39,293 bases of DNA from Paracoccaceae bacterium. Lineage in GTDB: Bacteria; Pseudomonadota; Alphaproteobacteria; Rhodobacterales; Rhodobacteraceae. Both the position numbers and the translations under genes were made by a program. How positions within the stretch are numbered: the stretch's first letter is position 1; each line of letters opens with the position of its first letter. The stretch covers positions 1 to 39,293 of the forward strand of contig JAJFIC010000046.1 in NCBI GenBank assembly GCA_021775315.1, read 5' to 3'. The notes beneath the pieces are model-generated. The model saw nothing but the letters and a program-made list of their open reading frames with translations. It did no database searches and was not told the DNA's origin. Shown here one piece after another: positions 1 to 39,293 of the stretch.

Positions 1-59
1 GACACCGTAAACATATCAACCCCGGCAAGGGCGGCTTTCATGTCGATGAGATCGTTCAT
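1..59 (-). CDS. Probable TRAP transporter large permease, N-terminal fragment
   Basis: An ATG at 59-57 overlaps the stop codon of the small permease gene (ATGA overlap) and opens a frame that runs off the left edge of the window, with 19 codons visible (begins MNDLIDMKAALAG). In tripartite TRAP transporters the small membrane subunit gene is usually followed by the large DctM-type permease, which forms the transport channel of about 12 membrane helices. The assignment rests on this position and the translational overlap, because the visible residues are too few to show a family motif. If wrong, it would be another gene coupled to dctQ. Confidence 0.5.
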   Translation of the reverse strand, partial: MNDLIDMKAALAGVDMFTV

Positions 60-679
60 TTGGCTGCCCCCATCGCTTCAGCCTCAAGGGCCGCTTGTTG
101 GGCGGCATCCAAGATCAGAGGTACGGCAATCGGGGATTCGACGTTTTCTTTCAAGGCGCGGCCATAGGCCCATAATTGCAGCACCAGGCGCAGCCATAAC
201 AGGCCAAGCGACACCGTCACCACCAGCTTGGCAGGCCATAGCGGGATGGCAATGTCGATGGATGAATCCCGGCTCCAGAGTGGCGCGTTGAAATCAAAGC
301 TGCGGTCAAAGTGAAAATAAGTGCCGTAAAACAGGGCTGTGACCAGCAACAACATGACGATTGTCGAGGCAAACTCGACCCCCCACAGCGTCCGGCCTTT
401 CAGGCGACCAACCATCATGTCCATGCGGATATGCCCGCCCAAACGATGCACATAGGCCAGCCCGAGAAAGGCGAAAATCGCCATAAACTGCTCGACCCAA
501 TCGACGAATCCTGGAAGCGGCACGTTCAGTATTTTGCGTGATAAAACATGCGCCACGGCCAGACAGACCAGCGCGAAAATCATGACGCCCGCCATCAGAT
601 TGAGCGCGGATTCAACCTTGAACACCGCTTGATCCAGCTTAGACAGCCGACTGCTGTCTGTTCGCACATTTGCTGACAT
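56..679 (-). CDS. dctQ: TRAP transporter small permease (DctQ-type)
   Basis: Protein of 207 residues, somewhat longer than the usual 160-190 of the family. It should be the small inner-membrane subunit that bridges the periplasmic binding protein and the large permease of a sodium-driven TRAP importer. Four hydrophobic segments are visible: about residues 25-47 (after a polar N-terminus), 60-78 (with the family-typical WVEQFM and FLGLAYVHR region), 100-122 and 143-170. HIRMDMMVGRL at about 82-92 is the conserved loop of DctQ proteins. The start ATG at 679 has a G-rich Shine-Dalgarno (AGGGGGG). It lies 75 bases after dctP, separated by a perfect hairpin, and its stop overlaps the next start. 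The substrate cannot be told from this subunit. Confidence 0.9.
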   Translation of the reverse strand: MSANVRTDSSRLSKLDQAVFKVESALNLMAGVMIFALVCLAVAHVLSRKILNVPLPGFVDWVEQFMAIFAFLGLAYVHRLGGHIRMDMMVGRLKGRTLWGVEFASTIVMLLLVTALFYGTYFHFDRSFDFNAPLWSRDSSIDIAIPLWPAKLVVTVSLGLLWLRLVLQLWAYGRALKENVESPIAVPLILDAAQQAALEAEAMGAAK

Positions 680-697
680 GATGCCCCCCTGAAAGAT

Positions 698-727
698 GCA
701 CTGCCCCGAAATCCTCCGGGGCAGTGC
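698..727 (-). promoter_or_regulatory. Intergenic hairpin between dctP and dctQ
   Basis: A perfect 11-base-pair inverted repeat (GCACTGCCCCG / CGGGGCAGTGC) with an 8-base loop lies just after the dctP stop and 19 bases before the dctQ start. On the transcribed minus strand no U-run follows, so it is unlikely to be a full terminator. Such structures after a binding-protein gene commonly stabilise the upstream mRNA or cause partial attenuation, giving more binding protein than permease. That role is inferred. Confidence 0.6.
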
Positions 728-754
728 GTTATTTTGTGAACCGTCTTGTGCGGC

Positions 755-1762
755 TTATTTGCGGGCGTCTGCCAATGTCGACATCACCAGATCATACAGC
801 TCTTGCGCTGGCAGGCCTTGCGCCGTCATGTCCGCAATCCATTTTTCGCGGATCGGATCAGCGGCTGTGGCGCGAAACTCGGCCAGTTCAGCCTCGGGCA
901 GGGTGATCTTGGCGACGTTTTTTTCCGCCAGAACGGTATCCCATTTCGCCAGAACCTTACCGTAATTTTCAAGGTAATGCGCGATGGCCTCGTCGATCGA
1001 GCTGTCAAGGGCTGCGCGATGCGCGTCCGACAGGCCCTCATAGGCGTCGATATTGACCACGACCGGGCAATTGACCGTGCCGGGGTTTAGGTTTTCCGTC
1101 CACCAATCGGCAATATCAATGGTGCGATAGGCGAAATGCGCGTGCTGGGCAAAGGCCACAGTGTCAACCACACCGCTTTCCATCGCGTTATAAGCCTCGG
1201 TCGCGGTGACCGATGTAGGAACGGCACCAACCGCCTTGAAAGCCTGACCGATGCCGCCTGTTGCGCGCACCCGCATACCGGCAAATTTCGCCAGTGCATC
1301 GCGAGGATCACCGGTGCCGACGATATTGTATTGCGGCATTGGCGAGGTCATCAGCAGTTTAGCATTCCAGCGCGCCAGATCAGCCTGCGTTGCTGGATGG
1401 GCGTACACTGCGTGGGAAACGGCGACTTCTTCTTCAAGTGTGGCAACGCCTAGGAATGGCAGTTCCAAAACCGTGATGGTTGGGTTTTTGTCGCGGTGAT
1501 AACCGGCACAGAACTGCGCCATTTCAAACGCACCGATCGAAATACCGTCGAGGTTTTCGCGGTTTTTTGACAGGCCGCCATAAGAAATATTCAGTGTGAA
1601 CTCGCCGCCGGTTTTGGCGCTGACCAGCTCGGCCAGTTTTTCCACATGTTCGGTAAAGGCGCGGCGTTTGCCCCACAGTGAAACGTTCCACTCATCTGCC
1701 AGCGCGTGACCGGCAAAAGCGGTCGCGGTGGCAGCGATAGCCAGTGTTTTCCAGTTGAACAT
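755..1762 (-). CDS. dctP: TRAP transporter substrate-binding protein (DctP-type)
   Basis: Protein of 335 residues, the periplasmic solute receptor of the TRAP system. A Sec signal peptide covers residues 1-22 (MFNWKTLAIAATATAFAGHALA, cleaved after ALA). The mature protein begins DEWNVSLWG and has the family pattern of a long first helix (AFTEHVEKLAELVSAKTGGEF), the GIGQAFKAVGAVPTSV segment and the EAYNAMESGVVDTVAF helix, where DctP proteins recognise the solute carboxylate, usually through an Arg in the preceding strand (here the KFAGMRVRATGG region). I chose the ATG at 1762 rather than an in-frame ATG 78 bases upstream because GGGGAGAG lies about 6 bases before it and the signal peptide starts there. 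The substrate is unknown; the GMC dehydrogenase next door hints at an organic acid or an alcohol-derived compound. Confidence 0.93.
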   Translation of the reverse strand: MFNWKTLAIAATATAFAGHALADEWNVSLWGKRRAFTEHVEKLAELVSAKTGGEFTLNISYGGLSKNRENLDGISIGAFEMAQFCAGYHRDKNPTITVLELPFLGVATLEEEVAVSHAVYAHPATQADLARWNAKLLMTSPMPQYNIVGTGDPRDALAKFAGMRVRATGGIGQAFKAVGAVPTSVTATEAYNAMESGVVDTVAFAQHAHFAYRTIDIADWWTENLNPGTVNCPVVVNIDAYEGLSDAHRAALDSSIDEAIAHYLENYGKVLAKWDTVLAEKNVAKITLPEAELAEFRATAADPIREKWIADMTAQGLPAQELYDLVMSTLADARK

Positions 1763-1994
1763 CGTTCTCTCCCCTTGGATGTCGGATTTTTGTTTGGTGA
1801 TTCTCGGTGTTTGAGCCGCCAATCTAGCGTTTAGTGGCAAGAATGGAAGTTTTTGGTCAGGTTTTTTTACCCAAAGGGGTGGAAGCTGGGCCGTAAGGGC
1901 TGCGGTATTGGGTCAGCGCGCGCTTTGTTGAAGGGGTGTTTAATAGTGAAGTGAGTATTTGGGGAACAATGATTTGGGCCGTTTTCGGATTGGT

Positions 1995-3581
1995 TCAGGC
2001 GTCGTTCAGGATCATGTCCGCAGCTTTTTCGGCGATCATAATCGTCGGCGCATTGGTGTTGGCGCGGGTGATGGTCGGCATGACGCTGGCATCAACCACG
2101 CGCAAGCCATCAAGTCCTTTCAGGCGCAAACGGGCGTCAAGCGGTGCATCTTTGTCAGGCCCCATGCGCACTGTGCCAACGGGGTGAAAGATGGTCGTGC
2201 CGATGTCCCCGGCGGCTGTCGCCAGTTCAACGTCTGTGTTGAAATCCGGGCCGGGTTTGAATTCGTCGGGGCAGTAGCGCGCCATGGCTGGTTGATCCAT
2301 TATGCGGCGGGTAAGTCGGATGGATTCTGCTGCCACTTGCCGGTCGTTGTCGGTCGACAGGTACTTGGGCTGAATTTCAGGTTGGGCGCGTGGATCAGGC
2401 GAGGTGATGCGCACATGGCCGCGCGCCTCGGGCCTGAGGTTGCACACGCTGGCGGTAATGGCATCAAACGGGTCAAGGTCACCGCCAAAGGCCTCTAACG
2501 ACAGGGGTTGGATGTGGTATTCAAGGTCGGGCGTTTGAAGGTCGGCGCGGGATTTTGCAAAAGCGCCAAGTTGGCTGGGTGACATCGACATCGGCCCTGT
2601 GCGTTTTAGGGCGTATTCAAGGCCGATCTTGGCCTTGCCCCACAGCGATGCGGACATCGTGTTCAGAGTTTTGGCGTTCGAGATTTTGTAAGCGCAGCGG
2701 ATTTGCAGATGGTCTTGGAGGTTTTCGCCAATGGCATTAACCGCGTGTCGGGTTTCGACCCCATGTTTTTGCAGCAAGGCACCGGGGCCGATGCCGGACA
2801 ATTGCAAAATCTGCGGCGATCCAATGGCCCCGGCAGATAAGATCACCTCGGCCCCGGCAAACGCGTCTTTGGTCTGGCCGTGCTGGCTGTAGCGCACGCC
2901 GACCACTTTACCCTCTTTGATGATCAGGCGTTCAACCTGCGCGTGGGTCTGGATATCCAGCGTGTTGCGGTTTCGCGCCGGGCGTAAAAACGCCTGCGAG
3001 GTATTCCAGCGCCAGCCGTTTTTCTGGTTCACTTTGAAATACCCGACGCCTTCGTTGTCGCCTTGGTTGAAATCATCGGTCTTGGGCAGGCCAGCCTGAT
3101 GTGCGGCCTCAAGGAAATCATCCAGAACGTCCCAATGCAGGCGCTGGTTTTCCACCCGCCACTCACCACCCGCGCCGTGCGACGGGCTGGCACCGTCCAC
3201 ATAATCCTCGTGGCGTTTGAAATAGGGCAGCACGTCATCCCAACCCCAACCGGGATTGCCGAGCTGTCGCCAATGGTCGTAATCGGCTGACTGTCCACGC
3301 AGATAAAGCATGCCATTGATGGACGAACAACCGCCCAGAACTTTGCCACGCGGATACAGCAACGAGCGCCCGTTCAGACCGGGCGAAGGGGCCGTGCGAA
3401 ACATCCAATCGGTGCGCGGATTGCCGATGCAGTAGAGATAGCCGATGGGGATGTGGATCCAGTGGTAAGTGTCGCGGCCACCTGCCTCGAGCAACAAAAC
3501 CCGGTGTTTTTGGCTTAAACGATTGGCCAGAACGCAACCGGCACTGCCAGCACCCACGATGATATAGTCAAAATCCGCCAC
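1995..3581 (-). CDS. GMC family oxidoreductase (choline/alcohol dehydrogenase-like)
   Basis: FAD-dependent flavoprotein of 528 residues, the usual length of the glucose-methanol-choline family, which oxidises primary alcohols to aldehydes. The N-terminus MADFDYIIVGAGSAGCVLANRLS contains the dinucleotide-binding GxGxxG motif (9-14), followed by the acidic LLLEAGG strand end. GMC signature 1 (YPRGKVLGGCSSINGMLYLRG) lies at about 75-95 and signature 2 (GAIGSPQILQLSGIGP) at about 250-265. The C-terminal FHPVGTVRMG carries the catalytic His, and a second active-site residue lies in RANTNAPTIMIAEKAADMI. The GTG at 3581 was preferred to a GTG 12 bases upstream because GGGGG sits 5-8 bases before it and the family starts with MxxFDY. 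It lies 47 bases after xdhC and 232 before dctP, so it may act on the TRAP substrate. It resembles BetA, but no betB or betI is nearby. Confidence 0.92.
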   Translation of the reverse strand: MADFDYIIVGAGSAGCVLANRLSQKHRVLLLEAGGRDTYHWIHIPIGYLYCIGNPRTDWMFRTAPSPGLNGRSLLYPRGKVLGGCSSINGMLYLRGQSADYDHWRQLGNPGWGWDDVLPYFKRHEDYVDGASPSHGAGGEWRVENQRLHWDVLDDFLEAAHQAGLPKTDDFNQGDNEGVGYFKVNQKNGWRWNTSQAFLRPARNRNTLDIQTHAQVERLIIKEGKVVGVRYSQHGQTKDAFAGAEVILSAGAIGSPQILQLSGIGPGALLQKHGVETRHAVNAIGENLQDHLQIRCAYKISNAKTLNTMSASLWGKAKIGLEYALKRTGPMSMSPSQLGAFAKSRADLQTPDLEYHIQPLSLEAFGGDLDPFDAITASVCNLRPEARGHVRITSPDPRAQPEIQPKYLSTDNDRQVAAESIRLTRRIMDQPAMARYCPDEFKPGPDFNTDVELATAAGDIGTTIFHPVGTVRMGPDKDAPLDARLRLKGLDGLRVVDASVMPTITRANTNAPTIMIAEKAADMILNDA

Positions 3582-3628
3582 GTTTGCCCCCACGTTTCGT
3601 CAGCCAGAACATAGGTTTCACAGGTGGC

Positions 3629-4618
3629 CTAATTGCGCAAGCGCCCGGTGATCTGCGCCAGCACGGAAATCGCGATTTCAGCTGGCGTGGCTGCGCCGAT
3701 ATCAAGCCCGACAGGGGCGTGGATGCGCGCGATCTGGTCTGCGGAAAACCCAGTGGCGTGCAGACGGTCCACTCGCTTCGCGTGGGTTTTACGAGAGCCA
3801 AGGCAGCCCAGATAAAACACGTCGGAATTCAGCGCCTCGTGTATCGCCGGGTCGTCAATCTTTGGGTCATGTGACAGGGTAACGACGCAGGAACGCGCAT
3901 CCAGACCGATATCGCGTAAGGCAGCATCAGACCAGTCGTGGCGGATATCCTGATCGGGAAACCGGTTTTCAGAGGCAAATGCGCTGCGTGGATCAACCAG
4001 TATCACGTCATAACCCGCCATGCGCGCCATAGGCACCAGCGATTGGGCAATATGCACCGCACCCACGACGATCATCCTAAGGGGTGGGTTGTGGATGCCA
4101 GTAAACCATTCACCGCTGAACCCGGATTTATCGCTAGCAAAATTTGGTGGCGATTGGGTTGGGAATTGCGCGTCTGTGGGGGTCGCTAGGTGACGCTCCC
4201 AAGTCAGGGTATCGACTATCAGGGCCACCGGTTGCCGGTTCTGCCGCGCCGTCACAAGCTGTTCCAGCAGGGCAAATGTCGGGCCGTCACCAACGCCGAT
4301 GGGTTCCACCATCACCCGGATCGTACCACCACAGGCCAGACCCACGGCAAAGGCCTGATCGTCGCTGACGCCATATTCCAGGATGCGCACGCGGCCATCT
4401 TCCAGCGCGTCAATTGCCTCGGTCACCACAGCCGCCTCGACGCAGCCGCCGGACACTGAACCGGCGATTTGACTGTCATCACTGATTGCGAGTTGGGCAC
4501 CAACCGGACGCGGTGCCGACCCCCAGGTTTCAACCACCGTGGCAAGGGCCACCTTGTGGCCCATCCCGATCCAATCAAGGGCGATCTTTGGTATGTCATC
4601 ACTGTCTAGATGTGGCAA
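3629..4618 (-). CDS. XdhC/CoxI family protein
   Basis: Protein of 329 residues with the two XdhC domains. The N-terminal XdhC_CoxI part has VVETWGSAPRPVGAQLAI (about 28-45) and the SVSGGCVEAAV motif (54-64), whose Cys is conserved in the family. The C-terminal Rossmann-like XdhC_C part begins at MIVVGAVHIAQSLVPMA and ends with HAPVGLDIGAATPAEIAISVLA. XdhC proteins bind molybdenum cofactor, promote its sulfuration and deliver it to xanthine-dehydrogenase-type enzymes in the cytoplasm. No molybdoenzyme gene is visible here; the partner is an FAD-dependent GMC enzyme instead. The start is a TTG at 4618 with AAGGA about 9 bases upstream. The first gene of a likely xdhC-GMC unit. Confidence 0.85.
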   Translation of the reverse strand: MPHLDSDDIPKIALDWIGMGHKVALATVVETWGSAPRPVGAQLAISDDSQIAGSVSGGCVEAAVVTEAIDALEDGRVRILEYGVSDDQAFAVGLACGGTIRVMVEPIGVGDGPTFALLEQLVTARQNRQPVALIVDTLTWERHLATPTDAQFPTQSPPNFASDKSGFSGEWFTGIHNPPLRMIVVGAVHIAQSLVPMARMAGYDVILVDPRSAFASENRFPDQDIRHDWSDAALRDIGLDARSCVVTLSHDPKIDDPAIHEALNSDVFYLGCLGSRKTHAKRVDRLHATGFSADQIARIHAPVGLDIGAATPAEIAISVLAQITGRLRN

Positions 4619-4871
4619 TTCAGGTTGTCCTTGTCATATTGCGCATCAATTTAGTCGAATTACGCAGGCTTTACAGTATCACAGCAGCAGCGCCGCCTTT
4701 TTTGCAGCCTTTATCAACATAGTCATGCCTGTCAGAAAATCGAGATTGGCGAAATGGCGCAGGATTGGCAATAACGTCCGGTTTCTTAGAGGGGTTGGCA
4801 AGTCTCGCCAGGCGTTCACACTTTAGTTAGATCGTGCTGTTAGGCGTTTGGACAACTGAAAGGTCCATGCC

Positions 4872-7361
4872 ATGAATTTAACCAACCGCCTCAGAAACAC
4901 AAAAGTCACCGTTGGGATTCTGATTGCATCGCTTATTCCGCTGGTACTGGCCTTTTCTGTCTCTGCGTGGGTGGTGTTTGAAAAAACCAGCGCGGCGCGC
5001 GAAATGGGTCGCCTGCAAAAACTGATCAATCCGATTTCCCTGCTCAGCAATTTGGTGCATGAACAACAAAAAGAACGCGGCCAAACCGCTGTTTTCCTTG
5101 GCAGTAAAGGCAAGCAGTTCGGTGCCGCACTAAAGTCACAACGCAAGGTGACGGACGCAAAAATCGCCAGTTTGAACGAATACCTGACCACCAGTGGAAT
5201 TTCAGATATGAACGTCGAACTTGCGCGCCGTCTGGATGCAATTCTAAAGCAGATGGGTAAAACCCGTGAGGTTAGGGTGCGCGTGGATGCTATGTCCATC
5301 AAGGGCGCCGACGCTATCGCGCATTATACGTCACTGAACGGACAAATACTTGACCTGATCCACCATGTGTCGTTGCTCAGCAACGATGGCGATATCACCT
5401 CAACGACGCTGGCGTTTGCAAGCTTTCTCAAGGGCAAGGAACTTGCCGGGATCGAACGGGCAATCGGCGCGCGTGGGTTTGCCAAAAGTCGCTTCAGCAG
5501 TGAAGAAAAAACGCGGTTTATAACACTTATTGAATCGCAAAATATTCTGTATTCTCAATTTCTTGCCAGCGCGACTGAGGCGCAACAGGAACAGTTTGCC
5601 TTGCTTTTGAAATCAGCCCCGGCGCAAGAGGTTCAGGAAATGCGCGATGTCGTTTTCAAAACCGCCGCCTATGTGAATGCGTGGACCTATTCAAGTTCAG
5701 ACTTTTTCAGCGCGCAAACCAAGAAGATCAATCTGCTGCAAAAGTTGGAGGTCCGATTGTCAAACGATCTGGCCAATTTGATGCAGGCCCATTACGACGC
5801 TGCGATTTTCGATCGCAATATGGTCGCCGGTCTGACAGCCCTGTTGTTTTTGGTTGCACTTGGCCTTTCCCAATTATTCACCCACTCGGTAAAACAGGCT
5901 TTTCGTCGGGTGCTGAAGGCTGCAAACGAACTGGCGGCAGGCGACCTAGATGTTGAAATCCCGGCGAAAACTGACAATGAATTTGGTCAGATCGCCGGGG
6001 CGTTAGAACAGTTCCGTGACAGTATTGTTGCAGGCCAAAAAACCGCGCAGAACATGCGGGAGGCCGAAATTCAGGAACAAAAACGCAAACGCGCCGCAGA
6101 AATCGAAGAATATGACGCGAAAGCAGTCCGCGCGGCTGAACGGGAAACCGAGAAAGAGGTGGTTCATCAAAGGGAACGCGCAATTGCGGCAGAGATTTCT
6201 GCCGTCGTGGCGAAATGTGCCGAAGGGGATTTCAGCGAAAGGTTGTCGACCAGTGACAAAGAAGGCGTGCTGGCTGAAATCTGTCTTGGCGTTAACAAGA
6301 TTGGCGAGGTTGCGAATCATGGCCTCGACCAGATTAAAATAGCGCTTCAGGCTTTGTCGGATGGCAATCTCAACCACAAAATGCAGGGAGAGTTTGACGG
6401 CGTTTTTAATGAAATCCGCAACGTTATGAACGACACCAGTCAAAGCTTGGCACAAAGCGTCGGCCAGATTGGTCAAAGCAGCTCACTAATAGGTGCGTCG
6501 ACCCGCGAATTGGCGGATGCAGCCGGCCATCTTGCGACCCGAACCGAACATTCCGCTGCAACCTTAGAACAGACGGCCGCTGCGATTGAAGTTTTGTCGG
6601 GGCTTGTGACAACCACAGCCGGGTTGACGGTGCAGGCCGACAAAGAAGCGGCTGATATCCGCCGCCGGGCCGAAGAAAGCAACGAGGTTGTGCGCCTTAC
6701 CATCGCGGCAATGGGCGAAATTCAGTCATCAACTGCTGCGATTGGCAAAACAATCACTCTGATCGACGATATTACGTTTCAGACCAACCTTTTGGCCCTG
6801 AATGCCGGTGTGGAAGCCGCGCGGGCTGGCGACGCCGGCCGTGGTTTCGCAGTCGTTGCCTCAGAAGTCCGCGATCTGGCTGCAAGGTCCTCAGAGTCTG
6901 CGCGTGAAATTTCATCGCTGATCGGAATCAGTGAACAACAGGTCAACAAGGGTGTTTCCATGGTTGACCAAACCGGTGCCGCCCTTCAGTCGATTCTTGA
7001 CAGAGTGTCAGGTATCGCGGAACAAATCGCCGACATTTCCATGTCAGCATCTGAGCAATCCAACAGCATATCCGAGATTAACTTGGCGGCGCGCCAATTG
7101 GATAAAACCACGCAGCAAAATGCAGCAATGTTCGAGGAAACAACTGCCACAAGTCTTGCACTGCAACAAGAGACCGATAATTTGGCCCGCGTTATTTCCG
7201 CCTTTGATTTTGAAGGCGGTGGTGACATCAAGAAGCGCGCCGATGGCAGCGTTCCAACATTTCAACGCTCCCAAAACCATGCGGTCGTGCAACAACGCGC
7301 AAGCGGCAATCTGGCGGCGGAACCGCTTTTTGCAGATGAAGATGAATGGAAAGATTTCTAG
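4872..7361 (+). CDS. Methyl-accepting chemotaxis protein with NIT-type sensor domain
   Basis: Chemoreceptor of 829 residues. TM1 is at about 13-36 and TM2 at 317-338. The periplasmic part between them contains the nitrate/nitrite-sensing (NIT) signature: [16 protein letters not shown] at 61-76 and a second helix pair around 177-205 ([21 protein letters not shown]). After TM2 come a HAMP domain (about 340-387), a charged coiled coil (390-440) and two more HAMP-like segments (441-487, 488-530). The signalling domain covers about 530-780, with the hairpin tip at 636-671 ([22 protein letters not shown]). The last residues EWKDF match the WxxF tail that tethers CheR/CheB. AAAGG lies 8 bases before the ATG. 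It probably signals nitrate or another small anion to the flagellar motor; the ligand is inferred from the domain only. Confidence 0.95.
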
Positions 7362-7666
7362 CAATGTGCACCTGTAAAAATAACCCTCGTTGCAAGTCAC
7401 TATCTTTCTTCTCGCGTTTTTACATCTAATCCGTCTCAAAGCAGTCGTCCCGGCAAATCGGGCGAAAGCCGAAAAAAGATAGTCCCGCACGCCGAAACCA
7501 CCATCGCTCTGCCAATGCAACCCAATGCCCTAGCCGAGCTTTGAGCGAAATTGCAAAAACGACTCAAATTCGCTGGAGCGCGATGCCTATTCTTGCTATT
7601 GTCGAGCTTGCGGTTCGGTAATAATTCGTTGTGTCGATAATCCACGGAAGCAAGAAAAAGGGCGTA
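7362..7666 (+). other. Intergenic region upstream of the import/adenylation operon
   Basis: About 300 bases without a supportable gene. It should contain the promoter for the five-gene operon. One possible sigma70-like match is TTGTCG (7598-7603), 17 bases, then TAATTC (7621-7626), which is weak. No clear terminator follows the chemoreceptor gene. A long open frame on the minus strand (7436-7999) runs antisense into the next gene and looks non-coding. Confidence 0.4.
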
Positions 7667-9274
7667 ATGTGCATGGATGGCGTCCACAAAAATGATGTAA
7701 ACGCTGGTCATAAGGCAGCCGAACCCAGCGGTGTGAATGCCTCGGCGGAATTGCGCGATCAATGCCTGCACCTCAGACGCGCGGGGCAGGCAGGGCAGGC
7801 TTTGGATCTGGCAAATGCGGCGATTGCCAAGCACCCCAAAGCGATGCGGCCACATCTGGAAAAGGCACTGTCTTTGTCGGCGTTGGGTCAGGACACAGCA
7901 GAGGAGATAAAGGCGTGGTGGGATTGTATCGAAAAATTCCCAAATCAGACCTGGCCGAAATGGTTTGAGAACCTGCGCGCCGCTGTTGAAAAACAACAAG
8001 GAAACCTGAGGTTTAGCACCAATTCAGAAGCGGCCCTTGCTGAAATCGAACGCATTCACACCGCCGCAAGTAAAGCCTGGCCGAATACTGAAGGCACAGA
8101 ATTACCGACAGAGAATCTATCCCCAGACCAAGCCAAAGCCAACAGGGTGCACGAATGGATTCTGGCGGGGCGGGCAAATCTGCGCAGCCAATTGCCAATC
8201 GAAACCGGCGCGCTGGATGCTTGGGATGCGTATTTTGAGCATTATCAGGGCAAGGCGCCGTTCACCTATTATCTGCGATATATTCGGGTGATCGAGCGTT
8301 TTGATCCGCAGAATGCAAAAGACCGGGTTGAAAGGTTGTTCACGCGATCGCAGGAAATCTGGCCGATCGAATTGTTATCAAGCGAACCAAATGACCGACA
8401 TGAAAAACATAACTTGCAAATGGCCAAGTTGCTTTATTTTGAATTGGCACAACGCCTGCTTGCCGATCGACATTTCGACCAGGCGAAAGAGCTATTGGCA
8501 AAATTCACCGGTCAGGACAATCTGAGCCCAATGGCACGCGAGCTTGAACAAATCGCAGATTCACTGGCGCTTTGGACCACTTATAAAGATTTGGCGGCAG
8601 CGGACCCACGGTTCAACGATTACGGCTCGATCATGCCTTGGCGCAGCGAAAACGCCTCGGAAAAAGTGGTGTTTGTTTTTTCTGGCGTCTGTGGAAGGAT
8701 GAGCCTGACACAGTCGTCAATTCATTTGGTGCTGCAAAAACTCGGATGCCACATCGTCTATATCTCGGATCAGAACAACAGCTTTTTTCTGAATGGCACA
8801 GACTGGGAAACCGTGGATCAGTTGTGTCAGAAATTGCGGATAATTGCGCATGAAATGGGGGCCACACGGTTTTTTACACTCGGGAATTCGTCCGGCGGTT
8901 ACGCGGCCTTACTTTACGGTGAAAAACTGGGCGCTGAAAAGGTGCTTGCCGTCAGCCCAATCACCACACCTTTGAAAACCTCATGGCCTTCAACGCAGGA
9001 ATTTTTTGAGGATATGAAGCGACGTCAGCCGGATCTTGTTGCTGATCTTGATGACTATTATGTCAACAGCCCGCAACGGCCAAAGGTCACGATTGCTTTT
9101 GGTGAGAAGAGCATACGTGACCGCAAAGCCGCCGAAGCAATGCTTGTCGTGCCAGACGTCAAGCACGTGATGGCACCGGGGTATTCGCGACATGCCAGTT
9201 TGACTTGGTTTGTGGCGCATAACAAATTTTTACCTTTGCTTCAGGATTTGTTGGACGAACCAAGTGAAGATTGA
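7667..9274 (+). CDS. TPR-like plus alpha/beta-hydrolase-fold protein, unknown function
   Basis: Protein of 535 residues in two parts. Residues about 25-110 form helical, TPR-like repeats (LDLANAAIAKHPKAMRPHLEKAL). A second helical stretch occupies 120-300. The C-terminal 200 residues look like an alpha/beta hydrolase: a KVVFVFSG strand (333-340), the nucleophile elbow GNSSGG (Ser408 in GxSxG), and a late YSRHAS motif whose His509 could be the catalytic base. An acid such as Asp485 is possible. No signal peptide is seen. The ATG at 7667 follows AAAAGGG; an in-frame GTG at 7631 and an ATG at 7673 are alternatives. Its last 11 bases overlap the ABC ATPase gene, so it heads the import/A-T operon. 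It could be a trans-acting thioesterase or amidase for that pathway. No named family was recognised. Confidence 0.75.
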   Translation: MCMDGVHKNDVNAGHKAAEPSGVNASAELRDQCLHLRRAGQAGQALDLANAAIAKHPKAMRPHLEKALSLSALGQDTAEEIKAWWDCIEKFPNQTWPKWFENLRAAVEKQQGNLRFSTNSEAALAEIERIHTAASKAWPNTEGTELPTENLSPDQAKANRVHEWILAGRANLRSQLPIETGALDAWDAYFEHYQGKAPFTYYLRYIRVIERFDPQNAKDRVERLFTRSQEIWPIELLSSEPNDRHEKHNLQMAKLLYFELAQRLLADRHFDQAKELLAKFTGQDNLSPMARELEQIADSLALWTTYKDLAAADPRFNDYGSIMPWRSENASEKVVFVFSGVCGRMSLTQSSIHLVLQKLGCHIVYISDQNNSFFLNGTDWETVDQLCQKLRIIAHEMGATRFFTLGNSSGGYAALLYGEKLGAEKVLAVSPITTPLKTSWPSTQEFFEDMKRRQPDLVADLDDYYVNSPQRPKVTIAFGEKSIRDRKAAEAMLVVPDVKHVMAPGYSRHASLTWFVAHNKFLPLLQDLLDEPSED

Positions 9275-10040
9275 ATTTCGCGGCGTTTCCTTTGGTTATC
9301 AAGGGCAGGGCGGTCCGCAAGTCGTTGACGATTTGAACCTAGAGGTTCCGTCGGGCCAAATGCTGGGCGTCGTCGGGCCCAGCGGATGCGGCAAAACCAG
9401 CTTGCTGCGAATGGTCGCCGGGTTGCAGATGCCGACGACTGGTGAAATTCACTTCACAAATCCAAATGTCGTGGCCCAACCTAAAAGCTTTATGGCATTT
9501 CAGGACAGCGGCCTGTTTCCCTGGCTTTCTGTCCTGGATAACGCCTGTATCGGTCTAGAGGCGCAGGGTGTGGCCAAAACGGTGCGCCAGGGTCAGGTGC
9601 TGGACATGCTTAAACGCATTGATCTGGCCGATGTGGCCGATAAAAAACCCCATGAGTTGTCCGGCGGAATGCGCCAGCGGATTGCTTTGGTCCGACTGCT
9701 GGTCAGCGGTGGTGACATATTGCTGCTGGACGAACCACTTTCAGCGGTCGACGCCCAAACCCGTCGGTTTTTGCAACAAGAACTGCTCGATCTATGGTCC
9801 GCTCAGCCAAAAACCACGATCTATGTCACCCATGATATTGAAGAGGCCTTGACCCTATCGGATCGGGTCGTCGTGTTGTCACGCAATGGTGCGCGCATTT
9901 TGGCCGATATCACGGTCCCAACCCCCAGACCGCGCGTCGCTACGGCCCGCCCGACGCCAGACATTGAACGGCTTCGTTGGGAAATCTGGGCTATGCTGGC
10001 TGAAACTGATCCAAAAAGGGATGGGTCGCAAAATGCGTAA
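9264..10040 (+). CDS. ABC transporter ATP-binding protein (nitrate/sulfonate/THI5 type)
   Basis: Cytoplasmic ATPase of 258 residues with all motifs intact: Walker A GPSGCGKTS (38-46), Q-loop Gln80 in FQDSGLFPWLSV, signature LSGGMRQR (132-139), Walker B ILLLDEP (152-158), D-loop SAVDA and switch His190 (VTHD). The FPWLSVLDN sequence after the Q-loop is typical of the NrtD/SsuB/TauB/ThiZ group. The GTG at 9264 gives the standard N-terminus MKIEFRGVSFGY and overlaps the upstream stop by 11 bases; upstream in-frame codons lie inside the previous gene and are not family-like. The gene overlaps the permease by up to 20 bases. It powers uptake of a small organic solute, whose identity is unknown. 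Confidence 0.94.
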   Translation: MKIEFRGVSFGYQGQGGPQVVDDLNLEVPSGQMLGVVGPSGCGKTSLLRMVAGLQMPTTGEIHFTNPNVVAQPKSFMAFQDSGLFPWLSVLDNACIGLEAQGVAKTVRQGQVLDMLKRIDLADVADKKPHELSGGMRQRIALVRLLVSGGDILLLDEPLSAVDAQTRRFLQQELLDLWSAQPKTTIYVTHDIEEALTLSDRVVVLSRNGARILADITVPTPRPRVATARPTPDIERLRWEIWAMLAETDPKRDGSQNA

Positions 10041-10794
10041 GCTGGCCTGGCAGAACCGCCTTATCGGTGCAATTGTCCCACTTACGCTGGTTATTCTATG
10101 GGAACTGATGTCGCGCAACGGCATGATATCCCAGCTTTTCTTCCCACCGCCCAGCATGATCCTTGCGCGACTTTGGCAATTATCCCTGGACGGTACATTG
10201 CCCGCAAATGTCGGGGCTACCGTTGGGCGTGTCATCGTCGGGGTGCTGATCGGCGGCGGGTTTGGCTTGTTGCTGGGTCTGACCATGGGCATGTCGGCGC
10301 GGATCAATGCCGCCGCCGATGGCCTTGTATCGGTCACGCATCCTTTGCCTAAGATCGCGCTACTGCCGCTGTTTTTGGTGTTTTTTGGCTATGGCGAAAC
10401 GGCGCGACTGGTGCTGGTTGGGCTAAGTGCTGCCTTCCCGATGGTCATTGCGGCGCGTACGGCGGTGCACGGCATCGACCCTTTGTTGATCGACGTCTGC
10501 CAGTCCTACCGCATAACGGGTTTTTTGCGGCTGCGACGCCTGATTTTGCCCGCTTGCCGTCCAGTTGTCCTTGCAGGTCTGCGGTTGGCGATCAATACTG
10601 CTTTGATTGTGGCGATTTCGGTTGAGATGCTTGCCGCTAACAATGGGCTGGGCGCTATTTTGTGGTTCGGGTGGCAGACGATGCGACTTGAAGACATTTA
10701 TGGCGCCCTGTTTGTCATCGGCCTGCTCGGCTATATCGTGAGCAAGGTTATTTCCTGGGCCGAAACGCCCGTCAACAAAAGGACTATCAAGTGA
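10021..10794 (+). CDS. ABC transporter permease (nitrate/sulfonate/THI5 type)
   Basis: Integral membrane protein of 257 residues with about six hydrophobic helices (for example residues 15-31, 68-90, 113-135 and 228-245). The cytoplasmic EAA loop that docks on the ATPase is recognisable as SYRITGFLRLRRLILPACRP at about 161-180, with the conserved Gly and the LPA..P ending. LFFPPPSMILARL near the N-terminus is characteristic of SsuC/TauC/ThiX permeases. The start is ATG 10021 or ATG 10033; AAAAAGGG directly precedes the first and would suit the second better, and both overlap the ATPase gene end. Its stop overlaps the GTG of the binding-protein gene (GTGA). Confidence 0.92.
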   Translation: MGRKMRKLAWQNRLIGAIVPLTLVILWELMSRNGMISQLFFPPPSMILARLWQLSLDGTLPANVGATVGRVIVGVLIGGGFGLLLGLTMGMSARINAAADGLVSVTHPLPKIALLPLFLVFFGYGETARLVLVGLSAAFPMVIAARTAVHGIDPLLIDVCQSYRITGFLRLRRLILPACRPVVLAGLRLAINTALIVAISVEMLAANNGLGAILWFGWQTMRLEDIYGALFVIGLLGYIVSKVISWAETPVNKRTIK

Positions 10795-11744
10795 ATTCTG
10801 TGACCATATCCGGCCTGTTCTCCCTCGCGGTATTGGCCCTGACTGCGGCCCCGGCAGCAAGTGAAGAGGTAAGTGTTGTTGTGCTGCCGTATCTGTCGCA
10901 AGCGCCGATCTTTATCGCCATCGAAGAGGGGATGTTTGAACGCGAAGGCATTACCGTCAACCGCGTTGACATGAAAAGCAGCCGCCCGGTGGTTCCCGGG
11001 ATCATGTCAGGTGAATTTGACATGGCAATGGCGGTGCCGACAGCCGGGTTTTACAACGCAATCGACCGGGGCGGTAAGGGTCGCATCGTCGGTCCGGGGG
11101 TTACGTTTACCGCCGGTTCCTGTGAATATCTGGCCTATTACGGACGCCAGGGATTTGACCGTGACAGCTTTACCACCGGGCAGGAAATGAAGGTCAATCT
11201 CAGTGCTGATGCGATCACGTTTGAAGGTTATCTAAGTGGCCTGATGAACAAAATGCCCGGTGCTGAAAAGCTGAGTTTCGAGTTTCTGGAGATGCCAGCC
11301 TACACCCAAGGCGACGCGCTGACGGCCGGCAGCATTGATGTGGCTTTCACAGCGGAACCATGGGTCACGCGGTTCAACGATGCCGGTTTAGGGCAGGTCA
11401 CGATGGGGGCGTCAGAAATTCTGCCGGACGGGCAATACGGCACCTTAATGTTTTCCGCCCGACTGGCTGACAGTGATCCAGCCCTCGGGGCGCGGGTGAA
11501 ACGGGCGATGGATGCTGCGATAAGCCAGTATAACGAGGGGAAAACCGCGCGAAATCTGGACATTTTGGCAAAGTATACCGGCCTGTCGATTGACGTTATT
11601 AACCGGGCCTGTTGGGCCTCTGTGCCAAGCGACGGCGTGGTGCGCGTTGACAGCCTGATGGCGTATCAGGGCTGGTTGCAGGCCAATGACATCATTGATC
11701 GCGTCATACCCGTCGACGAAATGATTGTTGAGATTGCCAAATAA
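10791..11744 (+). CDS. ABC transporter substrate-binding protein, NMT1/THI5-like
   Basis: Protein of 317 residues with a Sec signal peptide (about 1-24, ending APAAS) and no lipobox Cys. The mature part has the fold typical of SsuA/THI5-like receptors: LSQAPIFIAIEEGMFEREGI at the N-terminus, in which a helix follows the first strand, then GEFDMAMAVPTAGFYNAI (the loop that usually contacts ligand) and the second-lobe GDALTAGSIDVAFTAEPWVTRF. The GTG start overlaps the permease stop by 4 bases and the stop shares one base with the A-T gene start. Relatives bind sulfonates, nitrate, riboflavin-like compounds or thiamine pyrimidines, so the ligand remains open. The adjacent adenylating enzyme suggests a carboxylic acid. 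Confidence 0.9.
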   Translation: MNSVTISGLFSLAVLALTAAPAASEEVSVVVLPYLSQAPIFIAIEEGMFEREGITVNRVDMKSSRPVVPGIMSGEFDMAMAVPTAGFYNAIDRGGKGRIVGPGVTFTAGSCEYLAYYGRQGFDRDSFTTGQEMKVNLSADAITFEGYLSGLMNKMPGAEKLSFEFLEMPAYTQGDALTAGSIDVAFTAEPWVTRFNDAGLGQVTMGASEILPDGQYGTLMFSARLADSDPALGARVKRAMDAAISQYNEGKTARNLDILAKYTGLSIDVINRACWASVPSDGVVRVDSLMAYQGWLQANDIIDRVIPVDEMIVEIAK

Positions 11745-13582
11745 TGATCCCGTTTGACTATTCCGAGGTCGACGGCACCATTGGTGAACGGTTTGTGCGT
11801 GTGGCCAAATCACAGCCAAACGCAATCGCGATTGCGGATGGCGATCGAAGCTGGACCTATCAGGACGTTCTTGATGCATCCGACGCTTATGCAAGCGGCT
11901 TTTCCCGTCTGGCGCAGGGCAAGGCCGCAGCCCTGATCTTCAGCCATAATGCTGAGGCGATCATCGCACTGATGGGGGCGATACGGGCAGGGGTGCCTGC
12001 CATTCCGATTGATCCACAGGCCCCTCCGGCCTCGATTTCCGATTGTCTGGTCGAATGTCAGGTTGTCGTCACCGAAGCGGGTCATGCCGAATGGTGCCGG
12101 GAACAGATCACTGATGTGCCCGTGGCCGTCGGCCCGGATGGGCTTGCGCAGTCCGCTGCAACTCAACATGACGGCCCGTGGCCCGAGGCCACGCCCTATG
12201 GTGCATGCGTCATTTACCTGACTTCTGGAACCACTGGTGGATCAAAAGGCGCCATGCGAACAAACCGGGCTTTGTGCCGCCACGTTTGGCAATTGCCCCA
12301 ATATCATGGCTATGGGCCGAATGACCGTCAGGCGCATATGTCCTCGTTCGCGTTTGGTGGGTCGGTTCCCGTGGTTTTTGGGGGCTTACTGACCGGTGGT
12401 ACGATCGACATTTTCGATATGCGCAAAACTGACGCCGTTGGATTTGCCCGGGCCATCAGGCAAAGGGGCGTCACGATTTTGCAATTAACCCCGTCTTTGA
12501 TGCGCGAACTGGTGGACATTCTGGCCGCGCAAAAGGACGATTGGCAACCGCGATTGATCGTGGTTGGTGGTGAAAAGTTGCATGGGGCCGATTTGCTCGC
12601 CCTGCGCGACAAGCTGGGCTGGAGCTGCCCTGTTGTTCACCGATTGGCCAGCAGCGAGGCCGGGATCATTGCGGAATGGCAGGTTGATTTGAAGGGTCTG
12701 GCGGCTGAAGCCGCCGTTCCCGTGGGCTTTGCCGTCAGAAACCGCGAACTGACCATTGTTGATGATGCAAACCAACCCGTCGCGCCGGGTGAAAACGGTG
12801 AGATCGTGATAACCGGCGACTATTTGGCAAGCGGATACTGGCAACGCCCCGACCTGACCGAAAGTAAGTTCTTTCCTGAACCCCTGCCGGATGCGCCGGA
12901 TCGGCAACGCCTGAAAACCGGGGATTTGGGGCGCCTAAGGGACAATGGACTGCTCGAATTCCTTGGTCGCATGGACAGCCTCGTCAAAATCCGGGGGTAC
13001 CGTGTGGAACTTGGCGCGGTCGAAACCGGCCTGCGCCAGTTGACCGGGGTTTCAGATGCGGCCGTGGTGGTGCAATCCAGTCAGCGCGGGGCCGACTATC
13101 TGGTGGCTTACGTTCAGCGTGGCCGCAATGCGCGTGTAAATGGGTTGGATCTGCGGACGGAACTGCAAAGCCTGATGCCGGAATATATGGTGCCGCGCCG
13201 GGTTGTTGTGCTGGATGAGTTTCCCCTGACCTCGGGCGGCAAACTTGCCCGCAACCGATTGCCAGCCGTTGGCCGGGATCGCCCTGAAGGATTGCCCGAA
13301 ACTGTGGCACCGAAAGGGGACATGCAGTGTCGATTGGCCAAGATTTGGTCCGAGGTGCTCGAGCTTGATGAGATCAGCCAAAGGGATGACTTTTACGACC
13401 TTGGCGGCGACTCGCTTGATGCGCTTCAGGTGGCGATGACCCTGCAAAAACAGTTGGATGTCGAGTTTTTTGAAACGGATTTATTCCTGCATTCCGATCT
13501 GTCGGGTATGGCCGAAACGGCCGAGCACCTGTGCAAGGTGCCGGATAGCGCGCAGCACGACAGTACTACGCTTGGTATTTAA
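11744..13582 (+). CDS. Stand-alone adenylation plus carrier-protein (A-T) didomain, NRPS-like
   Basis: Protein of 612 residues: an AMP-forming adenylation domain (about 10-510) and a peptidyl-carrier domain (about 525-600). Core motifs are A3 YLTSGTTGGSKGAM (158-171), A7 KTGDLGRL (391-398), A8 GRMDSLVKIRGYRVELGAVE (408-427) and A10 PLTSGGKLARNRL with Lys500. The carrier motif DLGGDSLDALQ has Ser557 for the phosphopantetheine arm. The enzyme should activate a carboxylic acid with ATP and load it on its own carrier. There is no condensation, reductase or thioesterase domain. In the pocket, the position of the Asp that binds alpha-amino groups is Gly205 (FGGSV), A5 is the unusual HRLASSEAG, and an Arg (about 300) falls in the pocket region, so an ordinary alpha-amino acid is unlikely. 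It shares its start with the stop of the binding-protein gene. The product pathway is unknown. Confidence 0.92.
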   Translation: MIPFDYSEVDGTIGERFVRVAKSQPNAIAIADGDRSWTYQDVLDASDAYASGFSRLAQGKAAALIFSHNAEAIIALMGAIRAGVPAIPIDPQAPPASISDCLVECQVVVTEAGHAEWCREQITDVPVAVGPDGLAQSAATQHDGPWPEATPYGACVIYLTSGTTGGSKGAMRTNRALCRHVWQLPQYHGYGPNDRQAHMSSFAFGGSVPVVFGGLLTGGTIDIFDMRKTDAVGFARAIRQRGVTILQLTPSLMRELVDILAAQKDDWQPRLIVVGGEKLHGADLLALRDKLGWSCPVVHRLASSEAGIIAEWQVDLKGLAAEAAVPVGFAVRNRELTIVDDANQPVAPGENGEIVITGDYLASGYWQRPDLTESKFFPEPLPDAPDRQRLKTGDLGRLRDNGLLEFLGRMDSLVKIRGYRVELGAVETGLRQLTGVSDAAVVVQSSQRGADYLVAYVQRGRNARVNGLDLRTELQSLMPEYMVPRRVVVLDEFPLTSGGKLARNRLPAVGRDRPEGLPETVAPKGDMQCRLAKIWSEVLELDEISQRDDFYDLGGDSLDALQVAMTLQKQLDVEFFETDLFLHSDLSGMAETAEHLCKVPDSAQHDSTTLGI

Positions 13583-13634
13583 CACGCCACAGGTGACCGC
13601 GCTGTCTTTCAGCAGTGCTGTTCAGCTCGGCGCA

Positions 13635-13940
13635 CTACTTCTTTTCAGTACAGTTAATCGAGCTTGAATCGGTTTCATAAATCACGACGGTGTGGCCCTT
13701 ATTATAGGACTTAACCATCATTTCCCGGGTGCGCGGAAGGGACCATCGGGTGATGTTACACCACTGTTCTGACGAGCAACTGGCGTTGTAATTCGACTGG
13801 CACCGCGACTGGCTGGTGTACAAAGCCCTGCGCCCATTATCGCCCTGAACCTGCCAATCCGGCGTCAGTGCTAGTGCGGCACTGCCATAGAAAAAGGTTG
13901 AGCCGAGCACAGTCAAAGCAAGGAACCTGGATAAATTCAT
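13635..13940 (-). CDS. Small secreted cysteine-containing protein, unknown
   Basis: Protein of 101 residues with a clear signal peptide (about 1-25, hydrophobic core LALTVLGSTFFYGSAALA) and a mature part with four Cys (47, 55, 61, 97), enough for two disulfides in the periplasm. An excellent Shine-Dalgarno (TTAGGAG) lies about 6 bases before the ATG at 13940, which argues that the gene is real. It is transcribed convergently with the A-T operon, with only 52 bases between. I do not recognise the family. Confidence 0.7.
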   Translation of the reverse strand: MNLSRFLALTVLGSTFFYGSAALALTPDWQVQGDNGRRALYTSQSRCQSNYNASCSSEQWCNITRWSLPRTREMMVKSYNKGHTVVIYETDSSSINCTEKK

Positions 13941-14172
13941 ATCAATTCTCCTAAATTTTTCGTATTTTCACCCTTGAAGATACCAAAACCACGAAAATTC
14001 GCAAGTTTGCGGCCGGGTTGCCATTTGACCCATCTCAAAACGAGGTAATGCTCAACCGCTAAGGCGTGCTGGGAACAAGGGACAAGGCCCGGCTTATAAT
14101 GGGGGTGAAACCAGTGTAAAACTATACCTTTTGGAGTACTGTGGGCTATCAACAATGTGTGGAGCGTAAAAC

Positions 14173-14580
14173 GTGGACATCAAGAAATGCGGCTCTAGGC
14201 CGTCGGCAGCCGGGCCAGAAGAATTTTTTACGGGACAAGTTCGTATGGACCCAGTCATCACGGCACCTGACCCTGCCAGAGTCCAATCTGTAGTTGTAAC
14301 GTTCGAACCTTTGGCCCGAACAGCATGGCACACCCATCCGTTAGGTCAAACGCTGGTCGTTCTTTCAGGTCTCGGACTGGTGCAAACGTGGAATGGCCCG
14401 ATCCAGGAAATCCGTCCCGGAGATACCGTCTGGTTCGAGCCGGGTGAAAAGCACTGGCATGGTGCATCGCCCAGTGTTGCGATGTCACATCTTGCGATTC
14501 AAGAAGCCCAGGACGGCTCGCCAGTAACGTGGTTGGAGAAAGTGACGGATGAACAATATGGTGGATCGCTAAGTTCCTGA
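14173..14580 (+). CDS. Small cupin-fold protein
   Basis: Protein of 135 residues with one cupin barrel. Motif 1 is [17 protein letters not shown], with His53, His55 and Gln59 as metal ligands; motif 2 is [15 protein letters not shown], with His94 as the fourth ligand. The HxH-Gln-His set and the short length match the small cupins that include Mn-dependent hydroxynitrile-lyase-like proteins and the gamma-carboxymuconolactone-associated cupins. The catalytic reaction is not predictable. The start is GTG 14173. The gene stands alone at the edge of the accessory region. Confidence 0.82.
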
Positions 14581-15148
14581 ACCAGTTGGAAACGGGTAAA
14601 TCCAGGGTTTACGCGTTCTTGCCCGCAGTAGCCTAGAACCGCCGACTGCCAATTTGTACTGTCGACACAACGCGGACTCAAACGCCCAAAATGGCATTTC
14701 TAAGGCTATTATTCCTCTGGACGTTTCGCGGTTCTTGCGCATGGTGAAATGCTTGTTGAGATCGCGAATATGTAGAGGCAAAGGTATTTCGGGGGCGCAT
14801 TCTCTGAGCGCGCACCGTTCTGTCGCGCTATTGGTGATTTCGGTCGATGAACTGATATATCCAGACTCGGTAATCGTTGCGGTGGGGCACAAATAGCGTG
14901 ACTGGATTGAGGCAGCTCGGGCAACCGAATGCCCGAAATGAACTAAGCTGCGGTTTTCTCGTTAGAGAAGAGGTCTTGCCAAAACTCATAAGTTTTAGTC
15001 ACCGGCGAAAACTATCGTCTTTGTCCGCCGAGGACCAAGAGCGGCCATTGGTGCAGCCGCAGAGCCTTTAGATGATGAGATAACTGTAGCTGAAGCGTAA
15101 GGGTGGTGACAGGCATGCTCGGACCCGGCGAGATGCCCGCATCCATCG
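14581..15148 (+). other. 568-base region without a recognisable gene
   Basis: Both strands carry only short open frames (up to about 107 codons on the minus strand, 14569-14892) with no recognisable domain, no good ribosome-binding site and an atypical composition. No terminator hairpin with a T-run was seen. The stretch may be decayed coding DNA of the accessory region, but I could not identify a parent gene. Confidence 0.5.
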
Positions 15149-15916
15149 CTAAATCGAGCGCTTTAGTATGAATCGCGGGACCAGTCGTCGCCGAAGGATA
15201 TGATAAGTAATCTTGTGCCAAAGTCCCGGCACGCAGATCAATTTTCCGGTCCCAAGCTGGCGGAGCGAAGTCGTGGTCACCGTATCAACATTCATCCAGT
15301 AAAAGGATGGGATCTTTGATACCGCCGCTAGTTTGTAAAACTCAGTGTCGTGAAAGGATGTCCGGATATAGGCCGGGACCAGCAGTTGCAGCTTGATCCC
15401 GACAGGCGCATATTCAGCCTCTAGATTTCGCGTGAAGGCCTCCACAAAGCACTTGGTTGACCCATACATGGCGTTGCCAGCGCTGTACAGGTACGCAGCC
15501 TGGCCCGAGATATTGATGATTGCACCTTTCTTGCATTCCCGCATCTGTGGCAGGACCGCCCGGCAACATCGTATCATGCTCGCGACGTGCACGTTCAACA
15601 TGTCGATATGGGCATCCGCATCGAGTCCATGAAATTCTACCGGAGCGCCATACCCGGCGGAATTGATCAAAAGGTCCACGTTTTTCAGCGCGCTCAGCCG
15701 GTCGGCAACACGAACCTGATCCTTGACCTTCGACAGATCCGCAACCACAGCTTCGACCTCGATGCCATACTGGGCCGATAGTTCATCCGCTAGGGCTTCA
15801 AGCTTTTTGCGCTTGATGTCGATCAGGACCAGTCGGGCCCCCCGGGCGGCAAGATTGATGGCGAAGGATTTGCCGATACCATTAGCACCGCCTGTGATCA
15901 CCGCCAGTTCAGCCAT
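15149..15916 (-). CDS. Short-chain dehydrogenase/reductase (SDR), first of pair
   Basis: Classical SDR of 255 residues. The cofactor motif TGGANGIG is at 8-15, Asp and Lys after the second strand (LIDIKRKK) contact the nucleotide, the NSAG motif follows LLI at about 85, the catalytic Ser is in IINISGQAAY, and YGSTK supplies catalytic Tyr and Lys. The basic residues after Asp suggest possible NADP preference, though this is uncertain. The C-terminus has an amphipathic basic tail (HKITYHILRRRLVPRFILK), as in membrane-associated SDRs of the DltE/YqjQ type. Its ATG (15916) overlaps the stop of the upstream SDR by 8 bases, so the two are translationally coupled. The substrate is unknown; a lipid or steroid-like ketone would fit the tail. 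Confidence 0.88.
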   Translation of the reverse strand: MAELAVITGGANGIGKSFAINLAARGARLVLIDIKRKKLEALADELSAQYGIEVEAVVADLSKVKDQVRVADRLSALKNVDLLINSAGYGAPVEFHGLDADAHIDMLNVHVASMIRCCRAVLPQMRECKKGAIINISGQAAYLYSAGNAMYGSTKCFVEAFTRNLEAEYAPVGIKLQLLVPAYIRTSFHDTEFYKLAAVSKIPSFYWMNVDTVTTTSLRQLGTGKLICVPGLWHKITYHILRRRLVPRFILKRSI

Positions 15917-16814
15917 CCGGACGCGCCAGTTTTTTGCGAATGGCCGCAAGGTTCAGATGCCGGTCTACAAAGAAATCGAACACCCGGTCTGGCAGAAGTC
16001 TTGGCGCGATCCAGAATCGGATCCAGTCATCCGGTATGACATAACGCGCCCTTGGTCTTCGTTTTGTCAGTGCCTTGATAATACGGTCGGTGGTCTTGGA
16101 GACCGGGAGCGCGTGCTTGCCTATGGTGACCGTATCGATATGTTTCAGGATCGGGGCGTAATCGGTATGCGAATAATCGGTGCTGATCCCCCGGCTCTTT
16201 TCCCACATCGGTGTCGCGATATTGCCGGGCTGGATCACGATGACATCCACACCGTAGATAAGAAGTTCACGCCGCAGCGAATCCGACAGGGCCTCAAGCG
16301 CATGTTTCGAGGCAGCGTAGGGGCCCATGAAGGGATAGGCGTTTCGCCCACTCAGGGCGCTGATATTCACAATTCTGCCCGGTTTCCCCCAACGATCGCG
16401 GGATATTTTGAGAAGTGGTAGAAAAGCCTGAACAGTATGTAGCACGCCCATGACGTTCACATTAAAATGCCGCTGCATCAATTCCGCCTTGATATCCGCA
16501 AGGGGGCCGGAAATCGAGATGCCTGCTGAATTGACAAGGCCGAGTATCCCCTGTTCACCAACGGCTGCCAAGACATCCTTGGCTGCTTGGGCTGCGCCGG
16601 CCTCATCGGTCACGTCAAACCTCAGTGGGATGAGGTTGTCGCCCAGATTGGCTATTAGGCGTGCGCCATCCTCTGCCTTGCGAACACAAGCAAACACCCT
16701 GAATCCCTGCTCTACAAGAGCCGTGGTTGCTGCAAGCCCAATGCCGGACGACGCGCCAGTAACCACGTAATTCCCGGTCGGACGTCCAAGCCCAGCTTCA
16801 AGTTGTTGATGCAT
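15909..16814 (-). CDS. Short-chain dehydrogenase/reductase (SDR), second of pair
   Basis: Classical SDR of 301 residues, with TGASSGIG at 19-26, NSAGIS after LGLV, the catalytic Ser in IVNISALSGRNAYP, and YAASKHALEALSDSLRREL with Tyr and Lys of YxxxK. QPGNIATPMWEK follows the active site as in retinol/hydroxysteroid dehydrogenase-like enzymes. The C-terminal part (DDWIRFWIAPRLLPDRVFDFFVDRHL) is hydrophobic and could contact membranes. The ATG 16814 was chosen over one 30 bases upstream because CGAGG lies about 8 bases before it. It heads a two-gene unit with the overlapping downstream SDR. They probably act on related substrates, perhaps as sequential oxidation and reduction steps. Confidence 0.88.
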   Translation of the reverse strand: MHQQLEAGLGRPTGNYVVTGASSGIGLAATTALVEQGFRVFACVRKAEDGARLIANLGDNLIPLRFDVTDEAGAAQAAKDVLAAVGEQGILGLVNSAGISISGPLADIKAELMQRHFNVNVMGVLHTVQAFLPLLKISRDRWGKPGRIVNISALSGRNAYPFMGPYAASKHALEALSDSLRRELLIYGVDVIVIQPGNIATPMWEKSRGISTDYSHTDYAPILKHIDTVTIGKHALPVSKTTDRIIKALTKRRPRARYVIPDDWIRFWIAPRLLPDRVFDFFVDRHLNLAAIRKKLARPDG

Positions 16815-16902
16815 GCTCGTGCCTCGGTGAACGGAAATTGACAACGGTCACCGTCACTATCGGTGCAGGGCCGTAAATTGTAAACTGGTCTTCGAGACTT
16901 GA

Positions 16903-17025
16903 TTCTTCTCCGGCCCGTCGCAAGCCAAACGCGCGTACGCGGTTGTGTTTCTGGCCTCTGACGACGCCAGCTTTGTGAACGGAACAGCGACCTATTTGGA
17001 CAACGGTTGGCACGCCAAGAGGTAA
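16903..17025 (+). pseudogene. C-terminal stub of a third SDR gene
   Basis: On the plus strand an open frame preceded by an in-frame stop reads through AVVFLASDDASFVNGTATYL and ends in a TAA at 17023-17025. This is the standard end of classical SDR enzymes (VxFLASDxASFVxGxxxxVDGGW), in which the last strand and helix close the Rossmann fold. No SDR N-terminus is found to the left, where the intact SDR pair lies on the other strand. I read it as a remnant left after deletion or rearrangement. Confidence 0.7.
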
Positions 17026-17099
17026 TGTCGGCAAGGTAAGTGTCGCCCTCCTTTCGCAATGCTGCAAACGCAACATAATGACAGCCGCCATTAGAGCAG

Positions 17100-17162
17100 G
17101 CGCAGCTAAAACCCGCGTTGTCTCCAATAGCAGACCTTGGTGCAAGACGCAGCTAATGTCCG
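17100..17162 (+). repeat. Imperfect direct repeat, copy 1
   Basis: About 60 bases similar to 18048-18112, in the same orientation. The best conserved core is CAATAGCAGACC[T/C]TGGTGCA, followed by a looser match through AATGT. It begins in both copies with CGCAGC(T)AAAA. The stop codon of the HEAT/immunity-like gene falls inside this copy. Confidence 0.6.
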
Positions 17163-17995
17163 GTTCGAGCCAACTTCGACGGATGCTGCGTAGAACACGA
17201 ACGGCTCCTTTCAGGCTCTTGAGACGCTGCGGCATCGTCAAGGGTGGATTTATAGTTTTGAAAAAGTGCGTCAATGATGGGATCAAGTGGCCCAAGCCTC
17301 GATTTCAGCCCTGTGATTTCTAGGGGTTCGGTTCGAGGTTTGGCGATACTATTGGCGTTCTCGAACGTCTTTTTATCGTAGTCATCGAGCCAGTCTGCTC
17401 CTAGACCATAGATATCGTTGTTTCGGTAGATTCCCATTTCAGTGTCCAACAACCACCATTCATGTTCGCCATTGCAGGTCGGACATTGGAAGCCACCATT
17501 CTCTCCATGTGTGAGCCACTCTGCGAAGTCGATTTCGCCTTCGGCGGCAGCCAGACCAGATGCGAAGTAGGACGATTGATCCTCTCTAAAGGCTTCAATG
17601 GATAAAGCACCGATTTGCGGAAGGCTGTTTTTGAATTCTGTGGCTGCCGCTTGGCCAATGGGTGTTCTAACCCATTTATTGTCTGAGGCGCAGGAAACGC
17701 CACCGCACGAGATATGTGCAGGTTGCTGACCCGCCAAGGCCAGGCCGCCCAATAGATTTGTGATCATAAGGCGCGCTTCGCCTGGCGTGTTCTCGGCAAG
17801 ACGCAACAGATGTGGGATCGCGAGATAACTGGCGGGGTAGGTCGTGCCTTGGTGGAGTAGCGCCGAGAAAAAGAGGTAATCGGCAGCGTCCTCGTTCCAT
17901 TCTTTTTCAAGTTCCGCCAAAAGCACATTTGCACCGATCCCATAAGCGTGTGTGGCGTCGTTCCAAATGGGGTCATCGTAGGGAAATGTGATCAT
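17153..17995 (-). CDS. Unknown protein, HEAT-repeat/immunity-protein-like
   Basis: Protein of 280 residues (289 if a TTG at 18022 is used). The N-terminal region with YDDPIWNDATHAYG and the helical block FFSALLHQGTTYPASYLAIPHLL (numbered about 42-64 from the ATG) resembles proteins with HEAT-like helices that start with an LxHQGTxYPAxxxAxPxL pattern. These often occur near toxin-immunity loci; this comparison is from memory and low in certainty. Two Cys pairs occur, CGGVSC and CPTC, the latter in GGFQCPTCNGEHEWW, so one Zn-binding knuckle is possible. The last residues are Ser/Arg-rich and the stop lies inside a repeat, hinting that the original 3' end was replaced. No toxin gene is adjacent. 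It lies between two copies of a direct repeat. Confidence 0.55.
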   Translation of the reverse strand: MITFPYDDPIWNDATHAYGIGANVLLAELEKEWNEDAADYLFFSALLHQGTTYPASYLAIPHLLRLAENTPGEARLMITNLLGGLALAGQQPAHISCGGVSCASDNKWVRTPIGQAAATEFKNSLPQIGALSIEAFREDQSSYFASGLAAAEGEIDFAEWLTHGENGGFQCPTCNGEHEWWLLDTEMGIYRNNDIYGLGADWLDDYDKKTFENANSIAKPRTEPLEITGLKSRLGPLDPIIDALFQNYKSTLDDAAASQEPERSRSCSTQHPSKLARTGH

Positions 17996-18047
17996 TAACA
18001 CGTCGCTCGCCTGAAAAGCCAATTACTCAGAAGCAGACATTGGCGTA

Positions 18048-18112
18048 GCCGCAGCAAAAGTCAACTTAGTCCCCAATAGCAGACCCTGGTGCATCGCGCC
18101 GCGAATGTTGGC
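18048..18112 (+). repeat. Imperfect direct repeat, copy 2
   Basis: Second copy of the repeat at 17100-17162. The two are about 950 bases apart and flank the HEAT/immunity-like gene. Over the 21-base core CAATAGCAGACC[T/C]TGGTGCA they differ at one position. Confidence 0.6.
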
Positions 18113-18125
18113 TCTCCACCAATTG

Positions 18126-18329
18126 TGTTGAAAACTCCGAAATCCGAAAGTAGCAATTTATTGGAAAAACGCGTAAAATGCAGAAGTCAGATGAGATTGT
18201 TTACCTGCGCGCCCGGGTGGTCGAGCGGCGGCATATGTTGAATTTTGCGCCCCCGTCACCAAAAATAACTGATCGACCTGAACAGCGAAAATCTTCACTG
18301 ATCGGGCTGGAAATTGGGGTTTTTCAACA
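18126..18329. mobile_element. Possible MITE or insertion-sequence remnant
   Basis: A pair of inverted ends, TGTTGAAAACTCC (18126-18138) and GGGGTTTTTCAACA (18316-18329), bounds a 204-base non-coding segment. TGTTGAAAA-type ends facing outward are common on proteobacterial insertion sequences. No transposase is present, so this would be a solo non-autonomous element or a deletion remnant. Target-site duplications were not evident. Confidence is limited because the ends match over only about 13 bases with an indel. Confidence 0.35.
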
Positions 18330-18732
18330 GAATACGCCATTCATGAACAGTGGTCCGTCGAGGACTTAAAAGGCAGTGTAGTTGCTGCGAACGAGAGGAT
18401 TGCCCAAGTCGAACTTCATTTGGCTCGTCATCGAAAAGATTGAACGGATCGACTCATTCCTCTCAAAAGTAACGAACATGAAACGGACTGGAAAAATTCA
18501 AAAAGTTTGGCGAGGGGTCGGATACAGAAAATAGCGGTGAACAGCGGCATACCGCGGGGGGTAGAGGGTAGCTTTCGTGATAGGATACTCTAGAATTGAT
18601 ACGATCGCTAAACCTGCTCTCTTCTGGCATCCTAAATTTAACAGGTTTCAGCTGTTGTATGGGCAAATATATGGCAAGATGAGGCGGACATAGTATTTAA
18701 TCGTTCCTTATCAGTGTGATAAAGAAGTTATA

Positions 18733-18822
18733 TGGCGGAGAGACAGGGATTCGAACCCTGGGAACCCGCAAAGGCTCAACTGTTTTCGAGACCGCCCCAT
18801 TCGACCACTCTGGCACCTCTCC
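18733..18822 (-). tRNA. tRNA-Ser(CGA)
   Basis: A 90-base cloverleaf with encoded CCA. The acceptor stem is GGAGAGG / TCTCTCC, the D-arm GCCAGAGTGGTCGAATGGGGC, the anticodon loop CTCGAAA (anticodon CGA, reading UCG), the long class II variable arm GAGCC/GGGTTC, and the T-arm CCAGGGTTCGAATCCCTG. The anticodon stem GCGGT / ACAGT contains a G-A opposition at the middle pair (29-41) and a G-U at its base. The gene reads leftward, so its 3' end faces the accessory region. A possible promoter upstream is TTGTAT, 17 bases, TACACA (around 18850-18880). Confidence 0.97.
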
Positions 18823-18976
18823 GCGAAGTGTTCAGGTCAGAACGAGGGGTGTGTATGCCGGGGCGGCTCCAGATACAAGTGGTTGATGAAAAAAAGCCTT
18901 TGACGCCGGGAAAGTCGCTGGCGTGGCAATTGCGGGCTTGATAGGGTCGCGCAAATTCCTGTCTGGAAGGTCTGAC

Positions 18977-20653
18977 ATGACGCCGAAAGAGGCCCTGAAA
19001 AAAGCCGACGCCGCCTTTAAAGCCGGTGATCCGATGCTGGCGCTGAAATATTATCGTGCGGTTCTTGCGCGTGTTCCGCGCCATTCTGCCGCCCTGAAAG
19101 GCGTGCGGAAAATCGAGAAACGGTTTGAGCTGCCACCTGTTTCACAACAGGATTTTGATGCGGCCGTGCAAATGCTGCAACAACAGAATTTTGCCGGGAC
19201 TGAAACTTTTGTTAACAGTCTGATCCTGCGCAATCCGGCCTTGCATGGCCTTTATAATGTGCGCGGATTGGCCGAGGCCAGTCAGGGCAAAGACACCGCC
19301 GCCATCGCCAGTTTTCGCAAAGCGCTGGATGTGGATCCGACCAGTGCCGAGGCGGCCAATAATCTGGGCCTGAAGCTGAAAGAAACCGGCGATCTGGACG
19401 AGGCTGAAAAAGTTCTGCGTCTGGTTGTTTCGCAGCAACCGCGATATGTTCAGGCGCGTTACAATCTGGCGACAGTTCTGGAGCAAAAAGATCTGCTGGA
19501 CGAGGCCGGGCAGGGCTACAGCAAAGTGCTGGAACAATCGCCAAGCATGGCGTTAGCATGGTTGGCCCAGGGCAAATTACAGGCCGTAAGGGGCGACAAT
19601 GAGCAGGCGCTTGTCAGTCTAGAGGCAGCAATCAAGCACGACCCGAATGGGTTTGAGGCTTATGTTCTGCGCACCCGCCTAAAGAAATTCGACGAAGCGG
19701 ATGGGTTTGCTGACAAGATGGCGGCGATGGCGGTTGAGGTCGCGCGTCCCGTGTTGGAACGCGCGCAGTTGCATTTCGGTCTTGGCAAGATGTTTGAAGA
19801 TTTGGCGGATTACGCCACCTCGTTCACCCATTACGAGGCGGCGAACATCCTGCAAAAAGGCTTGGTGCCGTATTCCGAACGCGAAACCCAAGCGGCGTTT
19901 GCATCCATAAAGGCGGCCTATGCCAAACCTGCGGCAATTGCGCCACTAACCGAAGCACAAAGACCAGTTTTTATCGTCGGCATGAACCGTTCCGGCACCT
20001 CGTTGGTGGAACAGATGCTGGCGGCACATCCAATGGTGCATGGCTGTGGAGAGCTTGAGGCGATCGGGGACTTTGCTGAACAATTGGGCGCGAACCACGC
20101 GGCGGCGGACCCGCAAAAACTGGCGGGCTTTGCCGCCAGCTATCGCGCCTTGCTGGCCAGCAAAACCGACTTGCCGGTGGTCACGGATAAGATGCCCATT
20201 AATTTTAAATGGATCGGCCTGATCCGAACGCTGTTTGCTGATGCCAAGATTATCTATCTTGACCGCGAGGCGCGTGACGTCTGTTTTTCAAACTTCAAGG
20301 CGTCGTTTGAAAGTGTCGGGCATATGTATTGTTACGATCAACGCGATCTTGCCCGGTATTTCGGCCTGCATAAAAACCTGATGTTGCATTGGTCCGAAAT
20401 TTACCCGGATGGATTTTTTAACCTGAATTATCAGGATCTTATCGCGCAACCTGAAACCACGGCGCGGGCGTTGCTGGAATATGTCGGATTGCCCTGGGAT
20501 GACGCGGTGCTTGATTTCCACAAGTCAAAGCGCGCCGTCAAAACCCTGAGCCAAGCCCAGGTGCGCAGCCAGATTTACGCCACCTCGGTCGGTGCGTGGC
20601 AAAATTACGAACCCTATCTGGGGCCTATGCTTGCGGAACTGACGCCGGAATAG
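18977..20653 (+). CDS. TPR-repeat sulfotransferase
   Basis: Protein of 558 residues. Residues about 1-320 are tetratricopeptide repeats, clearest at 90-225 (for example GLAEASQGKDTAAIASFRKAL and the next ALxLKETGDLDEAEK-type unit). The C-terminal 230 residues are a sulfotransferase domain: the 5'-phosphosulfate loop FIVGMNRSGTSLVEQ at 332-346, KMPINFKWIG near 410, and the 3'-phosphate motif YLDREARDVCFSNF near 430-443, which bind PAPS. No signal peptide is seen. Such TPR-sulfotransferases are frequent in alphaproteobacteria; their acceptors, whether protein or glycan, are mostly unknown. The ATG 18977 has GGAAGG 6 bases upstream and was preferred to an in-frame ATG at 18923. Confidence 0.92.
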   Translation: MTPKEALKKADAAFKAGDPMLALKYYRAVLARVPRHSAALKGVRKIEKRFELPPVSQQDFDAAVQMLQQQNFAGTETFVNSLILRNPALHGLYNVRGLAEASQGKDTAAIASFRKALDVDPTSAEAANNLGLKLKETGDLDEAEKVLRLVVSQQPRYVQARYNLATVLEQKDLLDEAGQGYSKVLEQSPSMALAWLAQGKLQAVRGDNEQALVSLEAAIKHDPNGFEAYVLRTRLKKFDEADGFADKMAAMAVEVARPVLERAQLHFGLGKMFEDLADYATSFTHYEAANILQKGLVPYSERETQAAFASIKAAYAKPAAIAPLTEAQRPVFIVGMNRSGTSLVEQMLAAHPMVHGCGELEAIGDFAEQLGANHAAADPQKLAGFAASYRALLASKTDLPVVTDKMPINFKWIGLIRTLFADAKIIYLDREARDVCFSNFKASFESVGHMYCYDQRDLARYFGLHKNLMLHWSEIYPDGFFNLNYQDLIAQPETTARALLEYVGLPWDDAVLDFHKSKRAVKTLSQAQVRSQIYATSVGAWQNYEPYLGPMLAELTPE

Positions 20654-20740
20654 GCGACCGAACCTTTAACGGTGCTTGTGGTTGGCCTCGGCGTAGGGCA
20701 ACTTGTGGTTGAAAGCGATTATTAGCCAAAAGGAGCAGCC

Positions 20741-21568
20741 ATGTTTCGCGCCATTATAATGCCTATCCTGTTTGTGATATTTTCGGTCAATCATGCGGCC
20801 GGGCAAACCCATTTGCAAAAAGCCGGCGCTTTGCTTGATCTGATTGAATACCCGTCGACGCTTATGTCTCTCCAATCCGAGATCGCCGGAATGGTGAAAA
20901 ACGGCCAAATCCCTGAAGGCAGTTCAATGGCCCTGCGCTGGAACGCCGCCGCCGAACAGCATTTTGACGGCAAAAGAATGGTTTTGAAGGTGACGGCCGG
21001 TTTGGCGGCTTCAATGTCAGAGGCTGATTTGGACGGTTTGATTGAGCTATACTCAACTGATTTTGCAAAAAAAATCTCGGCCCTTGAATTTAAGATGCAA
21101 AACGAAGGCAGCAGCGCGGATCAAGAACAGAAGGGCAAAGAGCTGGTCGCCAGCCTGTCGGAAACCAACCCTGAACGCCTGCGGCAGTATATTGCCATGA
21201 TTGAAACGATTGGTGGCCTTGATTCATATGTTGCATTGGCGTTAAATATTCAGCAAGCGATCCTGATCGGCGCATCGCTTAACGGCCTGATAAATCCACC
21301 GCTGAGCGAAGCCCAGATTTCAGATATTATCACCGCCAGCTATGAGGAGATCAGACGGGAGGTTTCCATCGGCTTTTTGTCAACTTCGGCCTATACCTAT
21401 CAATCGCTTTCCGACGAAGAAATAGCGGCCTATCTTGACTTAGCGGCCGAACCGCTGATCGTTCGCCTTTACAGTTTGTTAGTGCGGTATGAGAGCGAAG
21501 TGATCACAGCGGAATTCGCGGCCTTTACGGCAAAGCTTGGCGAAACGCCCGAGCAGCAGGAACTTTGA
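20741..21568 (+). CDS. DUF2059-like exported protein
   Basis: Protein of 275 residues with a signal peptide (about 1-21, cleaved near HAAGQ). The rest is alpha-helical and soluble. A C-terminal segment (ISDIITASYEEIRREVSIGFLSTSAYTYQSLSDEEIAAYLDL) resembles the DUF2059 family, in which a helical pair is followed by a SxEELxxxxxFY-type motif; here LSDEEIAAYL fits. The function of the family is unknown, and the location should be periplasmic. AAGGAG lies 7 bases before the ATG. It stands alone between the sulfotransferase gene and rplU. Confidence 0.7.
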   Translation: MFRAIIMPILFVIFSVNHAAGQTHLQKAGALLDLIEYPSTLMSLQSEIAGMVKNGQIPEGSSMALRWNAAAEQHFDGKRMVLKVTAGLAASMSEADLDGLIELYSTDFAKKISALEFKMQNEGSSADQEQKGKELVASLSETNPERLRQYIAMIETIGGLDSYVALALNIQQAILIGASLNGLINPPLSEAQISDIITASYEEIRREVSIGFLSTSAYTYQSLSDEEIAAYLDLAAEPLIVRLYSLLVRYESEVITAEFAAFTAKLGETPEQQEL

Positions 21569-21588
21569 TCTTTCCGGGCGGCGCGGCC

Positions 21589-21617
21589 TTGACAATCCAC
21601 CCAACCTGAACGATACA
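21589..21617 (+). promoter_or_regulatory. Possible rplU-rpmA promoter
   Basis: A perfect -35 hexamer TTGACA (21589-21594) is followed after 17 bases by GATACA (21612-21617), a weak -10. It lies about 140 bases before the rplU start, directly after the DUF2059-like gene, a sensible place for the ribosomal-protein promoter and leader. Confidence 0.4.
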
Positions 21618-21754
21618 CCGCGAACCTTACAGGCGATGTCTGTTTGGAATGTAATCTCGTCCCGAAACGGGGCGCGCTGTCCGAGGCGCTGAAAACCAGC
21701 ACGAACACCCGCAAGGGGGCCAAAGAGACGCGTAAGTAAAAAGGAAACCTGCGT

Positions 21755-22417
21755 ATGTTCGCAGTGCTGAAAACTGGCGGCAAACAGTATAAAGTTGCAA
21801 GTGGCGACGTCCTCAAGGTTGAGAAACTTGTGGGCGAAGCGGGCGAAAAGATCCAGTTTAACGATATCCTGATGCTCGGTGGTGACACCGTGACAGTTGG
21901 CGCGCCTTTGGTTGCGGATGCTGGCGTTCAGGCGGAAATTCTGGAGCAGGCCAAAGGGCCAAAACTTATTCACTTTGTAAAGCGTCGCCGCAAACACTCG
22001 TCGCAGCGCAAAAAAGGCCACCGTCAGCAACTGACAGTTCTGCGCATCACTGATATTCTGGCCAAAGGTGCCGCAAAATCAGGTGTTGCCGCTGCAATCG
22101 GTTCGGGGTCGGCTCCAAAAAGCGCGGTTGTCGCAGAAGCCTCAGCACCTGCCAAAAAGGCGCCAGCCAAAAAGGCTGCACCGAAAAAGGCCGCCGCTAA
22201 GGTTGAAGCCGCTGCCGGTGCTGACGATCTGAAGGCCCTGTCGGGCGTCGGTCCGGCACTTGAGAAAAAGCTGCTGGCCGCTGGCGTGACCTCGTTTGCG
22301 CAGGTCGCTGCATGGACCGCCGATGATATTGCTGCTATGGACGAGCAACTGTCGTTCAAAGGCCGGATCGAGCGTGAAGGCTGGGTCGATCAAGCCAAAG
22401 AACTGGCTAAAGGTTAA
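21755..22417 (+). CDS. rplU: 50S ribosomal protein L21 with C-terminal extension
   Basis: Protein of 220 residues, about twice the usual 103. Residues 1-104 are a normal L21 ([14 protein letters not shown] at the start, [16 protein letters not shown] for 23S rRNA contact, TVLRITDI at the end). Residues 105-156 form an Ala/Lys/Pro-rich linker ([19 protein letters not shown]). Residues 157-220 are a helix-hairpin-helix-like domain ([20 protein letters not shown], then [20 protein letters not shown]), similar to the nucleic-acid-binding module seen in several alphaproteobacterial fusions. The reading frame is continuous with no sign of frameshift. L21 stabilises domain I of 23S rRNA; the role of the extra domain is unknown. 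AAGGAAA precedes the ATG, and rpmA follows after 14 bases. Confidence 0.97.
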
Positions 22418-22431
22418 AAGGAGAAAGCGAT

Positions 22432-22701
22432 ATGGCACATAAAAAAGCAGGCGGCTCATCCCGCAACGGTCGCGACTCCGCTGGACGTCGCCTTGGTGTT
22501 AAGAAGTTTGGTGGCGAAGTCGTCAAATCCGGCAACATTCTGGTACGCCAACGCGGCACCAAGTGGTGGCCGGGCCAAAACGTCGGCCTTGGCCGCGACC
22601 ACACGATTTTTGCAACCGCTCCGGGCGCTGTGAAATTCCACAAAGGCCTTAAGGGCCGCACATTTATTTCGGTTCTCCCGGTTGCGGAGGCCGCTGAGTA
22701 A
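22432..22701 (+). CDS. rpmA: 50S ribosomal protein L27
   Basis: Protein of 89 residues, the full family length. It begins [20 protein letters not shown], the flexible N-terminal tail that reaches the peptidyl-transferase centre, and contains LGVKKFGGE and the [19 protein letters not shown] strand pair. There is no cleavable N-terminal extension of the Firmicute type. AAGGAG precedes the ATG. It is the second gene of rplU-rpmA and is followed by a terminator, so obg is not in the same unit here. Confidence 0.98.
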
Positions 22702-22732
22702 ACCGAACCCTCGCATTTAGCGACGATATATT

Positions 22733-22772
22733 AAGGGGATCGGCGTTTAGTTCGCCGGTCCCTTTTGTTTTT
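22733..22772 (+). terminator. Rho-independent terminator after rpmA
   Basis: The hairpin GGGATCGGCG / CGCCGGTCCC with a 7-base loop (one G-U pair) is followed by CTTTTGTTTTT. It closes the rplU-rpmA transcript on the plus strand. Confidence 0.8.
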
Positions 22773-22793
22773 CATGAGCGCGGGGAGGCACTC

Positions 22794-23393
22794 ATGGCTG
22801 TTGAAGTATTCGGGTTTCTGGTTTTCGCCGCCTCGCAGGTTGGCACGCCGGGCCCGGCAAACATGGTTTTGATGGCGACCGGTGCGCGGTTTGGTCTGCG
22901 TCCGGCATTGCCGTTCGTTGCTGGTGTGGCGCTTGGCAAGCAGTTGATCATCTGGCCGATCGGGTTTGGCCTGATGGGTCTGGCGCAAAGCGTGCCGATG
23001 CTGTTTGTCGCGCTGAAATGGCTTTCGGTTGCCTATATTTTCTGGCTCGCTTCAAAAGTGGCGCTATCCAAGCTGAGGCCGGGCCATGCAGGCGACAACG
23101 CGCCGGGCTTTGCCGCCGGTTTGGTGGTGCATCCGCTGAACCCAAAAGCCTGGGCAATGATATTGACGGGGTTCACAAGTTTCGTTGATCCCGGAACCCC
23201 AGCCTTGATGGCAACCGCCATCATCGCCATCTGTTTACTGGCCTGTCAGGTGGTTTTGCACCCGTTATGGTGCTGGGGCGGCTCTTGGCTGGCGCAGCAT
23301 GTTGCGGGTGGGCGGTATGAACGCGCGCTGATGATTTCGCTTGCCGTTTTGACCGTCGCAAGCGTGATTTATGTATTGGTATTAGGAGGTTGA
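22794..23393 (+). CDS. LysE/RhtB family amino-acid exporter
   Basis: Membrane protein of 199 residues with about five to six hydrophobic segments. The N-terminal FAASQVGTPGPANMVLMATGARFG corresponds to the LysE signature (xxxPGPxxxxxxxxGxxxG). A second conserved stretch, GLVVHPLNPKAWAMILTGFTSF, contains the LNPKA motif typical of the family. It exports amino acids or derivatives such as homoserine lactone; the substrate is not predictable. GGGGAGG lies 5 bases before the ATG. It overlaps the ribosome-binding site region of the GNAT gene, so the two are co-transcribed. Confidence 0.9.
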   Translation: MAVEVFGFLVFAASQVGTPGPANMVLMATGARFGLRPALPFVAGVALGKQLIIWPIGFGLMGLAQSVPMLFVALKWLSVAYIFWLASKVALSKLRPGHAGDNAPGFAAGLVVHPLNPKAWAMILTGFTSFVDPGTPALMATAIIAICLLACQVVLHPLWCWGGSWLAQHVAGGRYERALMISLAVLTVASVIYVLVLGG

Positions 23394-23395
23394 GC

Positions 23396-23932
23396 ATGAA
23401 ACCTGAAGTGATCTTAAGGCAATCAAACATCATTGGCGACCGGCTTGAATTGCGCCCGTTTCGCGCCGATGACGCCGAATTGGTAGCCCAGCACGCCAAT
23501 GACCAGCGGATCGCCCAGATGACAACCTCGATCCCGTTTCCGCTGTCGCTTGAAGCGGCCGAAGATTTCGTCGCACGGTCTGTTTCGGCTGACCGGCTGG
23601 AAGATGTGTGGGTCATTGATGGCAGCAAATCCGACATGGCGGCCCTGCTTGGGGTGATTTCGCTGAAATACATGGATCGCGACCAGTCCGAAGTCGGCTA
23701 TTGGGTTGCGCCCGCGTTTTGGAACCGTGGTTTCGCCTCAGAAGCGGTGACAACCTTGCTGGCGGCCAACCCGCATGCCAACCGGTCGGTCGTGGCATCG
23801 GTGTTTCAGGACAATCCGGCCTCGGCCCGTGTGCTGTCAAGCACCGGGTTTGTCTGGCTGGGCGAGGCCGAGGCATTTTCGCTGTCGCGCGCAGCCCATG
23901 TACCGACCTGGACTTACTTAAAGACATTGTAA
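23396..23932 (+). CDS. GNAT family N-acetyltransferase (RimJ/RimL-like)
   Basis: Protein of 178 residues, the normal size of the RimJ/RimL group. LELRPFRADDAELVAQHAND near the N-terminus, the EVGYWVAPAFWNRGFASEAV segment (acetyl-CoA pyrophosphate loop, NRGFASEA) and the ASARVLSSTGFVWLGE helix-strand are the family hallmarks. It transfers acetyl from acetyl-CoA to an amine, perhaps a protein N-terminus or an amino acid. The ATG 23396 sits 6 bases after AGGAGG, which itself lies in the end of the lysE-like gene, showing translational coupling. A TTG 6 bases upstream is too close to that site. Confidence 0.9.
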   Translation: MKPEVILRQSNIIGDRLELRPFRADDAELVAQHANDQRIAQMTTSIPFPLSLEAAEDFVARSVSADRLEDVWVIDGSKSDMAALLGVISLKYMDRDQSEVGYWVAPAFWNRGFASEAVTTLLAANPHANRSVVASVFQDNPASARVLSSTGFVWLGEAEAFSLSRAAHVPTWTYLKTL

Positions 23933-23997
23933 TCCGCGTGTAATCATTGTCAGGGCGCGTCGCAGCCCTTAGACAGGCCGAAAAAGGCGTAAACCAC

Positions 23998-25041
23998 ATG
24001 AAATTCCTTGATCTGGCGAAAGTCACAATACGCTCTGGTGCCGGTGGCAACGGCTGCATCAGCTTTCGCCGCGAGGCGCATGTTGAATATGGCGGCCCGG
24101 ACGGCGGCGATGGCGGTCGTGGTGGTGATATCTGGGTCGAGGCGGTTGACGGCCTGAACACGCTGATCGATTTTCGATATCAGCAGCATTTTTTCGCGGC
24201 CAACGGCAAATCCGGCATGGGCAAGGCGCGCTCGGGCAGGGATGGCGATTCAATAACATTGCACGTCCCGGTCGGCACCGAAGTGCTGGACGAGGACGAG
24301 GAAACGGTGATCGCCGATCTGACTCGTCTTGGCCAGCGCGTTTTGCTGCTGCAGGGTGGCAATGGTGGGTTTGGAAATCTGCATTTCAAATCATCCACCA
24401 ACCGCGCACCACGCCGGGCCAATTCCGGTCAGCCGATAATCGAACGCGACGTCTGGCTGCGCCTGAAACTGATCGCTGATGCCGGCCTGCTGGGTCTGCC
24501 AAATGCCGGGAAATCGACTTTTCTTGCAGCAACATCAAACGCGCGGCCTAAAATCGCCGATTATCCATTCACCACGCTGCATCCCAATCTGGGCGTGGTT
24601 GGGGTTGATGGCGCGGAATTCGTTGTCGCCGACATTCCCGGTCTGATTGCCGGAGCACACGAAGGCAAAGGGATCGGGGATCGCTTTTTGGGCCATGTCG
24701 AACGCTGCGCCGTTCTGTTGCATCTGGTCGATGCCACGTCCGAAACCGTGGCCGAGGATTATCATACGATCATCCACGAACTGGTTGAATATGGTGGTGC
24801 CCTTGCGGATAAGCCAAGGGTCACGGTGTTAAACAAGGTTGATGCCCTGACGGATGATGAACGCGTCGCCAAACTGGCAGAATTGCAGGCGGCTTGCAGC
24901 GATAAGGTTCTGGAAATGTCGGGGGTTTCGCATGAAGGCGTGGTCGATGTTTTGCGCATTCTGCGCCGTGAAATCACCGCCCGCAACGAGGCCGAGGTCT
25001 TGGCTGAGTCTGATCAGGGGATCGAGAAGTGGCAGCCCTGA
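23998..25041 (+). CDS. obg: GTPase Obg/CgtA
   Basis: Protein of 347 residues, full length for alphaproteobacteria. The Gly-rich Obg fold covers 1-159 ([33 protein letters not shown]). The G domain follows: G1 GLPNAGKST (166-174), G2 FTTLHPNLG (191-199), G3 DIPGLI (212-217), G4 NKVD (279-282) and a G5-like SGVS (308-311). Obg binds the 50S subunit late in assembly and links growth to the GTP/ppGpp state. The ATG 23998 gives the canonical MKFLDLAKV start; an in-frame ATG-less extension upstream is not family-like. Its end overlaps proB by 13 bases. Confidence 0.98.
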
Positions 25042-26144
25042 CCTCATATGACAATGCGCGTCGGTTGGTGATTAAAATCGGCTCGGCTTTGTTGGTTGAC
25101 GCGGACAGCGGCGCGCTCAGGCTGGACTGGTTGCACGAATTGGCGGCAGATGTGGCCGCGGCCAAAGCTGCCGGACGCGATGTGGTGATTGTGTCATCCG
25201 GCTCAATCGCGCTTGGTCGCCGGGTGCTTGATCTGCCGCATGGCGCGTTGCCGCTGGAACAAAGTCAGGCCGCCGCCGCCGTTGGCCAAATCCGGCTGGC
25301 CCGCGCCTATGAAGAGGCGTTGACCCCACACGGGATCACCACCGCGCAGGTTCTGGTAACGCTTGAGGACAGCCTGAACCGGCGGCGTTACCTCAACAGC
25401 CGCGCCACCCTTGGCACGCTGTTGTCGCTGGGTGTTGTGCCAATCGTTAACGAAAACGACACCGTGGCAACGGACGAAATTCGTTTTGGCGACAATGACC
25501 GGTTGGCGGCACAGGTTGCTGGTCTTGCCGGGGCTGATCTGTTGGTTTTGCTGTCTGACGTCGACGGGCTTTATTCCGCCAATCCAATGACGGACCTGAC
25601 GGCCAAACACATCCCCTATGTCGCCGAAATCACGCCTGAGATCGAGGCTATGGGTACCGCTGCGATCAGCGAAACATCTAATGGCGGCATGACCACGAAA
25701 CTGCTGGCGGCAAAAACTGCAACCGCCGCAGGCTGCGCCATGGTGATTATGGAGGGCAATGTTTCAAGCCCCATGCGCGCCTTGGAAAACGGTGCACGCC
25801 ACACTTGGTTTGCCAGCAAGGGCGATCCGCAAGTGGCCCGCAAGCAGTGGATTGCCGCGATGAAACCCAAGGGTGAAATGCACGTCGATGATGGGGCAGC
25901 GCGGGCTTTGGCGCGCGGAAATTCCCTGCTACCGGCAGGTGTTACGCACGTATCCGGCGACTTTTTGCGCGGTGATCCGATTGCCATTGTCGGGCCGGAT
26001 GGCGCGGTTCTGGGCAAAGGCCTGTCTGGTTATGAAAGCCGCGAAGCACAGGCAATCAAAGGGCGGCACAGCCGCCAAATCGCGGAAATTCTGGGCTATG
26101 CTGGTCGGGCCGCCCTTATTCACAGGGATGATATGGTGTTATGA
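25029..26144 (+). CDS. proB: Glutamate 5-kinase
   Basis: Protein of 371 residues catalysing the first step of proline synthesis, ATP-dependent phosphorylation of L-glutamate. The amino-acid-kinase domain covers about 1-260 ([75 protein letters not shown]). A C-terminal PUA domain (about 275-355: [26 protein letters not shown]) follows. The GTG start lies within the last codons of obg and gives [11 protein letters not shown]. Feedback inhibition by proline is expected for the family. It overlaps proA by 4 bases (ATGA). Confidence 0.98.
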
Positions 26145-27406
26145 ACGATGTGACGGATATTGCGGCCATGATGGCTGAAATTGGCGCCAACGCCCGCGCG
26201 GCGTCGCTTGAACTGGCCCATGCCAGCGCCGAACGCAAACACGCCGCCCTAATTGGTGCAGCGGACGCGGTCTGGAACCAGCGGGCGCGGATCATTGCCG
26301 CCAACGCCATGGACATGGATTATGGCCGCGAAAAGGGCCTGAGCCCGGCGATGCTGGATCGTCTGATGCTGGACGAGGATCGTATCCGCGGCATCGTTGA
26401 CAGCCTGCGCGCCGTTGCCGAACAGGCCGATCCTGTGGGCGAGGTGATTGCGGAATGGGACATGGCCTCGGGTCTGCATATCCGCCGGGTGCGCACACCG
26501 CTGGGCGTGATTGGCGTCATCTATGAAAGCCGCCCAAACGTCACCGCTGATGCGGGGGCTTTGTGCCTGAAGGCTGGCAATGCCGTGATTTTGCGCGGTG
26601 GGTCGGAAAGTTTTCATTCCTCGTCCATGATCCATGAATGTCTGGTGGATGGGTTGGTTAAGGCGAACCTGCCAGCCACCGCCATTCAACTGGTGCCAAC
26701 GCGCGACCGGGCGGCGGTGGGTGCAATGCTAACGGCGACGGATTATATCGACGTGATTGTACCGCGCGGCGGCAAGGGTCTGGTCGGGCGGGTTCAGGCC
26801 GAGGCGCGCGTGCCGGTTTTTGCCCATCTGGAAGGGATCTGCCACATCTATGTGGACAAGGCGGCGGATATCGAAAAGGCCCGCAAGGTTATCGTCAATG
26901 CCAAAACCCGGCGCACGGGGATTTGCGGCTCGGCTGAATGCATTCTGGTCGACCGGGCGTTTTTTGACGCCCAAGGCGCGCCTTTTCTGGCCGATCTGAT
27001 TGATGCCGGGGTCGAAGTGCGTGCCGATGGCAATTTGTTGGCCGTCCCCGGCACAGTTCAGGCCAGCGATCAGGATTTCGGGCACGAGTTTCTGGACATG
27101 ATCATAGCCGCAAAGATCGTGGATGGCGTTGCGGGCGCGATTGACCATATCCGCAACTTTGGCAGCCAGCACACAGACGCGATTTTGACCGAGGATGATG
27201 CCACGGCCGATGTTTTCTTTCAACGGCTCGACAGCGCGATCTTGATGCGAAATGCCTCGACCCAATTTGCCGATGGCGGTGAATTTGGCATGGGGGCCGA
27301 GATCGGCATTGCAACCGGCAAGATGCATGCGCGCGGGCCGGTCGGTGCGGCGCAGTTGACATCGTTCAAATACCTGGTCGACGGCGACGGGACGATCCGG
27401 GCCTGA
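26141..27406 (+). CDS. proA: Glutamate-5-semialdehyde dehydrogenase (gamma-glutamyl phosphate reductase)
   Basis: Protein of 421 residues, the second enzyme of proline synthesis, which reduces gamma-glutamyl phosphate with NADPH to the semialdehyde. The aldehyde-dehydrogenase fold shows [22 protein letters not shown] (cofactor and substrate region), the catalytic Cys in [32 protein letters not shown] and the C-terminal [18 protein letters not shown]. ProA forms a complex with ProB, which protects the labile acyl phosphate; the overlapping ATGA with proB fits equal expression. It is the last gene of obg-proB-proA. Confidence 0.98.
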
Positions 27407-27423
27407 CCCCAGGGATGTGTCCA

Positions 27424-27450
27424 TAAAAAACCCGCCAAAATCCGGCGGGT
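27424..27450 (-). terminator. Rho-independent terminator of the YcbK-like gene
   Basis: The hairpin ACCCGCC / GGCGGGT with loop AAAATCC is followed on the minus strand by a U-run (six A residues on plus at 27425-27430). It lies 32 bases past the minus-strand gene stop at 27482. On the plus strand the flank is A-rich rather than T-rich, so its effect on proA transcripts is weaker. Confidence 0.8.
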
Positions 27451-27481
27451 CAAAAAGTCAGTTGTGGGTCGTAAGAGGTAA

Positions 27482-28051
27482 CTACCGACCCCAGGTCCGG
27501 ATAGCCCCACAATCCATGTGGACAAAGTTGGAGCGGGAGTATCTGCCAACGCCGCCAGAATTGCACGCCACACCGGCGCGGGCCACTTGACCGACGGATC
27601 GCGAGTTCAAACGCAGATCAGCCGCCATTCCTTGCATATGCAGGGAATTCTTTGCAACGCCCCGGCTGCGCGATCGCAACAGGGCATTTGTGCGCGGGCT
27701 ACGATAGCCCGACAGCATTTGGTAAGGTTCAGTCGTATCTAACAACCGATGCGAGGCCGCAATGATATCGATATTCCGCTGGTCCATCTGCAAGACGGAA
27801 TCTTCCCGCCAGTCGCGCATGAAATGGTTAATTTGCTTGAGGGCTTCTTTGACGTATTTGCCTTCGATCCAATAGATCATCTCGATCGTTTCGCCGGTCC
27901 GGCCAGACGCCATAGAGACCTTGCGAATATCGCCAGCGCCTTTAAGCAGTCCGAATGTTTTTGAATATACAGGCGCAGCGGTAACCGCCATGCTTGCAAA
28001 TGCGCCAAGGATAGCGCGCCGAGAGATGTCTCCGCCGATCAATTTCGTCAT
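27482..28051 (-). CDS. YcbK/DUF882-family exported peptidase-like protein
   Basis: Protein of 189 residues. The N-terminus has a Tat-type signal: RRAILG at 11-16 followed by a hydrophobic stretch and AAP. The mature domain is of the DUF882/peptidase M15 type, with the zinc site His138xxGxxxD145 (SLHMQGMAADLRL) and HMD (His178, Asp180), plus GYRSPRTNALLRSRSRGVA before it, a pattern shared with D-Ala-D-Ala carboxypeptidases. It should act on peptidoglycan in the periplasm. It is divergent from the L,D-transpeptidase gene, with 314 bases between, and ends in its own terminator. Confidence 0.88.
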   Translation of the reverse strand: MTKLIGGDISRRAILGAFASMAVTAAPVYSKTFGLLKGAGDIRKVSMASGRTGETIEMIYWIEGKYVKEALKQINHFMRDWREDSVLQMDQRNIDIIAASHRLLDTTEPYQMLSGYRSPRTNALLRSRSRGVAKNSLHMQGMAADLRLNSRSVGQVARAGVACNSGGVGRYSRSNFVHMDCGAIRTWGR

Positions 28052-28365
28052 GGCTTACGCCTGTCCCATCCAGTTGTGCCGCTTGTTACGGCTATTTGTT
28101 AACTCATCCCCCCAGACGACACATTTATGCCATAAAACGAATCACTGGCCAAGACTAAACTTGGAAACAATGCGTATCGTGCGATCAATTGGCGATTTTC
28201 CGCCAACCCGCCGAATTCCCGCCCGAAACTGAAACAGTCATGGTTTGAGAAGCACAACTTGGGGCGAAAATGCGGCTAGCGGGATCGTGAATAGACTTGG
28301 GAATTGCGCCGACGCAATATATAGTATCAGGAATCTAGCGCATTGATGAGTTTGTGAGGCAGGAA
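28052..28365. other. Divergent promoter region between YcbK-like and L,D-transpeptidase genes
   Basis: About 310 bases with no gene. The strongest signal is a promoter-like pair for the plus-strand gene, described separately. A GANTC site (GAATC near 28331), the CcrM methylation target of alphaproteobacteria, lies just after the -10 box. No obvious promoter was picked for the minus-strand gene. Confidence 0.5.
28297..28325 (+). promoter_or_regulatory. Possible promoter of the L,D-transpeptidase gene
   Basis: TTGGGA (28297-28302), 17 bases, TATAGT (28320-28325). The -10 matches the consensus at five of six positions, and the -35 at four. It lies 40 bases before the chosen ATG. Confidence 0.5.
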
Positions 28366-29988
28366 ATGATAGTCGCAAAGAAGAGTTTATTTTTCACGGT
28401 ATTGCGCGCAAGCGTCATGCTCGGCGTGTTTTTGACCGTATTCTCGCCGCTATTCACATCGACAGCCGTCGCACAAAGTACTGCGTTCAAGCAAGCGGTC
28501 GCATTGGCCGCCGCCAACGATCCTGCGGTTCTGGAATTTTACAAAGAACGGAATTTCAAACCGATCTGGACCGGAAACTCGGATCGCCAGCGTCGCCGCG
28601 CATTTCTTGATGCGGCTTCCAAGGCCTGGGTGCACGGTTTGCCTGCCGGACGTTATGATGCGGCCCAACTGAAAAAAGACTTTGGCGCGATCAAATCGGC
28701 CAAGGCGCGCGGGACTCTGGAAGTCGAAACCTCAAAGAAATTCCTGCAATATGCGCAGGACATTCAGTCAGGTATTCTTGAGCCTCTGAAGATCGACAAA
28801 GAGCTTTACGTCAAGCCACCGCGCCGGGATCGTCTGAAAACTCTGATTGCTTTCACCAAAAGCTCGCCTCAATCCTTTATCAAATCCCTGCCGCCCAAGC
28901 ATCTGGATTACCAGCGCTTGCTGAAAGAAAAGGCCCGGCTTGAAAAGATCGTTGGCCGGGGAGGCTGGGGTCCAAAGGTTGGTGGCAAAGCCCTGAAACC
29001 GGGTCAGAACAACAAGCGTGTGGTCGAGTTGCGCCGCCGTCTGACCGCACTTGGCTATAAAAAGCTGGGCACATCACCGGAATACAACGAGACGTTGCAG
29101 AAATCGGTACAAGTTTTTCAGGTTGATCATGGTCTGAACCCTGATGGGGTTGCAGGCGGCACGACGCTGAAGGCGCTGAACGTATCGGCGCAAACGCGGC
29201 TGCAACAGGTCATCGTCGGGCTGGAGCGTCAGCGCTGGTTGAACAAACCGCGCGGCAAGCGACATATTTTCGTCAATCAGGCCGATTTCCGGGCGCATGT
29301 CATGGATAACGGCAAGCCAACGCTGACCACACGGGTGGTCGTTGGTAAAGCCGGCAAATTCCGCACCCCGGAATTTTCCGATGAGATGACGCATATGGTT
29401 ATCAACCCAACATGGCATGTGCCAAAATCCATCGCGCGCAAAGAATACCTGCCGATGTTGCAGAAAGATCCGAACGCATTGGCGCGTCAGGGGTTAAGAA
29501 TGACTGATGTCAACGGTCAGCGGGTCGATCCGTCGACACTTGATTATTCGCAATATGACGTCACAAACTTTCCATTCGATTTGAAACAACCGCCAAGCCG
29601 TGGCAATGCGCTGGGTCTGGTCAAGTTCATGTTCCCGAATAAATTCAACATCTACTTGCATGACACACCATCCAAATCGCTGTTTGCCCGTGACACGCGC
29701 GCCTATAGTCATGGGTGTGTGCGGGTGCAGAAACCGTTTGAGCTGGCCTATACTTTGCTGAAGCCACTAACCAACGACCCAAAGGGCCTGTTTCATGGCC
29801 ATCTGGATACCGGACGTGAATCGGTGGTCGACCTTAAGGCACCGATCCCGGTGCATCTGGTTTACCACTCGGCTTGGGTGACCTCTGGTGGTCGTCCAAA
29901 TTACCGGGCGGATACCTATGGCCGCGACCGGAAAATTTTTGGCGCCCTGCAAAAGGCCGGGGTGGTCTTGCACGCGGTTCGCAGCTAA
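28366..29988 (+). CDS. L,D-transpeptidase, YcbB/YkuD type
   Basis: Protein of 540 residues. A signal peptide covers about 1-36 (ending STAVAQ). Residues 45-200 correspond to the N-terminal scaffold domain of YcbB-like enzymes, 212-275 are a peptidoglycan-binding domain (KRVVELRRRLTALGY, then SVQVFQVDHGLNPDGVAG), and 298-500 are the YkuD catalytic domain with His432 (YLHDTP) and the motif SHGCVRV, where Cys451 is the nucleophile. The enzyme makes 3-3 (meso-DAP to meso-DAP) cross-links or attaches proteins to the wall in the periplasm. The ATG 28366 follows AGGCAGGA; a GTG at 28354 is possible. Its divergent neighbour also acts on the wall. Confidence 0.95.
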   Translation: MIVAKKSLFFTVLRASVMLGVFLTVFSPLFTSTAVAQSTAFKQAVALAAANDPAVLEFYKERNFKPIWTGNSDRQRRRAFLDAASKAWVHGLPAGRYDAAQLKKDFGAIKSAKARGTLEVETSKKFLQYAQDIQSGILEPLKIDKELYVKPPRRDRLKTLIAFTKSSPQSFIKSLPPKHLDYQRLLKEKARLEKIVGRGGWGPKVGGKALKPGQNNKRVVELRRRLTALGYKKLGTSPEYNETLQKSVQVFQVDHGLNPDGVAGGTTLKALNVSAQTRLQQVIVGLERQRWLNKPRGKRHIFVNQADFRAHVMDNGKPTLTTRVVVGKAGKFRTPEFSDEMTHMVINPTWHVPKSIARKEYLPMLQKDPNALARQGLRMTDVNGQRVDPSTLDYSQYDVTNFPFDLKQPPSRGNALGLVKFMFPNKFNIYLHDTPSKSLFARDTRAYSHGCVRVQKPFELAYTLLKPLTNDPKGLFHGHLDTGRESVVDLKAPIPVHLVYHSAWVTSGGRPNYRADTYGRDRKIFGALQKAGVVLHAVRS

Positions 29989-30009
29989 AACTTCCCTAAC
30001 GGGATGAAC

Positions 30010-30041
30010 GGGCGATCGGGCATTCCCCGGTCGCCCTTTTT
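30010..30041 (+). terminator. Rho-independent terminator after the L,D-transpeptidase gene
   Basis: The stem GGGCGATCGGG / CCCGGTCGCCC (one G-U pair) with a short loop is followed by TTTTT on the plus strand, 22 bases after the stop codon. Confidence 0.8.
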
Positions 30042-30077
30042 CGTGGGCCGGTCATTATTCCTTTGGGATCGGATCTG

Positions 30078-31169
30078 ATGGTTTTGATTTTACGCGATAT
30101 TGCCCAAGCCCTTGGCGCGGAGTGCGTTGGGCAAACCGATATGGCCGTGGCGCGTGCGTCAGAACCGGGCAATGCTGGGCCGGATGATCTGGCGCTGGCC
30201 ATGGATAAATCTTATGCCGATGCGCTGGCACAAGGCCAAGCCCGCGCCGCAGTTTTGTGGCAGGGTGCAGACTGGCAGGCGATGGGGCTACAAGCTGCGA
30301 TTTTCGTCACACGCCCGCGTTATGCCATGGCAGGCATCACCGCAGCCTTCGATCGCCCGCCGGAACTGTCTGTGGGCATTCATTCGACGGCCATTATTGA
30401 TCCAACCGCCAGCATCGGCGCCAATGCCGCCATTGGGCCCTATGTGGTGATCGGGCCGCGCGCTGAAATCGGCGAGGGTGCGCGCCTGATGGCGAATGTC
30501 ACGATTGCTGAGGATGCAAAGATCGGCCCGGATGCTTTGATCTATTCCGGCACAAGGATCGGCTCGCGTGTCTCTATTGGCGCGCGTTTTATCGCCCATT
30601 ACAATGCGGTTGTCGGCAGTGACGGGTTTTCCTTTGTCACGCTCGAACCCCACGCCACAGAAGAGGCGCGGCGCGATTTTACGGCCAGCGGCACCACCAA
30701 GCCGCAAGCCTATAGCAGGATCTGCTCTAACGCGTCGGTGGTGATTGGCGACGATGTGGAACTTGGCGCGTGCTCAACCATTGATAAAGGCACGGTTGCC
30801 GATACAATTATCGGAACGGGCAGCAAGATAGATAACCACGTGCAAATCGGCCATAATGTGCGTATCGGCCAGCATTGCCTGTTATGTGCCCACGCCGCCG
30901 TCGCAGGCTCGACCGTGTTGGGTGACCGGGTTGTTCTGGGTGGCCAGGCCGGGGTTGGCGATCACCTGATCCTTGGCGATGACGTCATTGCGGCTGGTGC
31001 CAGCGCCATTCTGTCAAATGTCCCGGCGGGGCGGGTTATGATGGGCTATCCGGCGATGAAAATGGATCAGAATATCGCGGCCTATAAGGCGCTGCGCCGT
31101 TTGCCGCGTTTGGTTGCCAAGCTCGACGCGCTGCAAGCGAAGGTTTCAAAGCTGGATGACAAGCCCTAA
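30078..31169 (+). CDS. lpxD: UDP-3-O-acylglucosamine N-acyltransferase (LpxD or close paralogue)
   Basis: Protein of 363 residues. An N-terminal uridine-binding part (about 1-95) is followed by left-handed beta-helix hexapeptide repeats (about 96-330: [21 protein letters not shown] and so on). The LpxD landmarks VVGSDGFSF and [14 protein letters not shown] (His of GHNV is the catalytic base in LpxD) are present. Between them lies an extra 15 or so residues ([16 protein letters not shown]), not usual in typical LpxD. It transfers a hydroxyacyl chain from ACP to UDP-acyl-glucosamine in lipid A synthesis. Here it is not in the usual lpxD-fabZ-lpxA set but is followed by an ACP and a KAS gene. 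The ATG 30078 was chosen over a TTG 15 bases upstream. Confidence 0.85.
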
Positions 31170-31203
31170 GCGGTAGCGGCGCAAACTGAAAAGGACCTTT
31201 TTG

Positions 31204-31470
31204 GTGTCTGTGAAAGATCAAGTTCTTACAATCATTGCCCGGCAAGCGCTGGTTGATGTCTCGGACCTCAAGCCCGAAACAACGCTTGATGCGCTTGGCA
31301 TCGACTCGTTAGGTCTTGTTGAGGCCGTCTTTGCGATTGAGGAAACATTTGACATTTCTGTGCCTTATAACGCCAACCAAACCCGCGACGATGTGGTAGA
31401 GGGCGAGTTTAACATCACCAATATCGCAGCGATCGTGGCAGCCGTCGAAGGACTGGTAGCCAACGCATGA
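31204..31470 (+). CDS. Acyl carrier protein
   Basis: Protein of 88 residues with the ACP fold. The phosphopantetheine site is GIDSLGLVEAVFAIEE, with the Ser in DSL, followed by an acidic helix. Acidic residues dominate helix II as in fatty-acid ACPs, but length and sequence differ from housekeeping AcpP, so this is a specialised ACP. GTG 31204 has AAGGA about 8 bases upstream; TTG 31201 and GTG 31210 are alternatives. It lies 34 bases after the lpxD-like gene and overlaps the KAS gene by 4 bases (ATGA). Confidence 0.9.
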   Translation: MSVKDQVLTIIARQALVDVSDLKPETTLDALGIDSLGLVEAVFAIEETFDISVPYNANQTRDDVVEGEFNITNIAAIVAAVEGLVANA

Positions 31471-32675
31471 AACGTGTGGTCATCACCGGGCAGGGCACAA
31501 TCAACGCCCTTGGTCGGAACGTGGCCCAGACACATGCCAGCCTAAGCGAAGGCCGCCTTGGCATCGGGCCAATGCAGTTTCAGGATATCGACCGCCTGTC
31601 GATCAAGATCGGTGGGCAGGTTCAGGATTTCCAGCCCGAGGATCATTTCAACCGGCAGGAAATCTCGCTTTACGACCGGTTCACGCAATTTGCGCTTTAT
31701 GCAGCGCGCGAGGCGATTGCCCAATCAGGGCTTTCGTTCACCGATGAACTGGCGGCGCAGTCCGGCGTGGTTCTTGGCACTGCTGGTGGTGGTTTACAGA
31801 CGCAGGATGAAAACTATCGCTCGGTCTATGAGGCAGGCAAAAACCGCGTGCATCCCTTTGTCGTGCCACGCCTGATGAACAATGCCGCCGCCAGCCATGT
31901 GTCGATGGTGCATAATCTGCAAGGCCCCAGTTTCACCGTCGCCACCGCCTGTGCGTCCAGCAATCACGCGATGGGCCAGGCGTTCAATCTGATCCGATCC
32001 GGCATGTCCAAGGTGATGGTCACCGGCGGGTCCGAGGCGATGTTGTGTTTTGGCGGTATCAAAGCGTGGGAGGGGCTGCGCGTGATGTCCCCTGATGCGT
32101 GTCGTCCGTTTTCCGCTGATCGAAATGGCATGGTGCAGGGCGAAGGGGCCGCGATATTCGTGTTTGAGGAATATGAACACGCCCGCGCCCGCGGGGCCGA
32201 AATACTGGCCGAACTGGCCGGTTTTGCCATGACCTCGGACGCCAGTGACATTGTGATGCCATCGCGCTTAGGGGCTGCGCGCGCGATGCGTGGCGCGTTA
32301 CGTGACGCGGGGCTTGCGGCAGATCAGATCGGTTATATCAACGCGCATGGCACGGGCACCGCTGCCAATGACAAAACCGAATGCGCCGCTGTGTCCGATG
32401 TTTTTGGCGCACATGCTGATCGGGTGATGATTTCGTCGACCAAATCCATGCACGGCCATCTGATCGGCGCGACTGGCGCGGTGGAATTGCTGGCTTGCAT
32501 ACTGGCGCTGAAAAACGGAATTATCGCCCCGACAATCAGCTACCGCGAACCTGACCCGGAATGCGCCCTTGACGTGGTCCCGAACGAGGCGCGCGAAGCG
32601 AAAGTCAGTGCCGTTCTGACCAATGCATTTGCATTTGGCGGGCTGAACGCGGTGCTTGCCCTAAGGGCGGTATAA
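31467..32675 (+). CDS. Beta-ketoacyl-ACP synthase, KAS II (FabF) type
   Basis: Condensing enzyme of 402 residues. The catalytic triad is visible: Cys162 in VATACASSNHA, His294 in NAHGTGTAANDKTE and His331 in KSMHGHLIGATGA, with Lys326 before it. The thiolase fold is complete. It elongates acyl chains on ACP by decarboxylative Claisen condensation. Normal FabF is encoded next to acpP in the fab cluster; this one is paired with a specialised ACP and an LpxD-like acyltransferase, so it probably builds a dedicated acyl chain. The ATG overlaps the ACP stop. Confidence 0.92.
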   Translation: MKRVVITGQGTINALGRNVAQTHASLSEGRLGIGPMQFQDIDRLSIKIGGQVQDFQPEDHFNRQEISLYDRFTQFALYAAREAIAQSGLSFTDELAAQSGVVLGTAGGGLQTQDENYRSVYEAGKNRVHPFVVPRLMNNAAASHVSMVHNLQGPSFTVATACASSNHAMGQAFNLIRSGMSKVMVTGGSEAMLCFGGIKAWEGLRVMSPDACRPFSADRNGMVQGEGAAIFVFEEYEHARARGAEILAELAGFAMTSDASDIVMPSRLGAARAMRGALRDAGLAADQIGYINAHGTGTAANDKTECAAVSDVFGAHADRVMISSTKSMHGHLIGATGAVELLACILALKNGIIAPTISYREPDPECALDVVPNEAREAKVSAVLTNAFAFGGLNAVLALRAV

Positions 32676-32676
32676 G

Positions 32677-32726
32677 CCGCTCCGCATCCTTCAGGCAAAG
32701 GCCCAACTGATGCGGAACGGATTTTC
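32677..32726 (+). terminator. Probable terminator of the lpxD-acp-KAS unit
   Basis: The inverted repeat CCGCTCCGCATC / GATGCGGAACGG (one G-U pair, 20-base loop) is followed by ATTTTCG. It lies just after the KAS stop and before the convergent ialB gene. The large loop makes it less certain. Confidence 0.5.
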
Positions 32727-32731
32727 GTCAC

Positions 32732-33322
32732 TTAGTTTTGCTGTTCAAGTTTGAGCTTGTTCAAAGCGCCATAAGCCGAGGCGAACCCTTTGAGCGAGAT
32801 ATCAAAATTAATCACCTGTTCCGAGTTGGTGATCATCCGAAACGCAATTTTACCCATTTCGCCTTTGCGCATCGCCTGCAATTCAAGCGGGGCCAGGCCA
32901 AGACGGGCCACACAGCCAATCGTGTTGCAGAACTGAAACGGGTACTGCTTGGGATCTTTGTCATCGACTGCAAAGACCAGACCGCTCTGCAAGACTACAC
33001 CCAGTGGAATAACAAAGGTAACACCAGCAATCGCAGCACCACCGGGCGGCAGCGGATTGACGCGAACGTCAGCAACGGGATTGCCTTGGTCGTCAAGGAT
33101 CAACTGGCCAATCTCGCAAGGTTCAGCGCCTTCGGCGACTTTCACACATAACAATTCCCAATCGCCGAAAGTATCCAGCGCATAGGGCTGACCGGGCTGC
33201 AATTCAGGGTCTGTGCCAATGGGGAATTCTTCAGTTTTGGGCGCGGTGGTGTCTTGGGCATATGCCGCCGACGCCAATGTCGCGGTCAAAGCCAGAAGGC
33301 TCCATTTCAAAAAGGTTTTCAT
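32732..33322 (-). CDS. Invasion-associated locus B (IalB) family protein
   Basis: Exported protein of 196 residues. The signal peptide covers about 1-22 (MKTFLKWSLLALTATLASAAYA). The mature part has the IalB features FGDWELLCVK, a small beta-rich domain with a Cys pair around EPCEIGQ, then PPGGAAIAGVTFVIPLGVVLQSGLVF and FCNTIGCVARLGL with two more Cys. IalB was first linked to erythrocyte invasion by Bartonella, but the family is broad in free-living alphaproteobacteria and probably has an envelope function. AGGAG lies about 7 bases before the ATG. It is convergent with the KAS gene. Confidence 0.9.
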   Translation of the reverse strand: MKTFLKWSLLALTATLASAAYAQDTTAPKTEEFPIGTDPELQPGQPYALDTFGDWELLCVKVAEGAEPCEIGQLILDDQGNPVADVRVNPLPPGGAAIAGVTFVIPLGVVLQSGLVFAVDDKDPKQYPFQFCNTIGCVARLGLAPLELQAMRKGEMGKIAFRMITNSEQVINFDISLKGFASAYGALNKLKLEQQN

Positions 33323-33383
33323 TCGGACTCCTGTTTCTTTCTGTTTGCGCAGGGTTTAGCGATGTTCCGCCCCGCTGTCAGTT

Positions 33384-33411
33384 CCTAAATCGGGAACCGC
33401 CCCGAATTAGG
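33384..33411 (-). promoter_or_regulatory. Dyad upstream of ialB, possible operator
   Basis: CCTAAATCGG, 8 bases, CCGAATTAGG: an inverted repeat with 9 of 10 matching positions, 62 bases before the ialB start. It could be an operator or a 5' UTR hairpin of the ialB transcript. No regulator can be named. Confidence 0.3.
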
Positions 33412-33475
33412 CATGATTGCGCCAAAAAAACCTAGGAACGAACAAGACCCTGCACGACCATGAAAGCTGGTCACG

Positions 33476-33500
33476 AAAAAGGGGCACCAGTTGGTGCCCC
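33476..33500 (-). terminator. Minus-strand terminator of putative sRNA-B
   Basis: GGGGCACC / GGTGCCCC with an AACU tetraloop, a perfect 8-base-pair stem, followed on the minus strand by five U residues. No minus-strand protein gene lies upstream within 1.8 kb, so it must end a short transcript. Confidence 0.8.
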
Positions 33501-33549
33501 GCTTCCCGCATTCGCGGTTCTCCCCGTCGGACCGGCCGACTAATCATTG
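33476..33549 (-). ncRNA. Putative small RNA B, about 74 nt
   Basis: A minus-strand transcript is predicted from a promoter-like pair (TTGACC at 33584-33579, 17 bases, TAATGT at 33561-33556) to the terminator at 33476-33500. The predicted RNA folds into three hairpins in order: GUCGG-CCGGU-CCGAC, CCGC-GAAU-GCGG and the terminator stem. The linker GGGGAGAA is unpaired. No open frame is visible. It is inferred from signals only, without expression or conservation data. Confidence 0.5.
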
Positions 33550-33555
33550 CCTGCG

Positions 33556-33584
33556 ACATTAAGGTGGCAGGCCTGCCCGGTCAA
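33556..33584 (-). promoter_or_regulatory. Possible promoter of sRNA-B
   Basis: On the minus strand TTGACC (33584-33579) and TAATGT (33561-33556) are spaced by 17 bases. The -35 matches five of six consensus positions, the -10 only three. The predicted start is near 33549. Confidence 0.4.
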
Positions 33585-33674
33585 CAGGGTAAAAATCGGA
33601 TTTTCAGGAAAAAACATCAGCATTGTTGCGGGTTTGGAAACAATCGCACGGCAGGGCAAGATTGTTAGCCAAGC

Positions 33675-33704
33675 AAAAAAAGACCGCACAATGGGCGTGC
33701 GGCC
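33675..33704 (-). terminator. Minus-strand terminator of putative sRNA-A
   Basis: On the minus strand GGCCGCAC, a 7-base loop, GTGCGGTC (one G-U pair), then seven U residues. Like the terminator 175 bases further on, it has no minus-strand protein gene before it. Confidence 0.8.
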
Positions 33705-33779
33705 AGTCAACAGGGAGGAAGTATTCCGCCAGCGAGAAAATATTCTGAACCCGGCGCAATTCCAGCATGGCAGAAAAGT
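33675..33779 (-). ncRNA. Putative small RNA A, about 105 nt
   Basis: Predicted from a TACAAT box on the minus strand (33791-33786) to the terminator at 33675-33704. Just before the terminator stem the RNA has CUUCCUCCCUGUUGA, an unpaired pyrimidine stretch complementary to Shine-Dalgarno sequences, as found in several alphaproteobacterial sRNAs that block translation. The -35 is weak. The transcript would start just upstream of, and divergent from, the HerA-like gene. Not confirmed by conservation. Confidence 0.45.
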
Positions 33780-33826
33780 CTTAAGATTGTATGTTAAGCG
33801 GCAACAGACAAAAGGCGGGGCAAGGA

Positions 33827-35368
33827 ATGAGCGAACAGGACCGGATTTTTATTGGCGGCGGTGGGCTGGATTATGCGGTTTCGCAAGACCTGAAACTGAA
33901 ATATGCCAACCGTCACGGCCTGATCACCGGCGCCACCGGAACCGGCAAAACCGTCACACTGCAAATTCTGGCCGAAAGCTTTTCAACCCAGGGCGTGCCG
34001 GTGTTTCTGGCGGATGTGAAAGGCGATCTGTCAGGACTTGCCAAAGCCGGTTCTGCTGATTTCAAATTGCACGAGGCGTTCACATCGCGCGCCAAAACCA
34101 TCGGCTTTGACGATTACGGCTATGATGCCTTTCCGGTCACGTTTTGGGATTTGTTCGGTGAACAAGGCCATCCCGTGCGCACGACTGTTGCGGAAATGGG
34201 TCCACTGCTGGTGTCGCGCCTGTTAGAACTGACCGAGGCGCAGGAAGGTGTGGTCAACATCGCTTTTCGCATCGCTGACGAGCAGGGATTGCCGCTGCTT
34301 GACATGAAAGACCTGCAATCCATGCTGGTCTGGCTGGGCGAAAACTCTAAAGGTTTGTCGCTCAGGTATGGCAATATCTCGCGGGCCTCGATCGGGGCCA
34401 TTCAACGCCGATTGCTGGTGCTTGAAAATCAGGGCGGGGCTGAATTTTTTGGCGAACCGGCGTTGCAGCTTGCAGATATAATGCGCCTGACACCGGGCGG
34501 GCGGGGGCAGATCAACATCCTTGCGGCTGATAAACTGATGGCCGCACCGCGATTATATGCAACCTTTTTGCTATGGTTATTGTCAGAACTGTTTGAAACC
34601 CTGCCCGAGATTGGCGACCCAGATAAGCCCAAACTGGTGTTCTTTTTTGACGAGGCGCATTTGTTGTTTGACGATGCGCCCAAGGCGCTGATCGACAAGG
34701 TTGAACAAGTGGCGCGCCTGATCCGATCCAAAGGTGTTTCGGTGTTTTTCATCACACAAAACCCGGCAGATGTGCCCGAGGATATCCTTGGCCAGATGGG
34801 CAATCGCATCCAACACGCGCTGCGCGCCTATACACCGCGCGACCAGCGGGCGTTGCGTGCGGCGGCTGAAACCTTTCGGCCCAATCCGGCTTTTGATACG
34901 GCGGATGCGATCCGGGATGTCGGTGTGGGCGAGGCGCTGGTGTCCACTTTGCAAAAGAAAGGCGTGCCGTCCGTGGTCGAGCGGGTGCTGATCCGCCCGC
35001 CATCGTCACAGCTTGGCCCGCTCAGCGTTGCGGAAAGAAAAGCAGTGATAGCGCAATCCCCGGTAAGCGGCCTTTATGACAAAACGATAGATCGCGACTC
35101 GGCTTATGAGGCGCTGGCGCGGCGCGCAACTGAGGCGGCCAGTGCCGCAGCGGTCGCCGAAGAGGCCGAAGATGAGCAACCCATGGCAGTGCGTGAATAC
35201 AGCGCCGGGCGGCGGTATTCCGGCACACGGGTCAGCCGATCAACCTCAAAGTCGCGCAGCGACAGCGTCGGCAAGGCGTTTTCAAAATCCCTGGCGCGGT
35301 CCCTTGGCACGCGCACGGGTTCAGCCATTGTGCGTGGCGTGCTGGGTGGGTTTTTCAAAGCACTGTAA
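33827..35368 (+). CDS. HerA-like ATPase, DUF853 family
   Basis: Protein of 513 residues. A conserved N-terminus (RIFIGGGG then [14 protein letters not shown]) leads into Walker A GATGTGKT (35-42), [14 protein letters not shown] follows, and Walker B is [12 protein letters not shown] near residue 270, with [26 protein letters not shown] as the sensor/Arg-finger region. These are the motifs of HerA/FtsK-type hexameric ATPases. The C-terminal 60 residues are Ser/Arg-rich. The bacterial DUF853 group has no settled function; a DNA or protein translocation role is inferred. The ATG 33827 matches the family start; an ATG at 33791 overlaps the proposed sRNA-A promoter. Confidence 0.9.
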
Positions 35369-35404
35369 GGTAAATCCCACCCGTTTGAGCCGTTAAAAGC
35401 CCTA

Positions 35405-36706
35405 TCACAAACGGCGGATTTTCAGCCGGGTGATGCGGTTGTCTTCGCGTTCCAACACTTCAAACCGGAACCGGTGAAAACTGAACACCTGCCCGACATT
35501 CGGGATGCTTTGGCTTTCATGGATCACCAACCCGGCGATGGTGTTGGCGTCCTCATCCGGCAATTGCCAATCGGTCGCCCGGTTCAGGTCGCGAATTGTC
35601 ATCGCACCGTCAACTAACAGGTCGCCATCCTCGGACTGCTCAGGCGGGGTGTCAATATCTGTGTCGTGTTCATCCGTGATTTCGCCGACGATCTCTTCCA
35701 GAATATCTTCGAGCGTGATCAGGCCCTGCAACGCGCCGTATTCATCGACCACCAGCGCAAAATGCGCCCGTCGGCGCAGAAATTCACGCATCTGGTCATC
35801 AAGCGTGGTGGTTTCCGGCACGAAATACGGCTCCATCGCCACATCCAGAACCTTGAAGCCCTTGATGGCAACCTTGCCGCTAAGCTTGTGCACCGCGCGC
35901 AGCAGGTCTTTGGCGTGCACCACACCGACGATGTTTTCCTGCTCGCCCTGAAACACCGGCAGGCGGGTAAAGCTCGATTGCAGACACTGGGTCAGGATTT
36001 CTTCGGGGTCGGCATCAGCATCAATCATTTCGATGTCTTGGCGATGTAGCATGATTTCTTCAACCTCGCGGTCTTTCAGATCAAGCGCGCCCAGCAACCG
36101 GTCACGGTCGTCTTTCAGCACCGCACCGCTGGAATGGCCCAGCGCGATGGTCCCGGCGATTTCATCATGCACCGCCAGCACCGCACTTTCAGGGTCGGTC
36201 TGCACCCCAAATGCCCGCAATGTCAGGCGCACATACCAGCGGATGGCTGTGACGATTGGCGAAAAGACCATGACCAAAATCGAAATGGCTGGCGACACCC
36301 GGCGTGCTGCGTATTCCGGGTTAGTGATCGCATAGGTTTTCGGCATCACTTCGGCAAAGACCAGCACAAGCAGCGTCATCACCAACGTGGCCACAGCAAC
36401 GCCGCTATCACCATAAAGCCGGGTGAACAAAGATGTCGCCAACGCCGCCGCCAGGATATTAACCAGATTATTGCCCAGCAAAACCGCGCCGATCAGGCGT
36501 TCGGTATCACCGGTCAGCCGCAAAGCCCGCCCAGCGCCGTGTTCGCCTTTATCAGCAAGTGCCCGCAATTTACCCCGGCTTGCTGCCGTCAGCGCAGTTT
36601 CTGAGCCGGAAAAAAAGGCTGAAAGTACGAGCAAGGCAAGGATCGCGGCAACACTCAGCCAAAAGCCGCTGCCAAGGTTCACAATCTCGCTTATTGGGCT
36701 TTCCAT
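35405..36706 (-). CDS. CorC/HlyC-type membrane protein (CNNM/DUF21, CBS, CorC domain)
   Basis: Protein of 433 residues. The N-terminal DUF21/CNNM membrane domain covers about 1-190, with helices at 10-32, 88-110, and others, and the family motif FFSGSETALTAASR near residue 29. Two CBS domains span about 205-330 (LHRQDIEMIDADADPEEIL, VVHAKDLLRAVHKL, EYGALQGLITLEDILEEIVGEI). The CorC_HlyC domain is C-terminal (about 345-430: DGDLLVDGAMTIRDLNRA). Such proteins are implicated in magnesium or cobalt efflux and, by fusion, in envelope integrity. It is convergent with the HerA-like gene and divergent from the phosphoesterase. Confidence 0.93.
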   Translation of the reverse strand: MESPISEIVNLGSGFWLSVAAILALLVLSAFFSGSETALTAASRGKLRALADKGEHGAGRALRLTGDTERLIGAVLLGNNLVNILAAALATSLFTRLYGDSGVAVATLVMTLLVLVFAEVMPKTYAITNPEYAARRVSPAISILVMVFSPIVTAIRWYVRLTLRAFGVQTDPESAVLAVHDEIAGTIALGHSSGAVLKDDRDRLLGALDLKDREVEEIMLHRQDIEMIDADADPEEILTQCLQSSFTRLPVFQGEQENIVGVVHAKDLLRAVHKLSGKVAIKGFKVLDVAMEPYFVPETTTLDDQMREFLRRRAHFALVVDEYGALQGLITLEDILEEIVGEITDEHDTDIDTPPEQSEDGDLLVDGAMTIRDLNRATDWQLPDEDANTIAGLVIHESQSIPNVGQVFSFHRFRFEVLEREDNRITRLKIRRL

Positions 36707-36784
36707 GGCCGCGTTAGTCCTTAAGTTGTTTTCAAGATAGAATTGTTATGGGGGCAAACCCTGTTGGCTGCAAGGGACGTGCCG

Positions 36785-37588
36785 ATGCCAATCGTTAAGG
36801 ATCTGGGATGTCTTGAAGGGCCGGTTCTGCTGTTTGGCGGGCCGTATTCGAATTTGCACGCACTTGAGGCCATGATGAACTGGGCCGACAAGGCCGGGAT
36901 TGCGCAAGACCAGCGTATTTGCACCGGTGACGTCGTGGCCTATTGTGCCGAACCTGCGGCCTGCATCGACCTGATGGCGCAAAAAAGCGGCCCGGTGGTT
37001 GCCGGAAATTGCGAAATCCAATTGGCGCAGAATGCTGATGATTGCGGCTGCGGCTTTGCTGAAGGCACAGAATGTTCAACCCTGTCAATCGGGTGGTACG
37101 CCTATGCCAGTCAAAGACTGTCCGAGGCCAACCGGCAATGGTGCGGGGCCTGCCCGGATCGGCTTTTGTTTCGCCACAAGGATAAACGCTATGTGGTCAT
37201 CCATGGTGGCGCAGGTGACGTCAGCCGCTTTCTGTGGCCAATCACATCAGAAGATGATTATTGGCATGAAATCAGTCTGTTACAAGAAGAAATAGGAGCC
37301 TTTGATGGCGTCATCGCCGGACATTCGGGCATCGCTTTTGAACGCCATATCGACGGCGTTCACTGGATCAATGCCGGCGTCATCGGCATGCCACCAAATG
37401 ATGGGCAGGCAGACACCTGTTTTGCCGTGCTGAACAATGGCGATATCCGTTTTGAACGGTTGCAATATGATGTATCCGGGGCAGTTGCGGCGATGGATAG
37501 CAGCGGGTTGACCCAAGGCTATCACGAGGCCCTGCAATCTGGCTATTGGCCCAGTCAGGACGTGCTGCCAAAGGCGATGCGGCGCTAA
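36785..37588 (+). CDS. Metallophosphoesterase-like protein with degenerate first motif
   Basis: Protein of 267 residues of the calcineurin-like fold. Later motifs are recognisable: GDVVAYC (49-55 region, GDxx), GNCE (74-77, equal to GNHE), IHGG (His140) and GHSG (His180), then HWINAGVIGMPP. The first metal motif DxH is replaced by GGPYSN (18-23) in VLLFGGPYSNLHALEAM, so two ligands are missing. It also has a cluster of Cys (87, 89, 97, 120, 123). Activity may be altered to a mononuclear or different metal site, or lost. AAGGGA lies 7 bases before ATG 36785. The substrate is unknown. Confidence 0.88.
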   Translation: MPIVKDLGCLEGPVLLFGGPYSNLHALEAMMNWADKAGIAQDQRICTGDVVAYCAEPAACIDLMAQKSGPVVAGNCEIQLAQNADDCGCGFAEGTECSTLSIGWYAYASQRLSEANRQWCGACPDRLLFRHKDKRYVVIHGGAGDVSRFLWPITSEDDYWHEISLLQEEIGAFDGVIAGHSGIAFERHIDGVHWINAGVIGMPPNDGQADTCFAVLNNGDIRFERLQYDVSGAVAAMDSSGLTQGYHEALQSGYWPSQDVLPKAMRR

Positions 37589-37597
37589 TTGTCAGTT

Positions 37598-38518
37598 TTA
37601 ATCCCCGGCCAGCGGGTGATGGGTCAGGACCAACGATTTCAGACGTTCTTCTAAAACATGCGTATAAATCTCAGTGGTAGAGATATCCGCATGGCCCAGC
37701 AGCGTTTGGATGACCCGCAGATCGGCACCGCCTGCCAGCAGATGCGTGGCAAAGGCGTGGCGCAATGTGTGGGGCGTGATGTCATGCGCTGGCAATCCCG
37801 CCGCCAGTGCCACGTCCTTGACCAAGGTATAAAACCGAACGCGGCTAAGATGGCCAAGCTTGCCGCGACTGGGGAACAGAAACCGCGACACCGGGCGTGC
37901 GGTTTTGTGCTTTTCCGCCTCACTTGCGTCCCAACAGTCCAGCCAGATCGTCAAGGCCGCGCGCGCTGGTGGCGACAGCGGCACCATGCGTTCCTTGCCG
38001 CCTTTGCCCTTAACCAGCAACATTTGCGGATCGCCCCGCGCGGCACTGACGGGCAATGACACCAGTTCAGTCACCCGCATCCCGGTGGCGTACAGGATCT
38101 GAAACAAACAGCTGTTGCGCGCGATTTCGCCCGATGATTTGCCAAAACCCGCAGCCGCGATCAGCAAATCGTCAACCTGTTGTTCCGACAGAGTTTTTGG
38201 CAAAGACTTTACCCGCCTTGGCCCCTTGATCTGGGCCGCTGGGTTGTCAGTTCGCCAGCCTTCTTCATAGGCAAAGCGAAAGAACTGGCGAACAGCGGAC
38301 AGACGACGGGCGCGGGTGGAAACTGAAAATCCTGCCTTATCAAGCCCGATCAGATACTGCTCGATACCGGCGCGGGAAACGTCCTTGAAATCGGTTTTCT
38401 TGCGGCTCAGGTGGCTGGAAAAATCGAGCAGGTCGCGCGCATAGGCCAGGATCGTGTTGTCGGCGCTATCAAGCTCTGCCCGCGCGGCCTCCAGAAAAAT
38501 CTGGATTTCACGCTCCAT
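37598..38518 (-). CDS. xerD: Site-specific tyrosine recombinase XerD
   Basis: Protein of 306 residues. The N-terminal SAM-like core-binding domain covers 1-85 (NTILAYARDLLDFSSHL), and the catalytic domain has Arg148 (ATGMRVTELVSL), Lys172 (KGKGGKERMVPL), His250 and Arg253 (HTLRHAFATHLL), His276 (LLGHADISTTEIYTHV) and the nucleophile Tyr285. XerD acts with XerC at dif to resolve chromosome dimers during division. The length and sequence suit the housekeeping enzyme rather than an island integrase. The start overlaps the stop of the upstream gene (TGATG). It is convergent with the phosphoesterase gene, 9 bases apart. Confidence 0.95.
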   Translation of the reverse strand: MEREIQIFLEAARAELDSADNTILAYARDLLDFSSHLSRKKTDFKDVSRAGIEQYLIGLDKAGFSVSTRARRLSAVRQFFRFAYEEGWRTDNPAAQIKGPRRVKSLPKTLSEQQVDDLLIAAAGFGKSSGEIARNSCLFQILYATGMRVTELVSLPVSAARGDPQMLLVKGKGGKERMVPLSPPARAALTIWLDCWDASEAEKHKTARPVSRFLFPSRGKLGHLSRVRFYTLVKDVALAAGLPAHDITPHTLRHAFATHLLAGGADLRVIQTLLGHADISTTEIYTHVLEERLKSLVLTHHPLAGD

Positions 38519-39293
38519 CACCCACGTCTTTCCAGCAGGATCAGCTGAATAGCGGTGCGACGCGCTTCTTCTTCCAGACCAACAGCGCGAAACGTCGACA
38601 GTGCCGCCTGAATATCGCCGGGGTCGGCAAACGCTTCGTCTTTTAACAACAGCATGGCGCGCAATATCGCCTCGCCAAGTTTGTTTTCAGCCAGCAAATC
38701 CATCAGCGGCCCGGCGGGCATCGGTTTCAAAAACGCATCAGCAATCGCAGTACCAAGCGTGCCGGGCGGGGCAAGGCCGACCACATCGCCGGCGGCTAAA
38801 CCTTTTAGAAACATTTCCCGGGCATCATTGGTTTCATAAGCCCGCGCCGCCGCCTCGTAGCCATCTGACAGCAAAGCCAGTTCAAAACCGACCTTAGCCG
38901 CAATGCCGCTTAGCCGCAGCGCATTCAGGCGATCACCGTAATGTCGTGCAAACGGCACCTCGATCGCGATTTCCTTCAGCGCCTTATAGGCCGCTGGCAA
39001 ACTGTCGCCGATCATTGCCTGATCCCCGGAAAGCAGGGCCACATCAAAGGCTTGAACGGTTTCAACCCGTTTCCAAATTCCTCCCGATGCAGCAGGCTGG
39101 CGTTCGGTATAAAGGTCGATCAAATGGTTTGGCGCCAATGCTTGTGAACGTACCAATCTTTCCGCTGCTTCCATTTTGTTGCGCCACGGCGCCGCTGGCC
39201 TAAGGTCGGCATTCACAAACGCCAACGGCAGCGCACCACTGGGCCGAGGCTGGGCAATCGCCTCGCGCATGGTGAACACAAGCGGCGTCAGAC
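38518..39293 (-). CDS. Unknown protein, C-terminal part (runs off window)
   Basis: An open minus-strand frame continues beyond the right edge, so the start lies outside; at least 258 residues are visible. It is rich in Ala and Leu, mostly helical, with repeated helical units (AFDVALLSGDQAMIGDSLPAAYKALKEI, LAENKLGEAILRAMLLL) that suggest an alpha-solenoid. I do not recognise a catalytic motif. Its stop overlaps the xerD start by one base, so it is translationally coupled to xerD, but a shared function is not established. Any GTG or ATG near 39279 would give a truncated product and is probably internal. Confidence 0.75.
   Translation of the reverse strand, partial: LTPLVFTMREAIAQPRPSGALPLAFVNADLRPAAPWRNKMEAAERLVRSQALAPNHLIDLYTERQPAASGGIWKRVETVQAFDVALLSGDQAMIGDSLPAAYKALKEIAIEVPFARHYGDRLNALRLSGIAAKVGFELALLSDGYEAAARAYETNDAREMFLKGLAAGDVVGLAPPGTLGTAIADAFLKPMPAGPLMDLLAENKLGEAILRAMLLLKDEAFADPGDIQAALSTFRAVGLEEEARRTAIQLILLERRG

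What the first reader, a model, noticed from the sequence alone, without database searches (positions are those of the whole stretch)
7667..13582. Five-gene operon pairing an ABC importer with an A-T didomain and a TPR-hydrolase
The sequence shows five plus-strand genes with overlaps of 4-20 bases or a shared stop/start: a TPR plus alpha/beta-hydrolase protein, an ABC ATPase, permease and NMT1/THI5-like binding protein, and a stand-alone adenylation-carrier didomain. From family knowledge, A-T didomains load acids on carriers, and GxSxG proteins can release or transfer them. I infer a system in which an imported acid is adenylated, loaded on the carrier and processed by the hydrolase. I know of no named pathway with this set.
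Basis: partly seen in the sequence, partly recalled or inferred. Interest (0 to 1): 0.75.

Follow-up and report, generated by a model that had tools for sequence, protein, structure and literature searches.

The report
Importer operon with carrier-loading enzyme pair
Five tightly packed genes encode an uptake pump, an enzyme that activates a small acid and holds it on its own carrier arm, and a probable off-loading enzyme; relatives of the off-loading enzyme often sit beside carriers in other bacteria, while the link to the pump is seen only in this genus and needs a bench test.

Summary
Five plus-strand genes at 7667-13582 overlap by 11, 8 (or 20), 4 and 1 bases: a TPR-like plus alpha/beta-hydrolase protein, ABC ATPase, permease, NMT1-like binding protein, and an adenylation-thiolation (A-T) didomain with intact motifs.

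The hydrolase has no Pfam catalytic family, but its Ser-Asp-His set is invariant in all 13 aligned sequences. Carrier genes lie near relatives in 7 of 40 loci, then beside 5 of 8 new loci from a second scan, against 1 of 20 control stretches. The first set alone is not significant (p 0.18); the second is (p 0.003). Six of these 12 loci also have an AMP-forming ligase, at least four a P450. All 13 linked rows, the window's included, lie on one side of the hydrolase tree.

The importer link is not general: none of the 48 hydrolase-family loci has the binding protein. Its support is one congener, where binding-protein and A-T genes still overlap and evolve under purifying selection (dN/dS 0.06, 0.11). 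There the binding-protein gene is cut at its 5' end by a repeated sequence, and the other three genes were not found.

The A domain lacks Asp235, so an alpha-amino acid is unlikely. Ligand, substrate and product are unknown.

The parts
7667..9274 (+). TPR-like helical N-terminus plus alpha/beta-hydrolase domain (GNSSG; Ser420-Asp497-His521 counted from GTG 7631); proposed thioesterase or acyltransferase acting on the carrier
   Evidence: carrier genes near relatives
9264..10040 (+). ABC importer ATPase (nitrate/sulfonate/taurine-type group)
   Evidence: Pfam ABC_tran 3.2e-30; best NCBIfam models SaoA, PhnT2, PotA, taurine, all below cut-off
10033..10794 (+). ABC importer permease (SsuC/SaoP-like)
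   Evidence: Pfam BPD_transp_1 2.5e-15; NCBIfam SsuC and SaoP about 110 bits, below cut-off
10791..11744 (+). Substrate-binding protein, NMT1-like, with an N-terminal stretch that reads by eye as a signal peptide
   Evidence: Pfam NMT1_2 7.8e-13; weak match (E 0.002) to solved nitrate/bicarbonate transporter chains; 89% ortholog in G003
11744..13582 (+). Stand-alone adenylation-thiolation didomain; pocket code GGPQVGRIIK (no Asp235); LGGDSLD attachment site
   Evidence: 82% ortholog found in G003 only

Best explanation
The operon is a small type II NRPS-like carrier pathway with its own uptake system. Shown here: the gene set, its translational packing, intact adenylation and carrier motifs, an intact Ser-Asp-His set in the hydrolase, and the recurrence of this hydrolase family near carriers, in several cases in tight cassettes with an AMP ligase. 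Inferred: the A-T protein activates a non-alpha-amino carboxylic acid, possibly one with an acidic group because an Arg lines the pocket, and holds it as a thioester on its own carrier; the TPR-hydrolase docks on the carrier and releases the acyl group as free acid or passes it to a second acceptor. Inferred with less support: the NMT1-type importer brings in the acid or its direct precursor.
For: Overlapping genes. A3, A5-Glu, A7, A8, A10-Lys and GGDSL motifs present (motif names recalled). Two PPTase-family (PF01648) matches over cut-off in the genome. Hydrolase relatives near Pfam-confirmed carriers: L135; L166; L146, L149, L150, L151, L164; L204, L206, L207, L208, L209. Cassettes P450 - carrier - hydrolase - AMP ligase in L208 and AMP ligase - P450 - carrier - hydrolase in L209. 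A-T didomain with a hydrolase-bearing ORF and an ACP in L151. Counts: 7 of 40, then 5 of 8, against 1 of 20 controls; one-sided Fisher 0.18 for the first set, 0.003 for the second (0.009 with Azospirillum counted once), 0.05 for both. Tree: 13 of 24 rows on the window's side carry the link, 0 of 16 on the other. SBP and A-T co-retained in G003 with dN/dS 0.057 and 0.105 at dS near 1.
Against: The first neighbourhood set alone does not differ significantly from controls, and AMP-ligase matches alone are no commoner there than in controls (7 of 40 against 3 of 20). The second scan was made with a query alignment that already held two Azospirillum proteins from carrier-linked loci. No importer SBP near any relative. 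G003 keeps A-T, but the hydrolase, ATPase and permease were not found in its assembly, so A-T may work without them, or that copy is decaying. The hydrolase gene is poorer in G+C than its neighbours (50.9% against 55.7-58.1%), so it may have joined later. The best relatives are only about 25-35% identical and the window's row has no starred grouping in the tree. The AMP ligases of the relatives mostly match DIP2/FAAL-like C-terminal models and are far from the NRPS-type A domain here (17-23% identity).
Confidence: 0.5

Rival explanations
1. The A-T protein and hydrolase form a carrier pathway, and the ABC importer is a nutrient uptake system whose ligand is unrelated to the A-T substrate; they share a transcript for regulation only or by chance insertion.
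For: No importer SBP next to the other hydrolase-family loci examined; the importer family is broad; a chemoreceptor with a NIT nitrate/nitrite domain lies just upstream.
Against: Binding-protein and A-T genes overlap in both genomes that have them and both are under purifying selection; the importer genes lie between the two enzyme genes.
Confidence: 0.28
2. The hydrolase is an acyltransferase rather than a thioesterase: it passes the carrier-bound acyl group to a second carrier, a glycan or a protein (as CmaE does between carriers).
For: Relatives in L164 and L166 sit in operons with a glycosyltransferase and pyruvyl-transferase-like genes; L135 and L136 lie near annotated glycosyltransferase genes.
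Against: No acceptor gene is apparent in this operon; the nucleophile is Ser in GNSSG and the listed top fold matches are a putative thioesterase, S-formylglutathione hydrolases, esterases and lipases. A Ser triad does not exclude transfer: LgnA has one.
Confidence: 0.15
3. The operon is a decaying remnant in this genus; gene order is historical and the set has no joint function.
For: A-T ortholog in only 2 of 10 genus genomes (two of the ten are under 85% complete); in G003 the operon is cut inside the SBP gene by a repeated sequence.
Against: All five frames intact in the window; dN/dS 0.06-0.11 at dS near 1 for the two genes that can be compared.
Confidence: 0.07

Closest known systems
NikP1 (didomain) and NikP2 (type II thioesterase) of nikkomycin biosynthesis (passages of PMC4147253 seen)
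   Same: A didomain NRPS holds one building block and a discrete hydrolase frees it.
   Different: NikP1 handles a histidine-derived building block; here the A domain lacks Asp235, no oxidase lies in the operon, the hydrolase has no Pfam thioesterase match and has a TPR-like N-terminus, and an importer is present.
CmaA/CmaE (coronamic acid) and LgnB/LgnA aminoacyl shuttles (passages of PMC8748450 seen)
   Same: A-T didomain plus a discrete enzyme that takes the acyl group from the carrier; LgnA has a Ser-Asp-His triad.
   Different: They pass amino acids on to further carriers of larger pathways; no such carrier lies in this operon. No importer in the passages seen.
Carrier - hydrolase - AMP ligase cassettes found here in Mangrovicella, Aromatoleum MAG and Comamonadaceae MAG (L207, L208, L209)
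   Same: Homologous hydrolase beside a carrier and an AMP ligase.
   Different: Stand-alone carrier; ligase far from the A domain here (20-23% identity); P450 confirmed in two of the three (other neighbours in L207 not scanned with Pfam); no importer SBP or permease found.
SsuABC/TauABC/NrtABC-type importers
   Same: ATPase, permease and binding protein of this superfamily.
   Different: All NCBIfam matches fall below cut-off; ligand cannot be named.

Membership tests
NRPS A-T didomain | AMP-binding, AMP-binding_C and PP-binding domains over Pfam cut-offs | tested here: met
   184.7, 33.6 and 51.1 bits against 29.9, 24.5 and 20.8
NRPS A-T didomain | Catalytic Lys of A10 and carrier Ser in GGDSL | tested here: met
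   GGKLARN at 498, LGGDSLD at 553
Alpha-amino-acid-activating A domain | Asp at pocket position 235 | tested here: not met
   Gly at residue 205 in the window and in G003; Asp in 38 of the 53 rows aligned; the 53 hold 3 copies of the window protein, some loci twice, and 6 divergent ligase rows whose columns are unsure. Role and numbering of Asp235 recalled.
Type II thioesterase family | Pfam Thioesterase match | tested here: not met
   No alpha/beta-hydrolase family up to E 0.001; with the limit at 10 only Ndr, at 0.054 for the hydrolase half
Alpha/beta-hydrolase superfamily | Fold and Ser-Asp-His triad | tested here: met
   Triad residues invariant in 13 of 13 sequences, window included; Foldseek E down to 5.4e-7, prob 1.00, target TM 0.58, on a model with mean pLDDT 67.7, 80-95 in most blocks of the hydrolase half
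Enzyme acting on carrier-bound thioester | Turnover of an acyl-carrier substrate | not testable with these tools
   Only gene neighbourhood supports it
SsuABC/TauABC/NrtABC importer | NCBIfam curated cut-off | tested here: not met
   Best 202.3 against 360 (ATPase), 110.7 against 347 (permease), 27.5 against 163.5 (SBP)
ABC importer of the NMT1-type class | ABC ATPase, BPD permease and NMT1-like SBP in one operon | tested here: met
   Domains, gene junctions; that they form one transcript was not tested

The most novel reading that the evidence does not exclude
A type II NRPS loading module with a dedicated importer: an external, non-amino, probably anionic acid is taken up by its own ABC system, adenylated at once onto the partner A-T protein and freed or passed on by a member of an unnamed carrier-acting hydrolase family. 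This would be uptake wired to carrier loading within one operon.
Probability: 0.3. Interest if true: 0.65.

Novelty: new variant of a known kind. Interest (0 to 1): 0.45.

Why it matters
An alpha/beta-hydrolase group without a Pfam catalytic family appears to be a recurrent partner of stand-alone carriers, AMP ligases and P450s in Alpha- and Betaproteobacteria. That gives a testable function for genes now labelled hypothetical (as the plasmid relatives are). If the importer link also holds, the binding protein gives a short cut to the substrate: its ligand can be found by thermal shift and then tried on the A-T protein.

Tried and rejected
Looking for orthologs of the A-T protein outside the genus: apart from the own genome, the matches reported for 390 order genomes and 398 phylum genomes were NRPS-like, 28-39% identical (limits 1e-60 and 1e-70, only three candidates scored per genome; the draws overlap and did not report G003, so they are samples). 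Plasmids: at most 33.5% in the 15 rows listed, under 60% in all 1859 records. The first genome-contig scan gave no relative. SBP relatives in 92 of 385 class genomes, own included, were weak (best identity of the others 39%, over 85-90 residues); I fetched the surroundings of four of them (G625, G345, G500, G478) and found no A or carrier match.

A specific importer ligand from family models: rejected, all below cut-off. ATPase-like matches occur in 13 of 48 distinct hydrolase-family loci and 7 of 20 controls, so they say nothing. Folding the SBP alone: useless model, mean pLDDT 31.7. DltA-like D-alanine loading: far below the model's cut-off (193 against 560). FAAL: the window A domain's best solved relatives are NRPS A domains. 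Promoter and terminator scan: no signal over shuffles.

Limits of the neighbourhood test. I built the stand-alone carrier profile (acp2) from carriers found in some of the same loci, so its hits there are partly circular; the 12 carriers I rely on were all confirmed with Pfam, but the loci without a hit were not scanned with Pfam. The 20 controls, from 17 of the same genomes and on long contigs only, were scanned with the same profiles. Several relatives lie on short contigs or near contig ends, where a carrier could be missed. One place (G539), which matches only the TPR part, was not fetched. One locus counted as not linked (L159) has a carrier 4.7 kb away on the other strand. The query of the second scan held two Azospirillum proteins from carrier-linked loci, and two of its five linked loci are Azospirillum. 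In the tree, rows under 95 bits or with fewer than about 120 aligned residues (nine of the 40 loci, and L211; none with a same-strand carrier) and the duplicate L203 were dropped; the branch between the two sides has support 91/99 and is not starred; four linked rows are Azospirillum near-copies, so independent linked lineages are about ten.
Full report
1. The observation. The window lies in an alphaproteobacterial genome of 3.69 Mb in 111 contigs; the class follows because a same-class genome used here, G482, has a contig of the same length as Stella sp. ATCC 35155 (5,339,096 bases). Five plus-strand ORFs run from 7667 to 13582 without a gap. Overlaps are 11, 8 (or 20), 4 and 1 bases. This packing is an operon by ordinary criteria, though no transcript was tested. 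Pfam gives ABC_tran, BPD_transp_1, NMT1_2 and AMP-binding + AMP-binding_C + PP-binding; the first protein has only a sub-threshold TPR match. The unit ends at 13582; the next ORF taken as a gene (13635-13940) is on the other strand. Upstream is a chemoreceptor with a NIT domain (4872-7361), about 300 bases away.

2. The A-T protein. The core motifs looked for are all present. Its nearest solved relatives are NRPS A domains. Mapped through the LgrA alignment, with GrsA numbering recalled, its pocket code is GGPQVGRIIK; the G003 ortholog has GGPQVGRVIK. Position 235 is Gly, not Asp. Of 53 A-domain rows aligned, 38 have Asp there; the 53 include three copies of the window protein, some loci twice, and six divergent ligase rows whose columns are unsure. 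An alpha-amino acid is therefore an unlikely substrate; passages of two reviews (PMC11253843, PMC11837247) were looked at for this and did not settle it. The Arg at position 322 hints at an acidic group; this is a guess. Two PPTase-family matches are present in the genome, so the carrier can probably be primed.

3. The hydrolase. No Pfam, NCBIfam or PHROG family matched its catalytic half at the limits used, apart from a weak Ndr match (E 0.054). Relatives exist: 25 of 295 family genomes, 10 of 385 class genomes and 2 of 10 genus genomes had a match at E 0.001 or better, the window's own genome counted in each, and 3 plasmid records at E 1e-5; outside the own copy they are 22-43% identical, and all but one (G539, TPR part) match the C-terminal half. 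In an alignment of 13 sequences, window included, the Ser of GxSxG, an Asp and a His are invariant. A model built with seven relatives has mean pLDDT 67.7 overall and 80-95 in most blocks of the hydrolase half; Foldseek finds alpha/beta-hydrolases (a putative thioesterase first, then S-formylglutathione hydrolases), and the N-terminal half is helical but of low confidence.

4. What the relatives sit next to. I fetched the surroundings of hydrolase relatives: 40 loci in all, with flanks up to about 10 kb where the contig allowed, and 20 control stretches from 17 of the same genomes. A carrier on the same strand within 7 kb was found in 7 of 40 loci, against a carrier anywhere in 1 of 20 controls (one-sided Fisher 0.18). 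AMP-ligase matches alone were no commoner than in controls (7 of 40 against 3 of 20, any strand). A second scan of named genomes returned nine loci, one a duplicate; 5 of the 8 new ones have a carrier directly upstream of or overlapping the hydrolase ORF (Fisher 0.003 against the same controls, 0.009 with Azospirillum counted once). Both sets together give 12 of 48 (Fisher 0.05; 0.12 with Azospirillum counted once). Pfam confirmed all 12 carriers. Six loci (L151, L164, L166, L207, L208, L209) also have an AMP-forming ligase and at least four (L164, L166, L208, L209) a P450; not all neighbours were scanned. In L208 the order is P450 - carrier - hydrolase - ligase, with hydrolase and ligase sharing four bases; in L209 it is ligase - P450 - carrier - hydrolase. 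In a tree of 40 rows, one side of a branch (24 rows with the window, support 91/99, not starred) contains all 13 linked rows; the other side (16 rows) contains none (12 of 23 against 0 of 16 without the window, Fisher 3e-4; the split was chosen after seeing the tree). The window's own position inside its side is unresolved. On that side 11 of 24 rows show no carrier, among them two Stella copies (L147, L148). My reading: the carrier link belongs to one part of the family, the part that holds the window's protein.

5. The importer. Its three proteins belong to the sulfonate/nitrate/taurine-type group but pass no NCBIfam cut-off, so no ligand can be named. Among 48 distinct hydrolase-family loci no SBP relative and one permease relative (L170, a distant family member without a carrier) were found at E 1e-4; ATPase-like matches were as common in controls. 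The A-T ortholog is present in G003 and in none of the eight other congeners. In G003 the SBP gene (89% identical) overlaps the A-T gene (82%) by four bases, in the window by one; dN/dS, by a Nei-Gojobori script of my own, is 0.057 and 0.105 with dS near 1. The G003 contig then ends in a sequence of which 140 bases recur at the start of two other contigs, which reads as a mobile element inserted in the signal-peptide part of the SBP gene; the hydrolase (protein and DNA search) and the ATPase and permease (DNA search) were not found in that assembly. So SBP and A-T have stayed together under selection over a long time, while the present G003 copy looks damaged or is cut by the assembly.

6. Mechanism. 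Best supported: the acid is adenylated and loaded on the carrier (family knowledge plus motifs), and the hydrolase acts on that thioester (neighbourhood evidence). Thioesterase and acyltransferase are both open; known precedents for each are NikP1/NikP2 and CmaA/CmaE (passages of PMC4147253 and PMC8748450). The step 'importer brings the acid' is plausible and unproven.

7. Print. Nine full-text searches were answered and one was rejected for a sign in a term. Searches looked for this combination; three of them returned no paper, and no title or abstract start listed by the other three describes it. Most subscription journals are not in that library, so this is weak evidence of absence.

8. Verdict. 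Real gene cluster; a known kind of chemistry (A-T didomain plus discrete alpha/beta-hydrolase) with an unnamed hydrolase group and an importer that makes it a new variant. Interest 0.45.

Noticed in passing
window 4872-7361 (+): Chemoreceptor with a NIT (nitrate/nitrite-sensing) domain and two HAMP-type domains directly upstream of the operon, same strand; the importer superfamily includes nitrate transporters, so a shared ligand is possible.
   Followed up: no
window 18923-20653 (+): TPR plus sulfotransferase protein after a tRNA-Ser gene on the other strand; one hydrolase relative (L136) also lies near an annotated sulfotransferase gene.
   Followed up: no
window 28354-32675 (+): L,D-transpeptidase, LpxD-like hexapeptide protein, a small ORF that matches my carrier profile (31177-31467) and a ketosynthase in a row; looks like a lipid A very-long-chain acyl block (label recalled).
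   Followed up: no
L087 1584-6215 (own genome, contig C59): 1543-aa protein with formyltransferase, AMP-binding in two pieces around a luciferase-like monooxygenase, and a carrier, with a PPTase-family match close by. ORFs of 1505-1565 aa matched the A-T query in ten of the 61 genomes, this one included; domain content was checked only here.
   Followed up: partly
L021 10900-11068: Contig end of G003 inside the SBP gene; 140 bases of it recur at the start of contigs C28 and C30.
   Followed up: partly
L164 8551-17830 and L166 8511-17041: Two genomes of the window's family carry similar operons: TPR-hydrolase, methyltransferase, pyruvyl-transferase-like gene(s), AMP ligase, P450, ACP, glycosyltransferase. 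It looks like a pathway of its own; I did not search print for it beyond.
   Followed up: partly
window 13635-13940 (-): Small ORF with an apparent signal peptide (by eye) and no Pfam family, convergent with the operon.
   Followed up: no
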